The position numbers and the translations under genes are program-made. Shown in pieces: positions 1 through 64,000 of a stretch of DNA of 64,000 nt. Source of the DNA: Bacteroidales bacterium (GTDB lineage: Bacteria > Bacteroidota > Bacteroidia > Bacteroidales > F082). Every line of letters starts with the position of its first letter. Position 1 is the stretch's first letter. The notes beneath the pieces are model-generated. The model worked only from the letters and a program-made list of their open reading frames with translations, did no database searches and was not told the DNA's origin. The DNA is taken from contig JAUYGX010000117.1 of the NCBI GenBank assembly GCA_030690365.1, positions 1 to 64,000 on the forward strand. The letters run 5' to 3'.

Positions 1-191
1 ATATCTTTGAAAGTTATAATCTCATCTTAAAAAAGAATAATCCAGAAAATGCACCCAAACTTAAATTTTCACACAGCCTGTGAATTCCGGGGATACAATA
101 TCGGCCATACCTGACGGTATTGGGAAATTACCATGATACTCACCAATAAAAGGACAGATAGTTTAAAGTATTAACTTTAAATTTAAATAGT

Positions 192-272
192 ATGTCAACA
201 GCGAGAAGAAAATTCAGCAAGGAATTCGGTACTCCCCAATCCTTGGATAGATTTGAGGAATATCCTAGTTGA
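192..272 (+). pseudogene. Possible IS3-family OrfA N-terminal remnant
   Basis: A 26-codon frame opens with MSTARRKFSKEF, which resembles the basic N-terminus of IS3-family OrfA transposases (usual pattern R-R-K-F-x-x-E-F-K), but the likeness ends after about 12 residues and the frame stops at 270. No OrfB and no terminal inverted repeats are visible nearby. It is most simply a decayed insertion-sequence end next to other mobile debris. The match is short, so chance similarity is possible. Confidence 0.3.
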
Positions 273-298
273 AGAGTTGAAAACTAAAAGAAACCAAC

Positions 299-340
299 AT
301 GAGAACTAAGAGATTTGTGTTATGTATTTCTATTTTCTGC
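299..340 (+). pseudogene. 5' remnant of an outer-membrane/secreted protein gene
   Basis: ATG at 299 begins a signal-peptide-like stretch (MRTKRFVLCISIF) that runs straight into the left REP palindrome at 343 and then into unrelated sequence. I infer that this is the start of a gene whose body was lost when the REP/RAYT cassette arrived; a plausible C-terminus of an outer-membrane beta-barrel lies just beyond the right REP. That the two pieces belonged to one gene is inference. Confidence 0.3.
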
Positions 341-342
341 AT

Positions 343-374
343 CCCCGCTCCCGCCAGTTTGCAACTGGTGGGTC
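343..374 (+). repeat. Left REP palindrome of the RAYT cassette
   Basis: A 32-nt element that is the exact reverse complement of 1061-1092. It is itself a hairpin: CCCGCCAGTT and AACTGGTGGG pair around a TGC loop with one G-T wobble, next to a GC-rich tail. This is the structure expected of a REP unit processed by its cognate RAYT transposase. Confidence 0.8.
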
Positions 375-461
375 TTGTCTTTCTTATTCAATATAAATTT
401 GAGTTATGAATTGCCATGACAAAGAAAGTTTATACCTTTAAACTTTTACAATCAATAATAA

Positions 462-1013
462 ATGAGTCGAGCATACAAGATGACCGATCCGGAAGGACTT
501 TACTTTATCACTTTTTCCACAGTAGAATGGGTAGATGTTTTTACACGTCAGGAGTATCGTGACATATTGATCGATAGCCTGGATTTCTGCATAAAGGATA
601 AGGGGCTGCGCTTGTTTGCCTATGTGATTATGTCGAATCATCTGCATTTAATCGTAGCCGCAGAATTTGGATTTGAACTGAGTGGCATTATTCGTGACTT
701 TAAAAAGTTTACCGCCAAGAAAATACTGAAAGCAATTGAGGACAATACTGGTGAATCACGGAAAGAATGGATGATTTCATTGTTTAGGAAAGCCGGGGAA
801 GGTAATGCGAATAATAAAGTATATCAGTTTTGGCAGCAGGATAGCCATCCGATTGTGTTGTATTCCAATGCTGTAATTGACCAGAAACTGGATTATATTC
901 ATCAAAACCCGGTAGAAGCAGGCATAGTGTTACAGCCAGAGGATTATCTGTACAGTAGTGCAAGGAATTATGCCGGGCTTGATTATATTATTCATGTTGA
1001 ATTGCTTTTTTGA
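462..1013 (+). CDS. REP-associated tyrosine transposase (IS200-like, RAYT)
   Basis: 183 residues. The IS200/Y1 fold is indicated by the HUH metal-binding motif SNHLHLI (His60 and His62) and the downstream DYIHQNPVEAGIV and YLYSSARNY blocks that typify Bacteroidota RAYT proteins. RAYTs are single-copy, domesticated relatives of IS200 transposases that nick and join single-stranded REP hairpins. Here the gene is bracketed by two perfectly inverted REPs (343-374 and 1061-1092), so gene and substrate form one cassette. The ATG at 462 follows a short AT-rich leader; no clear Shine-Dalgarno sequence is seen, as is usual in this phylum. The frame is intact, so the protein may be active. Confidence 0.9.
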   Translation: MSRAYKMTDPEGLYFITFSTVEWVDVFTRQEYRDILIDSLDFCIKDKGLRLFAYVIMSNHLHLIVAAEFGFELSGIIRDFKKFTAKKILKAIEDNTGESRKEWMISLFRKAGEGNANNKVYQFWQQDSHPIVLYSNAVIDQKLDYIHQNPVEAGIVLQPEDYLYSSARNYAGLDYIIHVELLF

Positions 1014-1060
1014 AAAACGATATGCTTTTGAACCATACTGAATATTGTTCTTATATGTCT

Positions 1061-1092
1061 GACCCACCAGTTGCAAACTGGCGGGAGCGGGG
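1061..1092 (-). repeat. Right REP palindrome of the RAYT cassette
   Basis: Exact reverse complement of 343-374, lying 47 bp after the RAYT stop codon. Having both REPs at 32/32 identity suggests recent insertion or ongoing maintenance by the transposase. Confidence 0.8.
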
Positions 1093-1094
1093 GG

Positions 1095-1232
1095 ATGGGC
1101 ATTAAAATTCCCATGCTGAAACATGAGTTCCTGGTCCTAACAGAATATAAATATGGTATAAATTCCGTTTACAATGATATGGATTCAATTTATAACCGGT
1201 ATTATAGGCTTTCAATTGGATATAGTTTTTAG
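1095..1232 (+). pseudogene. C-terminal remnant of an outer-membrane beta-barrel protein
   Basis: Immediately after the right REP an open frame reads GMGIKIP..HEFLVLTEYKYG..SVYND..SIYNRYYRLSIGYSF and ends at TAG (1230-1232). Alternating aromatic and polar residues, and a final strand ending in Phe, are typical of the last strands of Bacteroidota outer-membrane barrels. There is no upstream portion, signal peptide or start context, so this is a 3' stump. The broken gene's N-terminus may be the piece at 299-340. Confidence 0.5.
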
Positions 1233-1269
1233 TTTAATAAGTTACTCGTTTTTATATAAATCTTAATTT

Positions 1270-1923
1270 ATGAATTCCTTAAAACAAGTCTTTTTCCTGA
1301 CAATCTTAGTTTTTTTTATCACCTCCTGCAATAAAAACAATCTGGAAGCCACATACGAAATCACCCCGGAGGAACAACAATACATTCCCTTTACCGGAGG
1401 TGAAAAAGTGGTTTATATAAACTCTGGCAGCGCAGCGGAGTTGGTATTAACAGCAACTCCCATGATTAACAAATTACTTGAATCACCTTCAGGAGTCAAC
1501 ACAAATAAGTATTTCAGGTACGAAACCAGCCAGCTTGTTTTATCAGGATCCGGTATTGACCTGGAATATAATTTAAGTGCGATTCACAAGAAATATCATG
1601 ATAAAACCAAGCTTGTTCTATACTGGCAAACGGGCATTGAAGATTTTCCTGCGCTTATTATTGGTGGGTTTGATGTCCCCATTGATTCTGCCGACAGGTT
1701 CTATAAACTGGTTTTTTATGATAGTCTGATGGTTCATCAGCACTTATATCAAGATGTATACCGTGGAGATTTTCGTTTAAGCTACTCGCCAGGTGATACA
1801 ACCCCTGTTCCGGTTGGTTCGGTTTTTCCGGTCAATTTCTATTTTTCCCTGCCCACTGGCATTATAAAATTTGATTTGTCCGATAGTACCAGTTGGGAAC
1901 TGGACCGAATTGAGAAAAAATAA
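1270..1923 (+). CDS. Hypothetical lipoprotein with DUF1735-like look
   Basis: 217 residues. The N-terminus is a lipoprotein signal peptide: a hydrophobic stretch followed by the lipobox ITSC, with Cys20 as the predicted lipidated residue. The mature protein begins with a segment containing YEITPEEQQYIPFTGGEKVVYINSG, broken here only for description, and is rich in beta-type sequence with no recognisable catalytic motif. The phrase of the form 'xxF.GGEKV.Y.N..G' resembles the start of small Bacteroidota surface lipoproteins, but I do not recognise a named family with confidence. It starts 37 bp after the barrel remnant and is read in the same direction, so it may once have shared its operon. 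Function unknown; envelope location is the only safe inference. Confidence 0.75.
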   Translation: MNSLKQVFFLTILVFFITSCNKNNLEATYEITPEEQQYIPFTGGEKVVYINSGSAAELVLTATPMINKLLESPSGVNTNKYFRYETSQLVLSGSGIDLEYNLSAIHKKYHDKTKLVLYWQTGIEDFPALIIGGFDVPIDSADRFYKLVFYDSLMVHQHLYQDVYRGDFRLSYSPGDTTPVPVGSVFPVNFYFSLPTGIIKFDLSDSTSWELDRIEKK

Positions 1924-2089
1924 CTGCTTTACTCCATATTATTTGGTGGGTAAGTTAGTCTGGAATGTACTGATATTTATCAACTATTGTTAATATCCCT
2001 TGTGCATAACATGTGCATACTCTCACCTTAAAATAGCTTGACTTTATTTTATCGGGGTGGTATCTTTGAACCAGCAAGTCAAAATAACT

Positions 2090-2401
2090 GCTGTTGCTGC
2101 GTGGGAAACCCAATGAAGAATGACGTAAGTCAACCGACAAAAAGGTAAGCCCGAAGTTCTTTAAATAGAGCATAGTCGTCGGCGAAAGCCTGACAGACTC
2201 ACACCACAGGACTCCGCAAGGAACTGAAAAATGGTTGGCAGCCAACACCGGGAGGAAAAGACGGAGCAATCCATCAACCCCAAATCCCGGAATCAGAAAG
2301 ATGGCTCTCTACGGAGGATCGTCCAGATGAAAGCAGCGAAGATAGCTAGCCACAAGCAAAAAGGCTACGGCCAATTTGCAAGTGAACAGGGAATGTGTTG
2401 A
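2090..2401 (+). ncRNA. Probable group II intron 5' remnant with truncated maturase start
   Basis: No intact gene lies between 1924 and 2422. From about 2090 the sequence has a structured-RNA look: GTAAGTCAACCGA, GGTAAGCCCGAAG, tetraloop-like GCGAAAGC at 2173-2190 region and CCGCAAGG at 2214-2221 region, then ATG at 2231. The 56-codon frame 2231-2401 (MVGSQHREEKTEQSINPKSR at its start) looks like the head of an intron-encoded protein cut short. Bacterial group II introns have this order: domain I RNA, then a reverse transcriptase ORF. Domains V and VI and the RT body are missing. This is pattern recognition without an alignment, so another structured RNA or mobile remnant is possible. Confidence 0.35.
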
Positions 2402-2424
2402 ATAAACAGGTTCCCTGTTTTTTT
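2385..2424 (+). terminator. Stem-loop terminator, probably bidirectional
   Basis: AACAGGGAA (2385-2393) pairs with TTCCCTGTT (2411-2419), followed by a T run to 2424. It sits at the 3' end of the leftward epimerase gene and could stop transcription from both sides. Confidence 0.6.
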
Positions 2425-3337
2425 ATGGGTGTTTTACAAGCAAATCTTCCAACGCCGCTTTTAATTCAGCAAACGAAAATTGAAATCCGGTCTGTAAAAC
2501 TTTGTTTGCCGAAACTGCTGATCCTTCCAATACCAGGGCCGACATCTCACCCATAAAAAGTTTCATGATAGATCCGGGTACGGCGGGCAGAAAATAAGGA
2601 CGGTGCAGTACACTGGCAATCATTTTCATCAGCTCACCATTGGTATTTTGGGCAAGTGCCACCGCATTGTAAACTCCGTCCGGGAGATTTTGTTCCAGTC
2701 CGGCAACAATAAGGTTACATAAATCGTGAATGTGTATCCAGGGGACAAACTGCCGTCCGGTTCCCAAAGCAGCACCAAACCCGTACCTGACGGGCAAAGC
2801 CATTTTAGGCAAAGCCCCTTCTTTTGCATCCAGTACCATCCCCAGCCGATACTGGATGGTTTTGATTCTCAGATCTCTGAATTTATTGGTTGCTTCTTCC
2901 CAAAGTTGGGTAGTGGTGGCCAGGAAATCTGTACCTGGCGGGTCGGTTTCGGTAAAAATATGTGAACTCGTGGTAGTTCCATAATAGCCAATGGCGGAAG
3001 CTGCAATCACTACTTCTGGCAGTTTACCACTTCTTTTAAGTTGACTGATAATCAGTTCGGTTGATTTCACCCTGCTGTCCACAATTTCCTGTTTACGTTT
3101 GGCCGACCATGGTTTATCTGCAATACCCGCTCCCGCCAGGTGAACGATGGCGTCGGAAAATTCGATGGCCGCCGGGTTGAGCTTTTCTGCTTCAATATCC
3201 CAAAAGTAGGTTTTGATGGACAAACCTTTATCAGGATTTCTGGAAAGCCAGGCCACTTGATATCCTCTTTGGGTGAGCAAGGCAGTGAGGTGCTTGCCAA
3301 CTAATCCGCTTCCTCCGGTAATCAGTATATTTTTCAT
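2423..3337 (-). CDS. TIGR01777-family NAD(P)-dependent epimerase/oxidoreductase
   Basis: 304 residues, the usual length of the YfcH/SulA-like family. The Rossmann nucleotide-binding motif ITGGSGLVGKHL lies at residues 5-16, followed by a family-typical HLAGAGIADKPW segment, the VDSRVKST block, and a C-terminal domain containing GFQFSFAELKAALEDLL. The family is an atypical extended short-chain dehydrogenase group with unknown physiological substrate. Its ATG (3335-3337) lies 3 bp after the stop codon of the MarR-type regulator, so both are one transcript from the 4.0-kb promoter. A role controlled by, or serving, the regulator's signal is possible but not shown. Confidence 0.85.
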   Translation of the reverse strand: MKNILITGGSGLVGKHLTALLTQRGYQVAWLSRNPDKGLSIKTYFWDIEAEKLNPAAIEFSDAIVHLAGAGIADKPWSAKRKQEIVDSRVKSTELIISQLKRSGKLPEVVIAASAIGYYGTTTSSHIFTETDPPGTDFLATTTQLWEEATNKFRDLRIKTIQYRLGMVLDAKEGALPKMALPVRYGFGAALGTGRQFVPWIHIHDLCNLIVAGLEQNLPDGVYNAVALAQNTNGELMKMIASVLHRPYFLPAVPGSIMKLFMGEMSALVLEGSAVSANKVLQTGFQFSFAELKAALEDLLVKHP

Positions 3338-3340
3338 GGT

Positions 3341-4003
3341 CTAGTTATTCATGTATCTGTCCAGCAATAAGTTAATATCCGATGTTTTATCACTTTGGTG
3401 AATGTGCCAGTGAAAAGCACTCAGTTTCTCCATGACCTGTGTGGCCTGTATTAGCTCTTCATCCGACAGGTTTCCCCGGATGATTCTCGCTGCCTTGTAC
3501 ATTTCATAAAATGCAGCAATGATGGTTTCTCTTCCTTTTGAAGTCAACTCCAACCGCTTGGAACGTTTGTCGTTTACATCGGCATATTCCCGGATCAATT
3601 CTGAGCGAATCAGCCGCCTTAAGACTTCTGTTCCCGAAGATATTTCCATCAACTGTAGGTTGATCAGCTCCGATTTTAGCAGGCCAGGAGTTTTGATCAG
3701 CGATGCCAGCAACCCAAATTCTTCCAGGGTTTTTATTCCGGTCGTGCCCAACGCTTTTTTTACATAATGCCTTCCAAACCGGTATAATTCGGTTAACAAT
3801 GTAGAAAACACCACATCAGGAAACCGCTCGGGCAGATGGTTTTCAGCCATGGAAAAATCCGGTATAGAGTTACTGACGGGTGATTCGGATAGCAATTCCC
3901 TTTTGAGGTAATTGGAAAAATCCGTGAGGTTGTTCCCTTTTTGTTCCGATTCAAATTTCTCCAGATAAGGAAGCAACTTCTTCAACAATTGATAATCGCT
4001 CAT
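3341..4003 (-). CDS. MarR-family transcriptional regulator
   Basis: 220 residues, longer than a standard MarR (about 145) because of an N-terminal extension of about 70 residues (LLKKLLPYLEKFESEQ...). The winged-helix core covers roughly residues 80-190: a recognition helix near GTEVLRRLIRSELI, then the wing DKRSKRLELTSKGRE, a hallmark of the family. It is divergent from the TonB-dependent receptor gene at 4119, and two near-palindromes of 19 bp lie in the shared 115-bp promoter region. The family normally represses itself and its divergent neighbour until a small ligand binds; that behaviour is inferred here. Confidence 0.85.
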   Translation of the reverse strand: MSDYQLLKKLLPYLEKFESEQKGNNLTDFSNYLKRELLSESPVSNSIPDFSMAENHLPERFPDVVFSTLLTELYRFGRHYVKKALGTTGIKTLEEFGLLASLIKTPGLLKSELINLQLMEISSGTEVLRRLIRSELIREYADVNDKRSKRLELTSKGRETIIAAFYEMYKAARIIRGNLSDEELIQATQVMEKLSAFHWHIHQSDKTSDINLLLDRYMNN

Positions 4004-4019
4004 GGGATCAATTTTTTTA

Positions 4020-4027
4020 CAAAACTA
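4020..4027 (-). promoter_or_regulatory. Promoter -7 element for the MarR/epimerase operon
   Basis: TAGTTTTG on the minus strand matches the Bacteroidota housekeeping -7 consensus TAnnTTTG and lies 17-24 bp before the MarR start codon. No clear -33 element was identified, because the upstream DNA is an AT-rich palindrome. Confidence 0.5.
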
Positions 4028-4038
4028 AGCAAATAATA

Positions 4039-4089
4039 CAAATATATAATATATTTGCAAATTATTATACAAATACATATTATATATTT
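4039..4089. promoter_or_regulatory. Twin AT-rich palindromes, candidate MarR operators
   Basis: CAAATATATAATATATTTG (4039-4057) is a near-perfect 19-bp palindrome. AAATACATATTATATATTT (4071-4089) is a weaker second one. Their centres are 32 bp apart, about three helical turns, so two dimers would lie on the same face. They sit between the divergent regulator and TonB receptor genes and next to the regulator's -7 box, as expected of operator sites. Confidence 0.5.
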
Positions 4090-4118
4090 CTACGATTTTT
4101 GACTCAAAATACTATCCA

Positions 4119-6539
4119 ATGACTGCAGGAATCATTTATAATAAGATCAAGACTGACAATTTATCCATAATTTCTTTGATATTCATCCTCTTGTTTGGTT
4201 TTTCTTCCTCGCTGGTGACGGCTCAAACCGGAACTATTTCTGGGCGTATCATCGACAAGGTAACCAACGCTCCCATTGCATTTGCCAATGTGATTGTGGA
4301 CGATACCCCACTGGGAAGCACCACCGACATCGATGGGAAATTTACCATTACCACAGTACCTGCGGGATATGTACAGCTGGTGTCGACCTATGTGGGTTAC
4401 AAACCTGTCAGAAGCCGCGATATTTTCGTGAGTCCGAAAAAGGAGGCTACGGTGGAGCTTGCAATGGAACCTTCAGAAAACCAACTGGATGAAGTGGTAA
4501 TCAAAGTGGATCCGTTTCAAAAACGAATTGAATCTCCCGTTTCGATGCAAACCATTGGCATCAGGGAAATTGAAACCAATCCCGGTAGCAACCGTGATAT
4601 TTCGCGTGTAATACAATCTTTTCCCGGAGTGGGTTCTAGGCCCAATTTTCGCAACGACATTATTGTGCGTGGTGGCGGTCCCGGCGAAAGCCGCTTTTTT
4701 CTGGACGGCGTAGAAATTCCCGTGCTCAATCACTTTGCAACTCAGGGCGCTTCCGGAGGTCCGGTAGGGATTATCAATGCTGATTTTATTTCTCAGGTAG
4801 AATATTATTCGGGAGCTTTTCCTGCCTCGGACTACAATGCATTGAGCGGAGTCTTTGAGTTTACCCAAAAGGATGGAAATTCAAATCACCTGTTTGGGCA
4901 GGTGGCGTTGGGTGCCAGTGAGACATCGCTTACGCTTGAAGGGCCGGTTGGCAACAAGGCAACCTATCTGTTTTCGGTTCGGCGATCGTATCTTCAATTT
5001 TTGTTTTCTGCCATCGGATTGCCTTTTTTGCCCACTTACAACGATTACCAATTTAAAACAAAGATCCGCTTTAACACCCGCAATGAGCTTACCATCATCA
5101 GTTTGGGGTCACTTGACAAACTGAAACTCAATACCGGAATAAAAAATCCTGATGCTTCCCAGGAATTTATTCTCACAGAACTTCCGGTAAACAATCAGTG
5201 GAGCTATACCATTGGGGCCGTGTATAAACATTTTATGAAAAACGGCTATCAGCAGTTAGTGGTGAGCAGAAATAAGCTGAATAATCAGTTTGAGAAATAT
5301 CCCGAAAACAACGAAAGCCTGCCAAAAACATTCGACTACCAATCCAATGAAACCGAAAACAAAATCCGCTACGAATATCACCTTCAAAATCATGGTGTAA
5401 AATATAGTTACGGCATCAGTGGCGAATATGCCAGTTATGATAACCAAACCTACCAGGCCATCTATTTAAATGATTCCCTAACAGAAATCAATTATCAAAC
5501 CAACATCAACTTCTTTAAATATGGTGCTTACGGGCAGGTATCAAAACCATTTTTTAAGGAAAGGCTGAATCTTTCGCTGGGTATCAGGGTAGATGTCAAT
5601 ACTTTTTCCACGGCCATGAACAATCCCTTCGATCAGCTTTCGCCCCGGTTTTCTGCTTCTTTTCTGCTTATGGATGGTGTTACCCTCAACGCCAGTGTGG
5701 GCAGATATTATCAACTACCGGCTTACACCACCCTTGGTTATGCCAACAATATGGATGCATTGGTAAATAAAAATACCACCTATATTGGTGTTAATCATTA
5801 CATAGCAGGTTTTGAACATCTTGTAAACGAACACATTATGTGGTCGGCCGAAGGATTTTTTAAGGATTATTTTCACTATCCCATCGATTTGAATACGGGT
5901 GCCAGCGTGGCCAATACCGGAGCCGAATACAGCAGCGTAGCCGGAGCCGTTCCTGTAATATCCATCGGTAAAGGGCAAGCCTATGGTTTTGAGCTGTTAA
6001 ACAGGATGAAATACAATAAATTTACATTTATTGGATCGTTTACCTATGTAAGAAGTTTGTTTACCGATTTAAAGGGAGAATTCATCCCTTCTTCGTGGGA
6101 CAGCCGCTACCTGTTTACCTTAACGGGAACCAAAGATTTTAAACGAAACTGGAGTTTGGGTGCAAAATGGCGTTTTGTGGGTGGATTGCCTTATACACCC
6201 TATGATTTGCAAACCTCCGCCAATATACAGGCCTGGGATGCGAAGGGTGGTCCCTACCTGGACTATAATCAGTTAAATGCGAAGCGGGCCAATGCGTTTC
6301 AACAGCTGGATATCAGGGTGGACAAGAAGTATTTTTATAACAAATGGACGCTGATGTTTTACCTTGACATTCAAAATCTGTACAATTTCCAGAATGAAGG
6401 ACAGCCTTATATCATTCGGGAGAAAAATGCGGATGGCAGTTTTAGTACCATCAACAATGGTCAGGATTACGTACTCGAAAGCATTCCAAATACTTCGGGC
6501 ACAGTGTTGCCAACTATTGGTATCATGGTGAAATTTTAA
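4119..6539 (+). CDS. TonB-dependent receptor with carboxypeptidase-regulatory-like domain
   Basis: 806 residues, outer membrane. A signal peptide ends near residue 36 (LVTAQ). A carboxypeptidase-D regulatory-like beta-sandwich covers about 37-125 (TISGRIIDKVTNAPIAFANV). The plug domain follows (RDISRVIQSFPGV, then DIIVRGGGPGESRFFLDGVE at about residues 180-205), and a 22-strand-type barrel occupies the rest, ending in PTIGIMVKF with a terminal Phe. It lacks a SusD partner gene, so it is not a canonical SusCD glycan system; a metal-chelate or other small-molecule receptor fits as well. It is transcribed divergently from a MarR-type regulator and probably controlled by it. The substrate cannot be read from sequence. 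Confidence 0.9.
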   Translation: MTAGIIYNKIKTDNLSIISLIFILLFGFSSSLVTAQTGTISGRIIDKVTNAPIAFANVIVDDTPLGSTTDIDGKFTITTVPAGYVQLVSTYVGYKPVRSRDIFVSPKKEATVELAMEPSENQLDEVVIKVDPFQKRIESPVSMQTIGIREIETNPGSNRDISRVIQSFPGVGSRPNFRNDIIVRGGGPGESRFFLDGVEIPVLNHFATQGASGGPVGIINADFISQVEYYSGAFPASDYNALSGVFEFTQKDGNSNHLFGQVALGASETSLTLEGPVGNKATYLFSVRRSYLQFLFSAIGLPFLPTYNDYQFKTKIRFNTRNELTIISLGSLDKLKLNTGIKNPDASQEFILTELPVNNQWSYTIGAVYKHFMKNGYQQLVVSRNKLNNQFEKYPENNESLPKTFDYQSNETENKIRYEYHLQNHGVKYSYGISGEYASYDNQTYQAIYLNDSLTEINYQTNINFFKYGAYGQVSKPFFKERLNLSLGIRVDVNTFSTAMNNPFDQLSPRFSASFLLMDGVTLNASVGRYYQLPAYTTLGYANNMDALVNKNTTYIGVNHYIAGFEHLVNEHIMWSAEGFFKDYFHYPIDLNTGASVANTGAEYSSVAGAVPVISIGKGQAYGFELLNRMKYNKFTFIGSFTYVRSLFTDLKGEFIPSSWDSRYLFTLTGTKDFKRNWSLGAKWRFVGGLPYTPYDLQTSANIQAWDAKGGPYLDYNQLNAKRANAFQQLDIRVDKKYFYNKWTLMFYLDIQNLYNFQNEGQPYIIREKNADGSFSTINNGQDYVLESIPNTSGTVLPTIGIMVKF

Positions 6540-6639
6540 CAGGGAGATTGATCATCATTTTCTCCTGACAAAGTGAGGTGTGTTTATTGAGGTTGTTTGA
6601 ACGCATAACAAATCATATTACACCAGAGGGATTTATGGT

Positions 6640-6647
6640 TAATTTTG
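6640..6647 (+). promoter_or_regulatory. Promoter -7 element for the M48 peptidase gene
   Basis: TAATTTTG matches the TAnnTTTG -7 consensus and lies 58 bp before the start codon, in the 166-bp gap after the TonB receptor gene. Confidence 0.45.
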
Positions 6648-6705
6648 CAATCACAGTTCTAGGTGATTTAATACCTACTTTTCAAATAAACTAAAACTCA
6701 ATGTC

Positions 6706-7566
6706 ATGAAGACAACCCTTTTACTCAAAGTCATGCTGGTACTTTTTCTTTTCTCATGCAGTACTGTGCCCCTCACAGGCCGTAAACAACTCAATATGAT
6801 TCCCGGAGATCAAATCATGTCCATGAGTTTTCAGCAATACAGCGATTTTTTAAAACAAAATCCACCGGTTATAGGAACAAAGGATGCCCTGATGGTGAAA
6901 ACCGTTGGCCGGAATATTGAGTCAGCAGTTGAAAAATACCTGGCAGACAATAAATTATCCTCTCTGTTAGATGGATACCAATGGGAGTTTAACCTGGTAA
7001 ACGATAAAGCGATCAACGCCTGGTGTATGCCCGGAGGTAAAGTGGTGGTGTACAGCGGCATTCTTCCGATTACCCGGAACGAGACTGGGTTGGCAGTGGT
7101 GATGGGACACGAAATTGCCCACGCGATTGCAGAACACGGTAATGAGCGCATGAGCCAGGAATTACTGCGATCGGCAGGATCGGTTGGTTTGGAAGTGGCA
7201 TTGAATGATCAGCCCGAGGAAACCAAAAATATTTGGTTGATGGCCTACGGTGCAGGAACTGAAGTGGCCGCTATTTTGCCCTATAGCCGTTTGCACGAAA
7301 GCGAAGCCGATCACCTGGGACTCATTTTTATGGCCATGGCCGGTTACAATCCTGAAGAATCAGTGGCCTTTTGGCAACGCATGAGTGCCGCCGGCAACGG
7401 CCAGAAACCACCTGAATTTCTCAGTACCCATCCATCGGATCAAACCCGAATCGACAACCTCAATAAATGGATGCCCGAAGCTATGAAATACTATAGCGGC
7501 AAAAAATCTTCGAACCAAAATAAAAGTCTTAATGGGAAAACCATTAAAATTGGTGGCAGACCATAA
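6706..7566 (+). CDS. M48-family zinc metallopeptidase lipoprotein
   Basis: 286 residues. Lipoprotein signal with Cys18 (FLFSCST) as lipidation site. The peptidase motif HEIAHAIAEH gives zinc ligands His135 and His139 with catalytic Glu136, and the ESEADHLG segment about 65 residues later supplies the third ligand. This is the periplasmic BepA/LoiP/Oma1-like branch of M48, whose members degrade misassembled outer-membrane proteins. An ATG at 6701 is followed at once by a stop, so 6706 is the start. The C-terminus is a short basic tail. It is a stand-alone gene, convergent with the next one. Confidence 0.9.
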   Translation: MKTTLLLKVMLVLFLFSCSTVPLTGRKQLNMIPGDQIMSMSFQQYSDFLKQNPPVIGTKDALMVKTVGRNIESAVEKYLADNKLSSLLDGYQWEFNLVNDKAINAWCMPGGKVVVYSGILPITRNETGLAVVMGHEIAHAIAEHGNERMSQELLRSAGSVGLEVALNDQPEETKNIWLMAYGAGTEVAAILPYSRLHESEADHLGLIFMAMAGYNPEESVAFWQRMSAAGNGQKPPEFLSTHPSDQTRIDNLNKWMPEAMKYYSGKKSSNQNKSLNGKTIKIGGRP

Positions 7567-7575
7567 AACGTTTTA

Positions 7576-8580
7576 CTAAAAATCAAAGGTAAATCCAATG
7601 CCCGGATATACTTTCTGGAAGTCGTTTTCGAAATACAAAAACGGTTTTACATGAATCCTCATTATAGGATTCACGATGAGCCCGATCCGATAGGTATCTG
7701 TTTTAGTATCGAAGAAGTTGGTCTTTTTATTGGTTAAAAACCCGGCTTCTAACCCATACCATCTGGGTTTATCAGGATTTTCAGAGAAATTATGGGAATA
7801 ACCCAGGCTCAGAAAATTATTGATGGTAAAGCTACTGTTGGTGGTGAAAATATAATTCATCTCATCGGTCAGGAAGATCTTATGTTTTATTCTGCCACGA
7901 CTTCCCAGACTGATTCCAAGGGTAAAATCCAGGTTTACCATTCCGGTATTTTTAATCAGGGCAGCACCCATTCCCGCTGATAATTCTATCTTATCCATGC
8001 ATTTAGTTGAGGTGATTTCGTCTCGTGCGGAACTTTCCTCTTGATCATTAATATCATAATACCAGTTTTTTGCATATCGTGATGGCTTGCGTATCTTTTG
8101 TAGCGCCTGATCAACATAGGAAGTAATTATGGGATTGGTGAGTTCATTGAGATTTGTAAAATAGATCAGGATTTTTGTGGAGACCTGTTTTTCATGAACC
8201 GAAGAGGCTACGAGGGGTGAAAGCTCACATACATTCCTGGCGGGAGTCTGGATTAATGCGTGATTTTCGAATGTAAATATCTGTCGGCTTGTGAGGCTAT
8301 CCACCTTGAGATAGTTGTCTTGTAACCAATAAAGATGATAGGAGTTTTGCTTCTTTATGTGGGATTTGATGGAGCTAAATTCTTTTTGGAATTGAAGGAT
8401 CAATGAATCTGCCTGCTTGTTTTCAAGAAGACCGGGTAAATTGTGGTCGGTTACTTTAATCAGAAGTGTGGACGAAATTTTCACCACCAGGGTATCGTTC
8501 ACCTGTCCTTGCACGTTCTGAGTCAGCCATAATGCAGCAGTAAGAAGGATCATTATTTTAAAGAGCGTAAATTTTTTCAT
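7576..8580 (-). CDS. Hypothetical secreted protein, probable outer-membrane barrel C-terminus
   Basis: 334 residues. A Sec signal peptide of about 25 residues (MKKFTLFKIMILLTAALWL, ending VQGQ) is clear. The first half is mixed alpha/beta without recognised motifs and includes a KIRKPSRYAKNWYYDINDQEE segment broken across helices. The second half (from about residue 195, IELSAGMGAALIKNTG) alternates hydrophobic and polar residues and ends in GIGFTFDF, as in an outer-membrane beta-barrel of about eight strands. I do not recognise the family. Its stop lies 9 bp from the stop of the convergent M48 gene. Confidence 0.75.
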   Translation of the reverse strand: MKKFTLFKIMILLTAALWLTQNVQGQVNDTLVVKISSTLLIKVTDHNLPGLLENKQADSLILQFQKEFSSIKSHIKKQNSYHLYWLQDNYLKVDSLTSRQIFTFENHALIQTPARNVCELSPLVASSVHEKQVSTKILIYFTNLNELTNPIITSYVDQALQKIRKPSRYAKNWYYDINDQEESSARDEITSTKCMDKIELSAGMGAALIKNTGMVNLDFTLGISLGSRGRIKHKIFLTDEMNYIFTTNSSFTINNFLSLGYSHNFSENPDKPRWYGLEAGFLTNKKTNFFDTKTDTYRIGLIVNPIMRIHVKPFLYFENDFQKVYPGIGFTFDF

Positions 8581-8618
8581 GGCATTATTATTAATGATTA
8601 ATAGGGTGAATACATTTT

Positions 8619-8626
8619 CAAATGTA
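8619..8626 (-). promoter_or_regulatory. Candidate promoter -7 element for the 8.6-kb gene
   Basis: TACATTTG on the minus strand matches TAnnTTTG and lies 39-46 bp upstream of the hypothetical secreted protein's ATG. Confidence 0.4.
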
Positions 8627-8782
8627 TTTTCAAATTTTCTGAAAAGACTGATTCCTTAAAGGTTATTAAGGAAAATTAGCGTTTGTTAATGGTATATTCA
8701 CGCGGTGTTGTTAACCATTCAAATGCGATTGTACAGGAAAGAAATTGTTTATTGTAAATGAAGGCTAAATCAACCAAGCAGC

Positions 8783-10051
8783 TTATTCGTCGATCTCGAG
8801 TTTTACCTCATCCAGCCGACTGCCCGAACCTTTTAAAATAGTGAACAAATAGGGCTCGACCCTTACTTTTTCGTTTACCACCGGAATGCTCTGGTGTTGA
8901 TAGATTATAAATCCTGCCAGTGTTTCATATTCATCCAGAATGGGAATGTTGAGTTTGTATTTTTCGTTGAGATAATCCACTTCGAGCCGGGCAGAAAAAA
9001 TATAGCTGTTATCTGTGAGTTTTACTTCTGTTTCCTCTTCTGTATCATATTCATCCTCAATATCGCCAAAGATTTCTTCAATCACATCTTCCATGGTAAC
9101 GATACCCGAAGTGCCACCAAATTCATCCACCACTACGGCCACACTTTTGTGCTTTTTAATAAAACTTTGCAGCATATCGCGTGCCGACATGGTTTCTGTA
9201 ACAAGTTCGATGGGCCGCACGATTTGCCGGATGGTGACAGGGTTGCTGAACATATCATAGGCATGTACATAGCCCACTATCTGGTCGATGGTTTTTTCAA
9301 AAATCATAATTTTTGAGTGCCCTGTTTCGGTGAGATATTCCCGAAGCACTTCAACACTTTCACCTATCTCCAGGGCTTCAATTTCAGGACGAGGAACCAT
9401 ACACTCTCTGAGCTTTACATGCTTGAAATCGATGGCATTTTGAATCATCATCATCTCCTGATTTAGCTCCTCCTTTTTTTCAAATTCAGGCTGATAATCG
9501 CGGACATATTCTTCCAGATCGATGGCACTGAAAGTATAGGGTTCATCAGCCAATTTTACACGTAACACGTTCTTTAACAGTATTTCAGAAATACCAATAT
9601 ACAACACAATTAAAGGATAAAACAGGTAATAAAACAGCCATACCGGAATGGCAAATACCTTTAAATTAGCATTTGGGTTTATCCTGAAAAGTACTTTTGG
9701 GATGAACTCGGCAACAATCAGAATAAGCAGCGTAGAAAGGATGGTTTGTATTAATAAAACCAAATATTCTGATGTAATATTTTCGGGAAGATAACTGATG
9801 ATGACGGGTTCGAGCATGCGCGCTGTTGCTATACCATAAATGACGAGTGCAATGTTATTTCCCAGTAACAAAGCACCGATAAACCTTGATGGGTTGTTAT
9901 AAAAGGCTGACAGAATGGTTGCGGGAAGGAGTCTGCGCTTTAATTCAAGCTCTTGTTTCAGCTTGTTGGAACTTACAAAGGCAATTTCCATCCCTGAAAA
10001 AAATCCTGAGAGGATTAACATGCTGATAATAATGATACCGTCGGTACTCAT
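8783..10051 (-). CDS. CNNM/CorC-HlyC family membrane protein (DUF21, CBS pair)
   Basis: 422 residues, inner membrane. The DUF21 transmembrane domain covers about residues 1-185, with FSGMEIAFVSSN near the N-terminus. Two CBS motifs follow at about 200-320 (CMVPRPEIEAL and VDEFGGTSGIVTMEDVIEEI). The CorC/HlyC C-terminal domain ends the protein (VEPYLFTILKGSGSRLDEV). Proteins of this family are linked to magnesium or divalent-cation efflux; the old name 'hemolysin' is misleading. GldE of gliding bacteria shares this architecture and cannot be excluded. It is the last gene of the coaX-lptC cluster but has its own -7 element in the 46-bp gap to lptC. Confidence 0.88.
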   Translation of the reverse strand: MSTDGIIIISMLILSGFFSGMEIAFVSSNKLKQELELKRRLLPATILSAFYNNPSRFIGALLLGNNIALVIYGIATARMLEPVIISYLPENITSEYLVLLIQTILSTLLILIVAEFIPKVLFRINPNANLKVFAIPVWLFYYLFYPLIVLYIGISEILLKNVLRVKLADEPYTFSAIDLEEYVRDYQPEFEKKEELNQEMMMIQNAIDFKHVKLRECMVPRPEIEALEIGESVEVLREYLTETGHSKIMIFEKTIDQIVGYVHAYDMFSNPVTIRQIVRPIELVTETMSARDMLQSFIKKHKSVAVVVDEFGGTSGIVTMEDVIEEIFGDIEDEYDTEEETEVKLTDNSYIFSARLEVDYLNEKYKLNIPILDEYETLAGFIIYQHQSIPVVNEKVRVEPYLFTILKGSGSRLDEVKLEIDE

Positions 10052-10068
10052 GTTAAAGTGCTAAAATG

Positions 10069-10076
10069 CAAAAGTA
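10069..10076 (-). promoter_or_regulatory. Promoter -7 element for the CorC-like gene
   Basis: TACTTTTG on the minus strand, 18-25 bp before the CorC-like ATG and inside the gap to lptC, implies a separate start of transcription for the last gene of the cluster. Confidence 0.45.
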
Positions 10077-10097
10077 TCGAATAAAATGGATTCATTT

Positions 10098-10673
10098 TTA
10101 ATTTTGTGAAGGCGGTTCCTCATCTTCAATCTCCATCTCGCCTCGGATATTAAAGATTTCCCTATTGCTAAACGACTCACTGGCACGCATGCTGTCGCCA
10201 TAAATAATTTTATCCGGTGTTACAATTTTTACAAATGTCCCCGATCGGATGGTCTTATGCTTTCGGTCCCAATACAGGTTTTCGGTAAAAAGCTGTTCGT
10301 TAGTCAGGAAGTTTTTAACCACTACATCGTTTCGGGCCCTCATGTTGTTTGTCCGTTCGTATGTAATGCCATAATTGGCTTTTATAAAGGAGGTTTTCTG
10401 CCCGATGGAATCAAAAAAGATAACCTCAAACCCTTCCGGAAATTCTGTGTAGCCATCGTTACCACCGAATTTTTCCATTAGCGGACTAATCAGTTGTATC
10501 TGAATATTGCCCGAGTCGGAACGGGTATAATTGATGTTATAGGCACTAACCTGGGCCAGGGTATCCTCGTTGGTAATTACCCTGATGGTTTCGAGAGAGT
10601 TTTCACAAGAAAAAATAACCCCTGCCATGCAAGTGACAAGGGTAATTTGTATGATTTTTTTTAAAAAGTTCAT
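10098..10673 (-). CDS. lptC: LptC-like LPS export periplasmic protein
   Basis: 191 residues. The N-terminus is a hydrophobic segment ending in a lipobox-like VIFSC (Cys23), so this member may be lipid-anchored rather than carrying the single transmembrane helix of E. coli LptC. The body shows repeated short beta-strands (FEVIFFDSIGQKTSFIKANY, NNMRARNDVVVKN, LYWDRKHKTIRSGTFVKI) that match the LptC/OstA jelly-roll. LptC passes lipopolysaccharide from the LptBFG transporter to LptA. It lies 15 bp after the TPR gene in the standard Bacteroidota coaX cluster, which supports the name. Confidence 0.8.
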   Translation of the reverse strand: MNFLKKIIQITLVTCMAGVIFSCENSLETIRVITNEDTLAQVSAYNINYTRSDSGNIQIQLISPLMEKFGGNDGYTEFPEGFEVIFFDSIGQKTSFIKANYGITYERTNNMRARNDVVVKNFLTNEQLFTENLYWDRKHKTIRSGTFVKIVTPDKIIYGDSMRASESFSNREIFNIRGEMEIEDEEPPSQN

Positions 10674-10688
10674 GGGTTGTGCAGGCTG

Positions 10689-12086
10689 CTATTTGGCAGC
10701 TCTCACCGTGGTTTCTTCATTTATCCAACACTCAACTTTGTATGGGTCACCTTGATTCAGGTTGTGGAAGAAAAGCAATTCTGTTGCCGGGAAATATTTC
10801 TGATAAGTTGCGATACGTGCGTTCATCTTTTCGTTTAATTCCGGATCGATGCGCTTGGCCTGGCTATATTTATCCACGGCAGCCCAGTAGGCTACTTTAG
10901 TAGTCAGATCATCTGTGCCGCAATCTTTGGCACTTCCGGCGTAAGCATCACCAATTATGATATACGGATCCCCTGATGATGGATCCAATGAAGCTGCTTT
11001 TAGCGCATATTGACGTGCCAGAGGATATCTCTCCAGGTTAAGATAGTCTTGTGCCAGGAAAATGTAAGCATTGTACGCCTTACTCTCGTTGTCCATTTTG
11101 GCTGCTTCTTCCAGATAGGGTATTGCCTCCTCATACTTTTTCTCTATGAGCATCATTTTGCCAATCAAATAGGCCGACTCAGGAGTGGGTTCAGCTTTGT
11201 AGAGATTAACAGTGGCGCTAAAATACAAAGGCGATTCTACACATTGTTTTTTATCCAGTAGTTTTGTAATCTTTTTAAGTAAGCCAATATCATCAGGTGT
11301 TTCGTTAAATTTCTTTTGATAGATACGAACGAGATCGACACAATTGGCAAAGGGTTCAAAAGTAACTTCAATATTTCCCTTGATGACCTCCCATTGCTCA
11401 AGTTCCTTTGAATTTCCGGCTTTGGTAAAATGCTCAATATTGCTATCGATATAATCGCTTATTACATCATAAGCGTCTACAACTGCGGCAGTATCAGTTT
11501 CGCCGGTTTTTGCCATGCGCGTCAGCGATCTGAAGTAATAAATGAAAATAGGGCCTTTTGTTTTGGCTTTTTCAAGTTCAATGGATTTGCCCAAAATTTC
11601 ATATACGTCTTTATAACGTTCAGGATCAACCTGATATAAATCGACTCCTTTACGTCCCAGGATTTCACCCGTCTGAGGTGTACCATCACTGTAGTTGTTT
11701 GGGAAGAACTCAATTCTACGGTCATAAATCAACATCAGTGTATCCAGAAGGTTGTTCTTGATTTTGGGAGCCTTGGTCTTTGAAATTTCAAAGTCATACA
11801 TTTTTGCTCCGTCTACATATACGTTTTCCGTGGAACGCGGACAGTTTTCAAAGACCCATTTCCATGATTTTAGTGCATCGTTGATGGAAGCATTTTTGTA
11901 ACCACTTTGCTTCCATTGTTTATAAAATTCCCTGTAAAGAGACAAGTTCATAACGCAGGTAACGCTATCCTTTCCATACTTGGAACCGTCGTCCTGTGGT
12001 CCTTTTTTTTCGATCACGGGGTTTCCGGCCAGGCTTATCAAAGTCAATCCGATGCTGAATAGTAATGTCAATGCTTTTAACTTCAT
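10689..12086 (-). CDS. Secreted TPR-repeat protein of the coaX/lptC cluster
   Basis: 465 residues with a signal peptide of about 20 residues (LTLISLAGNP). The N-terminal half has alpha-helical repeats without consensus. Clear tetratricopeptide repeats occupy about residues 290-400 (ESAYLIGKMMLIEKKYEEAI, AYIFLAQDYLNLERYPLARQ, PYIIIGDAYAGSAKDC). TPRs are protein-binding scaffolds, so a periplasmic role in assembling envelope components is plausible. It follows the outer-membrane protein gene by 26 bp and precedes lptC by 15 bp, so one transcript is likely. Confidence 0.82.
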   Translation of the reverse strand: MKLKALTLLFSIGLTLISLAGNPVIEKKGPQDDGSKYGKDSVTCVMNLSLYREFYKQWKQSGYKNASINDALKSWKWVFENCPRSTENVYVDGAKMYDFEISKTKAPKIKNNLLDTLMLIYDRRIEFFPNNYSDGTPQTGEILGRKGVDLYQVDPERYKDVYEILGKSIELEKAKTKGPIFIYYFRSLTRMAKTGETDTAAVVDAYDVISDYIDSNIEHFTKAGNSKELEQWEVIKGNIEVTFEPFANCVDLVRIYQKKFNETPDDIGLLKKITKLLDKKQCVESPLYFSATVNLYKAEPTPESAYLIGKMMLIEKKYEEAIPYLEEAAKMDNESKAYNAYIFLAQDYLNLERYPLARQYALKAASLDPSSGDPYIIIGDAYAGSAKDCGTDDLTTKVAYWAAVDKYSQAKRIDPELNEKMNARIATYQKYFPATELLFFHNLNQGDPYKVECWINEETTVRAAK

Positions 12087-12112
12087 TGTACTAGTTGTTT
12101 ATATGTAAGATA

Positions 12113-13393
12113 TTAATGATATTGTTTTTTATAAAACCAAATTTCCTGTATCGAAATTCCAAGAGAAACGTTGACAAAGTTTTCCTGTATCAGCTGGTTG
12201 TCGGTGGTACCCCTTTTACCGATTTCAAAACTTACATCAATTCCGGTTTTCGATTTCTTCAACGGAAAACCAAGTCCAAAACTTATGCCAAACTCATTTA
12301 TCTGGCTTCCATACAGGTTAAGGTAGGAGTGGTTGTACCGTGCCCCCAACCGGTAAGTCATTCGTTTATAAAGACTTGATATGCTTGAGTGTTTGGGTTG
12401 AATCTCTCCTCCCACAGCCACTCTCCAAGAGTTTGTTAAACTATCGGGTTCTCCAAAAGCCTTATATTTTTTCCAGTTTTGCCATTCAAAGTCTGCACCA
12501 ATAAGCCATCGTCCAATATTTTGGTAGGTTACCCCAACTCCGATTCTTTGGGGTAAAATCAGTTTCCCTTTTTGGTCGGGTTGATAATAGATGGTATCAA
12601 TCACGTTTTCAACAATGTCGTCGTAACCTCCTGTAAGTGTTTTAGAAAGGTAGTTGCGTTTCGCATTCAGATTGAATGTATTGGCATAGGTAATTCCAAT
12701 AGTGGCTTTTCTGTTTTCGGCGAAATTCAAATCATATTGAAGTCCGTAATCAAAAATAAAGTCGCTTACCTTAATATCGCTTTCGCTTTTGGTACCAAAA
12801 ATATAAGCCGAATCAGGGAAATATATCATGCTCGAACGGGTCGACTTGCCAAACAAATAGGCGGCATTAAAACCTACGCGCAGATTTTTGTTCACATTAA
12901 AACCATGTCCCCAGAAAATTTGATTGAGGCCGCCATCTCCGGTAAAATTGTGTACTACATCGCTAAAATCGGGTACCTCCAGGGTTGTTTGAATATTATA
13001 ACCAACCTTGCTATATGGAAGAATACCTAAAGCCATTCGGTACCAATTGGTTACCGGAAAACCCAACATCAGGTAGTTGAGCGAAACATCGGATCCCCGC
13101 TCGCTCATGGAGGTTGTTTTAAAAGTGGTAGAATTGCCATAAATACCCACTTCAAACATAAATGCGGATGAATCCTGGGCTGTATAGGAAGCCGGATTTG
13201 CAGGATTTAATGTGGTAGGATCGGAAAATCCAATGGAAACGCCACCCATTCCCATCACAGCAGTATTTACATTGCTGCTGTGCAATTCACCGAGGCCAAA
13301 TCTCGAATAGGGGCTGTTAATTCCTGTCTGACCCCAAACAGCTATACCGGTAAATACCAGTAAAAAGGAAATGGTTAATCTAACTTCTCTCAT
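12113..13393 (-). CDS. Outer-membrane beta-barrel protein of the coaX cluster (OmpP1/FadL-like)
   Basis: 426 residues from the ATG at 13393; a TTG nine bases upstream is less likely. The signal peptide ends near GIAVWGQ. The mature start GINSPYSRFGLGELHS and the MGMGGVSIGFSDPTTLNPANPASY segment are typical of Bacteroidota OmpP1/FadL-like proteins encoded beside coaX. The remainder is a barrel of about 14 strands, ending in a strand region with VNVSLGISI. The start codon lies inside the last 14 bases of coaX, suggesting translational coupling. Transported substrate unknown; long-chain hydrophobic molecules are a family-based guess. Confidence 0.82.
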   Translation of the reverse strand: MREVRLTISFLLVFTGIAVWGQTGINSPYSRFGLGELHSSNVNTAVMGMGGVSIGFSDPTTLNPANPASYTAQDSSAFMFEVGIYGNSTTFKTTSMSERGSDVSLNYLMLGFPVTNWYRMALGILPYSKVGYNIQTTLEVPDFSDVVHNFTGDGGLNQIFWGHGFNVNKNLRVGFNAAYLFGKSTRSSMIYFPDSAYIFGTKSESDIKVSDFIFDYGLQYDLNFAENRKATIGITYANTFNLNAKRNYLSKTLTGGYDDIVENVIDTIYYQPDQKGKLILPQRIGVGVTYQNIGRWLIGADFEWQNWKKYKAFGEPDSLTNSWRVAVGGEIQPKHSSISSLYKRMTYRLGARYNHSYLNLYGSQINEFGISFGLGFPLKKSKTGIDVSFEIGKRGTTDNQLIQENFVNVSLGISIQEIWFYKKQYH

Positions 13394-14114
13394 TAAAATC
13401 AAGGATATTTTTTAACCCCTGTACTACAATATTTGGGGTTGCAAAGATGTCATTTTTTATGTATTTTTCAAAATATTTATAATCGCCGCCACTCACCACT
13501 ACTTTAAGCCCTTCAAAACGAGCCTTGTATTGATTAATAATTCCGTTCACCTCGGCCAAAACACCATTTAACACGCCACTGCTGATACAACTAACGGTTG
13601 AATTGCCAATGAGTTGGTGCTCCTGGTTCGTTGCGTTTTCTACTAACGGTAAACTTCCGGTAAAATTATGCAGTGCTTTGAATCTCATTTGTATTCCCGG
13701 GCTTATTCCACCACCCAGGTATTGAAGTTGGGAGGTGATCAGGTCGTAAGTGATACTGGTTCCTGCATCTATCACCAGAATCGGATGTCCCGGGAAATAG
13801 TCAAGTGCACCGGCTACAGCGGCAATACGGTCTTTACCAAGCGTTTGAGGTGTGAGGTATTCGATAGCGAAAGGCAGTGGAGTTTGGTGGGTTAATTTTA
13901 TAAAATGAGATTTGGCAAGGAGAAAATCATCTATTTCGGAAGGGTACGGAGCCACACTGGATAGGATGGAAGATTGAATCCCTGGATTGCTTTCAAAAAT
14001 GGCTTTCAGGCTTGAGAGACCGGGATTTTCGGTTACAAGAATTTCAGGTTGGCTCTTTTCATCAAAAAGGGCCAATTTAGCTTTCGTATTTCCAAAATCG
14101 AGTACTAATTTCAT
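13380..14114 (-). CDS. coaX: Type III pantothenate kinase
   Basis: 244 residues from the ATG at 14114. The longer frame starts 14 codons upstream at a non-ATG codon and overlaps the -7 promoter box, so the internal ATG is preferred. The sequence has the ASKHA-fold motifs: MKLVLDFGNTKAKLALF (phosphate 1), VIDAGTSITYDLI (phosphate 2 and catalytic Asp), and GGGISPGIQMRFKAL. The enzyme phosphorylates pantothenate at the first step of coenzyme A synthesis and, unlike type I, is not feedback-inhibited by CoA. It is the first gene of the conserved cluster coaX - OmpP1-like - TPR - lptC - CorC-like. Confidence 0.93.
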   Translation of the reverse strand: MKLVLDFGNTKAKLALFDEKSQPEILVTENPGLSSLKAIFESNPGIQSSILSSVAPYPSEIDDFLLAKSHFIKLTHQTPLPFAIEYLTPQTLGKDRIAAVAGALDYFPGHPILVIDAGTSITYDLITSQLQYLGGGISPGIQMRFKALHNFTGSLPLVENATNQEHQLIGNSTVSCISSGVLNGVLAEVNGIINQYKARFEGLKVVVSGGDYKYFEKYIKNDIFATPNIVVQGLKNILDFNERS

Positions 14115-14134
14115 GCAAAGCAATTTGTTAGTGA

Positions 14135-14142
14135 CAAAAATA
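14135..14142 (-). promoter_or_regulatory. Promoter -7 element for the coaX cluster
   Basis: TATTTTTG on the minus strand, 21-28 bp upstream of the coaX ATG; it supports 14114 as the start codon. Confidence 0.5.
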
Positions 14143-14183
14143 CGCCATGAAATCAAGGGGTCTTTAATTTTTTATGATTTTTT

Positions 14184-14212
14184 TTGAGAAATGAAAAAAA
14201 GGTGTATTTTTG
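14184..14212 (+). promoter_or_regulatory. tRNA-Phe promoter (-33 TTG, -7 TATTTTTG)
   Basis: TTG at 14184-14186 and TATTTTTG at 14205-14212 are separated by 18 bp and lie 17 bp upstream of the tRNA, a good match to the Bacteroidota housekeeping promoter. Confidence 0.6.
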
Positions 14213-14228
14213 CACCTCCAATTGAGGA

Positions 14229-14301
14229 GGTACCATAGCTCAGTAGGTAGAGCAATGGACTGAAAATCCATGTGTCCCTGGTTCGATCCCGGGTGGTACC
14301 A
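14229..14301 (+). tRNA. tRNA-Phe (GAA)
   Basis: 73 nt cloverleaf. The acceptor stem GGTACCA pairs with TGGTACC, discriminator A at 14301. The anticodon loop CTGAAAA carries GAA, and the T-arm has GGTTCGATCCC. The 3' CCA is not encoded. Confidence 0.97.
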
Positions 14302-14316
14302 CTCCAAAATCATTAT

Positions 14317-14356
14317 AAACCCTCTGATTTACTACAAATCAGGGGGTTTTGTTTTT
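14317..14356 (+). terminator. Rho-independent terminator after tRNA-Phe
   Basis: AAACCCTCTGATTT pairs with AAATCAGGGGGTTTT around an ACTAC loop (one G-T wobble), followed by GTTTTT. It can also serve the convergent YeeE gene. Confidence 0.8.
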
Positions 14357-14371
14357 GAATTGCGGGATTAT

Positions 14372-15385
14372 TTACTTCCCCATTTTATAAAACAGCTTCC
14401 CGGTAATTAGTAAACCTGCAAAAACAAAAACGGCAAATATCAAACTACTGGCAGCCAGCTGCATGCCTCCAGAAAGGATGTGACCACTGGTGCAACCACC
14501 CGCCATTCGTGCTCCGAAAATCAAAATAAACCCACCAACAAACGCCCAGATGATGCGATCGAAAATCACCGTTCCTTTGTATTTTTTCCAGTTCTCATGA
14601 ATCAATCTCAGTTTAAAATCTTTTCTGATCAACGATAAAATCAATCCTGAAATAAAGGCTCCGGCCAGAAAGATCAATTCCCATCGTCCCGGTCCGCTGA
14701 TCTTGGTAAAATAATCATTTTCAGTGGTTTTTGTAAGCACATCAATAGCATACGGATAAGAGGTTGAAGCACCGATAGGCCTGTTGGAGATGGCGGTTAA
14801 AAAGACGATTGGGTTTAGAATGGCTAGTCCGATTCCCGAAATCAGCCATTTAAAATCTTTTGTTCCATCCATTTTGTGTAGCCAAAAGGAAACTCCGATG
14901 AAAACGCCGCTTATGATAAAAAGGACGAGAAAAAACAGCATGTGGTTGGCCCCAAGGAGTGAGTTGAGCGAGATGCTTCCATGATTTGGCCCCAGGATCG
15001 ACTTAAATGACGGTAACCAAAGGGTGTAAACCAATCCTCCGGCCAATCCTCCAACAATACCAATAAGTGCATCCAGGGAGCCTTCTCCCAGCGAAATGGC
15101 CATGGTTCCGGGACAGTAGCCCAGAATGGCCATGCCTGTACCAAAAAGAAGTCCACCTAACGCAATACCGCCCACCAGCAGGGGTTTTACGTGGTAAGAT
15201 GCTAATCCAAGGCTAATTTCAATATTCAGCAAAATGGCTCCAATGCCTATGGCTACTGCGATTGCTTTGGCAACGGTGAGGTTATCAAGTGTGGCCATAC
15301 CGCTTATGGTGTTGTACTTATTCAGCTTCGCGTATTGCAAAATGGCACCGAACAAAAATCCTAAAATAAAAATGGTTATTATCAT
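14372..15385 (-). CDS. YeeE/YedE-family sulfur-compound transporter
   Basis: 337 residues from ATG at 15385 (a GTG immediately precedes it). About ten hydrophobic segments predict an inner-membrane protein. Two internally related halves each carry the family's pore signature: GYCPGTMAISLGEGS in the first half (about residues 91-105) and GARMAGGCTSGHILSGGMQL in the second (about residues 295-315), with conserved cysteines. Family members take up thiosulfate (TsuA) or related sulfur species. A fused two-domain form is common in Bacteroidota. No sulfur-assimilation genes are adjacent, so the substrate is uncertain. Upstream DNA to 15663 contains no gene. Confidence 0.87.
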   Translation of the reverse strand: MIITIFILGFLFGAILQYAKLNKYNTISGMATLDNLTVAKAIAVAIGIGAILLNIEISLGLASYHVKPLLVGGIALGGLLFGTGMAILGYCPGTMAISLGEGSLDALIGIVGGLAGGLVYTLWLPSFKSILGPNHGSISLNSLLGANHMLFFLVLFIISGVFIGVSFWLHKMDGTKDFKWLISGIGLAILNPIVFLTAISNRPIGASTSYPYAIDVLTKTTENDYFTKISGPGRWELIFLAGAFISGLILSLIRKDFKLRLIHENWKKYKGTVIFDRIIWAFVGGFILIFGARMAGGCTSGHILSGGMQLAASSLIFAVFVFAGLLITGKLFYKMGK

Positions 15386-15663
15386 CACGCATCAAGTTAG
15401 GTTAGTAAAAAGGGATGTGGTTGGTTTATACTATTTAAGTTCAAGAGGTGATACTTGTTGTCAGGAATATTTCCCGGGTTGGAATAGACAGGAAAACCCA
15501 TAGAATTATCTTTTTTTAAGGCATAGTGTCTTAAAAAATTGGAGTGGGCACCGGTTGAATTGGATAGATGTTGCATTTTTCCTTAAGCAGGAATTGCAAA
15601 AGTACTTCAAATTTTATTGGCAAGGCGTTGCTGAGTTTTCGAATTTACAGAATCCAAAATGAT

Positions 15664-16944
15664 CTATTTAGTCTCAGGAGCCGAATAGAAATCAATCATT
15701 TTCTGTATCGACCTTTCACATACCGGACAAAATTCGTCTCCATGGAAAGTATTCATCAGGCAGTCGTGCATGGGGCGGTACATGCCTTTGGTAACATAAC
15801 CCCCGCCCTCGAAGGCGCCCACTTTTTTGAAATATTCCTGCTCATCAGGAGTTGGGATGGGCGTTCGTTTTTTCACCATATCCTGCCACTTGCTTTCAAA
15901 ATCAATCAGGGTGGTGATGTTGGGTTCCCAGGGCTCGATGGTCAGGTTGTAAAAATCGTTGTAGGAGGTCGACGAATCAAAGTATTCATCGGCCAGTCCG
16001 GCAAAACCGTGTCCCAGTTCATGGATAAAAATCTTGGCTGATTTTTCATTGCTGTTGACACTCACATTGTAGTAATTATAGATGGCCCCGCCACCATACT
16101 TTTTGTTGTTGACCAGGATATAAATCTGGTCGTAAGGGGCGTTGGCTGCTAGGTCGCGTACACTTTTGTCGTCGTAGGTCATGCAGTAGCGCTCGCTGTC
16201 GAAGGTGTAAAAGCTGGTATTCAGGGCAGTGCTTCTCCAGATTCCATCAGCCGGGATATCGTTTCCCGACTCTACAGATGGATCCCAAACGCCACGGATA
16301 TTGAATTTATCCTTGTTTTTATTGTAGGGGGCAAATTGAAAGAGCCCGTCGGCAAACTTTTTGCAATCGGATACAAACAGTCCAAGTTCATCGGTCGAGT
16401 AGCCATCCGGAAGGATCACGATATCCACCTTTTCTGAGGGGTCACCGCTGATGTACACATCAAAGGAAGGATAAACCAAACGCCGGTCTTTTTTTATAAA
16501 ATAATTGGCCGGATCGACCACATATTTCATTTGTGTTTCGAGGATGCCATCCCGGTTACGGGCATAAAGCACCACCTTGACGGGAATTTTTGGAAAAGGG
16601 AAGACTACGGACTCAGAAAAAGTTCGGTTGATGCTGTCCGATTCGGCAGTGGTCTGCCATTCGCCAAAAAGGGTATTATAACCTCTTGAATACAAGAGTG
16701 AATCGTTTGATTTATCAAATACTTTCACATAATAATTGCCATAATCGAAGGTATCGACCATGTTGACTTTTGAACCTCCCCAAAAGGGTTCGTCGATGAG
16801 TTCGTCGAAGGAATATTGTTGAGAATTGTGGTTTCCGCTGTGGTAGTAATCCATACGCAAGGTGTGGTTTTCAAAAAACCGATCGAATTGTGAAAATGCC
16901 TGAACAGAAATGAATAGGTATAGGATGATTATAAGGTGTTTCAT
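15664..16944 (-). CDS. Secreted M64-family (IgA peptidase-like) metallopeptidase
   Basis: 426 residues. The signal peptide ends near residue 18 (ISVQAFSQF). An N-terminal beta-rich domain covers about 20-150 and a peptidase M64 domain follows. The zinc motif is in the segment IFIHELGHGFAGLADEY at about residues 304-320, with His, Glu and His of HExxH and a Gly in the M64-type HELGH pattern. The DIVILPDGYST motif about 130 residues earlier is also typical. M64 includes bacterial IgA-cleaving peptidases, but environmental Bacteroidota members are simply secreted endopeptidases. No T9SS domain is present. Confidence 0.88.
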   Translation of the reverse strand: MKHLIIILYLFISVQAFSQFDRFFENHTLRMDYYHSGNHNSQQYSFDELIDEPFWGGSKVNMVDTFDYGNYYVKVFDKSNDSLLYSRGYNTLFGEWQTTAESDSINRTFSESVVFPFPKIPVKVVLYARNRDGILETQMKYVVDPANYFIKKDRRLVYPSFDVYISGDPSEKVDIVILPDGYSTDELGLFVSDCKKFADGLFQFAPYNKNKDKFNIRGVWDPSVESGNDIPADGIWRSTALNTSFYTFDSERYCMTYDDKSVRDLAANAPYDQIYILVNNKKYGGGAIYNYYNVSVNSNEKSAKIFIHELGHGFAGLADEYFDSSTSYNDFYNLTIEPWEPNITTLIDFESKWQDMVKKRTPIPTPDEQEYFKKVGAFEGGGYVTKGMYRPMHDCLMNTFHGDEFCPVCERSIQKMIDFYSAPETK

Positions 16945-16965
16945 GATCTGGTTTTAAACAAAGGG

Positions 16966-16973
16966 CAAAGGTA
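16966..16973 (-). promoter_or_regulatory. Promoter -7 element for the M64 peptidase gene
   Basis: TACCTTTG on the minus strand matches TAnnTTTG, 22-29 bp before the ATG. Confidence 0.45.
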
Positions 16974-17085
16974 GTAAAAGTGATTTTGAGGAAGACGCTT
17001 CAATAAATAATTCTTGGTACCAGGGATTTGGTATTTGTTTTTAATTTCTGAGCCTGGTTCTTAAGAATAAACTTAACAAGCTGTC

Positions 17086-17165
17086 CACAAAGTTGCACAA
17101 AGGAGCACGAAGTTACACAGAGAGAATATTTACATCAATTCATTTCTTTGTGAAACTCAGGTACG
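17086..17165. repeat. Single decayed copy of the CACAGAG-type interspersed repeat
   Basis: The gene-free stretch 16945-17306 holds one partial unit, with CACAAAG, GAAGTTACACAGAGAG and TTTCTTTGTGAAACTC, related in style to the three-copy array at 41403-41651. Nothing else was recognised in this gap apart from the M64 promoter. Confidence 0.35.
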
Positions 17166-17306
17166 CCACGAGGCGTTCGTTTAAATAAACTTTATACCTA
17201 TAAAGATGAAAGAACCTTATAACCCAATTTGCCGTTTAGGTTGAAGTCTGCATGATCCAGAAACTTCGGGATTAGGGAACAAGATTTTGGTTTGCCTTTC
17301 CTGCCG

Positions 17307-18101
17307 CTACTCCCTGAACACAAAATCATCCCAGTCGGGACCTACATTAAATTTTTCCCGAAAACGGATCAATTCCTCGCCTGACAACGAAACCGAAATG
17401 GCCGTTTCCTGGTTTTCATCTCCCTGCGCGATGACCTGCCCTTTGGCATCCACCACCATGGTAAAACCATTGTAATCAAATCCCAGGTTGTCGGTACCCA
17501 CCCGGTTGACGCCAATCACATAGGCCTGATTTTCGATGGCGCGGGCAATGAGCAACTGTCGCCACGGATAACTGCGTACAGCCGGCCAGTTGGCCAGGTA
17601 CAACGCCAGATCGTATTCGAACGCCTGATGTTGGTACCGGTTTTTACTCCATACCGGAAACCTCAAATCATAACAAATCATCGGCCTGATTTTCCAGCCA
17701 TTAAGTTCTACAACAATTTGTTGGTCACCAGCTTGAATCTGCTTGTCCTCACCTCCCATCGAAAACACATGACGCTTTTCGTACAACCTGAAATCCCCGT
17801 CAGGAGTCATCCAAACAAGTGTATTGGCAAAACCATGGTCGTTTTCGAGTAACAAGGTTCCAGCCAATACAGCACCCGTTCTGAGTACCATTTTTTTCAT
17901 CCATTTTATAGTTGGCCCGTTGGCAGTTTCGGCAAATTTCTTTGGATTTACCGGAAAGCCGGTGGTAAACGTCTCTGGTAAGAGAATAAGATGATGGCCC
18001 TCAAAATTTAGATCAACCATCTTTTCAAAAGCCAATCGGTTGGCTTCGGGGTTTTCCCACACGAGATCCGATTGACAGGCCAGTATTTTTAAATCCTGCA
18101 T
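17307..18101 (-). CDS. Omega-amidase, nitrilase superfamily (YafV/Nit2-like)
   Basis: 264 residues from ATG 18101 (MQDLKILACQSDLVWE); a longer upstream extension is out of family and overlaps the aminotransferase. The nitrilase triad is visible: Glu in LLPETFTTGF, Lys in LYEKRHVFSMGGE, Cys in RPMICYDLRFPVWSKNR. The family hydrolyses alpha-ketoglutaramate or alpha-ketosuccinamate to the keto acid and ammonia. Its first 13 bases overlap the end of the methionine-aminotransferase gene. In the glutamine transaminase/omega-amidase pathway, the aminotransferase uses glutamine as donor to make methionine from its keto acid, and this enzyme removes the ketoglutaramate, making the cycle irreversible. 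Confidence 0.88.
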   Translation of the reverse strand: MQDLKILACQSDLVWENPEANRLAFEKMVDLNFEGHHLILLPETFTTGFPVNPKKFAETANGPTIKWMKKMVLRTGAVLAGTLLLENDHGFANTLVWMTPDGDFRLYEKRHVFSMGGEDKQIQAGDQQIVVELNGWKIRPMICYDLRFPVWSKNRYQHQAFEYDLALYLANWPAVRSYPWRQLLIARAIENQAYVIGVNRVGTDNLGFDYNGFTMVVDAKGQVIAQGDENQETAISVSLSGEELIRFREKFNVGPDWDDFVFRE

Positions 18102-19252
18102 AGTATTTCTCCCGCTTTTTGAAGCGTTTCTTCCGTTTTGGCAAAACAAAACCGCAATGCATGGTTATCGACTTTTTCCCTGTAAAAGGGCGACACAGGC
18201 ACGGCAGCCAGCTTGTGCTCTTTCACCAGCCATTCGGCAAAATCCATCTCTTTCTTGTCCGAAACAGCACTGTAGTCAAGCAATTGAAAATAAGTGCCAT
18301 GGCAGCTCAATGGCTTAAATTTAGAGCCTTTAATGGTGTCGAGAAAAAAATCTCGCTTTTGTTGATAGAATTCGCCCAAGTAAAGGTAATTGTCTGGATC
18401 TTTCAAGAAGTCGGCCACTGCATATTGTATGGGTGTGTTGACGGCAAATACCATGAACTGATGTACTTTTCGCACCTCTTTTGTTAATTTTTCAGGAGCC
18501 AATATGAATCCCGTTTTCCATCCGGTGGCGTGAAAGGTTTTACCAAACGAGCCTACAATCAAACTCCGAGAAGCCAGATCAGGGAAAAGGCACACACTTT
18601 CATGCTTGAGCCCGTCAAAAATCAGGTGTTCGTAAACTTCATCACTCAGAATCACAATATCAGTACCACGGGTGAGCCTTTCCAGTTTTTCCAGATCTTC
18701 TTTTGCCAAAATACTGCCCGTTGGGTTGTGGGGCGAGTTGATGATAATCATTCGCGTACTGCTCGAAATCATGCGCGTTACCTCTTCCCAGTTGATTCGG
18801 TAGTCGGGAAAATGGAGTTGTGAATGCTTTACCAGGCCGCCATTCAGGGTGATGGCTGGTGCATAACTGTCGTAGGCCGGTTCAAAAATAATTACCTCAT
18901 CGCCCTTATGCACCAAGGCCGAAATGATGGTATACAGCGCCTGGGTAGCCCCTGCTGTGATGGTGATTTCAGTTTCAGGATTGTAAACAGCGTCGTAATT
19001 TTTTTTAAACAGCTTGGATAATGCATCGCGCAAAGGCTTGATCCCCGGCATAGGTGCATATTGATTAAACCCTTTTTTCATGTAATGGTTCACCAGTTTT
19101 ATCAGTTCTTCCGAAACCGGGAAATCAGGGAACCCCTGCGAAAGGTTTAGTGCGTTGTACTGTGTGGCCAACTGCGTCATCACGGCGAAGATGGAAGTTC
19201 CTGTTTGTGGTAATTTGGATGTGATATTGCCTTCGTACGCGTTCATTGTCAT
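18089..19252 (-). CDS. Methionine aminotransferase (YbdL/MtnE-like), PLP-dependent
   Basis: 387 residues, class I aminotransferase. Visible features: LNLSQGFPDFPVSEEL near the N-terminus, the NSPHNPTGSIL motif at about residue 171, SDEVYEHLIFDG at about 205, the PLP-binding lysine in GSFGKTFHATGWK at about 235, and the C-terminal arginine in HALRFCFAKTEE. These match YbdL-type kynurenine/methionine aminotransferases. It overlaps the omega-amidase gene by 13 bp, and together they fit methionine salvage or glutamine transamination. Two ATGs are possible (19252 and 19246); they differ by two residues. Confidence 0.9.
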   Translation of the reverse strand: MTMNAYEGNITSKLPQTGTSIFAVMTQLATQYNALNLSQGFPDFPVSEELIKLVNHYMKKGFNQYAPMPGIKPLRDALSKLFKKNYDAVYNPETEITITAGATQALYTIISALVHKGDEVIIFEPAYDSYAPAITLNGGLVKHSQLHFPDYRINWEEVTRMISSSTRMIIINSPHNPTGSILAKEDLEKLERLTRGTDIVILSDEVYEHLIFDGLKHESVCLFPDLASRSLIVGSFGKTFHATGWKTGFILAPEKLTKEVRKVHQFMVFAVNTPIQYAVADFLKDPDNYLYLGEFYQQKRDFFLDTIKGSKFKPLSCHGTYFQLLDYSAVSDKKEMDFAEWLVKEHKLAAVPVSPFYREKVDNHALRFCFAKTEETLQKAGEILCRI

Positions 19253-19268
19253 TTTTTTCTGAAATGGA

Positions 19269-19276
19269 CAAAAATA
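19269..19276 (-). promoter_or_regulatory. Promoter -7 element for the aminotransferase/amidase operon
   Basis: TATTTTTG on the minus strand lies 17-24 bp before the ATG of the aminotransferase gene. Confidence 0.45.
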
Positions 19277-19307
19277 CGGAAAAGTCCCTTTGCTTCACAT
19301 CTTGCTA

Positions 19308-20603
19308 CTATTCTGCGGGTTCTTTTTTGATTTTGGGCCTGATCATCAGCCTCAAAGTCTGGTTATAGCTGAAGTAATTCCATATCCAGTCCCACATAAT
19401 GAAAAACCGGTTTTTAACCCCAATGATCGACATCAGGTGCACTGCCGACCACAACACCCAGGCTGGGAACCCGTAAAAATGCATACCGGGCAGATCGGCC
19501 ACCGCCAGATTATGCCCAATGGTGGCGAGTGATCCCTTGTCTTTGTAAACGAATTTCTGCCACGATTGACCTGTTTTTTCATTGATCAGGTTTTTGGCCA
19601 GGTTTTTAGCCTGTTGAATGGCCACCTGAGCCACCTGGGGATGCCCTTTTGGAGTGGTTTCGTTTTGTATCAGGCAATTGTCACCCAGGACAAAAACATC
19701 TTTTAATTCCTGCACCCGGTTGTATTCGTCTACCAGAATTCGTCCGCCATGACCAATACTTGTGACCGGTATTCCATTGATGGTGATGGCTTTAACCCCT
19801 GCCGCCCAAATGAGGGTATGGGTTTTGTGAACAGTTCCATCCTTTAGCATCACTTTACCCGGAGAGGCATCCGTAACCTGCGTGTGCAATCTAACGTCTA
19901 CATCCAGTTTTTTCAGGTATTCCTGTGCTTTGGAGCCCGATTTCTCCGACATCCCTCCCAACAAATTGCCCGATGCCTCGAACAGGTGGATTTTCATCAG
20001 ATCGAAATCCAGTTCAGGATAGTCTTTGGGCAGGATATATTTTTTCATTTCGGCCAACGCACCTGCCATCTCCACGCCGGTTGGACCGCCACCCACGATC
20101 ACCATATTCAAATAAGCGGCCATGTCCTCCGGATCGGTTTGGTTGAGTGCTTTTTCATAATTTCCCAGGATGGTGTTCCTGATTAAAATGGCATCCGAAA
20201 CCGATTTCATGGTGAAAGCCTGGTTTTCAATATTTTTATTGCCAAAAAAATTGGTGACTCCACCAGCGGCAATGGCCAGATAGTCGTATTCGAGTTCACC
20301 GATTGAGGTTGTAATTATTTTGCTTTCCGGATGAACCTCAAGAAGTTCTGCAATGCGGAAATGAAACCGTTTCTGCTTTTGAAACAGGATCCTCAAAGGA
20401 AAGGAAATGGCACTGGGCTCAAGTCCGGCGGTTGCTACCTGATAAAACAAAGGTTGAAACTGGTGGTAGTTGTTCTTGTCGATGATCACCACCTGGTATC
20501 CTGAATTGAAAAGGCTTCTGGCAAGTTTCAAACCGGCAAAACCGGCACCAACAATGACAATGCGCTTAAATTGAGGTACTGGAATGTGGGCTATCCTGGT
20601 CAT
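19308..20603 (-). CDS. ndh: Type II NADH:quinone oxidoreductase (NDH-2)
   Basis: 431 residues from ATG 20603; the upstream TTG (20639) overlaps the promoter -7 box and is rejected. Two Rossmann motifs are present: FAD-binding IVIVGAGFAGLKLARSL and NADH-binding VIVGGGPTGVEMAGAL. The family-typical VFVLGDNCLIQNETTPKG and AQVAIQQAKNLAKNL segments follow. The C-terminal hydrophobic or amphipathic region (about 370-431) anchors the enzyme to the inner membrane. NDH-2 oxidises NADH with quinone without pumping protons, which points to at least microaerobic respiration in this organism. Confidence 0.93.
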   Translation of the reverse strand: MTRIAHIPVPQFKRIVIVGAGFAGLKLARSLFNSGYQVVIIDKNNYHQFQPLFYQVATAGLEPSAISFPLRILFQKQKRFHFRIAELLEVHPESKIITTSIGELEYDYLAIAAGGVTNFFGNKNIENQAFTMKSVSDAILIRNTILGNYEKALNQTDPEDMAAYLNMVIVGGGPTGVEMAGALAEMKKYILPKDYPELDFDLMKIHLFEASGNLLGGMSEKSGSKAQEYLKKLDVDVRLHTQVTDASPGKVMLKDGTVHKTHTLIWAAGVKAITINGIPVTSIGHGGRILVDEYNRVQELKDVFVLGDNCLIQNETTPKGHPQVAQVAIQQAKNLAKNLINEKTGQSWQKFVYKDKGSLATIGHNLAVADLPGMHFYGFPAWVLWSAVHLMSIIGVKNRFFIMWDWIWNYFSYNQTLRLMIRPKIKKEPAE

Positions 20604-20624
20604 AGTATGTTTTTTTTGTGGCGT

Positions 20625-20632
20625 CAAAATTA
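20625..20632 (-). promoter_or_regulatory. Promoter -7 element for ndh
   Basis: TAATTTTG on the minus strand, 22-29 bp before ATG 20603. Confidence 0.5.
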
Positions 20633-20728
20633 CACGCAATCCATTGCGCTTGTCAATATTGAGTCAATTAATAACAAGATTTAACGAACTATTTCTGCCG
20701 TTAAAGGGGCTGAATTACATGAGTTTCT

Positions 20729-20736
20729 TATTTTTG
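20729..20736 (+). promoter_or_regulatory. Promoter -7 element for pgk
   Basis: TATTTTTG, 40 bp upstream of the pgk ATG, matches TAnnTTTG. Confidence 0.5.
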
Positions 20737-20775
20737 TGAAAAGTTCTCCCGATCACTAATACTAAAACCTGAATC

Positions 20776-21966
20776 ATGAAAAATATTGATAATTACGACT
20801 TTAGAAATAAGAAGGTAATTGTGCGTGTCGATTTTAATGTGCCATTGGATGCTCAATTCAATGTAACTGACGATACCCGCATCAAAGCAACCATTCCCAC
20901 CATCAAAAAGATACTGCAGGGGGGAGGTTCAGTCATTTTGATGTCGCATCTGGGGAGGCCAAAGGGCGGACCCGAAGACAAATTTTCGCTGCGACATGTA
21001 TTGGGTGATTTATCGAAAAAATTGGGCATGGATGTGCAGTTTGCAGATGATTGTATTGGTGAATCGGCCCATCGCATGTCTGCCGCCCTGCAGCCCGGCC
21101 AGGTGTTGTTGCTTGAGAACCTGCGTTTTTACAAGGAAGAAGAAGCCGGTGATGTTGGTTTTGCCAAAAAGCTGGCCGACTTGGCCGACGTTTATATGAA
21201 CGATGCCTTTGGCACTGCCCACCGGGCACATGCTTCCACGGCCGTGATAGCCCGGTTTTTTCCTGAAAACAAACTTTTTGGCTATGTGATGGGTGGCGAA
21301 GTAAGCAGCATTAACAAGGTGCTGAAGGAAGGTCATAAACCTGTTACCGCCATCCTTGGAGGTGCCAAAGTTTCTGGTAAAATTGAGATCATCAACAACC
21401 TGCTCGACAAAGTGGACAACCTGGTAATCGGCGGCGGAATGATGTTTACTTTCATCAAGGCCATGGGTGGCAAAACCGGAAACTCATTGGTGGAGGATGA
21501 TTTGATAGAAACAGCCAAATCAGCCATGGGAAAAGCAAAGAAACTGGGTGTTCACTTTTACATTCCCACAGATGCCGTGATTGCTGATCAATTTGATAAT
21601 GAAGCCAACTTTAAAACCTGCGAGGCTGGTGTAATTCCTGATGGTTGGATGGGCCTGGATATCGGACCCAAATCTGTTGCCGCCATAAAGGAGATCATCC
21701 TGAGTTCGTCCACCTTGTTGTGGAACGGTCCCATGGGCGTATTCGAAATGGACCATTTTGCTGAGGGAACCATCGCCATTGCCAAAGCCATTGCAGAAGC
21801 CACACAAAAAGGCGCCTTCTCCCTGGTAGGTGGCGGTGACTCGGTAGCCGCTGTCAACAAGTACCACCTCAGCGACCAGATCAGTCATGTTTCAACTGGT
21901 GGTGGCGCTATGCTTGAATTTATCGAAGGCAAAGAGCTGCCGGGAGTGGCGGCGATAGAGGCTTAA
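20776..21966 (+). CDS. pgk: Phosphoglycerate kinase
   Basis: 396 residues, full length. Family signatures are all present: [14 protein letters not shown], the substrate-binding [48 protein letters not shown], the nucleotide-binding [15 protein letters not shown] and [13 protein letters not shown] with [15 protein letters not shown] near the C-terminus. It catalyses the ATP-forming step of glycolysis between 1,3-bisphosphoglycerate and 3-phosphoglycerate in the cytoplasm. It is monocistronic here, between its own promoter and a strong terminator. Confidence 0.98.
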
Positions 21967-21997
21967 AGCGAGTTTCGGTTTTATTGAATTATTTTCC

Positions 21998-22038
21998 AAC
22001 CCTGATCCGTGTGACCCAATCCCGGATCAGGGTTTTTG
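21998..22038 (+). terminator. Rho-independent terminator of pgk
   Basis: AACCCTGATCCG pairs with CGGATCAGGGTT around a 13-nt loop, followed by a T run (22033-22037). Confidence 0.85.
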
Positions 22039-22071
22039 GTTGATTTAGGTTTTTGTTTGCAACATTTCGGA

Positions 22072-22398
22072 TTAAACAAGTTGCACATATTGATTTTCAA
22101 TCGTTACATTAAAATGGATGTCGGCTTTAAGTGCTTTAAATACTTTTAAAATCGTGTCGATTGTAGCACTGTTTGTATGGCTTTCAAGTTTAGAGATTTG
22201 AGATTTTTGCACACCAACGAGTTGTCCCAATTGTTCTTGTGTTAAATTTCGTTCAGTTCGCGCCTTTTTAATCATCTTACCTAAAACGTCCATACGAAGT
22301 TCGTATTCATACTCTTCCCTGTCACCAGATCCGATTTTGCCAATATATTTGTCCTTCATTTCAGCTAATGAATATGATTTAATTTCTGTCTTTTCCAT
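22072..22398 (-). CDS. HigA-like antitoxin, XRE-type helix-turn-helix
   Basis: 108 residues from ATG 22398 (a TTG two codons upstream is less likely). The helix-turn-helix covers about residues 45-95: IKKARTERNLTQEQLGQLV, then GVQKSQISKLESHTNSATI as recognition helix. The N-terminal half (YSLAEMKDKYIGKIGSGDRE) is the partner-binding region seen in antitoxins of the HigBA type in Bacteroidota. The start codon overlaps the end of a 38-codon toxin stump, and an inverted repeat upstream looks like the autoregulatory operator. The antitoxin appears intact while its toxin is not. Confidence 0.85.
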   Translation of the reverse strand: MEKTEIKSYSLAEMKDKYIGKIGSGDREEYEYELRMDVLGKMIKKARTERNLTQEQLGQLVGVQKSQISKLESHTNSATIDTILKVFKALKADIHFNVTIENQYVQLV

Positions 22399-22495
22399 GG
22401 TCAATATTGTATAATATTTTCTTCACGGTTTTAGGGTCAAGTTGTGAAATAAACACGACAGCTTCCTCTAAAAAACGGGTTTGAAAATAGTGCAT
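22379..22495 (-). pseudogene. Truncated RelE/HigB-type toxin
   Basis: From ATG 22495 the frame encodes 38 residues, MHYFQTRFLEEAVVFISQLD then PKTVKKILYNIDHGK, and stops after overlapping the antitoxin start. This is the typical first 30 residues of RelE/HigB-family mRNA interferases (F-x-E-A-x-x-F-I-x-x-L-x-x-K-x-x-x-K-I-x-x-N-I). The other two thirds, with the basic catalytic residues, are absent, as if about 200 bp had been deleted between the toxin's middle and the antitoxin start. The gene cannot encode a working toxin. Confidence 0.65.
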
Positions 22496-22515
22496 CTTTT
22501 TTTTACAAAGATAGG

Positions 22516-22541
22516 CTATGTTTCCAAATATTGAAACATAG
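22516..22541. promoter_or_regulatory. Inverted repeat, candidate antitoxin operator
   Basis: CTATGTTTC and GAAACATAG, 9-bp perfect arms separated by 8 bp, lie 21 bp upstream of the toxin remnant. Position and symmetry fit the autoregulatory site of a HigA-like dimer. The rest of 22542-22730 shows nothing recognisable. Confidence 0.5.
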
Positions 22542-22731
22542 TCTTGCAAAAAGATTAACTGTCTTTTAATTGATAGAAAAAAATGGGCAATTATCTTATT
22601 GGATTAGAGCCTTTATTTTGTATTCAAACCCATTTCCGCCAAAATCTAAATTGCAAAACCACAAACAATTGTAACCGCCTGAGTACCTTATTTATCATCA
22701 ATACAAATATCAAACAAAACCGTTCAAACGA

Positions 22732-22763
22732 TTGCAAGAACCCGGATTTAAGTCGTAATTTTG
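22732..22763 (+). promoter_or_regulatory. maeB promoter (-33 TTG, -7 TAATTTTG)
   Basis: TTG at 22732-22734 and TAATTTTG at 22756-22763, 21 bp apart, 25 bp before the start codon of maeB. Confidence 0.55.
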
Positions 22764-22787
22764 TAGCTTTAAACAACCTCAGGAATC

Positions 22788-25052
22788 ATGGATAAACTTT
22801 TTAGAAAAGATGCGTTTAACTACCACGCACTCGGTCGTCCCGGAAAAATAGAAGTAGTCCCCACAAAGCCTTATACCACCCAACGTGATTTGTCGCTGGC
22901 CTACACTCCTGGTGTGGCCGATCCTTGTCTCGCTATCGAGAAAAACCCCGAAGATGTGTATAAGTATACCGCCAAGGGAAATCTGGTAGCTGTTATTTCA
23001 AATGGAACGGCCGTATTGGGCCTGGGCAACATCGGCCCGGAAGCCGGAAAACCGGTAATGGAAGGAAAAGGTTTGCTGTTTAAGGTATTTGCCGATATAG
23101 ATGTGTTTGATATTGAGGTAGACGAAACTGATACGGAGAGGTTTATCCAGGTTGTAAAAGCCATCGCACCTACCTTTGGAGGCATTAACCTGGAAGATAT
23201 CAAAGCTCCTGAGTGTTTCGAAATTGAGGAGCGCCTGAAAAAGGAACTAAACATCCCCATCATGCACGACGATCAGCATGGAACGGCCATTATCACTTCC
23301 GCTGGTTTGTTGAATGCGCTCAAAATCAACAAGAAAAAAATTGAAAACCTGAAAATCGTGGTTAATGGTGCCGGAGCGGCTGCGGTATCCTGTACCAGAT
23401 TGTATATTGCACTGGGTGCCAGACCAGAAAATATTATCATGCTCGACAGTCGCGGAGTGTTGCACAAAGACCGTACCGATCTGAATACCACCAAAATGCA
23501 ATTTGTTGTAGATACTCCTGCCCGTACACTGGAGGAGGCTTTGGTAGGTGCAGATATGTTTTTAGGACTTTCCGTTGGTGGTGTGCTGAAGAAAAAGATG
23601 TTACTGGCCATGGCCGATGACCCTATCGTGTTTGCCCTGGCAAATCCCAACCCGGAGATTACCTACGATGATGCTACGGAGACACGTAAAGACATCATCA
23701 TGGCCACCGGCCGGTCCGATTATCCAAACCAGATCAACAATGTGCTTGGTTTCCCGTTTATCTTCAGGGGAGCACTGGACGTACGCGCCAGTACTATCAA
23801 CGAAGAAATGAAACTGGCCGCTTCGAAAGCCCTGGCCGAACTGGCGCGGGAAACCGTTCCTGAGGAGGTAAACCTGGCTTTTAAGGTGCACAACCTGACC
23901 TTTGGACGTGAATACATTATTCCCAAACCAACCGACCCGCGTTTGATTGAACGTGTAGCCCCGGCTGTGGCCAGAGCGGCCATGGAATCGGGTGTGGCCG
24001 CACAGCCCATTCTCGACTGGGACCAGTACCGGGTAACACTTCAAAAACGGCTTGGATTGTCGAATCCCCTGAAACGTCAGGTTAAATCCATCTGTAAATC
24101 CGATCCAAAGAGGATTATTCTGGCTGATGCTGAAAATTATACCATGCTTAAGGCCGCTGAAATCATCGTTAACGAAAAACTCGCCTTACCGGTTTTGATT
24201 GGTGATAAAAAACTAATAACCAACCTCATCAGCGTGAACGAACTGGATTTGGGAGAAGTGGAGATTATCGACCCAAATTCAAAAGAAATGTTGGATAAAC
24301 GCGAGGCATTTGCCCAAATACTTTATCAAAAACGCAACCGCCGTGGAATGACCCTGGTTGCTGCCCGTGAAGCACTTCAACATAAAAACTATTTCAGTCT
24401 GATGTTGCTCGAAACCGGGATGGCTGATGGAATGATTTCGGGCTTAACCCGCAGTTATCCTGATTCTATCCGTCCGGCATTGCAGGTAATTGGAAAAAAG
24501 CCAAACGCCAACATTGTGAGCGGAATGTACATTATCAACACCAAAAATGGCCCGCTGTTCCTGAGCGATTGTACCGTGAACCTTAAACCGACCACTGAAG
24601 AACTGGTTGAAATCACCGTACAAACAGCCGAAGCTGTGAAACGCTTTAAAATAGAGCCCAGAATTGCCATGTTGTCGTATTCGAATTTCGGAACAGTAAA
24701 CAGCCCGTTAACCATACGTCAACGCGATGCCATCTCTATCCTGCACCGTGATTATCCTGAACTGATTGTGGACGGTGAAATGCAGGCCAACATTGCGCTA
24801 AATGAGGATCTGTTGAAAAGTAGTTTCCCATTTTCGAAGCTGGATGGCCAACGTGCCAATACATTGATATTTCCTACTTTGGGAGCCGCCAATATTGCCT
24901 ATAAATTATTGCAGGAACTGGCTGGTGTAGAGGTTGTCGGTCCCATTCTGAATGGAATGAACAAGCCCGTACACGTGTTGCAGATGGGAAGTGGTGTAAA
25001 CGACATAGTCAGCATGATTATGATTGCTGCACTGGACGCCATCAATCAATAA
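22788..25052 (+). CDS. maeB: NADP-dependent malic enzyme, MaeB type (malic enzyme/phosphotransacetylase fusion)
   Basis: 754 residues, the usual size of MaeB. The N-terminal malic-enzyme domain (about 1-425) shows the YTPGVADPC motif, [10 protein letters not shown], the NAD(P)-binding [16 protein letters not shown] and [14 protein letters not shown]. The C-terminal part (about 430-754) is phosphotransacetylase-like ([52 protein letters not shown]) and is normally regulatory, sensing acetyl-CoA. The enzyme decarboxylates malate to pyruvate and NADPH, supplying reducing power for biosynthesis. Monocistronic. Confidence 0.95.
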
Positions 25053-25063
25053 CAAAAGATTAT

Positions 25064-25089
25064 TTCCCGGTGGAAATTTTCACCGGGAA
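25064..25089 (+). terminator. Stem-loop after maeB
   Basis: TTCCCGGTG pairs with CACCGGGAA around GAAATTTT, 11 bp after the stop codon; only a weak T-rich tail follows. Confidence 0.55.
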
Positions 25090-25111
25090 TCAATTATTTC
25101 AGGGAAATGTT

Positions 25112-25119
25112 TACTTTTG
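25112..25119 (+). promoter_or_regulatory. tRNA-Leu promoter -7 element
   Basis: TACTTTTG, 24 bp upstream of the tRNA, matches TAnnTTTG. Confidence 0.5.
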
Positions 25120-25143
25120 CAAACCCAATTCACAAAAAACGTT

Positions 25144-25227
25144 GCCCGAGTGGCGGAATTGGTAGACGCGCTGGTCTCAAAAACCTGTGAGGTAACACTC
25201 GTGCCGGTTCGATCCCGGCCTCGGGTA
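25144..25227 (+). tRNA. tRNA-Leu (CAA)
   Basis: 84 nt with a long variable arm (TGAGGTAACACTCGT), as in class II tRNAs. Acceptor GCCCGAG pairs with CTCGGGT with a terminal G-T wobble. The anticodon loop CTCAAAA holds CAA (reads UUG). The anticodon stem CTGGT/ACCTG has one T-T mismatch, which is slightly unusual. CCA not encoded. Confidence 0.92.
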
Positions 25228-25336
25228 CAGATTGAAAACGAAGCCTTTATGTTGGAAATCCGGCATAGAGGCTTTTTCTTTTTGGGTTAATCGATATTCG
25301 TTTATACTTTGTATTTCTTTTGAACGCTGAACTGCG

Positions 25337-25418
25337 TCCATGCCTCCATGCCTCCATGCCTCCATGCCTTCGGCAGGTAAATCGGCAGGTAAATCGGCAG
25401 GTAAATCGGCAGGCAGGC
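25337..25418. repeat. Two adjoining short tandem repeats
   Basis: Four copies of the 8-mer TCCATGCC (25337-25368) are followed by three copies of the 12-mer CGGCAGGTAAAT (25371-25406) and a partial fourth. The array separates tRNA-Leu from the end of the PAS kinase gene by only a few bases and has no coding sense on either strand. Confidence 0.9.
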
Positions 25419-25424
25419 AACTTA

Positions 25425-26585
25425 CTACTTCTCCTTAAAATCAGGATGAACCATAGGAATTTCGATGAAAAAAGTAGTCCCGTTTTCTTCCGTGCTCTCA
25501 AAACCCACTTTACCTTTCAGGTACTTCTCACCAAAAAGTTTCATGCTATAGGTGCCTATTCCACGGCCAATGCCTTTGGTTGAAAACGAACGCTTGAAAA
25601 GCTGGAGCTGGATTTCCTGTGGCATATAAACATCGTTATGAACGGTAAACCTGATGGCATCTTCCGTAGGCGAGCAGGAAAGGGTCACCTTACCTCCGGC
25701 CTTGGATGCTTCCAGGGCATTTTTTACCATGTTACCAAGAACCCTTCTCAACAAAACAGAATCGGTGATGGCTTGGCCGGAAACAGAATTCTTATCGACT
25801 GAAAGAATTTTATCGCGAATGACTTCGTGCTGAGAATAGAGTTCTCCCAGCTCCTTAAGCACGGTGAGCGATTCGATTTGGGAAAAGGAAAGCACCAGAT
25901 CACCACTTTCTGCAACGGTTAGCATCCGTTGCGATTTTATTTCATCCACCAGAAAGTTCGCCGCCCGATTGATTATTTCAGCTGTTTCTGTCATTTCATC
26001 CATGTCGTTAATCATCGGCATAATGGATGATAACCCGGAGATGCCGCCGGCACTATTCAGAATATCATGAAAGAAAACACGTTCAAGGGTTTGTCTTCTT
26101 TTTTCGCTGCTGATGTCAGCAATGGCAAAGAAAATATATTGGTCGTTGTTTAGGTAATAGGGCGTTGCCGTAACCTGTAAATCCAAAGCTTCATTTTCGT
26201 TGGTGATAATGCGGCATTCTTTTGCAGATTGCGTACCTTGTTGTGCTTCCAAAATGGCATTTACGGCACCGCAAACGCTGCAAAATTGGGTGGTTCCGCA
26301 ACCGCCTTCCGACTGGCATGAATGCATGCAATTGATGGCTTCGCCAGGCCGTTTACCGATGAGGGTTTCACTTGCTGTGGAACCCAGCATGCCGAGAAAT
26401 GTTTTGTTGCCGTATACAATCTGCCTTTCCTTGTTCAGAATGATAACCAATGTAGAAACAGAATCAGCTACCTGAGTAAGGATGTTATCATGCTTCATCA
26501 ATCGACTTTGATTTTTTAGCTCATGAAGCGTAGCGCGTTCTGCCGGTGCATAAGCTGTTGTCTTTGGATTTAGTATATTATTCAT
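25425..26585 (-). CDS. PAS-domain sensor histidine kinase with a cysteine cluster
   Basis: 386 residues from ATG 26585 (upstream TTG rejected). No transmembrane segment, so probably cytoplasmic. A PAS domain covers about residues 38-160. It contains an insert with six cysteines: CMHSCQSEGGCGTTQFC and then SVCGAVNAI, at about residues 88-115. A phospho-acceptor helix follows, with His in FFHDILNSAGGISGL. The HATPase domain covers about 270-380 (N-box NMVKNALEAS, G-boxes STKGIGRGIGTYS and GTTFFIEIP). The Cys-rich PAS occurs in many anaerobe kinases and could bind a metal or sense redox state; that is inference. No response regulator lies next to it. Confidence 0.85.
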   Translation of the reverse strand: MNNILNPKTTAYAPAERATLHELKNQSRLMKHDNILTQVADSVSTLVIILNKERQIVYGNKTFLGMLGSTASETLIGKRPGEAINCMHSCQSEGGCGTTQFCSVCGAVNAILEAQQGTQSAKECRIITNENEALDLQVTATPYYLNNDQYIFFAIADISSEKRRQTLERVFFHDILNSAGGISGLSSIMPMINDMDEMTETAEIINRAANFLVDEIKSQRMLTVAESGDLVLSFSQIESLTVLKELGELYSQHEVIRDKILSVDKNSVSGQAITDSVLLRRVLGNMVKNALEASKAGGKVTLSCSPTEDAIRFTVHNDVYMPQEIQLQLFKRSFSTKGIGRGIGTYSMKLFGEKYLKGKVGFESTEENGTTFFIEIPMVHPDFKEK

Positions 26586-26610
26586 GAGAAAGATTGTTAT
26601 AAAGTTATAC

Positions 26611-26618
26611 CAAAGGTA
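26611..26618 (-). promoter_or_regulatory. Promoter -7 element for the PAS kinase gene
   Basis: TACCTTTG on the minus strand, 26-33 bp before ATG 26585. Confidence 0.45.
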
Positions 26619-26675
26619 CAAAATTATTGGAGCAATATAATAGCTGAAAAGTAGATGGATGGAAAGTATCGAAAT

Positions 26676-27266
26676 TTATTTTCCCACATGCAGTTTGCGT
26701 GCTTCAAAAAAACATTTCCTGCAAAGGGGTTCGTAGGCATCTGTTTCGCCCAACAGCACCAGCTTTTCATCCTGGGTAGTGCGGTGCGAATAACTGGCCA
26801 GGCTTCCACAATGCATGCATATAGCATGTACTTTGGTTACATATTCGGCTGTGGCCAACAAACTGGGAATAGGACCAAAAGGTTTGCCCTGAAAATCCAT
26901 GTCCAATCCGGCCACAATCACCCTTTTCCCCTGATCGGCCAACTGATTACAAACGCTGATGAGTTCATTGTCGAAAAACTGAGCTTCATCGATACCTACC
27001 ACTTCAAATTCGCTGGCATAAAACAATATTTGTGAAGCACTTTCCACCGGAGTGGATGAAACGGATTTAGCGTCATGCGAAACCACATTCTCTTCGTCGT
27101 AACGCGTGTCGATGGCGGGTTTAAAGATTTCCACTTTTTGTTTGGCGATGCGGGCACGATTCAGTCTGCGGATCAGTTCTTCGGTTTTACCGGAAAACAT
27201 GGAACCACAGACGACTTCAATCCAACCTGTCCTTACACTATTCTTATGGTCTTTTTCAAGAAACAT
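26676..27266 (-). CDS. tdk: Thymidine kinase, type II
   Basis: 196 residues, the normal bacterial TK1-like length. Walker A is [16 protein letters not shown] (about residues 21-36), the Walker-B-like region is [10 protein letters not shown], and the lasso and zinc-site region carries CMHCG and CRKCF cysteine pairs. It phosphorylates thymidine to dTMP in the salvage pathway. It is divergent from the hypothetical gene at 27328 across a 61-bp gap. Confidence 0.95.
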
Positions 27267-27289
27267 CGGTCTGTTTTAGATATTCTTTC

Positions 27290-27297
27290 TACTTTTG
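27290..27297 (+). promoter_or_regulatory. Promoter -7 element for the 27.3-kb gene
   Basis: TACTTTTG, 30 bp upstream of ATG 27328. It overlaps an in-frame TTG at 27295, which therefore is unlikely to be a start codon. Confidence 0.5.
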
Positions 27298-27327
27298 GAG
27301 GTAACAAATGTAAGGAACTTTTCACCA

Positions 27328-28191
27328 ATGGATAAAGAAAAATTGCTCCTCCGCTTAAGCTTAGAGATCGACCTGTTTAAGGCGCATGTAAACAGGTTAA
27401 AACCAACAGGATATGTGATACATCCGCTGGATGTTGAACTGCTTCGTAAAAAGGCCACCGAAGTTTACGATCTGGTGGTTCAAATGGATTTGAATCCTGT
27501 TCAAATCGCTGATAAACAGGATATAAAACCTCCTGTTGTGATTGAAAAAGTGGCTGAAATTAATCCTTCTCCGGAACCGGTCGAACCGGTGAAAAAGGAG
27601 GTGATTTCAACGCCTGTTCAACAGGAAGAGGAAGCTATTGGTATAAAAAATCACCAACCAGAAGTGGTTTTCGCCGAGAAAGTGGTTGAACCGCCCAAAC
27701 AAATGGTAGAGGAAGTGGCGGTTACTCCAACAAAAGTTGAAGTGGTAATTGAGGAAAAAGCCACCGTGCCAGTCGTTGAAAAAGCACCTGAGGAAGTAAA
27801 ACCCGCTCCCGAACCGGAACGCCAGCCGAAAATCGCTCCAACAAGGACCGAACCCATGAAAACGACGCTTGATTTATTTTCATCGACAGAAAGCTCACTG
27901 GCCGACAGACTCACTCACCAGGGTGAAGATAAAAGCCTTGCCGGGAAAATGCAGCAGGAACGCCTGCTAAATATACGTTCGGCCATAGGCATTAACGAAA
28001 AATTCCTTTTTGTAAATGAGCTTTTTAAAGGTGATTTATCACGGTATAACCGGGTCATTGACGAACTTAACTCCATGAAAACCAAGGAGGGAGCTGATAC
28101 TTATCTGCTCGAACTCCGAATTGAAGGTCAATGGCCGGAAAGCTTAGAAGCTTTTCAAAAGCTGAAGGAAATAGTTGACAGGAAATTTTAA
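27328..28191 (+). CDS. Conserved Bacteroidota hypothetical protein with disordered Pro/Glu/Val linker
   Basis: 287 residues from ATG 27328. Three parts are visible. An N-terminal helical domain covers about 1-60 (MDKEKLLLRLSLEIDLFKAH; HPLDVELLRKKATEVYDLVV). A long low-complexity linker rich in Pro, Glu, Val and Lys spans about 60-185. A compact C-terminal domain covers about 190-287 (LFSSTESSLADRL, AIGINEKFLFVNELFKGD, YNRVIDELN). There is no signal peptide or membrane segment, so it is cytoplasmic. Proteins of this shape are found beside tdk and rsmI in Bacteroidota; I know of no assigned function. Confidence 0.75.
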   Translation: MDKEKLLLRLSLEIDLFKAHVNRLKPTGYVIHPLDVELLRKKATEVYDLVVQMDLNPVQIADKQDIKPPVVIEKVAEINPSPEPVEPVKKEVISTPVQQEEEAIGIKNHQPEVVFAEKVVEPPKQMVEEVAVTPTKVEVVIEEKATVPVVEKAPEEVKPAPEPERQPKIAPTRTEPMKTTLDLFSSTESSLADRLTHQGEDKSLAGKMQQERLLNIRSAIGINEKFLFVNELFKGDLSRYNRVIDELNSMKTKEGADTYLLELRIEGQWPESLEAFQKLKEIVDRKF

Positions 28192-28267
28192 TGATTGTCT
28201 GATGAAATCCGGCTACAGCTTATTGTGGACTAATTTGGTGGCTGATAAACCTGTTTAAACTACAACC

Positions 28268-28948
28268 ATGGACACAGCTAAACTCTATTTGGTACCTACC
28301 CCCATCGGCAACCTGGAAGACATGACTTTTCGTGCTGTCAGCATTCTGAAATCGGTTCAGGTGATTTTGGCCGAGGATACGCGTACCAGCGGCAGGCTGT
28401 TGAAACATTATAACATCGAAACCCGCATGCAGCCTTATCATCAGTTTAACGAGCACAAAGTAGTGTCAGGTTTGGTCAGTCGTATTGCCGAAGGCGAATC
28501 GATGGCGTTGATTACCGATGCCGGCACACCGGGGATTTCCGATCCCGGATTTTTATTGGTTCGGGCTTGTGTGGAGCAGGGTGTGGAAGTGGAAACGCTT
28601 CCGGGGGCAACTGCTTTTGTTCCGGCACTGGTTAATTCGGGACTGCCTTGCGACAAATTCTATTTTGAAGGATTTTTGCCCCATAAAAAGGGTCGCCAAA
28701 CCAGGTTAAAAATCCTGGCTGAGATGACTGTATCCATTGTGTTGTACGAATCGCCTCACAGACTTGAAAAAACGCTGGCACAATTGGTTGAATTCTTTGG
28801 TGCCGACCGCCAGGTAAGCGTCTCACGCGAGCTGACCAAGTTATTTGAAGAAACCCGTCGTGGCACTGCCGAAGCATTGCTGACCCATTTTACCGAAGTC
28901 CCTGCCAAGGGCGAAATTGTGATGGTGATTGAGGGGAAGAAGGAGTAA
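28268..28948 (+). CDS. rsmI: 16S rRNA (cytidine-1402-2'-O)-methyltransferase
   Basis: 226 residues, slightly shorter than E. coli RsmI (286) as is typical for the phylum. The tetrapyrrole-methylase-fold SAM enzyme is marked by YLVPTPIGNLEDMTFRA at the N-terminus, LAEDTRTSGRLLKHY, ALITDAGTPGISDPGF, LPGATAFVPALVNSG, and VVLYESPHRL-like (SIVLYESPHRLEKTL). It methylates the 2'-OH of C1402 in the ribosomal P site. It lies 76 bp after the hypothetical gene. Confidence 0.95.
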   Translation: MDTAKLYLVPTPIGNLEDMTFRAVSILKSVQVILAEDTRTSGRLLKHYNIETRMQPYHQFNEHKVVSGLVSRIAEGESMALITDAGTPGISDPGFLLVRACVEQGVEVETLPGATAFVPALVNSGLPCDKFYFEGFLPHKKGRQTRLKILAEMTVSIVLYESPHRLEKTLAQLVEFFGADRQVSVSRELTKLFEETRRGTAEALLTHFTEVPAKGEIVMVIEGKKE

Positions 28949-28960
28949 ATATTTTTTACA

Positions 28961-29164
28961 TCAGTCCGGAAAAAAAGTATTCTTCCCATGATAAATCCCT
29001 TTGTTAGCCCGGCAATCATTCCCCCTGTTTACAGCCAGGGGTGGGAAGATTGAGCCTTGTTCTTCCATAACCCAACTTCGGACTTCTTCCATAATTTCGA
29101 ACAAACCGAATTCCCAGGCGGTGTCTTTTATAGAATTCTCATAAAGCCTCACCATGTTTTTCAT
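28961..29164 (-). CDS. Short hypothetical ORF, possibly spurious
   Basis: 67 residues, starting after an AAAGAG sequence that could serve as a ribosome site. The protein opens MKNMVRLYENSIKDTAWEFG with mixed helix, and nothing in it is recognised. It fills the convergent/divergent gap between rsmI and the kinase gene. It may be a small real gene, a decayed gene end, or chance. Confidence 0.25.
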   Translation of the reverse strand: MKNMVRLYENSIKDTAWEFGLFEIMEEVRSWVMEEQGSIFPPLAVNRGNDCRANKGIYHGKNTFFPD

Positions 29165-29251
29165 TTTCTCTTTATTGGTTAGATGGACATCTTCATTTTA
29201 ATTCCTGTTGATGTTTTCATTAGCTTTGCCTGAAAAGCCAATGCGACCATC

Positions 29252-31024
29252 ATGAGGATAACCGTCACCAAAAAACTCATTATTAATTTTTTTGTATTGA
29301 GCTTGTTGCCTCTTTTGGCCATCGACACCATCTTTTATGCAAAAGCCAAAAAAGCCTTGATTGGACGTACTTTTGAACAACTCACCTTCGTACGGGTTGA
29401 GAAAACGGCACGGGTAACTGCTTTTATGGATCAACGCGTTCATGACCTGATCAATATTTCTGAAAATAAAGGATCTATTAATCAGGTAAACAGCCTGTAC
29501 GATCCACCTGAAAGCGAACTGGCAAAAAGCAGGGAGGCGAACCTGTTTACAGATTTCTTATCCGCCTATCTGCGCGCGGCTGATTGCTACTCGTCTGTCC
29601 TTTTCTATCTTCCTGATAAGGCTCCGTTTAGTATCCTGATCGATTCCGCTCATCCGACAGATTACCCGCAGGCCTGGTTGCAAAAGCAATTTGGCAGGAT
29701 AACCTCCAATTCCCAGTATTTTATTCAGGAATATTCAGCGGCCAACGCTGATTCTGCCATTCAGGTATTGTTGATTAAAGGGGTGTATTGGGCAGAGGAG
29801 AAAATTGGCATGGTGATGTTAACAGTTCCTATCAGTAATTTTAGCCGCATCATGTTCGAGGACAATCCCTTGAACGGACTGGGAAAAACAGGAGAATCCT
29901 ATATTGTGGGATCAGATTTTCTGATGCGGAGTACCTCCCGGTTTGCCCATGATGCGGTGATGCAGATTCAGGTACAAACCACCGGGGTAATGCTTGCGCT
30001 GGAAGATTCTGCGGGTAGCGGAATGTACAAGGATTACAGGGGCATGCGGGTGCTGGGCTCGTATGGAAGGATCAACCTGTCGGGGTTAAACTGGGCGATC
30101 CTGGCCGAGATTGATGCCAACGAAGCCATGATTCCGATTTTTGTCCTTCGAAACAGCATCATCTACCTGTCGATTATCATTGCCATGCTGTTGCTGGGCA
30201 TCGTTATTTTTAATGCCACCTGGATTATGCTGCCCATTAAAAAGCTGAAAGCGGCTACCGACGTGATTTCGAAGGGGAAATACGGGGATAAAATTCAACT
30301 GGAACAGCAGGATGAAATTGGTGATCTGGTGGAGGCTTTTAACCTGATGTCGCAAACCCTGCAGGAACAATCGGAACGCCTTGAGCACGAAAAAATCATG
30401 CGCACCACTTCCATGATCGATGCGCAGGAGGCAGAACGACAGCATCTTTCGCGCGAACTGCACGATGGACTCGGACAACTGGTACTGGCCATCCGCATGA
30501 AACTCAACCAACTCACCGATGACAACACGGATAAAAACAACCTCCTGATAGCAGAAACCCACGATTTGATCCGCGTTACCGTGAGCGAGATCAGGAATAT
30601 TTCGAATAACCTCATGCCTTCGGTATTGCATGAATTTGGTCTGGTGGCTGCACTGGGCAAACTGGCCAGGGAAATCACGGCCAATGGCCAGCTGGTAGTT
30701 GATTTTCAGAGCAATTTTCAGGAAAAAGAATTCATCATCAACAGGATTCAGATTTATCTTTATCGCATCGTGCAGGAGGCACTCAACAACGTAATTAAGC
30801 ATGGCGATGCCACTGAGGTAGTCATCAGGTTAAACAAATCTTCGGATGGACTGATGTTAACAATTAAGGACAACGGTAAGGGTTTTCGGATTGAAAAAAA
30901 GAGCTATTTTTCGGGCAATGGAATTACCAATATGAAGGAACGTGCCAACCTGCTGGGCGGGCATTTTCAATTGAATTCAAAGGTGAACCGTGGAACAGAA
31001 ATTATTGTCGACATTCCCATCTAA
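29252..31024 (+). CDS. Membrane sensor histidine kinase, NarL-pathway type (HisKA_3)
   Basis: 590 residues. Transmembrane helix 1 is at about residues 9-28 and helix 2 at about 303-325, enclosing an extracytoplasmic sensor of about 270 residues that looks like a dCache-type domain. HAMP follows (about 325-380; LPIKKLKAATDVISKGKYGD). The HisKA_3 phospho-acceptor lies in ERQHLSRELHDGLGQLVLAI at about residue 400. A HATPase domain closes the protein (HGDATEVVIRLN, DNGKGF, GNGITNMKERANLLGG). It is separated from its response-regulator gene by 14 bp. The signal is unknown. Confidence 0.9.
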   Translation: MRITVTKKLIINFFVLSLLPLLAIDTIFYAKAKKALIGRTFEQLTFVRVEKTARVTAFMDQRVHDLINISENKGSINQVNSLYDPPESELAKSREANLFTDFLSAYLRAADCYSSVLFYLPDKAPFSILIDSAHPTDYPQAWLQKQFGRITSNSQYFIQEYSAANADSAIQVLLIKGVYWAEEKIGMVMLTVPISNFSRIMFEDNPLNGLGKTGESYIVGSDFLMRSTSRFAHDAVMQIQVQTTGVMLALEDSAGSGMYKDYRGMRVLGSYGRINLSGLNWAILAEIDANEAMIPIFVLRNSIIYLSIIIAMLLLGIVIFNATWIMLPIKKLKAATDVISKGKYGDKIQLEQQDEIGDLVEAFNLMSQTLQEQSERLEHEKIMRTTSMIDAQEAERQHLSRELHDGLGQLVLAIRMKLNQLTDDNTDKNNLLIAETHDLIRVTVSEIRNISNNLMPSVLHEFGLVAALGKLAREITANGQLVVDFQSNFQEKEFIINRIQIYLYRIVQEALNNVIKHGDATEVVIRLNKSSDGLMLTIKDNGKGFRIEKKSYFSGNGITNMKERANLLGGHFQLNSKVNRGTEIIVDIPI

Positions 31025-31038
31025 AATGAATAGGTAAC

Positions 31039-31704
31039 ATGGTGGATCAAAGAAAAATAAGGGTCATTCTGGCCGACGATCATCAGTTGTTTCGCGATGG
31101 CGTTGTTTCCTTGTTGTCGGATGCCGGTCAGGTGGAAGTGGTGGCAGCGGTTTCTTCGGGAAATGAACTTCTCGAAAGCCTGGAATCCGTGCAGGTGGAT
31201 GTGGCCCTCGTAGATGTAGCTTTGGGCGAAATGAGCGGTATCGAAGCCACCCGGCTGATCGGTGAAATGTTTCCTGATGTCAGGGTGCTGATACTTTCGA
31301 TGCACAACAGTGAGGAGTTTGTTCAAAAGGCCATTCAGGCCGGTGCCCGGGGTTATCTGCCCAAGGATACCGACAAGGAGGTGCTGTTAAAAGCGATTAG
31401 TGATATTTATCTGGGTCACATGTATTTTGATCCCCACATAGCCGGAATGCTGGTCAACAGCCTGATTAAAACCAATGAAAACAAAAAAGCTGCCGAATCG
31501 AAAATGGATTTGCTTACTTCGCGTGAACTGGAGGTAGTGCAGTTGGTGGCCGAAGGGTACATCAACAAAGAAATTGCCGACAAGTTGCACATCAGCGTTC
31601 GCACCGTAGATTCGCACAAAAACAACATTATCAACAAGCTAAAACTTAAAACCTCGGTGGATATTGTAAAATTCGCCATTAAAAACGGGTTGATTAAGTT
31701 GTAA
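31039..31704 (+). CDS. LuxR/NarL-type response regulator
   Basis: 221 residues. The receiver domain covers 1-125 with acidic residues DD at 13-14, phospho-acceptor Asp59 (VDVALVDVALGEMSG), Ser/Thr in ILSMHNSEE and Lys in GYLPKDTDKE. A LuxR-type HTH follows at about 155-215 (LTSRELEVVQLVAEGYINK, EIADKLHISVRTVDSHKNNI). It pairs with the kinase 14 bp upstream. The target genes are unknown. Downstream to 31800 only an AT-rich region with weak inverted repeats is seen. Confidence 0.93.
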   Translation: MVDQRKIRVILADDHQLFRDGVVSLLSDAGQVEVVAAVSSGNELLESLESVQVDVALVDVALGEMSGIEATRLIGEMFPDVRVLILSMHNSEEFVQKAIQAGARGYLPKDTDKEVLLKAISDIYLGHMYFDPHIAGMLVNSLIKTNENKKAAESKMDLLTSRELEVVQLVAEGYINKEIADKLHISVRTVDSHKNNIINKLKLKTSVDIVKFAIKNGLIKL

Positions 31705-31800
31705 GTTATAAGTGCCTAAAGTACTTAAAGTTAAAAGTTGGAAAATAGTTTAATTTCACTTTAAACTTAAGCTCACTTTTAACTAAAGGCATTTCCCCCC

Positions 31801-33270
31801 TTATTGTTTCACCCATTTCCCACTGTCAAGGGTTTTATTCTTCAAATCTGTTAATCTGTAAAAATACATACCTGGCTTAAGCATTTGCGTGTCAATGGTA
31901 TTGTTGTCGGAATCTACCAGCTGTTTTATAATCATTTGTCCGTTTAGGTTAAAGAGTGTAACCAGCCACTCTTTTTGGTAGGTTTTAACCTGTAAGCTGT
32001 TGGTTCCGGGATTTGGATAAATTGCTGAGGGGTTGTTGTTTACTTCAATTTCCCGTGTCCAAACAATCAGGCCGTCGCTGTTTACCTTTGCTATGTAAAC
32101 ATCCCTTTCACCGTTTTGTGTTTCATCATCATACCTGTTGCCAACCATCAGGCAACCGCCATCGCTGGTAGCCAGTATGCTGTATAGCTGATAATACGCG
32201 TCGCCACCGTACCAGTATTCCCATATTGGCGTAATGTCAGGATTAATTTTTATCAGGTGAAACCATGAATCCATTGAACTATAAAAAGGATTATTGTAAT
32301 CAAAATTTGAAGTTCCTCCGATATAAATGTTATCACCGTTTTTACTCACGCCATTGTATACCGCTGGGTGGTCACGCATATTATCATTAATTTTAAAGTA
32401 ATTATAGTCAATTAGTTCGGTCTGGTCATTGATCGAAATAACATTTAATGCATATAATTCAGATTCATAAGGGCTTCCATTTCCACATAATAAAATTGAA
32501 GAGTCTGTCAGATATATCGGAGAATAATTATCAAATATGCCCAATGGTATAGGTTGAATATTTATACTGTCTAAATTTCTGTTTAGAATTACCTTATCAC
32601 CGACTGAAGAATTGTCGAAACGGCTTACAAATGCGTAATATGCAGTGTTATCTGGATTTTCAATGATATCAAATGCGAGCCTATGAACTTGAGCTTCAGA
32701 CATGAAATTTGAAGAAATAGAATCTCCATTTAAACTGATTTTATAAAATGCCGGGTCAATGTGATATTCTTGCTGGTTATCTATCCTGCCGGTGTATCCC
32801 GCTAATACTAAATTATTGTCAGAATCAATGATTGAATTCATATAGGAGAACCATTTACCTGTTGGTACATTAAACAATTTTTCATCTACGATTTCGAGGG
32901 TTGAGTTTAATTTTATATACCATAATTTTGAAATGTTTGGATAATTTATCCATTTTGAACCCAGAACGTAAATATTATTATTGTAATAATGAATGTTAAA
33001 AAATTGACATGAACTGGTGTCCGTTTCCTGAATTAAACCATTATGCATCAAGTTTCCTAAACTGTCAATTTTTATCAGGTAACCACTTGAATAGTTGTTT
33101 TCAATCTGATGAACGCGTCCAACTAGCAAATAATTACCCTCACCATCTTCGACAACATCATTTATTATCTGATCCTCTGGATTAGATATTAGCTTTTCAA
33201 AAGTTTGCTGTGCAAACGATAAATTTACACAGAAGATTAATAAAATTATGTTAATAGTTTTTATTGTCAT
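31801..33270 (-). CDS. Secreted beta-propeller-like protein with T9SS type A sorting domain
   Basis: 489 residues. Signal peptide of about 20 residues (IILLIFCVNLSFA). The body has repeats of the kind DGEGNYLLVGRV / DSDNNLVLAGYT / SKNGDNIYIGGTS / TSDGGCLMVGNRYDDET, suggesting a propeller of the SBBP or delta-60 type. The C-terminal 80 residues are a type IX sorting domain (AIYPNPGTNSLQVKTYQKEW, LFNLNGQMI, KPGMYFYRL). It is exported across the outer membrane and cell-surface attached or released. It follows a broken lipoprotein gene by 62 bp. Confidence 0.9.
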   Translation of the reverse strand: MTIKTINIILLIFCVNLSFAQQTFEKLISNPEDQIINDVVEDGEGNYLLVGRVHQIENNYSSGYLIKIDSLGNLMHNGLIQETDTSSCQFFNIHYYNNNIYVLGSKWINYPNISKLWYIKLNSTLEIVDEKLFNVPTGKWFSYMNSIIDSDNNLVLAGYTGRIDNQQEYHIDPAFYKISLNGDSISSNFMSEAQVHRLAFDIIENPDNTAYYAFVSRFDNSSVGDKVILNRNLDSINIQPIPLGIFDNYSPIYLTDSSILLCGNGSPYESELYALNVISINDQTELIDYNYFKINDNMRDHPAVYNGVSKNGDNIYIGGTSNFDYNNPFYSSMDSWFHLIKINPDITPIWEYWYGGDAYYQLYSILATSDGGCLMVGNRYDDETQNGERDVYIAKVNSDGLIVWTREIEVNNNPSAIYPNPGTNSLQVKTYQKEWLVTLFNLNGQMIIKQLVDSDNNTIDTQMLKPGMYFYRLTDLKNKTLDSGKWVKQ

Positions 33271-33332
33271 TTTAGAAGAAGTTAAACATGTGAGGCATTT
33301 TGTTGCCCCACATATTGTGAATAAACTAAAAA

Positions 33333-34331
33333 TTAAAACTCGACGTGAATACCACCATCAGCGTGCCAAATTGCAAATTTAAATCTGGCAAGATGATCCA
33401 TATACCAACAATCATGATTATCATATCCACATGATGCGAACATCGTTGCGTCATATAATGTATAATGAATCAAACTTTTTCCGATTGGCTTTTCTTGAAC
33501 CCCAATATATATAAGGTTGCTTTTATACTGATTTATCTCAGATGGAGATAGACACTGATGATTTAACACATACTCCTGGAAATCAGAAAACAATAATGTA
33601 TTTCCGTTTGCATCGTAGTAATTCCCTGGATAAACATCTCTGTACTCAATATCAGTATAATACGCATTACTCCCTGTGGGAACAGCAATTGTGTAGTTTG
33701 CCAGTTGCGCAATTTTGTTAGCAGCATCCCAACCAACACCATAACCTGAACCGTCACAGGTTCCGAGTTCCCAACCCCAATACCAGGAATGGTCATTGAG
33801 AAAACCTGTTGTCTCATCTGTGCCAAAACCTGAAGTTACTTCGAGTGTAGCTGTCGTAGCATCGGTTTCTTTTAATGAAATATCAGCAACAATAAGTTGT
33901 TTTTCGTTTGCAGTAATCGAGGCATTGTGTGCCGACAAACTATCAATAACTTTGTCGTAGGCATCTTGTACATCTGACAAAAGGATTTGTCCATTGGTGA
34001 GAGGCACTTCAATAAACGAAGAATCTTCAACATATCCTTCCAGTTCAGCACTGGCATTTCCATAGGTATAATTTGAAGTAGCCTCAATATACCAAATTGC
34101 ACTATCAATTTCCATCGGATCACTACTCGATTTAAGGTTAGGATTCTAACGAGCAAGGTCTATTCTATCCTTAAACGCTAAAATCCGTTGTTTTATTTGT
34201 GCATCTTTAATGGATTGCTCCGTCTGGTTGATTGTTTTATCATTCTTGATTTGTTCTTTTTGACAAGAATGAAATAGGAAACTTGTTGCAGATATTACAA
34301 GTAGTCCTAATATGATTATATATTTTTTCAT
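33333..34331 (-). pseudogene. Lipoprotein gene interrupted by one in-frame TAG
   Basis: The first part (34331-34146) encodes a lipoprotein signal (SFLFHSCQKEQ, Cys23) and ends at TAG (34148-34146). The same frame continues without a break from NPNLKSSSDPMEIDSAIWYI to 33333, giving a combined 332-codon protein. The downstream part carries AIWYIEATSNYTYGNAS, a segment typical of uncharacterised Bacteroidota lipoproteins, and a C-terminal half with HDCWYMDHLARFKFAIWHAD. Read-through of a single CAG/GAG/AAG-to-TAG change would restore the gene, so this is either a recent nonsense mutation or a base-call error. Confidence 0.7.
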
Positions 34332-34816
34332 GTTTTATTTTTTATTGGTAACAGGCTTTTGTCTGTGAGCCTTTTTTGTTTTGTGCATTGTTCAGGTTGG
34401 TTGCGTTATGGCCATTACCGGTTCTGAGGCATGCAAACTACCGGTATGGCTATCTGGGCTAAAGTTGTTTTTGCCCAGCAAAAAAATGTGCTTATTTTTT
34501 CTAATGTTTGCAAAAACTTTATCAGCCTCCTCTCGAAAAGGATTGCTAAGGTGAGGGTCTGTTTGTACATTGGCCAGGTAAAACAAGATGAAAACAAGGT
34601 TCGGAGGTAATGTTAGAGTATTGTAATGCGGGGGGGGTAAATGATTGATATACAAATATATACCATGATTGCAACATCTGAAGGCAGCGAAAAAACAGGT
34701 AATATGTTTGCTTTAGTAGTCAATTTGCAGGTTTGTTAAAAAGCAAATGTACCATTTATTTGAAATAATAGGATGATATCCATATTAAATTTGCATGAAG
34801 CTAGGATGAAACGGTT

Positions 34817-35182
34817 GAGCCGGGCTAAAGGGCAAATATAGATTATTCGGGATACGGTGTCCCACGTTTCATTCCTATGGCAGACAAGTGTAACACACGG
34901 ATGCGACGAGGGAGACGAGGAACGGTATACAAAAATATTCTGTATTGGTTTTGAGGATAGATTTTAAGGTGCAGCGCACCGCAATATTTATAGCCAATAG
35001 ATTATCAATAAATTAAAGGTGCGGAGCACCGTAATATTGATTTAAAAAAGGCAATGTTTTTTTATAATTAACCTATTATTGCCAGCGTTTTATGCCTATC
35101 GAAGTTAGGGAGCATGAAACGCAGACAAGACAAGATGGAAGAAGTTTTTAAATTATGATTTGGTGTTTGAGCCGGGCTAAAG
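34817..35182 (+). repeat. Paired GAGCCGGGCTAAAG elements
   Basis: GAGCCGGGCTAAAG occurs at 34817-34830 and again at 35169-35182, in the 1.1-kb gene-free stretch 34332-35439. This sequence resembles REP-like debris common in Bacteroidota intergenic DNA. No ORF with family features is present between the copies. Confidence 0.5.
34966..35041 (+). repeat. Two-copy 26-nt palindromic repeat, 50-bp period
   Basis: AAGGTGCAGCGCACCGCAAT at 34966 and AAGGTGCGGAGCACCGTAAT at 35016 begin two copies that differ at 4 of 26 positions. Each contains a hairpin GGTGC...GCACC. They look like REP or MITE units. Confidence 0.65.
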
Positions 35183-35241
35183 CCGCAGCTCAATGGATTG
35201 AAAAAATAGACTTTTCAAAATTAGGTGCTTCTTCCAACTTT

Positions 35242-35272
35242 CCCCGAAGGCTTTCGGGGAAGGCTTTCGGGG
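35242..35272. repeat. Small palindrome with tandem AAGGCTTTCGGGG
   Basis: CCCCGAAGGCTTTCGGGG (35242-35259) is a 7-bp-armed hairpin whose right half is repeated at 35260-35272. It may have been a terminator; no T run follows immediately. Confidence 0.5.
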
Positions 35273-35439
35273 TTTAACTTCACCTCTAGGTAATTTACCC
35301 AGAACCTTTCCGCAATCAACGCAATCTTTTTCGGTGGTATCACCGATTGACCCACATTTCTTTCTTCCGTATTCTTGTTGTGGTGATTCTCCTTTCAGAA
35401 TTGCCTCAGAACCAATGATTCACTAAAATTGAAATTAAT

Positions 35440-36237
35440 ATGAAGAAGATGAACCAATTGTTTGCTTTTATCCTTGTAATCTGTGCTTTAGGAGCCTCTG
35501 CACAAGAAAAAAGCAGTTTGTTTAGTTACGATTTTGGCGCCGACCTGATGAGCAAATATGTCTGGCGCGGAACACAGTATGGAGGAAGCTATCCCAGCAT
35601 CCAGCCTTTTGCTGAATTGGGTGTTGGCCCCGTAACCTTAGGTGCCTGGGGTGCTTATACCCTTGCAGGCCCTAATCCATATCAGGAATTCGACCTGTAT
35701 TTGTCGGCCAGCTTTGTGGACGAAATGTTCACCTTAACCCTCACCGATTACTATTTTCCCGATACCACGGATTATAAGTATTTTCAATACAACAACGACA
35801 AAACAGGGCATATCCTTGAAGGTTCATTAGCCTTTAACGGAACCGAAAAAGTGCCTGTTTCGCTGATGGTGGCCGTTAATTTTTATGGTGCCGATGCCCA
35901 AAAAATCAACGACGATACAAACAGCCCGGATTTTAATAAAAAGGATGGTATCCAGTACTCCACTTATATGGAGCTGGGTTATGCTTTCAAAATCAAAGAG
36001 ATGGAAATGAATGCCTTTGCAGGGATGACGATTAACAATCCAAAGGCTGCGAATGCGACAACCGAATATGTAGGTGAAACCGGATTTTATGGAACAAGCC
36101 CGGGAGTGGTGAATCTAGGACTAAAGGCGTCCAAATCGGTAAAAATCACCAATTCTTACTCCATGCCTTTATCCTGTGCCTTGATCGCAAACCCGCAGGC
36201 CGAGAAAGTATTTTTAGTGTTTGGAATTTCTTTTTAA
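35440..36237 (+). CDS. Outer-membrane porin-like protein upstream of amt
   Basis: 265 residues. Signal peptide MKKMNQLFAFILVICALGASAQ. The mature protein begins YDFGADLMSKYVWRGTQYGG, a start typical of the TorF/Gcw_chp-type outer-membrane proteins, and is a beta-barrel ending in VFLVFGISF with C-terminal Phe. It lies 15 bp upstream of the ammonium transporter gene, a pairing repeated in Bacteroidota. I infer a diffusion pore serving ammonium or amine uptake; this is untested. Confidence 0.8.
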   Translation: MKKMNQLFAFILVICALGASAQEKSSLFSYDFGADLMSKYVWRGTQYGGSYPSIQPFAELGVGPVTLGAWGAYTLAGPNPYQEFDLYLSASFVDEMFTLTLTDYYFPDTTDYKYFQYNNDKTGHILEGSLAFNGTEKVPVSLMVAVNFYGADAQKINDDTNSPDFNKKDGIQYSTYMELGYAFKIKEMEMNAFAGMTINNPKAANATTEYVGETGFYGTSPGVVNLGLKASKSVKITNSYSMPLSCALIANPQAEKVFLVFGISF

Positions 36238-36252
36238 TCTAATTTATAAAAC

Positions 36253-37470
36253 ATGTTTAATACAGGTACAACAACTTTTATGCTCATCAGCACCAGCCTG
36301 GTCATGCTGATGACTCCCGGGCTTGCCTTCTTCTACGGAGGTTTGGCCGGCAGGAAAAATATTCTGGGCATTATGATGCAAACATTTGTATCACTGGGAA
36401 TTACCACTGTTATGTGGATTGGCGTAGGTTATTCTCTATCGTTTAGCGGAGGCGAAGGGGGCATTATCGGAAATCTCGATCATGTCTTCTTGCGTGGGAT
36501 TGCCATTGATGCCGCTTTTGGTCAGGAAGGCCAGCAATTTCCAGAGTATATTTTTATTGCTTACCAGATGATGTTTGCCATTATTACCCCGGCCCTTATT
36601 ACCGGAGCATTTGTGAACAGGGTGAGTTTTAAAGGTTATTTAATCTTTTTGGTGTTGTGGCAATTGTTTGTCTACTATCCGTTTGTCCACATGATTTGGG
36701 GCGGTGGAATTATGGCCGAATGGGGCATTCTTGACTTTGCTGGTGGTATTGTGGTTCATGCGACAGCAGGTTTTGCAGCGCTGGCTTCTGTTATTTATGT
36801 GGGTAAACGCCAGGATAGGCAATCACCTCCAAACAGCATTCCTTTGGTAGCCATTGGTACCGGTTTGTTGTGGTTTGGCTGGTACGGCTTTAATGCCGGA
36901 AGCGAATTGGCAGTGGATAAGATTACCACACTGGCATTTTTAAATACCGACATTGCTGCTTCGTTTGCTGCAGTAACCTGGCTAATTGTTGAATGGGTTA
37001 AAACCGGAAAACCGAAATTTATTGGTTTGTTAACCGGCGCTGTGGCCGGATTGGCTACCGTAACGCCTGCCGCCGGATTTATCCCTGTATGGGCTGCCAT
37101 CATTATTGGGATTGCCTCAGGTATTGTATGTTATATTGCCGTTCACTACAAAAACAAATTCGGATGGGACGATGCGCTTGATGTATGGGGCGTTCACGGT
37201 ATGGGTGGCGTTACAGGTACCATCTTATTGGGCGTTTTTGCAAGTGAAGCCGTCAACGGGCAAAGTGGTTTGCTCGAAGGAAACAGTGCCTTTTTCTTTA
37301 AAGAGGTGATCGCTGTTGTGATTGGATCTGCTTACGCCTTCTTGTTTACCTACCTGATGTTGGTGGTCATCAACAAAATCACGAAAGTGAAGGTATCCGA
37401 AGAAGAAGAAGCCATGGGACTTGATTATTCACTGCATGGTGAAAACGCTTACGATTCGGGGGCGTTATAA
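36253..37470 (+). CDS. amt: Ammonium transporter
   Basis: 405 residues, inner membrane with 11 expected helices. Signatures include TPGLAFFYGGLAGRKN near the N-terminus, the twin pore histidines in FVHMIWGGGIMAEWG (helix 5) and DVWGVHGMGGVTGTILLG (helix 10), and DFAGGIVVHATAGFAAL. The C-terminal regulatory tail is LDYSLHGENAYDSGAL, as in GlnK-regulated members, though no glnK is nearby. It imports ammonium for the glutamine synthetase encoded about 1 kb away on the opposite strand. Confidence 0.95.
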   Translation: MFNTGTTTFMLISTSLVMLMTPGLAFFYGGLAGRKNILGIMMQTFVSLGITTVMWIGVGYSLSFSGGEGGIIGNLDHVFLRGIAIDAAFGQEGQQFPEYIFIAYQMMFAIITPALITGAFVNRVSFKGYLIFLVLWQLFVYYPFVHMIWGGGIMAEWGILDFAGGIVVHATAGFAALASVIYVGKRQDRQSPPNSIPLVAIGTGLLWFGWYGFNAGSELAVDKITTLAFLNTDIAASFAAVTWLIVEWVKTGKPKFIGLLTGAVAGLATVTPAAGFIPVWAAIIIGIASGIVCYIAVHYKNKFGWDDALDVWGVHGMGGVTGTILLGVFASEAVNGQSGLLEGNSAFFFKEVIAVVIGSAYAFLFTYLMLVVINKITKVKVSEEEEAMGLDYSLHGENAYDSGAL

Positions 37471-37482
37471 GATTAAAACCAA

Positions 37483-37530
37483 AAGGGCTGATTATTTGAA
37501 GTTTTCAAATAATCAGCCCTTAATTTTTTG
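37483..37530. terminator. Strong shared terminator between amt and HMG-CoA lyase
   Basis: An 18-bp perfect stem (AAGGGCTGATTATTTGAA with its complement at 37504-37521) closes on GTT, with a T-rich tail to 37530. The genes on either side converge on it. Confidence 0.9.
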
Positions 37531-37542
37531 TCCGGGAAAAGG

Positions 37543-38391
37543 CTAAACAGGCGACAAATCCCGGGCCTTATTTATCTCATTCAGGTTGAGTTCGTGGTGT
37601 ACTTTGTGCAAATCGCAAAATTCCAGAAGTGCTTCCAACGACAGGTTTCCAACCAGTTCTTTGCCGGTTTGCGGACAACCTCCCAATCCACCGATGACGG
37701 TATCAAACCTGCGGATGCCGGCACGGTAGGCGGCAGCCACCTTTTCGAGGCGTTTGTTGGATGTTGAATGCAAATGCAATCCAAACTCAGCATCTGGAAA
37801 CTCCTTGATCATCAGGCGGAAAACCTTTTCGATGACAAGCGGATCCACTTCTCCAAAAATATCCGAAAACGGAAAAACATTTAAATCCTTTTCCATCATC
37901 CTGTCGACCCATTCGTAGAGGATGTCCATACTCCACGGATCGCCATAGGCACTTCCAAAGGCCATGGAGAAAAAAACCACCAATTCTTTGTTGTGTTTCA
38001 GGCAAAGATTCTGCAACCCGTCAATGGTTTGATCGGCCTGTTTTAATGTACTCCGGATGTTTCGGCGTAAAAAGGTGGGGGAAGTGGAAAAAGGAAAAAA
38101 CAACTGATCCACCTGTTTAAAACCGCAGGCTATCTGCCCGCCCTTTTCGGTGGCTGTAAGCACGGCAATTTCGGAGGTCACTCCGCTCAGGTCAAGTTGG
38201 TTAAGTACCTCTGCAGTATCAGCCATTTGAGGAATCAACCTGGGGGATACAAAACTGCCCACTTCAACGGTTTGAAATCCGCACCTGAGCAATTGATTGA
38301 TATATTTAACCTTGTCGGCGGTTGGAATCACCAGGTCGTATGCCTGAAATCCGTCCCGGGGAGTTTCGATGATTTTAATGATGTTATCCAC
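37543..38391 (-). CDS. mvaB: Hydroxymethylglutaryl-CoA lyase
   Basis: 282 residues from a GTG at 38391, chosen because it gives the family N-terminus (VDNIIKIIETPRDGFQ) and overlaps the glutamine synthetase stop by 8 bp; a longer frame begins at TTG 38412. The TIM-barrel aldolase motifs are ETPRDGFQAYD, TVEVGSFVSP, DIFGEVDPL, GLHLHSTSNKR and TVIGGLGGCP, with the family active-site Cys in the last. It cleaves HMG-CoA to acetoacetate and acetyl-CoA in leucine breakdown. The family's ETPRDG start replaces the more common VGPRDG. Confidence 0.88.
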   Translation of the reverse strand: MDNIIKIIETPRDGFQAYDLVIPTADKVKYINQLLRCGFQTVEVGSFVSPRLIPQMADTAEVLNQLDLSGVTSEIAVLTATEKGGQIACGFKQVDQLFFPFSTSPTFLRRNIRSTLKQADQTIDGLQNLCLKHNKELVVFFSMAFGSAYGDPWSMDILYEWVDRMMEKDLNVFPFSDIFGEVDPLVIEKVFRLMIKEFPDAEFGLHLHSTSNKRLEKVAAAYRAGIRRFDTVIGGLGGCPQTGKELVGNLSLEALLEFCDLHKVHHELNLNEINKARDLSPV

Positions 38392-39886
38392 AATTAAAGT
38401 ATTGGTTAACAAGGGCCATCACCTTGTCTTCATCTTGCTGGATGCGTGTGATGAGGCCTTCGTCGTTAAATTTAGTAAGTTTAGTGATGATGTGGTCAAT
38501 TACCCTGTCGGGGAAAATATCTTCTGCAGTATAAAGATGTCTTTGTTCCTGCAGGTTTCTGGCGGATTGAGCGCAGGAAGAAGGCAACTGGGCCAGCTGT
38601 TCCTGTCGATTTTTGTTTTCTTCATCAAAAATATTGATGTCCACATAAGTGTCAGCGGCCACTTTAAGCGGATCGTCCAGTTCAAAACCATGGCGTGCAG
38701 CTACTGTGAGACCGGCCAATAACAGATACAGATCGGCCGATCCATCGGGACTGCGCAGCTCAACAGTTTGTTTGCCGCTCATGTCGATGATATTTCCCTT
38801 TTCCTGGGGGTTTACTTTGTGAATCATGTTGGAAGGTACGGCCCATCCAAGCGGAACACGCACGAGTACCGAGCGGTTGCGGTCGCCCCAACAGATGTTG
38901 GTGGGGGCTTCCTGGTGAGGTACCAGCCGGAAATAGGAGGTGGGGTTTTGGTTGCCAAAGGCGGTAAGTGATGGAGCCAGAACCATGTATCCTGCAATGG
39001 CAGTCTTGGCGATTTCGCTCAGCTTGCCATCTTTAATCATCATGTTTTTACCACCTTTCATCACACGGGTGTGAATGTGCAGGCCACTGCCGGCTTTGCC
39101 AACGGTAATCTTGGGGGCAAAGGTCACCATTACACCGTATTGTTCGGCCAGGGTGCGGATAATCCATTTGGCTTTCACCAGTTGGTCGGCAGCATCTTCT
39201 ACGTTGGTGGGCAGGAACTCAATTTCGTTTTGTTCGTACACCATTCCATTTTTGGTAAAATTACCCACTTCGGAATGTCCGTATTTGATCAGTCCGCCCG
39301 ATTCAGCAATCAGCTTCATGGCTTCGGTTCTGAAATCGCCCCATTTAGAGTAAGGCGATGATTCGTGATAACCCTTTTGATCATCGGTTTTAAACAGCCC
39401 ATCGTCTTCGCTGATGATGTAATATTCCAGTTCGCCCATGGTTTCGAACTCCATGCCCGTTTTCTGCTTAAAGCTGTCGTGGGCCTTTTTCAGGATGTTT
39501 TCCGGGGCACCGGCAAGGGGCTCACCATTGCGGTCGTAATAAGAACACATGATGTCGAGGGCCGGAATCTGTGAAAACGGATTGCGAAAGGCGGTTTTGT
39601 ACCTTGGAATCACGTACAAATCGCTGGAACCCGCTTCAACAAAGGGAAGCAGGCTGGAACCATCCACACGTTCACCGGCTGTAAGAATGTTGTCGAGGTG
39701 TTCGAGGCTGCCAATGATAAAGTTCAGTATTTTTAACCTTCCATCCCATCCAACATACCTGAAGTTGATCATTTCTATGTCGTTGTCAACGATGTATCTA
39801 ACCAGATCTTCTTTGGTAAGTTCATTGGCCGGCTTATTCAGATATTGTAATACCGGGTTGGGATTCATGGAAATATGGCTACTCAT
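38384..39886 (-). CDS. glnA: Glutamine synthetase, GSI type
   Basis: 500 residues from ATG 39886; longer starts would read through the promoter. The beta-grasp domain carries GERVDGSSLLPFVEAGSSD, the classic DGSS motif. The catalytic domain has EYYIISEDDG, KAGSGLHIHTRV with metal-binding His, YFRLVPHQEAPTNICWGDRN and the Arg-rich RNRSVLVRVPLGW. It condenses ammonia and glutamate using ATP. No adenylylation tyrosine motif was recognised. With amt and the porin-like protein it forms a nitrogen-acquisition neighbourhood. Confidence 0.93.
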   Translation of the reverse strand: MSSHISMNPNPVLQYLNKPANELTKEDLVRYIVDNDIEMINFRYVGWDGRLKILNFIIGSLEHLDNILTAGERVDGSSLLPFVEAGSSDLYVIPRYKTAFRNPFSQIPALDIMCSYYDRNGEPLAGAPENILKKAHDSFKQKTGMEFETMGELEYYIISEDDGLFKTDDQKGYHESSPYSKWGDFRTEAMKLIAESGGLIKYGHSEVGNFTKNGMVYEQNEIEFLPTNVEDAADQLVKAKWIIRTLAEQYGVMVTFAPKITVGKAGSGLHIHTRVMKGGKNMMIKDGKLSEIAKTAIAGYMVLAPSLTAFGNQNPTSYFRLVPHQEAPTNICWGDRNRSVLVRVPLGWAVPSNMIHKVNPQEKGNIIDMSGKQTVELRSPDGSADLYLLLAGLTVAARHGFELDDPLKVAADTYVDINIFDEENKNRQEQLAQLPSSCAQSARNLQEQRHLYTAEDIFPDRVIDHIITKLTKFNDEGLITRIQQDEDKVMALVNQYFNCG

Positions 39887-39906
39887 AATCAATAAAATTT
39901 GGGGGA

Positions 39907-39914
39907 CAAACTTA
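39907..39914 (-). promoter_or_regulatory. Promoter -7 element for glnA-mvaB
   Basis: TAAGTTTG on the minus strand, 21-28 bp before glnA ATG 39886. Confidence 0.45.
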
Positions 39915-39929
39915 GTAAACTTTAAACAA

Positions 39930-40300
39930 CTACACGGACACTCAAATGGAATTAACAATTGCTTGTAGCTAATTTATATAGTGTATAAAAAGGGGGAACA
40001 ATCCATTTGAGCGTTGGTATGTTCATAGTCGTGCCCTGGGTTAATATTCCTATCTTGACGCGCATAAGAAGAAAATGGTAATGGGAAAATGGATGCTTCG
40101 TGGGGAATAGAGATACCCAGTCATCTCGATATCAGCCTTAGGCTAATGAGAGATCCCCCAGGAATTGATAGCCTCCATTTTTACACCAACCTATTATAAA
40201 GCATACGAAACATTCATGCGCCAATGATAGGTATCTATTCGTGTCAGTAATCGTTGGGTTTAAGGATTGGCAATAATATGAATGCCTTTTGCCTTTGAGC
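39930..40300. other. Gene-free stretch between glnA and trhO
   Basis: No coding sequence or hairpin terminator stands out. A phrase around 40118-40160, CCAGTCATCTCGATATCAGC...GAGAGATCCCC, resembles a short interspersed motif frequent in Bacteroidota intergenic DNA. Otherwise I see nothing to annotate. Confidence 0.5.
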
Positions 40301-40303
40301 AAC

Positions 40304-40335
40304 TTGCCTTGATTCGTTATAAATCCCTATTTTTG
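40304..40335 (+). promoter_or_regulatory. trhO promoter (-33 TTG, -7 TATTTTTG)
   Basis: TTG at 40304-40306 and TATTTTTG at 40328-40335, 21 bp apart, 20 bp before the ATG. Confidence 0.5.
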
Positions 40336-40355
40336 CCGCCCTTACTAAAATTGCT

Positions 40356-41387
40356 ATGACACCACTACATAACCGCGTTAATAAGGAAATCCTTAAACAA
40401 CGCCTGGCGGACGAACCATTTAACCGCACAACACTCTCTTTTTATCGGTATGTGATTATCGATCAGCCACAAGCTTTCCGCGATGAGCTATATACCCAGC
40501 TTGATGAGTTGAACTGCTTTGGCAGGATTTACGTGGCCCGTGAAGGTATCAACGCCCAGATGAGTGTTCCAACGGAAAATCTAAAGCCGTTTCTGGAGCT
40601 TCTTGAAAAGAATGAATACCTGAAAAATATGCCCATCAAATATGCCGTTGAAGATGACGGGAAGTCCTTTTACAAGCTTATCGTCCGGCTCAAAAACAGG
40701 ATTTTAGCTGATGGGCTCGATGACAATGCCTACGATGTAACCAATGTAGGCAAGCACCTGACAGCTTTGGAATTTCATGAACTGGCCGCCAAAGAAGAAA
40801 CCCTGGTCATCGACATGCGCAACCACTATGAGAGTGAAATCGGCCATTTCGAAAATGCCGTTTGTCCGGAGGCCGATACTTTCCGCGAAGAGATACAGAT
40901 GGTTACGGAGGAGTTTAAGGACCAGAAAGACCGGAAAATCCTGCTTTATTGTACGGGAGGAATCCGGTGTGAAAAAGCAAGTGCTTATTTCAAACATTTG
41001 GGTTTCAGGGATGTGAACCAGTTGCACGGAGGTGTGATTGAATATGCACAACAAATCAAAAAAGCAGGATTGCAGTCGCGTTACATAGGCAAAAACTTTG
41101 TGTTCGACAACCGCATGTGTGAAAGTATTGATCACCGGGTGGTGGGAAAATGCCACCAGTGTGGTGCTCCGGCCGATACCCACATTAATTGCGCCAACGA
41201 TGCCTGTCATTTGTTGTTTATTCAATGTGCTGCGTGTGCCGAAAAATACGACCATTGTTGCAGTGTTGAATGTCAGGAGTTTATTGAGCTACCCGTAGAA
41301 ACCCAGCGCGTTCTGCGCAAGGAGATGGTGTTTAATGGCACCATCAACGGGTATAAGGGGTTGCGTGAAAGGTTAAGTGCAATTTAA
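40356..41387 (+). CDS. trhO: tRNA uridine-34 hydroxylase (rhodanese family, YceA)
   Basis: 343 residues. An N-terminal acylphosphatase-like domain (about 25-120; GRIYVAREGINAQMSVP) precedes a rhodanese domain (about 145-245) whose active Cys is in LLYCTGGIRCEKASAYF. The C-terminal tail is Cys-rich (GKCHQCGAPADTHINCANDA; IQCAACAEKYDHCCSVEC), a probable zinc-binding region typical of the family. It makes 5-hydroxyuridine at wobble position 34 of tRNA using oxygen. Monocistronic with its own promoter. Confidence 0.93.
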   Translation: MTPLHNRVNKEILKQRLADEPFNRTTLSFYRYVIIDQPQAFRDELYTQLDELNCFGRIYVAREGINAQMSVPTENLKPFLELLEKNEYLKNMPIKYAVEDDGKSFYKLIVRLKNRILADGLDDNAYDVTNVGKHLTALEFHELAAKEETLVIDMRNHYESEIGHFENAVCPEADTFREEIQMVTEEFKDQKDRKILLYCTGGIRCEKASAYFKHLGFRDVNQLHGGVIEYAQQIKKAGLQSRYIGKNFVFDNRMCESIDHRVVGKCHQCGAPADTHINCANDACHLLFIQCAACAEKYDHCCSVECQEFIELPVETQRVLRKEMVFNGTINGYKGLRERLSAI

Positions 41388-41402
41388 TCAGAACACAGTA
41401 AA

Positions 41403-41651
41403 CCCCTCTGCGCCATTGCGACTTTGCGGTAAAAAAAAACCATAGAGACACAGAGGACACAGAGAAAAAAGAACATTAACTTTCTTGAACAATTACCCCT
41501 CTGCGTCTTTGCGCCTTTGCGGTAAAAAAAAACCATAGAGACACAAAGGACACAAAGAAAAATGAACATTAACTTTCTTCAACAATTACCCTCTGCGCCT
41601 TTGCGCCTTTGCGCCTTTGCGGTAAAAAAACCATAGAGACACAGAGAAAAT
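41403..41651. repeat. Three-copy 93-bp tandem repeat
   Basis: Units begin at 41403, 41496 and 41589 with an exact 93-bp period. Each starts CCCTCTGCG(C/T)C, continues TTTGCGGTAAAAAAA, then CCATAGAGACACAGAGGACA and ends GAACATTAACTTTCTT(G/C)AAC. The third has an extra CGCCTTTG slippage and stops early. This CTCTGCG...CACAGAG type is scattered in many Bacteroidota genomes and is non-coding. Confidence 0.88.
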
Positions 41652-41749
41652 CACATATTCAATATCCCGTTAACCGATTCCATTTCTCCATTCACCGAAC
41701 AAGCACCTCCATTGGCCTAAATGCAATTTACACAGGCCCGTTTTCGTGG

Positions 41750-41757
41750 TAGTTTTG
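41750..41757 (+). promoter_or_regulatory. Promoter -7 element of the first YIxDIPF gene
   Basis: TAGTTTTG lies 36 bp before the ATG. It sits within a region (41669-41792) conserved almost base for base upstream of the paralogue at 46968, including CACCGAACAAGCACCTCCAT and CATAAACACAGAAACTATAA, so the whole regulatory region was duplicated with the gene. Confidence 0.6.
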
Positions 41758-41792
41758 CTTCATAAACACAGAAACTATAAAAGTTAAACGTC

Positions 41793-42122
41793 ATGAAAAC
41801 TCTACTCAAATACACCTTCGCTCTCGCACTGCTCGCCTTCACTTTCAATGCAAATGCCATCGCTCCCGTAATCTCACCTGTACTCGCCGAAGAAGCCTAT
41901 ATCGATGATATTCCTTTTAGTACCCAACATGTTTTCGATAGCATTCTGGACCTGAGCCTCACCGACACCTACGATTTATCAGAGGAAGACTATATTCAGG
42001 ACATCCCATTTAATACAGCAGAAATTGCTTCTGAAAATATGGATGCCACCTCCTTCAATCTGGAAGAAGAATCCTACATCAACGACATCCCGTTTTCAAC
42101 CGAACTGTATGCAAAACAATAA
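41793..42122 (+). CDS. Small secreted protein with three YI(D/N/Q)DIPF(S/N)T motifs, copy A
   Basis: 109 residues. Signal peptide MKTLLKYTFALALLAFTFNA, probably cleaved after ANA (residue 22). The mature part, about 87 residues, is acidic and carries the nonamer motif three times: YIDDIPFST (36-44), YIQDIPFNT (67-75), YINDIPFST (95-103), each preceded by Glu-Glu and spaced 31 and 28 residues apart. No cysteine is present. It has its own promoter and terminator. A paralogue (46968) lies 5.2 kb away across an ABC/M1 gene pair. I know of no characterised family. The repeats could be binding motifs, or repeated peptide units released by proteolysis; both are speculation. Confidence 0.8.
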   Translation: MKTLLKYTFALALLAFTFNANAIAPVISPVLAEEAYIDDIPFSTQHVFDSILDLSLTDTYDLSEEDYIQDIPFNTAEIASENMDATSFNLEEESYINDIPFSTELYAKQ

Positions 42123-42154
42123 ACGCAACACTCAATATAGCTCCTATAGCCGGC

Positions 42155-42190
42155 AAAGTCACCCCAAAAAGTGGCTTTCGTTGTTTTAGG
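42155..42190 (+). terminator. Terminator of copy A
   Basis: AAAGTCAC pairs with GTGGCTTT (one wobble) around CCCAAAAA-type loop, followed by CGTTGTTTT. It is the duplicated counterpart of the terminator at 47336. Confidence 0.55.
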
Positions 42191-42316
42191 CAAAATAGAA
42201 CTTAACAAGTTAACGAACCCTCAAAGCTGACATCCAATTCAAAAAAAATACATCTTTGTAACAAACCTGTTTTTCAATCGTCAAATCATCTTATACAAAA
42301 ATCAAAATCATCCAAC

Positions 42317-43201
42317 ATGAATAAATTAATCATCCACAACCTCTCAAAAACGTATTCAAACGGCGTAGTAGCCCTCGATCAGGTGAGTTTGGAAATAGAA
42401 AATGGTATGTTCGGTCTGCTGGGGCCTAATGGTGCCGGAAAATCGTCGCTGATGCGGACACTTGCAACCCTACAGGAAGCCGATAGCGGCACCGCCATGC
42501 TGGACGATATTGATGTGTTAAATCAACCCGGGGAGGTACGCAAAGTGTTGGGTTATCTCCCACAGGAGTTTGGCGTTTATCCCAAAATTACAGCATTGCA
42601 ACTGCTCGACCATCTGTCGATTTTAAAGGGCATCACCAATTCAAGGGAGCGAAAAGAACTGGTTCGTTATCTGTTGGACAAGGTAAACCTGTACGACAAA
42701 CGGAATAAAAGCGTGAAGGGTTTTTCGGGTGGGATGAAGCAACGCGTTGGAATTGCACAGGCGCTTATCGGAAATCCAAAACTCATCATCGCGGATGAGC
42801 CGACTGCCGGTCTGGATCCGGGTGAACGAAACCGGTTTTATAACCTGCTGGCCGATGTAGGCAAAGAGGTGATCGTCATCCTGTCGACCCACATTGTGGA
42901 CGATATCAGGGAGTTGTGCACCAAAATGGCCATCATGAACCTAGGCCGGATTGTGTACCACGGCACCCCTCAAAAGGCCATCGATGCGCTGAATGGAAAA
43001 GTGTATCAAAAGGTTGTTACGCGTGAAGAATTGCCCGATTATGCCCGCCATTATTCCATCATCTCCAACAAAATGGTGGGAGGACGACCACTGATTCATG
43101 TTTTTAGCGAATCGGATCCCGGTGCAGGTTTTGAACAGGTAAATCCAAACCTCGAAGATGTGTTCTTCTCGAAAATCAACACCTCCAACGTACTTGTTTA
43201 A
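42317..43201 (+). CDS. ABC transporter ATP-binding protein
   Basis: 294 residues. Walker A GLLGPNGAGKSSLMRTL (about 35-51), Q-loop GYLPQEFGVYPK, signature VKGFSGGMKQRVGIAQAL, Walker B LIIADEPTAGLDPGERN and the H-loop VILSTHIVDDI are all intact. The C-terminal 70 residues are an extension beyond the nucleotide-binding fold. The stop codon is 14 bp before the ATG of the permease/peptidase fusion, so the two form one complex. The family resembles ABC-2 exporters of the CcmA/NosF type. Confidence 0.93.
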   Translation: MNKLIIHNLSKTYSNGVVALDQVSLEIENGMFGLLGPNGAGKSSLMRTLATLQEADSGTAMLDDIDVLNQPGEVRKVLGYLPQEFGVYPKITALQLLDHLSILKGITNSRERKELVRYLLDKVNLYDKRNKSVKGFSGGMKQRVGIAQALIGNPKLIIADEPTAGLDPGERNRFYNLLADVGKEVIVILSTHIVDDIRELCTKMAIMNLGRIVYHGTPQKAIDALNGKVYQKVVTREELPDYARHYSIISNKMVGGRPLIHVFSESDPGAGFEQVNPNLEDVFFSKINTSNVLV

Positions 43202-43217
43202 CACCAAAACCCCGACT

Positions 43218-46200
43218 ATGTTTAAGACCTTCTTTTTATCAGAAATAAAATTCTCGCTCCGGCAACCCATGGTGTATATCTTCCTGGTACTGATTGGCTT
43301 GCTGGTGTTTGCCGCCACTGTGAGCGATAATGTACAAATTGGTGGCACGGTAGGAAATGTGTTCCGCAATGCTCCTCATGTGATCACCATGTATACCACC
43401 ATCATGACCATTTTCGGGTTGCTGATGGCCACCGCCTTTTTTAATAATGCGGCCCTTAAAGACTTTGACAACGATTTTAATGAAATCCTTTTTAGTGCTC
43501 CCATCAGCAAGTTTGGCTATTTCTTTGGCCGCTTTTGTGGTGCTTTGTTGTTGTCTACCATTCCCATGCTGGGTGTTTACATCGGGATGATTCTCGGTTC
43601 CATTCTGGGTCCGGCCTTTGGTTGGGTAGATGCCGACCGGTTTGGCCCTTTTTACCCGGAAACGTTCATAAACACCTATTTTCTGTTTGTTCTCCCCAAC
43701 ATGTTTTTCGCCGGTACCATTATTTTTGCCATGGCCAATAAGTGGAAGAATACCGTCATTTCCTTTGTTGGTTCGCTGGTAATTATCATTGGTTACATTA
43801 TTGCCGGCTCGTTGATGTCGGATATCGACAACGAAAGCCTTGCAGCTCTCACCGATACTTTTGGGATCAGGGCCTATTCGGTTTATGCCAAATACTTTAC
43901 TCCCATCGAAAAAAATACCCTGAGTCCGGGATTTACGGGCTTGCTTCTAATCAACCGGGTTATCTGGATTGCAGCGGGTTTGGTTATCCTGATTACCTCA
44001 TACCTGACCTTTTCGTTCAAGGAAAAAAACAAGAAAATAAAGGTTGTCAAAGAGGCGGAAACGCCGAAATACAGGCTGGTAACTTTGCCAAAACTACACA
44101 CGCAGTTTAACCTCATTACCGATTGGTTGCAGTTTAAAAGCTTCTTTTTCACCAACTTTTTGAGCATTGTAAAGAGTGTTACCTTTAAAATTCTCTTTTT
44201 GTTCAGTGCCATTATCCTCATTGCCAATTTGTTTGGAGGCTTTGAGTATTTTGGACTTCAGTCGTATCCGCTTACCTATAAAATGATTGATCTCATCACC
44301 AATGCTTCCGGTATTTTTGTGATCATTATTCTGGTGTTTTTCAGTGGAGAGCTGATCTGGCGCGACCGCGACAGCAAAATAAACGAGGTGGTGGATGCCA
44401 CACCGCACACTTCCTTTATTTCGATGGCTGCCAAAGCCCTTTCGCTGGTGGTGATCACCACATTCATACATTTTTTCTTTATCCTGGTAGGCGTTACCTA
44501 TCAGCTTATCAATGGCTACACACGCATCGAACTCATTGTTTACCTGTTGGATTTTGTCTATACCAGCCTGTTGCTGTACATCATCTGGAGCGGGGTGATG
44601 ATCATGGTTCAAGTGTTGGTAAACAACAAATACATTGGTTATTTCATCTCCATTGCGGTGATTTTTGTGTGGAGTATTGTCCTGAATATCGTTGATGTTC
44701 AAAGCAATATGCTGGCTATTGGCGGACGGCCTTCCCTGGAGTATTCCGATATGAACGGATTTGGCCCTGGATTGACCGGAGCCATGTGGTTCAACACTTA
44801 CTGGTTTTTGTTTTCGTTGTTGTGCCTTTTAATTGCCGGAGCTTTGTGGAACCGGGGAAGCATCAGTTCGTTGATGCAGCGACTTAAGATAGCCCGGAAG
44901 CAGGTTCCTCAGCAATACCGATTGATCATGCTCGTCACTTTGTTCGCCTGGATGGGAGTGGCCGGTTTTGTATATTACAATACCCAGGTGCTCAACACCT
45001 ACAAAACCTCCGATGAACTGGAACAGCTTTCGGCCAGTTTTGAAAAGAAATACAAGAAGTACGAAAAGGTAAATCTTCCCAAAATTACCGATGCCAAATA
45101 CTTTATCGATCTTTTCCCATACAAACGAGATGTACAGGTAAGGGCCGTGTTGCAATATACCAACGAAACCAACTCACCCATCGACTCGCTGCATTACAAT
45201 ATTGACGAGGATTGGAAACCGGAATTCTTTATTCCAAACTCCGATTTGGTATACGAAGACAAAGAACTTGGGTATTTGATTTTTCAGCTTAGAACACCCC
45301 TACAGCCGGGTGATTCGATGGAACTTGAAATTGAAACGAAGTCTGTTTCGCAAGGATTTGAGAATTCGGCTGGAAATACAGGCATCATACACAATGGTAC
45401 TTTTCTGAACAATTTCGAAATCCTTCCGGCACTCGGATACAACGAAAGCATGGAGCTAAGTGATAAAAACACCCGAAAAAAGTATGGTCTCAAACCGAAG
45501 GACCGGATGCCTGAACTGGAAGAAAACTGCACCGAACACTGCATGGCCAACTACCTCACCGATGGACGTTCTGATTTTATCAATGTGGAAACTGTTATTT
45601 CTACCTCAGCCGACCAGATTGCCATTGCTCCCGGCTCCTTGGTCAGGAAATGGGAAGAAAACGGAAGAAACTATTATCACTACAAAGCGGACCATCCATC
45701 GCAAAATTTTTACTCCTTTATTTCGGCCAAATATGAAATAGCCACCCGTAAATGGAACGATGTGGATATTGAAGTGTATTACGATAAAAAACATGGTGTG
45801 AATGTCGAACTGATGCTGGATGCGGTGGAACGATCGTTGACCTACTACACCGAAAACTTTGGACAGTACTACCACCAACAGTGCCGGATTATTGAGTTTC
45901 CACGATACGAAACTTTTGCCCAGGCTTTTCCCGGAACGATGCCCTATTCGGAATCCATCGGTTTTGTGATCAATTTAGAAGATGCCGAAGAAAACAATAT
46001 CGTCGATGCGGTGATTGCACATGAGATGGCCCATCAGTGGTGGGCCCACCAGGTGGTGGGTGCTAACATGCAAGGAGGTACCATGTTAAGTGAAAGTTTC
46101 GCCGAGTATTCTTCGCTGATGACGATGAAGCACCTGACTAACAACCCCATGAAAATGCGTGAGTTCCTTAAATACGATCATGACCGGTATTTAAGGGGCA

Positions 46201-46796
46201 GGAGCGGCGAGGTGGACAAGGAGATGCCTTTGTACAAGGTTGAAAACCAAATGTATATCCACTATGGAAAAGGAAGTGTAATTCTTTATGCGCTACAGGA
46301 TTATATTGGTGAAGACAAGGTAAATACCGCCATGAGGAATTTTCTGGAAGAATTCAAATATCAAAAGCCCCCATATCCGACCTCCCTGGATTTCATGAAA
46401 TACCTGGAGCCTCAGATTCCCGATTCGTTGAATTATTTAATCGACGACTGGTTTAAGGAAATCACCCTGTACGACAACCGCTTAAATGAAGCTTCATACA
46501 AGGAACTTGAAAATGGGAAATATGAGGTAAGGATGAACATTGAATCCTATAAGATTAAAGCCGATACCATTGGGAACGAAACCAGGGTTCCCATCAACGA
46601 CTGGATCGATATCGGTGTTTTTTCGGATAAAGATGAAGAGAACTTGTTATTTGAAAAAAGAGTCAAAATCGATCGCCCTGAGATGAGCTTTTCATTTGTG
46701 GTGGATTCGTTGCCGGCAAAAGCGGCCATCGACCCCCGACACTTGTTAATCGACAGGGTTTACGATGACAATTCAAAAACTTTAGTACTGGAATAG
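43218..46796 (+). CDS. ABC-2 permease fused to M1-family aminopeptidase
   Basis: 1192 residues from ATG 43218 (the longer frame overlaps the ATPase gene). The N-terminal half (about 1-570) has about 12 hydrophobic helices in two ABC-2-type sets (MVYIFLVLIGLLVFAATVSD; FFLVGVTYQLINGY). After a last helix near residue 575 the rest is periplasmic or extracytoplasmic. It contains an M1 peptidase domain with HEMAHQWWAHQVVG (zinc ligands His and His, catalytic Glu) at about residue 935 and the third ligand Glu in MLSESFAEYSSLM. Fusion of transporter and peptidase in one chain is known in Bacteroidota but the substrate is unknown. The two small YIxDIPF genes flank this unit. Confidence 0.92.
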   Translation: MFKTFFLSEIKFSLRQPMVYIFLVLIGLLVFAATVSDNVQIGGTVGNVFRNAPHVITMYTTIMTIFGLLMATAFFNNAALKDFDNDFNEILFSAPISKFGYFFGRFCGALLLSTIPMLGVYIGMILGSILGPAFGWVDADRFGPFYPETFINTYFLFVLPNMFFAGTIIFAMANKWKNTVISFVGSLVIIIGYIIAGSLMSDIDNESLAALTDTFGIRAYSVYAKYFTPIEKNTLSPGFTGLLLINRVIWIAAGLVILITSYLTFSFKEKNKKIKVVKEAETPKYRLVTLPKLHTQFNLITDWLQFKSFFFTNFLSIVKSVTFKILFLFSAIILIANLFGGFEYFGLQSYPLTYKMIDLITNASGIFVIIILVFFSGELIWRDRDSKINEVVDATPHTSFISMAAKALSLVVITTFIHFFFILVGVTYQLINGYTRIELIVYLLDFVYTSLLLYIIWSGVMIMVQVLVNNKYIGYFISIAVIFVWSIVLNIVDVQSNMLAIGGRPSLEYSDMNGFGPGLTGAMWFNTYWFLFSLLCLLIAGALWNRGSISSLMQRLKIARKQVPQQYRLIMLVTLFAWMGVAGFVYYNTQVLNTYKTSDELEQLSASFEKKYKKYEKVNLPKITDAKYFIDLFPYKRDVQVRAVLQYTNETNSPIDSLHYNIDEDWKPEFFIPNSDLVYEDKELGYLIFQLRTPLQPGDSMELEIETKSVSQGFENSAGNTGIIHNGTFLNNFEILPALGYNESMELSDKNTRKKYGLKPKDRMPELEENCTEHCMANYLTDGRSDFINVETVISTSADQIAIAPGSLVRKWEENGRNYYHYKADHPSQNFYSFISAKYEIATRKWNDVDIEVYYDKKHGVNVELMLDAVERSLTYYTENFGQYYHQQCRIIEFPRYETFAQAFPGTMPYSESIGFVINLEDAEENNIVDAVIAHEMAHQWWAHQVVGANMQGGTMLSESFAEYSSLMTMKHLTNNPMKMREFLKYDHDRYLRGRSGEVDKEMPLYKVENQMYIHYGKGSVILYALQDYIGEDKVNTAMRNFLEEFKYQKPPYPTSLDFMKYLEPQIPDSLNYLIDDWFKEITLYDNRLNEASYKELENGKYEVRMNIESYKIKADTIGNETRVPINDWIDIGVFSDKDEENLLFEKRVKIDRPEMSFSFVVDSLPAKAAIDPRHLLIDRVYDDNSKTLVLE

Positions 46797-46802
46797 AGCT
46801 GC

Positions 46803-46841
46803 AAAAATCCTGGTGCAACTACCTGATGCACCAGGATTTTT
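46803..46841 (+). terminator. Terminator of the ABC/M1 operon
   Basis: AAAAATCCTGGTGCA pairs perfectly with TGCACCAGGATTTTT across a 9-nt loop, 7 bp after the stop codon. Confidence 0.85.
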
Positions 46842-46924
46842 CGGGTTAACCGAACCATTTCCCCATTCACCGAACAAGCACCTCCATTGGCCTAAAACCA
46901 GTTTACAAGCGACATTTTTCGAGG

Positions 46925-46932
46925 TAGTTTTG
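46925..46932 (+). promoter_or_regulatory. Promoter -7 element of the second YIxDIPF gene
   Basis: TAGTTTTG, 36 bp before the ATG, in the same duplicated context as 41750-41757. Confidence 0.6.
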
Positions 46933-46967
46933 CTTCATAAACACAGAAACTATAAAAGTTAAATGCC

Positions 46968-47303
46968 ATGAAAACTCTACTTAAATACTCACTCACACTC
47001 GCACTGCTCACCGTTGCTCTTCACCTGAATGCCAGCACACCGCCAACCGTAGCCGCTTTACCCGAAGAAGCCTATATCAACGATATTCCCTTTAGCACCG
47101 AGCTGATTTTTGATAGTCTGTATGATGTTTCGCTAACCGAAACCTACCAGTTGACGGATGAAAATTACATTAGCGATATTCCTTTCAACACTGTAGAAAT
47201 TGCAGCAGATTCAATGGAAATGGAAACTTCGGAATTCACTCTGGACAACGAAACCTACATCGACGATATTCCTTTCTCAACCAAAGACATCGCCAAATTT
47301 TAA
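46968..47303 (+). CDS. Small secreted protein with three YIxDIPF(S/N)T motifs, copy B
   Basis: 111 residues. Signal peptide MKTLLKYSLTLALLTVALHL, cleaved near NAS. Motifs: YINDIPFST (36-44), YISDIPFNT (67-75), YIDDIPFST (97-105). The layout is nearly identical to copy A, including FDS after the first repeat (residues 48-50) and the two-residue extension between motifs two and three. The 123 bp upstream and the terminator are also conserved, so a block of about 510 bp was duplicated. Coding differences are mostly conservative, which suggests selection on both copies. Confidence 0.8.
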   Translation: MKTLLKYSLTLALLTVALHLNASTPPTVAALPEEAYINDIPFSTELIFDSLYDVSLTETYQLTDENYISDIPFNTVEIAADSMEMETSEFTLDNETYIDDIPFSTKDIAKF

Positions 47304-47335
47304 CCTCCAATCTCAACATAGCTCCCATAGTCTTC

Positions 47336-47367
47336 AAAAGCCACCTCACGGGTGGCTTTTGTCGTTT
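47336..47367 (+). terminator. Terminator of copy B
   Basis: AAAAGCCACC pairs with GGTGGCTTTT around TCACG, followed by GTCGTTTT. Confidence 0.7.
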
Positions 47368-47388
47368 TATATCCGAAGAAATGTGGCT

Positions 47389-48447
47389 TTATAACCCAAA
47401 CTTGTGTGTCCACTTGGGGCTTTTTATCGGGAACCGATAACCAATGTACATCCTGAAATAATTGTAAGAAGTAACCGCATAGGCATCTCCCAGGGCATCA
47501 TCAATAAAACCATCCGAAACGAAAAAGATGCCGCCATAAAATCGGTTGCCATTATAACCTGCCGTCAGGCGCGAATACAATGAAATCCCCATTGAATTAT
47601 AAATTCTGGTTTCCTGTTGATTGTAAAAATCAGTAACACCCCGGCTATACAAAAAGCCTTGTATGATGGCCCCGTGTATGTAGAACCGTTTCAGGATTAC
47701 AAAGGTGTGCATGTATCCTCCCGATAGGCCAACCTTAATTGAAGCGCCCTCTTTAAAATTTGGATAAACGTTGTTGGTTAAAAGGGTGTCGTTGAGCATT
47801 AAGGGCTGTGTGGTTGAAATACCCTCCAGGTTGGTCAGAAAACCGAGTACAAACGATCCTGCACTCTTTTTCTGCTGGTCGATTTGCCAAAGTGCCGCCG
47901 TGTTGGAATACTTTTTATGGTTGAAGGTGTAATAAACCGAAAGTGCCAAAGTAACATTACTCAGACTGTCGAAGTGCGGATACCTGGTGTTGTGATTGAA
48001 CCAGTCAGGATCGTAATCTTCGATGTTTTTCAGATAAAACCCGGTGGTCGATCGCACAAAAAAATCCATTCTAAGTCTGCGCCCGGTCAATCCGAAACTG
48101 AATGAAAAGGCATCGCTTTCCCCTTTTTTGGCCGTACGTAACTCTAAGCCGCCAAAGGTTTTGGTATATTCAAAAGTAACCCATTTGTAATCGACGGACA
48201 TCCCAAAACCAAAGGGGTTGTTGGTGGCAAAATTCAGGTCGTAAGTGCTGTTGACATTGGCAAATGTTACACCGGTTTGTTTGTTCACCCCAACAACAGC
48301 AATGTGAACCAAATCGCGGTAGCTTTTGATGTAGTTGGTATCGTACTTTAATGGTTTTACCTGAACAATCGAATCCTTTTCAACTGCCAACAACTGAATG
48401 AATGTGGCGCAACATAATAATACTACCAAAATCAAATTCCGTTTCAT
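47389..48447 (-). CDS. Outer-membrane protein, DUF4421 type
   Basis: 352 residues. The signal peptide ends near residue 21 (TFIQLLAVEK). The early NKQTGVTFANVNSTYDLNF, GFGMSVDYKWVTFEYTKTFGG and DFFVRSTTGFYLKN blocks are recognisable from the DUF4421 family of Bacteroidota outer-membrane proteins. The rest is beta-barrel-like, ending in a FRMYIGYRFPI strand near the C-terminus. Function unknown. It is convergent with copy B of the small secreted protein. Confidence 0.75.
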   Translation of the reverse strand: MKRNLILVVLLCCATFIQLLAVEKDSIVQVKPLKYDTNYIKSYRDLVHIAVVGVNKQTGVTFANVNSTYDLNFATNNPFGFGMSVDYKWVTFEYTKTFGGLELRTAKKGESDAFSFSFGLTGRRLRMDFFVRSTTGFYLKNIEDYDPDWFNHNTRYPHFDSLSNVTLALSVYYTFNHKKYSNTAALWQIDQQKKSAGSFVLGFLTNLEGISTTQPLMLNDTLLTNNVYPNFKEGASIKVGLSGGYMHTFVILKRFYIHGAIIQGFLYSRGVTDFYNQQETRIYNSMGISLYSRLTAGYNGNRFYGGIFFVSDGFIDDALGDAYAVTSYNYFRMYIGYRFPIKSPKWTHKFGL

Positions 48448-48517
48448 ACTAGGACAGGTATAAAAAATCCATATGCAAATATCTTGCTTTTAGTTCAAAA
48501 TCAAAATTAACCCCCAA

Positions 48518-48766
48518 CTAATTTACCAAAGGTATTTTCAGGGCGATATTTTTGGGATCGGTTCTTTCCATGATGTCTTTGACCGGATCCAAGTGAATTA
48601 ATGAAGCCGTCATGACGTAGATTACAGTTGTCAACACATAGAATGCCAGTTGGTTATAATATGTTTTTCGTTTTCCGGCGAGATATTCCCTGAAAACAGA
48701 TCCTGGTTTTGTAATCAAACCGCCTACCGTTTTCACGAAAAGACCTTCGAACGAAAAAGACGAACT
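48518..48766 (-). pseudogene. Fragment of a DUF3667-type membrane protein gene
   Basis: The frame SSFSFEGLFVKTVGGLITKP followed by GSVFREYLAGKRKTYYNQLA and a hydrophobic helix (FYVLTTVIYVMTASLIHL) matches the central signature of DUF3667 proteins (x-KPG-x-x-x-x-EYL-x-GKR-x-x-Y-x-N-x-x-x-F). The usual N-terminal zinc-finger part is missing and an upstream stop (48767-48769) closes the frame, while the 3' part ends early at 48518. No ATG start is available. I call it a decayed gene. The remaining gap to 48990 holds nothing recognised. Confidence 0.6.
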
Positions 48767-48990
48767 TTAAAAAGGGGTATAATACTTCTTTGAAATCAAT
48801 TCCAGATGAACAGCAGTTCAAAACTAATAGGAAAATGGTTTGACTTACAAAATTCAATAATTGTTTTGTAGAATTTTGCATAAAGAGCTAGCTAACCCTT
48901 TTGGAATAAGGGAGCATCAATCACTCAAAAAGCTTGTAAACCCACTTTTGGAACACTTTTCGCGATAGCGTAAAGCGTGCCTTGTATGAA

Positions 48991-51192
48991 TCACACCACC
49001 AGCAACCCGTTTTCCCTTAAAATATCTATCGGCTTTGAATACCAAAATAGCTCGAAGTTCTCAAACTGTTGCTCATAATCTGATTTCATTTGGGCGAAAG
49101 TGAGGATCTCACTTTGATGAATGGATGATTTCTCCAAAAAACAGATAAGCCATTTTGATTGGGCTTCCTCAACTACAATTTCAAACGATTTCTTTTTGCC
49201 ATAAAAAATCATCCGGGCCATATCTCTGGACTGGCCTTTTAACTGTTTTTTAAAAGAAGTTGAAGTGGGTGTTGCACCTAACCAAAGTATTTTAGCCGAA
49301 GGTTTGATTACCACAAATTCATCGTGCGATAAACTGTCTTCAATAAAATGGCTGACGATTTGGGTTTTAGGGATACTAAAATCGAACCATTTTTGCAGGG
49401 GGAGGTCAAACCCAACACCCTGCATAAAGTTATAAATGGATTTCTTCAAACCATAACTGAACCGACTGTGATCAATACCAGTACTGTCGGTAAATTGAAC
49501 ATCGTTGTTGGCAAAACTGATCGCTTTAAAATCGGGAATTATTCCATAATCAGCTGAATGTTGGAACACATGGCTGTGCGCCGTTAGAGCAAACTGATGC
49601 CAGAAACCGGACCGGATGATGCCAAGTTCGAAAAGTTGCCTTACCATCTCCAGGCTGTCCACCGTTTCCTGAATGGTTTGAGTGGGAAAACCATACATCA
49701 GATAGGCATGTACCATTATGCCTGCATGGGTGAAATTTCGTGTAACCTGAGCCACCTGTTCAACGGTTACTCCTTTGTTTATCAATGTCAATAAACGGTC
49801 GGAAGCCACTTCCAAACCACCTGATACGGCAATACAACCCGATGTCCGTAGTAAAATGCATAGATCATGGGTAAAGCTCTTCTCGAACCTGACGTTTGTC
49901 CACCAGCTAACAGTGATTTTTCTTCTGATAATTTCAATGGCCAACGCACGCATGAGGGCTGGAGGAGCCGCCTCATCCACAAAATGAAATCCCTTTTCGC
50001 CGGTTTGTGCGATAATTTGTTCCATGCGGTTCACCAGTAGTTTGGCCGCAATAGGCTCATAGGCTTTGATGTAGTCGAGGGTGATATCACAAAAGGTACA
50101 TTTGGCCCAATAACAACCGTGAGCCATGGTGAGCTTGTTCCATCGGCCATCGCTCCACAGGCTGTGCATGGGATTGGCAATTTCTATTACCGAAACATAC
50201 TGGTTAAGAAACAAATCAGTGTAATCAGGAGTCCCCGGTTGCGACTGTTTGTAATCGGGTTGTAATGATAAATTGTTGTAGTGTACCTTGTCATTTTCGA
50301 GAAGGAAGGTACGCTTGAAGAGGTTGTGATTTGGATTGTCTGACCCGGGATTTAATACGTTAGAGATCAGCAATTCAAGGGGTAATTCTCCATCGTCCAG
50401 GGTGATGTAATCGAAAAATTCAAAAACCCGGATATCGGTAAGTGTGCGCAATTCGGTATTAGGGAAACCTCCTCCCATCACTGTTTTAATATGCGGATAG
50501 TTGGTTTTGATGAATTGCACACACCGAAAAGCTGAGATTAGGTTTCCGGGAAAAGGAACGGAAAAACAGACCAGTCGGGGTTGTACTGTTTGAACACGTT
50601 TTTCGAGAATACTCCATGTAAGTTGCTCAATATAATTGGGTTCCTCTTTAAGATAGGAATAGATTTCGTCGAAGTTGTTGGCGCTTCTTCCCAGACGTTC
50701 TGCATACCGGCTAAACCCAAAATGCCCGTCAACACAATCCACAATAAAGTCCGACAGATCCTCCAGATACAGGGTGGCCAGGTGTTTGGCTTTGTCATGA
50801 AGGCCCATCACTCCAAAGGCCCATTCCATGTCCTCCGAATCATTGAACCGGGAAGCCTGCGGAAGAAATGACCCGGTACAAATTTGTCGGGCAAGCGTTT
50901 GATTATGTCCCTGAAGAAAAGCAATCACACCTTCAAGTGGGTTTAAATATTCGTCATTAAGTGAGTAAATCCTTCTGGAATTTTCCGCAGCGATTTTTTT
51001 GTTCTGAAAGGCCAGATCAAACAGCTGTTCTAGGTTCTTCTTTGAAAAAAGCGCCAGAAAGACCTCCAATCCCAGATCCATTTGAAAAGAGGAAATCTGT
51101 TTTGTATTCAGAAAGCCTTTCAGGTAGGCTGTTGCCGGATATGGGGTGTTGAGCTGTGTGAAAGGTGGGATGATAAGAAGAATATCTTTCAA
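48991..51192 (-). CDS. B12-binding-type radical SAM protein
   Basis: 733 residues from a TTG at 51192 (KDILLIIPPFTQLNTPYPAT). The longer TTG at 51219 overlaps the promoter -7 box and is rejected. An N-terminal cobalamin-binding-like Rossmann region (about 1-270; VMGGGFPNTELRTL) precedes the radical SAM domain. The cluster motif is CYWAKCTFCD (C-x4-C-x2-C), one residue longer than the canonical CxxxCxxC. SAM-side motifs such as GFHFVDEAAPPALM and SGGLEVASDRLL follow, and HAYLMYGFPTQT. The C-terminus is an alpha/beta tail. Substrate unknown; related proteins act on lipids, hopanoids or peptides. Confidence 0.83.
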   Translation of the reverse strand: MKDILLIIPPFTQLNTPYPATAYLKGFLNTKQISSFQMDLGLEVFLALFSKKNLEQLFDLAFQNKKIAAENSRRIYSLNDEYLNPLEGVIAFLQGHNQTLARQICTGSFLPQASRFNDSEDMEWAFGVMGLHDKAKHLATLYLEDLSDFIVDCVDGHFGFSRYAERLGRSANNFDEIYSYLKEEPNYIEQLTWSILEKRVQTVQPRLVCFSVPFPGNLISAFRCVQFIKTNYPHIKTVMGGGFPNTELRTLTDIRVFEFFDYITLDDGELPLELLISNVLNPGSDNPNHNLFKRTFLLENDKVHYNNLSLQPDYKQSQPGTPDYTDLFLNQYVSVIEIANPMHSLWSDGRWNKLTMAHGCYWAKCTFCDITLDYIKAYEPIAAKLLVNRMEQIIAQTGEKGFHFVDEAAPPALMRALAIEIIRRKITVSWWTNVRFEKSFTHDLCILLRTSGCIAVSGGLEVASDRLLTLINKGVTVEQVAQVTRNFTHAGIMVHAYLMYGFPTQTIQETVDSLEMVRQLFELGIIRSGFWHQFALTAHSHVFQHSADYGIIPDFKAISFANNDVQFTDSTGIDHSRFSYGLKKSIYNFMQGVGFDLPLQKWFDFSIPKTQIVSHFIEDSLSHDEFVVIKPSAKILWLGATPTSTSFKKQLKGQSRDMARMIFYGKKKSFEIVVEEAQSKWLICFLEKSSIHQSEILTFAQMKSDYEQQFENFELFWYSKPIDILRENGLLVV

Positions 51193-51216
51193 AGAGGATA
51201 TATTTAAAACTGAATA

Positions 51217-51224
51217 CAAAAGTA
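51217..51224 (-). promoter_or_regulatory. Promoter -7 element for the radical SAM gene
   Basis: TACTTTTG on the minus strand, whose position makes TTG 51192 (leader of about 20 nt) more likely than TTG 51219. Confidence 0.45.
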
Positions 51225-51447
51225 GAATAAGTCGTTGTTAAAGTTTGGATTAACACAATAATAAATATTCTTTTATCGCATGCGATGCTTCTGTATGCAA
51301 AATATCAGGAAACTGAAAAATCCAACTAATAATGGTTGTCGTAAGGATGTACAGGTGGTTGAAAATCACTCCAAATGCATGGAATGTGATCTGGTCCTGC
51401 ATCCTTTCGATAAACAGAACTGTCTTATCTAACAATAGAAAATAAAT

Positions 51448-51455
51448 TACATTTG
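51448..51455 (+). promoter_or_regulatory. Promoter -7 element for the Omp28-like gene
   Basis: TACATTTG, 53 bp before the ATG. The upstream 51225-51447 region holds no supported gene. Confidence 0.45.
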
Positions 51456-51508
51456 CAATCAACTGGACAAATAAAAGGATCCTTTTTACTAATCACAAAA
51501 TTCTATTT

Positions 51509-53584
51509 ATGAAGAAAAATCTACTTGTTTTATTCATGTTTGTTGCGTTTGCAGCAAATTTAGGCGCACAAACACTGGTTTCGACTGATGTACAAATGAA
51601 AAATGTGGTATTGGAAGAATTTACCGGAATTCATTGCCAATATTGTCCTGAAGGACATGCCATTGCCCAGGCCATGCAAAACGAAAATCCGGGAAGAGTG
51701 GTGCTTGTAAATATTCACCAAGGGAGTTATGCCGTTCCCAGCGGAAGCGAACCTGATTTCAGAACCCCTTTCGGTGATGCCATCGCCAACCAATCAGGTC
51801 TTAGCGGTTACCCTTCAGGCACTGTAAACCGCCACGTATTTCCCGACATAGCTTCAACTACGGCAATGGGCCGGGGTTCGTGGACTACCGCCGGAGGTCA
51901 GATCATGGCCGAGGTCAGTCCTGTTAATGTAGGCGCTTCAACAAGCTACAATGAAGCTACAAGAGAGTTAACTGTCAACGTTGAGTTGTATTACACCAGC
52001 AACAGCCCTGAATCAAGCAATTTTATTCAGGTAGCTTTGTTGCAGGGTGGCATTCTCGGACCACAAACCGGTGGGGGAATGGGTAACAATTACGTCCATA
52101 ACCACATGTTAAGGTATTTAATTACTGACCAGTGGGGAGACGAAGTGACCACGACAACTCAGAATACCTTTGTTGAAAGAACGTATACCTACACAATTCC
52201 AGCCGATTACAATGGTGTGCCTTGTATAGTGGAAGATTGCCAGGTGGCTGTTTATGTTACCGAAGATCATCAGGAGATTTATAGCGGTGTTGATGTGCCA
52301 GCCATTGATGGTACCACACTGATCACGGCCAGTGTTTCAAATACAGGCGATTATGTATTGGTGGGTGAGGAATCCGTACCTTCCACATTCAATTTAAATA
52401 TCACCAACTTACTTTCAGCTGACGAAAATTTCATCCTTACACTTACCAAAGAGAATGAACCCGCTGGCTGGAACAGTAATTTTACCGTTGCCGGACAAAC
52501 CTATAACGAAACTGCCACCATAAGCCTGACAGCAGGGGTGCCAACGGATTTTAGTGTTGATGTGACTCCCGACAATGCCACCGGAATTGCCAAATATACC
52601 TTTACGGCCCAGTCTGAAAGTAATCCCAATGCCCCTTCTATCGAAATTAATCTGTATGTGATGTCGAATGTTATCGATTTGCTGGTGAACAATCAGGGTG
52701 CCTGGACCGGCGGAACACCTGCCGATCTGCAACAGGATTATTTTGATGCCTTCGAGTATGCTGAAATGCAACAGTACACCTCATGCGACTACAAAACTTT
52801 TATTAAAATAGGATCAGAAGAAAAGCTGAACAGCATTCACAATATCTATTTCAATATGGCCTGGACATTTCCGTCGTTTACCGATGAAAATGTGGCAATC
52901 CTGGCTTCTTTTTTGGATGCAGGAGGTAATCTTTTTATCGCCGGACAAGACATTGGCTGGGATACCTGGGATGCTGCCGGAAACGGAACTGCCGCTACCA
53001 AAGCTTTTTACACCAACTACCTGAGTGCCGATTACAAAGCCGATGGAAGTACCTCCAACAACAGTGTTTACGCCTATGCCGGCGAAGAAATTTTTGGTTC
53101 GATGACCAATTTCTCCATTGTTGATATCTATGGAGGTAATATGTATCCTGATCAGATCAGTCCGCTTGGCGATGCTGTTTCAATCTTTAAATACAATAAT
53201 TCTGACAGCAAAAGTGCTGCTATCAGAGTTGGAAACGGAACCTACAAAGTGGTTTATCTTGGCTTCGATCCTTCCATGGCGCCTACAGCCGATATGAATG
53301 AAATCATCAAAAGAACTGAAGACTGGTTTAATTTAGGTGTTGGCGTGGAGGAGTCACTGGTTGATCAAACCAAACTCTATCCAAATCCGGCCAACAATCA
53401 GGTTACCTTTACAGGTCCTGCGTCCGGGATTTCAGTTTACAACACCCTTGGAAATCTGGTTTATAAAACCAAAACCACCGGGGAATCGACAGAAATCAAC
53501 CTGACTGATTTTGTTTCGGGGACTTATATCGTCAGAATAACCAATGAATCAGGAATTTCCAGTAGCCGCCTGATTGTTTATTAG
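51509..53584 (+). CDS. Omp28-related secreted protein with T9SS sorting domain
   Basis: 691 residues. The signal peptide ends at NLGAQ (residue 21). The N-terminal Omp28-like domain has a thioredoxin-type active site in LEEFTGIHCQYCPEGHAIA (CxxC, about residue 45-48) and VVLVNIHQGSYAVP, followed by QSGLSGYPSGTVNRHVF. A middle beta-sandwich region follows, then a second alpha/beta region (about 400-610). The C-terminal 80 residues are a type IX sorting domain (LYPNPANNQVTFTG, FVSGTYIVRITNESG). It is probably cell-surface-attached. The CxxC pair suggests a disulfide-exchange or redox role in an exported protein; inference. Confidence 0.9.
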   Translation: MKKNLLVLFMFVAFAANLGAQTLVSTDVQMKNVVLEEFTGIHCQYCPEGHAIAQAMQNENPGRVVLVNIHQGSYAVPSGSEPDFRTPFGDAIANQSGLSGYPSGTVNRHVFPDIASTTAMGRGSWTTAGGQIMAEVSPVNVGASTSYNEATRELTVNVELYYTSNSPESSNFIQVALLQGGILGPQTGGGMGNNYVHNHMLRYLITDQWGDEVTTTTQNTFVERTYTYTIPADYNGVPCIVEDCQVAVYVTEDHQEIYSGVDVPAIDGTTLITASVSNTGDYVLVGEESVPSTFNLNITNLLSADENFILTLTKENEPAGWNSNFTVAGQTYNETATISLTAGVPTDFSVDVTPDNATGIAKYTFTAQSESNPNAPSIEINLYVMSNVIDLLVNNQGAWTGGTPADLQQDYFDAFEYAEMQQYTSCDYKTFIKIGSEEKLNSIHNIYFNMAWTFPSFTDENVAILASFLDAGGNLFIAGQDIGWDTWDAAGNGTAATKAFYTNYLSADYKADGSTSNNSVYAYAGEEIFGSMTNFSIVDIYGGNMYPDQISPLGDAVSIFKYNNSDSKSAAIRVGNGTYKVVYLGFDPSMAPTADMNEIIKRTEDWFNLGVGVEESLVDQTKLYPNPANNQVTFTGPASGISVYNTLGNLVYKTKTTGESTEINLTDFVSGTYIVRITNESGISSSRLIVY

Positions 53585-53627
53585 TACCATCATTTCTGGT
53601 TCCTGACCTTTTTACCAGAGGTTGTGA

Positions 53628-53678
53628 AAAGAATGATTTCCGCCCAGTTTGAAGGCGGAAATCATTCTTTTTGTTTTT
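53628..53678 (+). terminator. Rho-independent terminator after the Omp28-like gene
   Basis: AAAGAATGATTTCCGCC pairs with GGCGGAAATCATTCTTT (17 bp) around a 9-nt loop, followed by TTGTTTTT. Confidence 0.85.
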
Positions 53679-53752
53679 AGTGGTGGGATTGTAGCCTAAA
53701 CTCTGGTGGAAAATAAAGGGATAGATTTGGAGAAGCTGGGAAATCAACTACC

Positions 53753-56110
53753 TTATTCCTGCATCGTTCTGGCGATAATCTCCTCCTGCAAAGCTTCGCT
53801 CAGGTGATTGAAATAATCGCTGTAGCCTGCTACCCGCACAATCAAATCCTTGTGGTCTTCGGGATGTAACTGGGCTTCGCGCAAAGTTTTGGCAGTAACC
53901 ACATTAAACTGGATGTGGTGTCCATCCATCCTGAAATACGATCGCACCAGATGCAACACCACATCTTTGCCCTTATCGGAAGAAAATAAATCAGGATTGA
54001 GCTTTTGGTTGAGCAGGGTTCCTCCTGTTTTCAGGTGATCGATTTTGGCTGCAGAACATATCACGGCAGTGGGGCCCTGGCGGTCAGCACCCTGAACGGG
54101 TGAAATGCCCTCGGATAGCGGCTTGAATGCCAGACGGCCATCGGCGGTGGCTCCGGTGACACTTCCAAAATATACATGCGAAGTAGTGGGCAACATGTTA
54201 ATTCTGTAATATCCGCCCTTGGTGTTGGGCCGACCATTTACGGCAGCATGAAACAGGTTGAAAACCAAAGTGGCCTGCTCATCCGGAAAATCCTCATCGT
54301 TGCCATATTTGGGCGTGTGGTTCAACAAGATGTTGCGAAGGGTCTCCTTTTTCTCAAAATTCAGGTGTGTGGCCTCTTGCAATTCATGCATGGTAAGACC
54401 TTTTTTATTAAAAACATGGTAGCGGATGCTGGTCAGAATATCGGTGATACTCCCCAGCCCGACTCCCTGAATATAACTGGTGTTGTAGCGCGCTCCACCA
54501 TTGTTGTAGTCTTTGGCATTGGAAATGCAATCGTCGATGACCAGCGATAGAAACGGAACAGGAATGTTTTCGGCAAAAATACGGTCGATGGTATTGCTAC
54601 CTTTTATTTTAATGTTGATAAAGTGTTGCAGTTGTTTGTTGAAAGCCAGCATTAATTCATCGAAGGATTTCATCTCTTCAGGTTGTCCTGTTTCTATCCC
54701 GGTTATTTTACCGGTCACAGGATCCAACCCATTGTGCAGAGTGATTTCCAGCACTTTCACCAGGTTAAAATATCCCGTAAGAATATAGCTTTCCGTTCCA
54801 AACGCCCCTGTTTCCACACAGCCGCTGGCACCACCATTGCGGGCATCTTCCAGGCTTTTCCCCTGGTTGAGGAGTTCCTGGACAATGGCATCGGTATTGA
54901 AAATGGAAGGTTGCCCAAAACCTGTACCCACAATTTGTGCCGCCCGCCTGATAAACCGATCGGGGTTTTTCTTGCTCACCTGGATCATGGAACTGGGTTG
55001 CAACAGCCGCATATCTTCGATGACATCTAAAATCAGGTATGTAAGTTCGTTAACGGCATCGCTTCCATCGGATTTTACGCCACCCAGGTTGATCAAGGCA
55101 AAATCGGTGTAGGTACTGCTTTCTTTGGCGGTAACACCAATTTTTGGAGGTGCCGGATGATTGTTGAATTTTACCCAAAACGAAGATAGCAATTCCCTGG
55201 CGCGCTCCTCTGTCAGAGTTCCGGCAGCCAATTCACGAGCATAAAACGGATAGAGGTGCTGGTCGAGACGTCCCGGATTAAAACTGTCCCAGGGGTTGAC
55301 CTCCGAAATCACCCCCAGGTGGATAAACCAGTAATGTTGTAAAGCCTCATGAAAGGTATTTGGTGCATGTGACGGAACACGGTTGCAAATCTGAGCCATC
55401 TCCATGAGTTCGATTTTACGGTCCTTATCGGTTTCCTGATAGGCAAGTTGCAATAGCAACACTTTGTTGCGCTTTGCATACAGGATGATGGCATCAGCCG
55501 CCACGTCCATTCCTTTGAGTTCTTCTTCTTTAGAGTAGGCTTCAGGATCGTTAAAATAATCCAGTTTTTGAATGGCTTCGGATATTTCATTTTTCAAATC
55601 CAGAAATCCTTTTTTGAACATCTTATTTCCCAGCACCGTATGCCCGGGAGCACGTTGTTCCTGAAACTCGGTGAAAACGCCCGCTTCGTAAGCCTGAATC
55701 CAATCGACATCCATGCGGGCAAAAATCTTGTCGCGGTTGGAGCTACCCAGCCAGAAAGGGATGATTTCATCTTCATAGATTTTTCGCATGGCATCATCAC
55801 TCTTGTACGAAACTTTTGGGCGATTGTGCAGTGTTTCCAGATCTTCCAGACTGTGGACGGTAATTTCGGGATAGGTAGGAACCGATTTGGGTTCCGGTCC
55901 GCGCTCGCCAATAATGAGTTCACCCGCATTGTAGCACAGACTTTTGTACTCCATGAAATGATAAAAAGCCTCTGCCCGTCGCACAGGAACTGAAACCTGA
56001 CGCGACCGGCTGCTTTTATAATATTCGGTAATGATTTGGGAGCGCTCGGCCGACAGTGTTGGAATGGCTTCGCGGCTTTGTTTTCGGAGTAGGGCAATGC
56101 GCGTGTTCAT
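53753..56110 (-). CDS. hypD: Trans-4-hydroxy-L-proline dehydratase, glycyl radical enzyme
   Basis: 785 residues from ATG 56110; a TTG 11 codons earlier is less likely and lies in the activase's intergenic leader. The active-site Cys and Glu are in GGASGCVETGAFGTE. The C-terminal glycyl radical motif is RVAGYSDYFNHLSEAL, with the radical Gly762. The signature segments DSFNPGRLDQHLYPFYAREL, PAPPKIGVTAKESSTYTDF and ARYNTSYIQGVGLGSITD match the characterised clostridial HypD closely. The enzyme removes water from trans-4-hydroxyproline to give pyrroline-5-carboxylate. It needs the activase encoded 22 bp upstream. No proC gene is visible here, so the pathway's next enzyme must lie elsewhere. Confidence 0.9.
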   Translation of the reverse strand: MNTRIALLRKQSREAIPTLSAERSQIITEYYKSSRSRQVSVPVRRAEAFYHFMEYKSLCYNAGELIIGERGPEPKSVPTYPEITVHSLEDLETLHNRPKVSYKSDDAMRKIYEDEIIPFWLGSSNRDKIFARMDVDWIQAYEAGVFTEFQEQRAPGHTVLGNKMFKKGFLDLKNEISEAIQKLDYFNDPEAYSKEEELKGMDVAADAIILYAKRNKVLLLQLAYQETDKDRKIELMEMAQICNRVPSHAPNTFHEALQHYWFIHLGVISEVNPWDSFNPGRLDQHLYPFYARELAAGTLTEERARELLSSFWVKFNNHPAPPKIGVTAKESSTYTDFALINLGGVKSDGSDAVNELTYLILDVIEDMRLLQPSSMIQVSKKNPDRFIRRAAQIVGTGFGQPSIFNTDAIVQELLNQGKSLEDARNGGASGCVETGAFGTESYILTGYFNLVKVLEITLHNGLDPVTGKITGIETGQPEEMKSFDELMLAFNKQLQHFINIKIKGSNTIDRIFAENIPVPFLSLVIDDCISNAKDYNNGGARYNTSYIQGVGLGSITDILTSIRYHVFNKKGLTMHELQEATHLNFEKKETLRNILLNHTPKYGNDEDFPDEQATLVFNLFHAAVNGRPNTKGGYYRINMLPTTSHVYFGSVTGATADGRLAFKPLSEGISPVQGADRQGPTAVICSAAKIDHLKTGGTLLNQKLNPDLFSSDKGKDVVLHLVRSYFRMDGHHIQFNVVTAKTLREAQLHPEDHKDLIVRVAGYSDYFNHLSEALQEEIIARTMQE

Positions 56111-56132
56111 AATGTGATTAATTTTGAGGTTG

Positions 56133-56927
56133 TTATCCTCCAATGGTTACATGATATCCTTCATTTTCAAAAAAATGTCTGGCAAAAGCCACAGAGATCC
56201 CGGAGGGTTCTTCAACGCCGTGCATCAGGTTTGGCAATTGAAATCGGGTGTATTTGTGGCTCCCTATTTTATGGTAAGGCAGCAGGCTGATTTCTGGTTT
56301 ATTCTTTAGTTTGGCGAGAATGGCCAGAAATTTCAGCAGATCGGCTTCATCATCATTGATGGTGGGGATGAAAGGAATGCGGATCCAAATTTCTTTGCCC
56401 AGTTCATCCAGCAGGGATAGGTTTTTCAGTATCTGGATGTTCTCAACTCCGGTAAAATGCCGGTGTTTTTCGTTGTCAGGATGTTTGAGGTCGTAGAGAA
56501 AAAGATCGGTGAATGGAACAATTTTTTCAATTTTGTCCCAGCTTGAATATCCCGTGGTATCCACGCAGGTGTGGATTTCGTGTTTCTTGCAAAGGGTTAA
56601 TACCTCCCATAAAAAATCGGGTTGCATCAGCGGTTCGCCGCCCGAAAAAGTAACGCCGCCACCGCTTTCTTCATAAATCAGGCTGTCGCGTTGAATAAAG
56701 CCCATCAATTCAACAGAATCTATTTCGCGACCAACGATTTCTTCATCCTCCACCTCAATGCTGTTGAGAGTTTCAAAAACCTTTAAGCACATCACATTTT
56801 TCGACCTGCTTTCGGGATTGTGGCACCAATGGCAACCCAACGGACAGCCTTTAAAAAAAACTGTTTGCCGGATGCCCGGACCATCGTGCAGTGCCATGCG
56901 TTTGATGTCGAAAATGATTCCTTTCAT
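56133..56927 (-). CDS. hypE: HypD-activating radical SAM enzyme (minimal form)
   Basis: 264 residues. The radical SAM cluster motif is CPLGCHWCHNPESR with Cys28, Cys32 and Cys35 (CxxxCxxC). The GGE-type motif VTFSGGEPLMQPDFL and DTTGYSSWDKIEKI match glycyl-radical activases. The usual ferredoxin-like insert of extra cysteines, which follows the first motif in most GRE activases except PFL activase, is missing: only one extra Cys appears (VMCLKV). It generates the glycyl radical in HypD using SAM and a reduced 4Fe-4S cluster. It is upstream of hypD on the same strand and co-transcribed. Confidence 0.87.
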   Translation of the reverse strand: MKGIIFDIKRMALHDGPGIRQTVFFKGCPLGCHWCHNPESRSKNVMCLKVFETLNSIEVEDEEIVGREIDSVELMGFIQRDSLIYEESGGGVTFSGGEPLMQPDFLWEVLTLCKKHEIHTCVDTTGYSSWDKIEKIVPFTDLFLYDLKHPDNEKHRHFTGVENIQILKNLSLLDELGKEIWIRIPFIPTINDDEADLLKFLAILAKLKNKPEISLLPYHKIGSHKYTRFQLPNLMHGVEEPSGISVAFARHFFENEGYHVTIGG

Positions 56928-57170
56928 GTGAAATCAAAACTGTGTAAAATGAATAGAAAATGATTTTTTTGGTTTTCATCGGGTGAAAACCACGGCTATG
57001 TTAAAGAGTTTGACCTTATTTGGCAGTCATCAAAAAATCCAGCACTCGTACAGGCCTTTGCCCGAACGGTGCGAAAGATGGTTGTTTAAGTAACTGATAG
57101 CCATGGTGTAGATGTTGGTGACGAAGATAAAAAAGAATTTGGCTTGTTCAACAATTAAGACCAAGAAAAT

Positions 57171-57210
57171 AAAACTTTTCCAAAGTTTCAAACTTTGGAA
57201 AAGTTTTTTT
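57171..57210. repeat. Left copy of AACTTTTCC palindrome, also a terminator
   Basis: A 37-bp palindrome, AAAACTTTTCCAAAGTTT C and its mirror to 57207, followed by a T run. It ends at the 3' edge of the DUF4143 gene and matches the element at 58605-58637 base for base over the central 33 bp. The neighbouring gap 56928-57170 holds a weak hairpin GGTTTTCA/TGAAAACC near 56970 and nothing else. Confidence 0.85.
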
Positions 57211-58436
57211 TAACCTACTTCCTTACCCCACTCAAGATGAAGAAAATCTTTCAAACTGATATGTTGAATTCCTTTGTACGTGTTTCCTTTGAACTCATCC
57301 ATTGAAACAACCATTTTGGGATAATTGTCGCCGATGCGTTCAAGGTTGCCAAACTCACGGGCAATCGTTCTCTCGTCATGCATCAGGTAGGCTACCTGCA
57401 CATATAACAACTCTCCTTTTCGGCTGGCAACAAAATCTATTTCATTTTGTCCCGACTTCCCCACCTTTACGTCAAACTCATTGCATTTTAAGTGATGAAA
57501 CACAACATTTTCCATGATATTGCCAATATCTGTCAACTTGTAGCCGCAGAGTGCATTCCGAAGACCAATATCTTCAAAAAAATACTTTTCTCCAACCTCA
57601 AAAATTCGTTTACCAACAATGTCGTATCGTGGTAGTCGGTGAATAAGATAGGCCGCCGCTAAATGATTGACATATTGAATAACCTGTGAAGTGGCAATTT
57701 GTGTTCGTTGCGATTTGAGGTAATTGCTGATTTTGTTGGCCGAAAACAATTGCCCGATATTATTGGCCAGATACAATACAAGGTTTTCAAGAAAAGCAGT
57801 ATTTCTAATATCGTACCTCATGATCACATCACGAAACATGACGGTGTTGTAGATTCCTTTCAGGTAACTAAATACAATTTCCTCATCCAATACAAGATGT
57901 TTCAAATAGGGCAACCCACCAAATCGTAAATAGAGCATCAAGCTATTTTGATCATTGGGAAGCTGATGAAACTCTAAAAACTCTTTAAATGAAAGGCTGT
58001 TGATTTTAAATTCAATATACCTGCCACTCAAATAGGTAGCCAATTCGCCGGAGAGTATATTTGCATTGCTTCCGGTACAGTAAATATCGTAAATGGGATT
58101 TAACTGCAAACTTCTCAAAGCTTGTTCAAAATGTTCAATCTCCTGAATTTCATCAATATAGAGGCTGTTTTGAACTTCAATTTTCGTGTGTTCTATCACA
58201 TACGCATGCAAATCGACAGCAGTTTTAATCGATTCAAATTGGATATCTTCCTTGTTGATATAGATGATATGACCTCCTGGATTTTTTTCCCGGTTCTGAT
58301 GAATCAGCTGTTTTAAAATATAGCTTTTACCAACACGCCTTTGTCCTGTAAGTACTTTAATCAATTGTTTGCCAATGAAAGGCTGTATGCGTTCAAGGTA
58401 TGTTTTGCGGTAAATAACCTGATTTTCCATCATCAT
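57210..58436 (-). CDS. DUF4143-family AAA ATPase
   Basis: 408 residues. Walker A is VLTGQRRVGKSYILKQL (about residues 31-47) and the Walker-B-like segment is SLYIDEIQEIEHFEQAL. Sensor-like YCTGSNANILSGELATYLSG and the C-terminal DUF4143 block (RIFEVGEKYFFEDIGLRNAL; HHLKCNEFDVKVGKSGQNEIDFVASRKG) are typical. The C-terminal D/E...ExK-like residues recall a nuclease fold. The family is widespread, patchily distributed and transferred between bacteria; the function is unclear. It is bracketed by two copies of the same palindrome, which hints at insertion as a unit. Confidence 0.88.
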   Translation of the reverse strand: MMMENQVIYRKTYLERIQPFIGKQLIKVLTGQRRVGKSYILKQLIHQNREKNPGGHIIYINKEDIQFESIKTAVDLHAYVIEHTKIEVQNSLYIDEIQEIEHFEQALRSLQLNPIYDIYCTGSNANILSGELATYLSGRYIEFKINSLSFKEFLEFHQLPNDQNSLMLYLRFGGLPYLKHLVLDEEIVFSYLKGIYNTVMFRDVIMRYDIRNTAFLENLVLYLANNIGQLFSANKISNYLKSQRTQIATSQVIQYVNHLAAAYLIHRLPRYDIVGKRIFEVGEKYFFEDIGLRNALCGYKLTDIGNIMENVVFHHLKCNEFDVKVGKSGQNEIDFVASRKGELLYVQVAYLMHDERTIAREFGNLERIGDNYPKMVVSMDEFKGNTYKGIQHISLKDFLHLEWGKEVG

Positions 58437-58604
58437 ATTATTGTATGTACACTATAAAATCAGTCAAAACTAATCATATTTTGTTTGTGAACTACAAAAA
58501 TTGTCAACTATTTGGGTGCGGATGAAAACATCGGCTCTATCGCCTTACAATAGAAGCAACAAGACGAGTGATTGTTGGTTGAACAAGGAAAATCGGTTTA
58601 AAAG

Positions 58605-58637
58605 AACTTTTCCAAAGTTTCAAACTTTGGAAAAGTT
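58605..58637. repeat. Right copy of AACTTTTCC palindrome
   Basis: 33-bp perfect palindrome AACTTTTCCAAAGTTT C and mirror, identical over its full length to the core of 57171-57207. It sits 168 bp upstream of the DUF4143 start codon. Confidence 0.85.
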
Positions 58638-58707
58638 ATCTTCTACAACTATTTCTTCACCCACTTCCCCTTTGTAAACACCGCTCCAAATAATTGCAAC
58701 CTGGCGA

Positions 58708-59319
58708 TTAAACAAATGGTTTTTTTAGAAACAACCTATAATCCTCCCTTGTATTAACATTCAACACAACCTCCTCAAATTCCACCTCCAGCCGCTTACA
58801 ATAAAAGGTGTCCAATAACTGTTTAAAATCCTGATATTCATTGGTTTCATCGCGTAAAACGGCCACTATACTAGCGGATATTAAAATGGGATGCCCGCCT
58901 TTTCCGTCGAAAACGGGCTTTACGTAACCGGCTTCTCCAAGGCTGTGATGCAATTGTTCCAATAAGGTAGTTTCCACAAAAGGATTATCAATGTTATGGA
59001 TAAAACACGGTATATTCCCCGACAGGGCTCCCGCTCCCAGTTGAAAGGAAAGCAACCTGCCTTTTTCAGGAGTTGGGTTTTGGATGATTTTCACCCGTTC
59101 AGGAAGGGTTGAAAAATATTCAAGCTGATTTTCAAAATCAATGCTGTTTACCACCACCACCATTTCATGAATCCCGGCCCGCTGGTAAACGGTTATCAGC
59201 CTGTGCAGGAAGGTTTCCCCGGAAACATGCTCCAACAGGAATTTCGGCTTGCCCATGCGCCCCGATTTACCCGCCGCGAGAATAATGACACCACAATCCG
59301 TGAGCTCCGTATTTAACAT
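58708..59319 (-). CDS. MocA/MobA-like nucleotidyltransferase
   Basis: 203 residues. The nucleotide-binding N-terminus VIILAAGKSGRMGKPKFLL is the LAAGxSxRMGxxK motif of molybdenum-cofactor nucleotidyltransferases. CFIHNIDNPFVETTLL corresponds to the metal-binding Asp region and GKGGHPILISASI to the sugar-phosphate loop. MocA makes molybdopterin cytosine dinucleotide and serves xanthine-dehydrogenase-like molybdenum hydroxylases. It is divergent from ygfK, which supports a role in a purine or urate pathway. MobA-like specificity cannot be excluded. Confidence 0.82.
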   Translation of the reverse strand: MLNTELTDCGVIILAAGKSGRMGKPKFLLEHVSGETFLHRLITVYQRAGIHEMVVVVNSIDFENQLEYFSTLPERVKIIQNPTPEKGRLLSFQLGAGALSGNIPCFIHNIDNPFVETTLLEQLHHSLGEAGYVKPVFDGKGGHPILISASIVAVLRDETNEYQDFKQLLDTFYCKRLEVEFEEVVLNVNTREDYRLFLKKPFV

Positions 59320-59323
59320 GGTT

Positions 59324-59370
59324 CAAAATTACGGGAAATTCAAAACCTGCGCTACTTTTCACTAAATTTG
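59324..59370. promoter_or_regulatory. Divergent promoter region of mocA-like gene and ygfK
   Basis: TAATTTTG on the minus strand (59324-59331) lies 5 bp before the MocA-like ATG, and TAAATTTG on the plus strand (59363-59370) lies 25 bp before the ygfK ATG. The plus-strand box overlaps a TTG at 59368, so 59395 is the better start of ygfK. Confidence 0.4.
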
Positions 59371-59394
59371 GTGGTTCAAATTGAAAGTCCTGTT

Positions 59395-62300
59395 ATGACG
59401 GATCACTTCACCCTTATTCCGGTCGATTTGATGTTGAAAAACATCCTCGACGAATTTCAACATACAAACCGCATTTTTGGCATTCACCAAAGTCTGTTTT
59501 TTTTTCCTGTAAAAGACGACCCCATTTGCTCAATCCGCTTTGGTCAATGGATTGAAACGCCCATTGGTGTGGCGGCAGGACCTCATACCCAGCTTGCACA
59601 AAACATCGTGTCGGCGTGGCTTACAGGCGCCCGTTTTATCGAACTAAAAACCATCCAGACACTCGACGAACTCCATGTGTCCAAACCCTGTATCGACATG
59701 CAGGATGAAGGTTATAACTGCGAATGGTCGCAGGAACTCAAAATCCAGGAATCATTCGATCAGTATTTAAATGCCTGGATTATGATCCATGTGCTGAAAG
59801 ATTTACTCGGACATCAGCAAAAAAAAACCGGCCTGATCTTCAATATGAGCGTGGGCTACAATTACCAGGGCATTCTCAACGAAAATGTACAGTGGTTTTT
59901 ACAACACATGGACAATGCGGCCGAAGCGCTGCAACAAAAAGTAAAACTGCTTGGTCAGTTTTATCCCAAAATCAAAAAACTTACCATACCGGCCCAACTC
60001 AGCAACAACGTTACTTTGAGCACCATGCACGGCTGTCCTCCGCAGGAAATTGAACAAATTGCCCATTATCTGCTGGCTGAAAAAAAGTTGCACACAACGG
60101 TTAAACTCAATCCAACTTTGTTGGGAAAAGATGCAGTACATGCAATTTTGGACCAATCCGGTTTTGGCACCCGGATTCCGGATGCGGCTTTTGAACATGA
60201 TTTGAAATTCGAAGAGGCCATTCCCATGCTGCAACGGCTGCAAACCACAGCCGATGATATGGGGCTCAGTTTCAGCGTTAAACTCACCAATACGCTTGAA
60301 AGCGAAAACCACAAACAGGTATTTCCGTCCAACGAACCCATGATGTACATGAGTGGCCGTGCTTTGCATCCCCTTTCGGTGAAACTGGCCGAAAAACTTC
60401 AAAATACTTTTGAAGGGAAACTGGACATCAGCTTTTCGGGCGGAGCCGATGCTTTTAATGTGGTGGAATTGGTAAACGCCGGACTTTCTCCTGTTACTGT
60501 GTGTTCAGATTTGCTTAAACCAGGAGGCTACGGACGTTTACATCAATATATCAAAGCCTTGCGGGATGTCATGAAGGCCACTTATTCGGAAGATTTGCAG
60601 GAGATGATCCACAAAAAAGTGCGTTGTTTCTGCTGTAGCGATGAGGATGCCGCCTGGAGAAACCTGAAAAAATATGCTGCCGGAATCAACCAGAATCCGG
60701 CTTATAAAAACACAAACCTGCGTTTGCCCACCATCAAAACAGATCGTGAACTTGGAACTTTTGATTGTATTCAGGCTCCTTGTGTGGATAGCTGTCCTAC
60801 TCACCAAGACATTCCTGAATACCTGATCCAGACGGCTTCGGGTGATTTTGACCAGGCGGCAAAAGTCATTCTTAAGACCAATCCTTTTCCACAAACCACC
60901 GGCATGGTGTGCGATCACCTTTGCCAAACGCGCTGTACCCGAATTAATTACGATTCTTCGATATTGATAAGAGAAGTGAAGCGCTTTGTGGCGGAAACGG
61001 TTTTAAAAAACCAGGATTCAGAAAGCAGGTTAGCATTCAATGGAAAAAAAGTGGCCATCATCGGAGCAGGTCCTTCGGGGTTAACCTGTGGTTACTACCT
61101 GACCAAATCCGGATTTCAGGTAGACATCTACGAAAGTAAATCGCAGCCAGGAGGCATGGTAGCCGGTGCCATTCCATCTTTCCGTTTGCCTGATGAAGAT
61201 TTGAATATCGATATTAACCGGATGCTTTCGATGGGAATTAATATTCACTATCAGTCCACCGTTGATAACAGGTTGTTTGAAACGTTGAAATCAGACACGG
61301 ATGCGATCTACATAGCTGCAGGTGCGCAGAAATCTGTCAAGCTGAACATCCCGGGCCTTCAGGCTTTGGGTGTTCTCGATCCGCTCGAATTTTTATTCAA
61401 AGTAAAAAAAGGGAATCCCACAGGATTGGGCCAAAATATTGTCATCATCGGGGGTGGCAATACCGCCATGGACGCGGCGCGTACAGCTTTTCGCCTGGTG
61501 GGCGACCAGGGAAAAGTCACCATCGTTTACCGCAGGACCATTGCCGAAATGCCTGCCGATCAGGGAGAAATAACGGCAGTTCTGGAAGAAGGAATCAATA
61601 TTCTGGAGTTGGCTTCTCCATTAAAAATAGTACAAAATCAGGGCCAGGTATTGGGGTTACTTTGTCAGAAAATGAAATTGGGAGTGCCGGATGCTTCCGG
61701 AAGAAAAAAACCTGTTCCCATCAGTGATTCTGAATTTACCCTGGAAGCGGACACCATCATTCCGGCCATAGGACAAGATCTGGACCTGGATTTTATTGAA
61801 AAGGATGCAATTGAAAATCAACAGGTTCAAACCCTGATTTCAAAAGTATATATCGGTGGCGATGCCATGCGGGGAGCTTCTACCGCCATCAATGCCATTG
61901 CGGACGGGCGAAAAGTAGCCGAAAAAATTATCCGTGAAATCAATCCCGCAACAGACCTAAATCAGGAAGTTAGCCTCCGCCCCCACGATTTTGACGAACT
62001 CATGTTCAAAAAATCACAGAGGATTAAGGGTGTTTCGCCCAATGAAACTCCCTTGACCGAAAGAAAAAATTTCAACCTGGTTACCACCACGCTTTCGCAG
62101 GAAGAGGCCATGGCCGAGTCGTCGCGGTGTTTACAGTGCGATGTTCTGTGCAATGTGTGTACCACAGTTTGCCCGAATTTAGCCTTCAGGTCGTTTCAAA
62201 TCACTCCCGTTCATTACAAATTAAACAAATTGGTGGTTCATGAAAATAAGGTAAATGTAGTTCCGGATCTGGATTTCGTTGTGAATCAGCCATACCAGAT

Positions 62301-62673
62301 TCTTCATCTCGAAGAATGGTGCAATCAATGTGGGAATTGTACCACTTTTTGTCCTACTTCAGGGTCACCCTGGAAGGAGAAACCGCACGTTTACTTCTCC
62401 AGGACTGCATTTGAGGAATCGGAGGATGGTTACTTTTTTAACAAAGATGAAAAATGCCTTTACCACCTAAAAAACGGACAAGAGTCAACCTTGATATTTG
62501 AAAATGGCCAGTTTATATATCAGGAAAAAGGCGTTGAATTTCAATTAGATCCTACTACCTTCGACATCAAGGGATGGAATATTGATACAAGAAAAAATAA
62601 AGAATTTGCCTTGAACACCGCAGCCGAAATGAGCGTGGTGTGGCAAGGTTTTCAACATAAAAATCAGTCTTAA
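59395..62673 (+). CDS. ygfK: YgfK-like putative selenate reductase/flavin-FeS oxidoreductase
   Basis: 1092 residues from ATG 59395. The order is: a dihydroorotate-dehydrogenase-like N-terminal barrel (1-430, with MHGCPPQEIEQIAHYLL), a Cys-rich link (CIQAPCVDSCPTHQDIPEYL and CDHLCQTRCTR), an FAD-binding module KVAIIGAGPSGLTCGYYL, an NADH module VIIGGGNTAMDAARTAF, and C-terminal ferredoxin clusters (CLQCDVLCNVCTTVCPN; CNQCGNCTTFCPTSGSPW). This matches E. coli YgfK. YgfK genes occur with purine/urate-breakdown enzymes in anaerobes. 'Selenate reductase' is a historical name; its physiological substrate is not settled. Confidence 0.92.
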   Translation: MTDHFTLIPVDLMLKNILDEFQHTNRIFGIHQSLFFFPVKDDPICSIRFGQWIETPIGVAAGPHTQLAQNIVSAWLTGARFIELKTIQTLDELHVSKPCIDMQDEGYNCEWSQELKIQESFDQYLNAWIMIHVLKDLLGHQQKKTGLIFNMSVGYNYQGILNENVQWFLQHMDNAAEALQQKVKLLGQFYPKIKKLTIPAQLSNNVTLSTMHGCPPQEIEQIAHYLLAEKKLHTTVKLNPTLLGKDAVHAILDQSGFGTRIPDAAFEHDLKFEEAIPMLQRLQTTADDMGLSFSVKLTNTLESENHKQVFPSNEPMMYMSGRALHPLSVKLAEKLQNTFEGKLDISFSGGADAFNVVELVNAGLSPVTVCSDLLKPGGYGRLHQYIKALRDVMKATYSEDLQEMIHKKVRCFCCSDEDAAWRNLKKYAAGINQNPAYKNTNLRLPTIKTDRELGTFDCIQAPCVDSCPTHQDIPEYLIQTASGDFDQAAKVILKTNPFPQTTGMVCDHLCQTRCTRINYDSSILIREVKRFVAETVLKNQDSESRLAFNGKKVAIIGAGPSGLTCGYYLTKSGFQVDIYESKSQPGGMVAGAIPSFRLPDEDLNIDINRMLSMGINIHYQSTVDNRLFETLKSDTDAIYIAAGAQKSVKLNIPGLQALGVLDPLEFLFKVKKGNPTGLGQNIVIIGGGNTAMDAARTAFRLVGDQGKVTIVYRRTIAEMPADQGEITAVLEEGINILELASPLKIVQNQGQVLGLLCQKMKLGVPDASGRKKPVPISDSEFTLEADTIIPAIGQDLDLDFIEKDAIENQQVQTLISKVYIGGDAMRGASTAINAIADGRKVAEKIIREINPATDLNQEVSLRPHDFDELMFKKSQRIKGVSPNETPLTERKNFNLVTTTLSQEEAMAESSRCLQCDVLCNVCTTVCPNLAFRSFQITPVHYKLNKLVVHENKVNVVPDLDFVVNQPYQILHLEEWCNQCGNCTTFCPTSGSPWKEKPHVYFSRTAFEESEDGYFFNKDEKCLYHLKNGQESTLIFENGQFIYQEKGVEFQLDPTTFDIKGWNIDTRKNKEFALNTAAEMSVVWQGFQHKNQS

Positions 62674-62682
62674 GAAAAGAAC

Positions 62683-64000
62683 ATGGACACAAAAGAAAGA
62701 GTACTCGAAAACACCATCCAACGATGCAGGGAACGTCACATCATCCTTCCCACCTACAAACAAATGCGCAACCCGGAGCTGATTCCACAAAAGATTAAAG
62801 ACAAGCTGGCTAATATCGGGCTATGGGATTTGAACTCCCTCAACCTGTTCCGCATCACCTGGAAAAACGAACCCAAGGATTTTGGAGGGAAATTTGGAAA
62901 CGTCAACTACCTTGAAATCCCTTCTGAACTTACCGGAGTTAAAGCCCGCATCATCGTCCTGATTGGAAAATATTTTCCCACCGGAGCCCACAAAGTAGGC
63001 GCTACCTTTGGTCCGTTGGTCGAGAAACTGGTCACAGGTCGTTTCGATCCCACCTGCCAGAAAGCACTCTGGCCTTCCACCGGAAACTATTGTCGTGGTG
63101 GAGCTTACGACAGTTATCTGCTGGGCTGTGAGTCGATTGCGGTACTTCCGCAGGGCATGTCGCAGGAGCGCTTCGACTGGCTTCACAAAGTAGGTGCCGA
63201 AGTATTTGCCACACCTGGTAGCGAAAGCAACGTGAAGGAAATTTACGACAAGGTAAAAGTGCTGAAAGCAGAGCGCGGCGATGGCATCGTCAACCTCAAC
63301 CAATTTGAAGAAATCGGTAATCCCATGTGGCATTATGCCGTTACCGGACCTGCCATGGAGGAGGTTTACAATCAAACCAAAAAACCAAACCAGCGTTTTA
63401 GCGGTGTTTTCCTAACGCAGGGATCGGCCGGAACTTTAGGAAGTACGGATTACCTCCGTGAAAAATTCCCTCACATGAAAGTCTGTGCAGGAGAAGCAGT
63501 TCAATGTCCCACCTTGCTTGAAAACGGATATGGCGAGCACCGCATCGAAGGCATCGGCGACAAGCATGTGCCCTGGATTCACAACATCCGCAACATGGAT
63601 GTGGTGGGTGCCATCGACGACAATCCAAACATCCGCCTCATGCGCCTGTTTAACGAACCTGACGGAAGAGCATACCTTAAAAACGAACTCCACATTGATG
63701 CCGAACTGGTGGATAAACTGGGCTTGCTGGGTATTTCCTCCATCGCCAACCTGATGGGGTCCATCAAGCTGGCCAAGTACTACGAAATGGACGAAAACGA
63801 CATGCTCTTCACGGTAGCCACCGATTCCATGGACATGTATCAGTCGCGTCTGGCCGAAGAAAAACAAAAACATGGCGAATTCACCAACCGCGATGCTGCT
63901 GTCAGCTTCGATTCGGATTTGCTTGGATTGAACATCGACCACATGCTGGAGATGACCTATTATCAGAAAAAGCGCATGCACAACCTGAAATACTTTACCT
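62683..64000 (+). CDS. PLP-dependent lyase, cysteine-synthase-like fold, partial at window end
   Basis: At least 439 codons; the frame is open at the window's right edge. The ATG at 62683 is 9 bp after the ygfK stop. The PLP lysine lies in FPTGAHKVGATFGPLVEKLV (about residue 106), a fold-type II PLP motif, and ALWPSTGNYCRGGAYDSYLL and VFLTQGSAGTLGSTDYL are Gly-rich phosphate- and substrate-binding segments. It is not the diaminopropionate lyase YgeX, whose motif differs. It belongs to the PLP lyase group found next to ygfK in purine/urate-degradation clusters. Its own reaction is unassigned. Confidence 0.85.
   Translation, partial: MDTKERVLENTIQRCRERHIILPTYKQMRNPELIPQKIKDKLANIGLWDLNSLNLFRITWKNEPKDFGGKFGNVNYLEIPSELTGVKARIIVLIGKYFPTGAHKVGATFGPLVEKLVTGRFDPTCQKALWPSTGNYCRGGAYDSYLLGCESIAVLPQGMSQERFDWLHKVGAEVFATPGSESNVKEIYDKVKVLKAERGDGIVNLNQFEEIGNPMWHYAVTGPAMEEVYNQTKKPNQRFSGVFLTQGSAGTLGSTDYLREKFPHMKVCAGEAVQCPTLLENGYGEHRIEGIGDKHVPWIHNIRNMDVVGAIDDNPNIRLMRLFNEPDGRAYLKNELHIDAELVDKLGLLGISSIANLMGSIKLAKYYEMDENDMLFTVATDSMDMYQSRLAEEKQKHGEFTNRDAAVSFDSDLLGLNIDHMLEMTYYQKKRMHNLKYFT

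Follow-up and report, generated by a model that had tools for sequence, protein, structure and literature searches.

The window analysed in this work, a stretch of 64,000 nucleotides from a Bacteroidales genome, includes near its left end a unit (343-1092) that is, with a probability that we place at roughly 60%, a small transposable element, in which a RAYT gene of the subclass 2.6 type is bordered by inverted REPs that would represent the ends of the element; this unit abuts a truncated gene for an outer-membrane protein (OMP)-like product. Judging from what is known of the family, the HuH tyrosine enzyme would cut and join these ends as single-stranded hairpins. The features of the region are listed in Table 1.

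Table 1. Features of the cassette and its flanks (window positions)
Feature	Position	Strand	Basis or remark
Dispersed repeat at contig start	1..125	.	93-99% matches at nine other places in this genome
5' remnant of an element that we take to be IS3-like, first transposase codons	133..227	+	88% to G015:C10 and G029:C7
Left flank without clear match, contains ATG 299	228..342	+	Short weak matches alone
Left REP / terminal repeat	343..374	+	Exact inverted copy of 1061-1092; folds as a hairpin
Left-end spacer	375..461	+	Retained in the G042 minis (aligned)
RAYT (TnpAREP) gene, 183 aa	462..1013	+	Motifs, profile matches, dN/dS
Right REP / terminal repeat	1061..1092	-	Inverted copy of 343-374
3' remnant of OMP-like gene	1091..1232	+	83.7% to G029/G052, 88.8% to G015; residues 166-214 of 215
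Lipoprotein-like gene, 217 aa	1270..1923	+	Separates the OMP remnant from the conserved DNA that starts at 1970; outside the cassette

Architecture of the cassette

The first-pass annotation had described exact 32-nt inverted REPs around an intact RAYT gene, and this description holds: the two repeats are 100% complementary and the frame between them is open over its 183 codons. The RAYT gene has an inverted REP on each side, the arrangement by which RAYT (TnpAREP) genes are recognized. In an ungapped inverted-repeat test the pair reaches a score of 32, whereas 14 is the highest value reached by shuffled sequences from 77 related loci. When folded as DNA, the left REP forms a hairpin of 10 pairs (z -3.47), and the right REP folds worse (z -1.55). 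The GT[AG]G foot that is canonical in REPs is absent ahead of the left hairpin, where the bases are CCCCGCT; this is no bar to subclass 2.6, given that the structures of that subclass are called atypical in the available part of PMC6006769.

The RAYT protein and its subclass

The protein matches the Pfam family Y1_Tnp (33.3 bits, cut-off 23, E 6.1e-8) and passes the NCBIfam model REP_Tyr_transpos (101.3 bits, cut-off 80), while it stays under the NCBIfam cut-off for IS200 (26.1 vs 55 bits). A sequence search of the PDB with this protein gave no match to E 0.01. The motifs NHLH, WQ and YIHQNP are present at residues 59, 124 and 145, respectively, and comparison with the relatives in two other genomes (G015 and G042) gave a dN/dS of ~0.12-0.19; the transposase is intact and under purifying selection.

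According to PMC6006769, TnpAREP subclass 2.6 is characterized by the motifs NH[LIV]H, WQ and YIH[QN]NP, its hosts are mostly Bacteroidetes, and it corresponds to RAYT group 5 of Bertels et al. 2017 in the mapping given there. The window unit is a RAYT cassette of this known type: it resembles the subclass as described in that paper in its length (183 aa vs a median of 179), its three motifs, the phylum of its host, and the placement of the gene between atypical hairpins of which further copies exist elsewhere in the genome.

From 190 RAYT relatives found in the genome_contigs collection the best 80 were kept (loci L018-L097), and 77 of these 80 had flanks long enough for the inverted-repeat test. 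The best flanking inverted repeat exceeded all 20 shuffles in 68 of the 77 loci, and its score was at least 15 in 61 of the 77 (control maximum 14). In the aligned parts of these best 80 of 190 proteins, NH[LIV]H was present in 69, WQ in 65 and YIH[QN]NP in 28, and for this reason the set must be regarded as broader than the strict subclass 2.6 consensus. In many distant relatives among these loci the flanking repeats retain a loop resembling GTTTG[CT]AAC while the stem arms vary by genome, as expected if the enzyme and its repeat evolve together.

The right flank carries a remnant of an OMP-like gene

It had been proposed that the last strands of a beta-barrel lie directly outside the right REP, and we found that an OMP-like gene is indeed truncated at this point. 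Window positions 1091-1243 align with the 3' end of OMP-like ORFs that are intact in two genomes of the same genus (G029:C41 and G052:C160; 83.7% identity, blastn), and positions 1101-1243 align with contig C8 of G015 (88.8%). In G029 and G052 the gene is whole (215 aa from its ATG), lacks an internal cassette and occupies the syntenic place. The synteny follows from the fact that in G015, G029 and G052 the DNA of window position 1970 onward (92-94% identity) begins 8 bases after the OMP match. The assignment as an OMP comes from a weak NCBIfam match (27.9 bits, cut-off 135) together with the appearance of the C-terminal strands; the intact protein has no Pfam match.

When the intact 215-aa protein was used as the query in five same-genus genomes, that of the window (G000) yielded residues 166-214 at 1080-1226 plus one match at E 0.05, and residues 1-165 are absent from its assembly; in G042 the sole match had E 0.065. 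Relocation of the N-terminal part to another copy of the cassette was ruled out, as it is not found elsewhere in G000. The first-pass annotation had suggested that the middle of the host gene was lost; the missing part is instead the N-terminal three quarters. According to these alignments the window keeps only about the last 50 residues of the OMP-like gene, beginning at the end of the repeat, so that the right end of the cassette abuts a truncated gene. As the end of the repeat and the OMP remnant have a run of G in common, the border between them can be placed only to within a few bases.

The most likely history, in our opinion, is that the cassette entered the OMP-like gene or its neighbourhood, and that the left side would then have been lost or exchanged through a rearrangement that left behind DNA of a repeat and an IS remnant. 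A less probable history, which nonetheless deserves serious attention, is that the cassette arrived at the scar of an earlier break in the gene, caused either by a deletion unconnected with the cassette or by the IS3-like element. The remnant of this element is immediately to the left of the cassette, and in G015 almost the same portion of the OMP gene is missing, in frame and with no cassette, so that the G015 remnant starts ~10 nt from that of the window (in contig C8, L156 2773-2949, the same ORF is MKKLILSAILILI fused in frame to KIPLLKHEF). Against an earlier break, the OMP remnant of the window begins at the end of the repeat, as insertion into the gene predicts.

In the relatives, the sequence ATTA is found at either edge of the OMP stretch that is deleted in G015:C8. 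In G052:C160 another RAYT-like ORF (L157 130-705), with ~59% DNA identity, is located directly upstream of the intact OMP gene; since this ORF is a different one, two distinct RAYT units would have reached the OMP locus.

The lipoprotein-like protein encoded beyond the remnant has relatives in 17 of 119 family genomes at E 0.001 and no Pfam match. The region 1970-2420, located between ORFs of annotated size, is 92-94% conserved in three relatives, and a search of window positions 1-8000, this region included, returned no Rfam family to E 0.1.

The left flank is unrelated to the OMP locus

Other places in the genome, nine in total, match the first 81-125 bases of the repeat at the start of the contig with 93-99% identity. 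Several of these copies are near contig ends, and bases 83-124 are closely repeated in G015:C10. The G015 copy of 133-227 continues into transposase ORFs that begin with MSITRRKFSKEF. For positions 228-342 only short and weak matches were obtained among 172 family genomes.

The first-pass annotation had regarded the signal-peptide-like start at 299 as belonging to the same OMP gene, with one gene spanning the junction. In favour of a single OMP gene into which the cassette was inserted with loss of the middle, the frame at 299 starts with a hydrophobic stretch and the sequence that ends at 1232 is barrel-like. In contrast, the intact gene begins with MKKLILSAILILI and the frame from ATG 299 with MRTKRFVLCISIF, blastn at E 1e-3 aligned no part of positions 1-342 with the OMP loci of G015, G029 and G052, and the assembly lacks the N-terminal part of the gene. 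The absence of a match indicates that the putative signal peptide is not the start of this OMP, and a single gene across the cassette was rejected on the same grounds, as the left flank has no counterpart in the intact genes of G029 and G052. The left flank consists of a repeat, an IS3-like remnant and DNA without match; given that the two flanks prove to be unrelated, the simple insertion story fails, and in its one-gene form it is highly improbable. From the proposal that the cassette broke an OMP gene, what stands is that the cassette adjoins a broken one; the flanks are not the two ends of one gene.

Copies of the cassette in this genome and its relatives

The number of REP copies in the genome, a point raised in the first-pass annotation, was determined with a 25-nt pattern allowing up to 3 mismatches. 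It occurs at 8 places in G000 (two in the window, two in contig C46, and one each in C8, C90, C141 and C4) and the reversed control at none. This REP is therefore not abundant when compared with the usual >100 copies mentioned in the accessible text of PMC2817692. Six of the 8 places (those of the window, C46, C8 and C90) are on units that still have RAYT sequence. The C46 cassette has an internal deletion with both ends present; C90 and C8 carry the left and the right part of a cassette, respectively, each at a contig end; C141 retains ~90 nt of the left end, and C4 barely more than the repeat. At the protein level the RAYT has 9 matches in G000, and only the window copy and one in C24 (50% identical) cover the whole query with an open frame.

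The end of C90 and the start of C8 both fall within a stretch identical to window positions 600-682, and for this reason the contig could have been falsely joined there, inside the cassette, with the left and right flanks coming from different copies. We consider this unlikely. The contig begins just 342 bases to the left of the cassette, which would agree with a false join, but outside the 600-682 stretch the window copy is 86.6% identical to C90 and 94.7% identical to C8. Neither the position of the OMP remnant against the right REP nor the lack of residues 1-165 in the assembly depends on this join.

Along the window contig the identity to G015 and the other same-genus genomes changes from ~87-97% (~1.1-5.4 kb) to mostly 75-83% (8.4-14 kb), and a similar jump is observed in C92; either imported blocks or a mixed assembly would account for it. 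The contigs C46, C8 and C90 are 69-80% identical to relatives, and contamination of the bin by them is not concluded since the window itself is ~75-83% identical over most of 8.4-14 kb.

The cassette DNA has matches at E 1e-20 in 6 of 172 family genomes: near full-length in G000, G015 and G042, and partial in G052, G031 and G054. The same-genus genome G029 has no match at this threshold. In G042 there is one full cassette plus seven partial elements, and five of these seven (two in C9, and one each in C237, C242 and C41) have a common junction that corresponds to window positions 496/1056, which is not present in the partial elements of C133 and C250. These minis are ~190 nt long, carry two inverted REPs and keep the left 153 nt through the RAYT start codon. 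Damage to the left end affects two of these five, the C242 mini and the second one of C9, and the C41 mini, near a contig end, has an altered right end.

Outside the genus, the Bacteroidales loci L027 and L028 share 726 bp with 98.2% identity and are ~47 kb apart on one 1.45-Mb contig. Their flanks do not align in register; the left edge of the shared stretch is the REP, and on the right side the stretch continues beyond the REP, into another hairpin. The pair L059/L061 (99.7% identical, flanks included) looks like one locus twice and was not counted, and the older pairs L060/L075 (89%) and L051/L063 (83-87%) were left out.

Among 72,556 plasmid records, 6 contain a RAYT relative (25-52% identity), which we count in favour of movement, and four of these 6 replicons are larger than 400 kb; the viral_contigs and phages collections gave no relative. 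Carriage by phages was discarded accordingly; one viral contig contains the exact REP pattern with no RAYT, and given that the pattern lies inside a 496-aa ORF the match is taken as chance. The cassette copies of G000:C8 (L160 387-500) and G015:C9 (L206 2863-3165) end near the 3' end of a uvrA-like gene, and these two genes are only 69% identical.

Divergence and flanks of the copies

Comparisons among G000, G015 and G042 showed more than one copy of the cassette with common ends and different flanks, a pattern by which insertion sequences are recognized. The RAYT gene of the window differs from its counterparts by a dS of 0.137 (G015) and 0.240 (G042), with dN values of 0.026 and 0.028, respectively. 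For five of the seven host genes tested dS was at least 1.6: a gene in C46 (1.63-1.97, saturated vs G042), alr (3.05-3.27), uvrA (2.9 to saturated, possibly a paralogue), CorC (2.22) and TPR (1.79). In the high-identity block of the window near the cassette, the dS vs G015 was 0.176 for a YfcH-like gene and 0.494 for an M48 gene; the neighbouring block being as similar, the RAYT value for G015 alone is no proof of independent movement. The value for G042, set against the two host genes that were compared between G042 and G000, argues for spread between species.

A clean empty site was not found for any of five copies (window, C46, G015:C9, C90 and G042:C9), and no target duplication was observed among the copies with both ends. 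The right flank of C46 has a counterpart in G015, G029 and G052; on the contigs concerned, the counterpart of its left 220 bases is found at a distance of ~30 kb. The right flank of G015:C9, from 39 bases past the REP, adjoins another gene in G029 and G052, and its left flank has no match in the other four same-genus genomes. The flank similarity ends 193 bases before the element in C90, and 128-156 bases before it in G042:C9. These comparisons place the window, C46 and G015:C9 cassettes at synteny breaks, which fits insertion followed by rearrangement and also recombination between repeats with no transposition.

The latter possibility, that recombination between repeated cassettes together with the import of DNA blocks reshuffled the flanks, agrees with these three breaks and with a genome made up of blocks of either ~93% or ~78% identity to G015. 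However, it poorly explains why one junction recurs in five minis, each in a different context, or the L027/L028 pair, and we regard it as rather unlikely. Judging from these sequence comparisons, cassettes of this kind, which have been described as immobile, are probably mobile. The first-pass annotation had remarked that such cassettes are thought to be immobile and that the flanks of this one suggest an insertion; the papers do describe them in this way and the copies look mobile, but no clean empty site was found for the insertion itself.

Relation to known systems and implications

The available portions of PMC3116915, PMC8266576, PMC8049555 and PMC6006769 present RAYTs as domesticated transposases that occur in single copy and for which there is no evidence that they are mobile themselves; specifically, the accessible text of PMC8266576 refers to no evidence for mobility of tnpAREP, and that of PMC8049555, citing Bertels et al. 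2017, states that no RAYT genes have been seen on plasmids and that they make no copies of themselves. Horizontal spread of RAYT genes has been proposed (PMC6006769 and PMC3116915, in the parts available). Among the titles and beginnings of abstracts that were searched, which mostly did not cover subscription journals, no report of mobility for subclass 2.6 was found.

The cassette resembles the IS200/IS605 elements in that it has a HuH/Y1 transposase, hairpin ends, and a whole unit that seems to move. In contrast, it has long exact inverted ends, which known members lack according to the available part of PMC2817692, and its RAYT is below the NCBIfam cut-off for IS200. The TIRtrons (TIRYT) also carry a RAYT-like gene between long terminal inverted repeats, as stated in the accessible text of PMC3733652; the repeats of the window cassette differ in being able to form hairpins, and PMC6006769 assigns 20 of 26 TIRYT to subclass 2.1 and none to 2.6. 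The minis of G042, as REPINs and MITEs, are non-autonomous and carry two inverted REPs, but they are few and keep 153 nt of the left end.

On balance we favour the view that the subclass 2.6 cassettes of Bacteroidota are live autonomous transposons that move as a whole within and between species and give rise to minis, and that they would represent a surviving intermediate between the IS200-type elements and the domesticated REP systems. Movement of the cassette as a unit does not appear in the available parts of the cited accounts, which propose horizontal spread of the gene. For the window alone the consequence is modest, the loss of one outer-membrane gene. If the general view is correct, a subclass of Bacteroidota that is mobile as a unit and produces minis would serve as a living model for the transition from an insertion sequence to a REP system, with a chemistry that can be tested.
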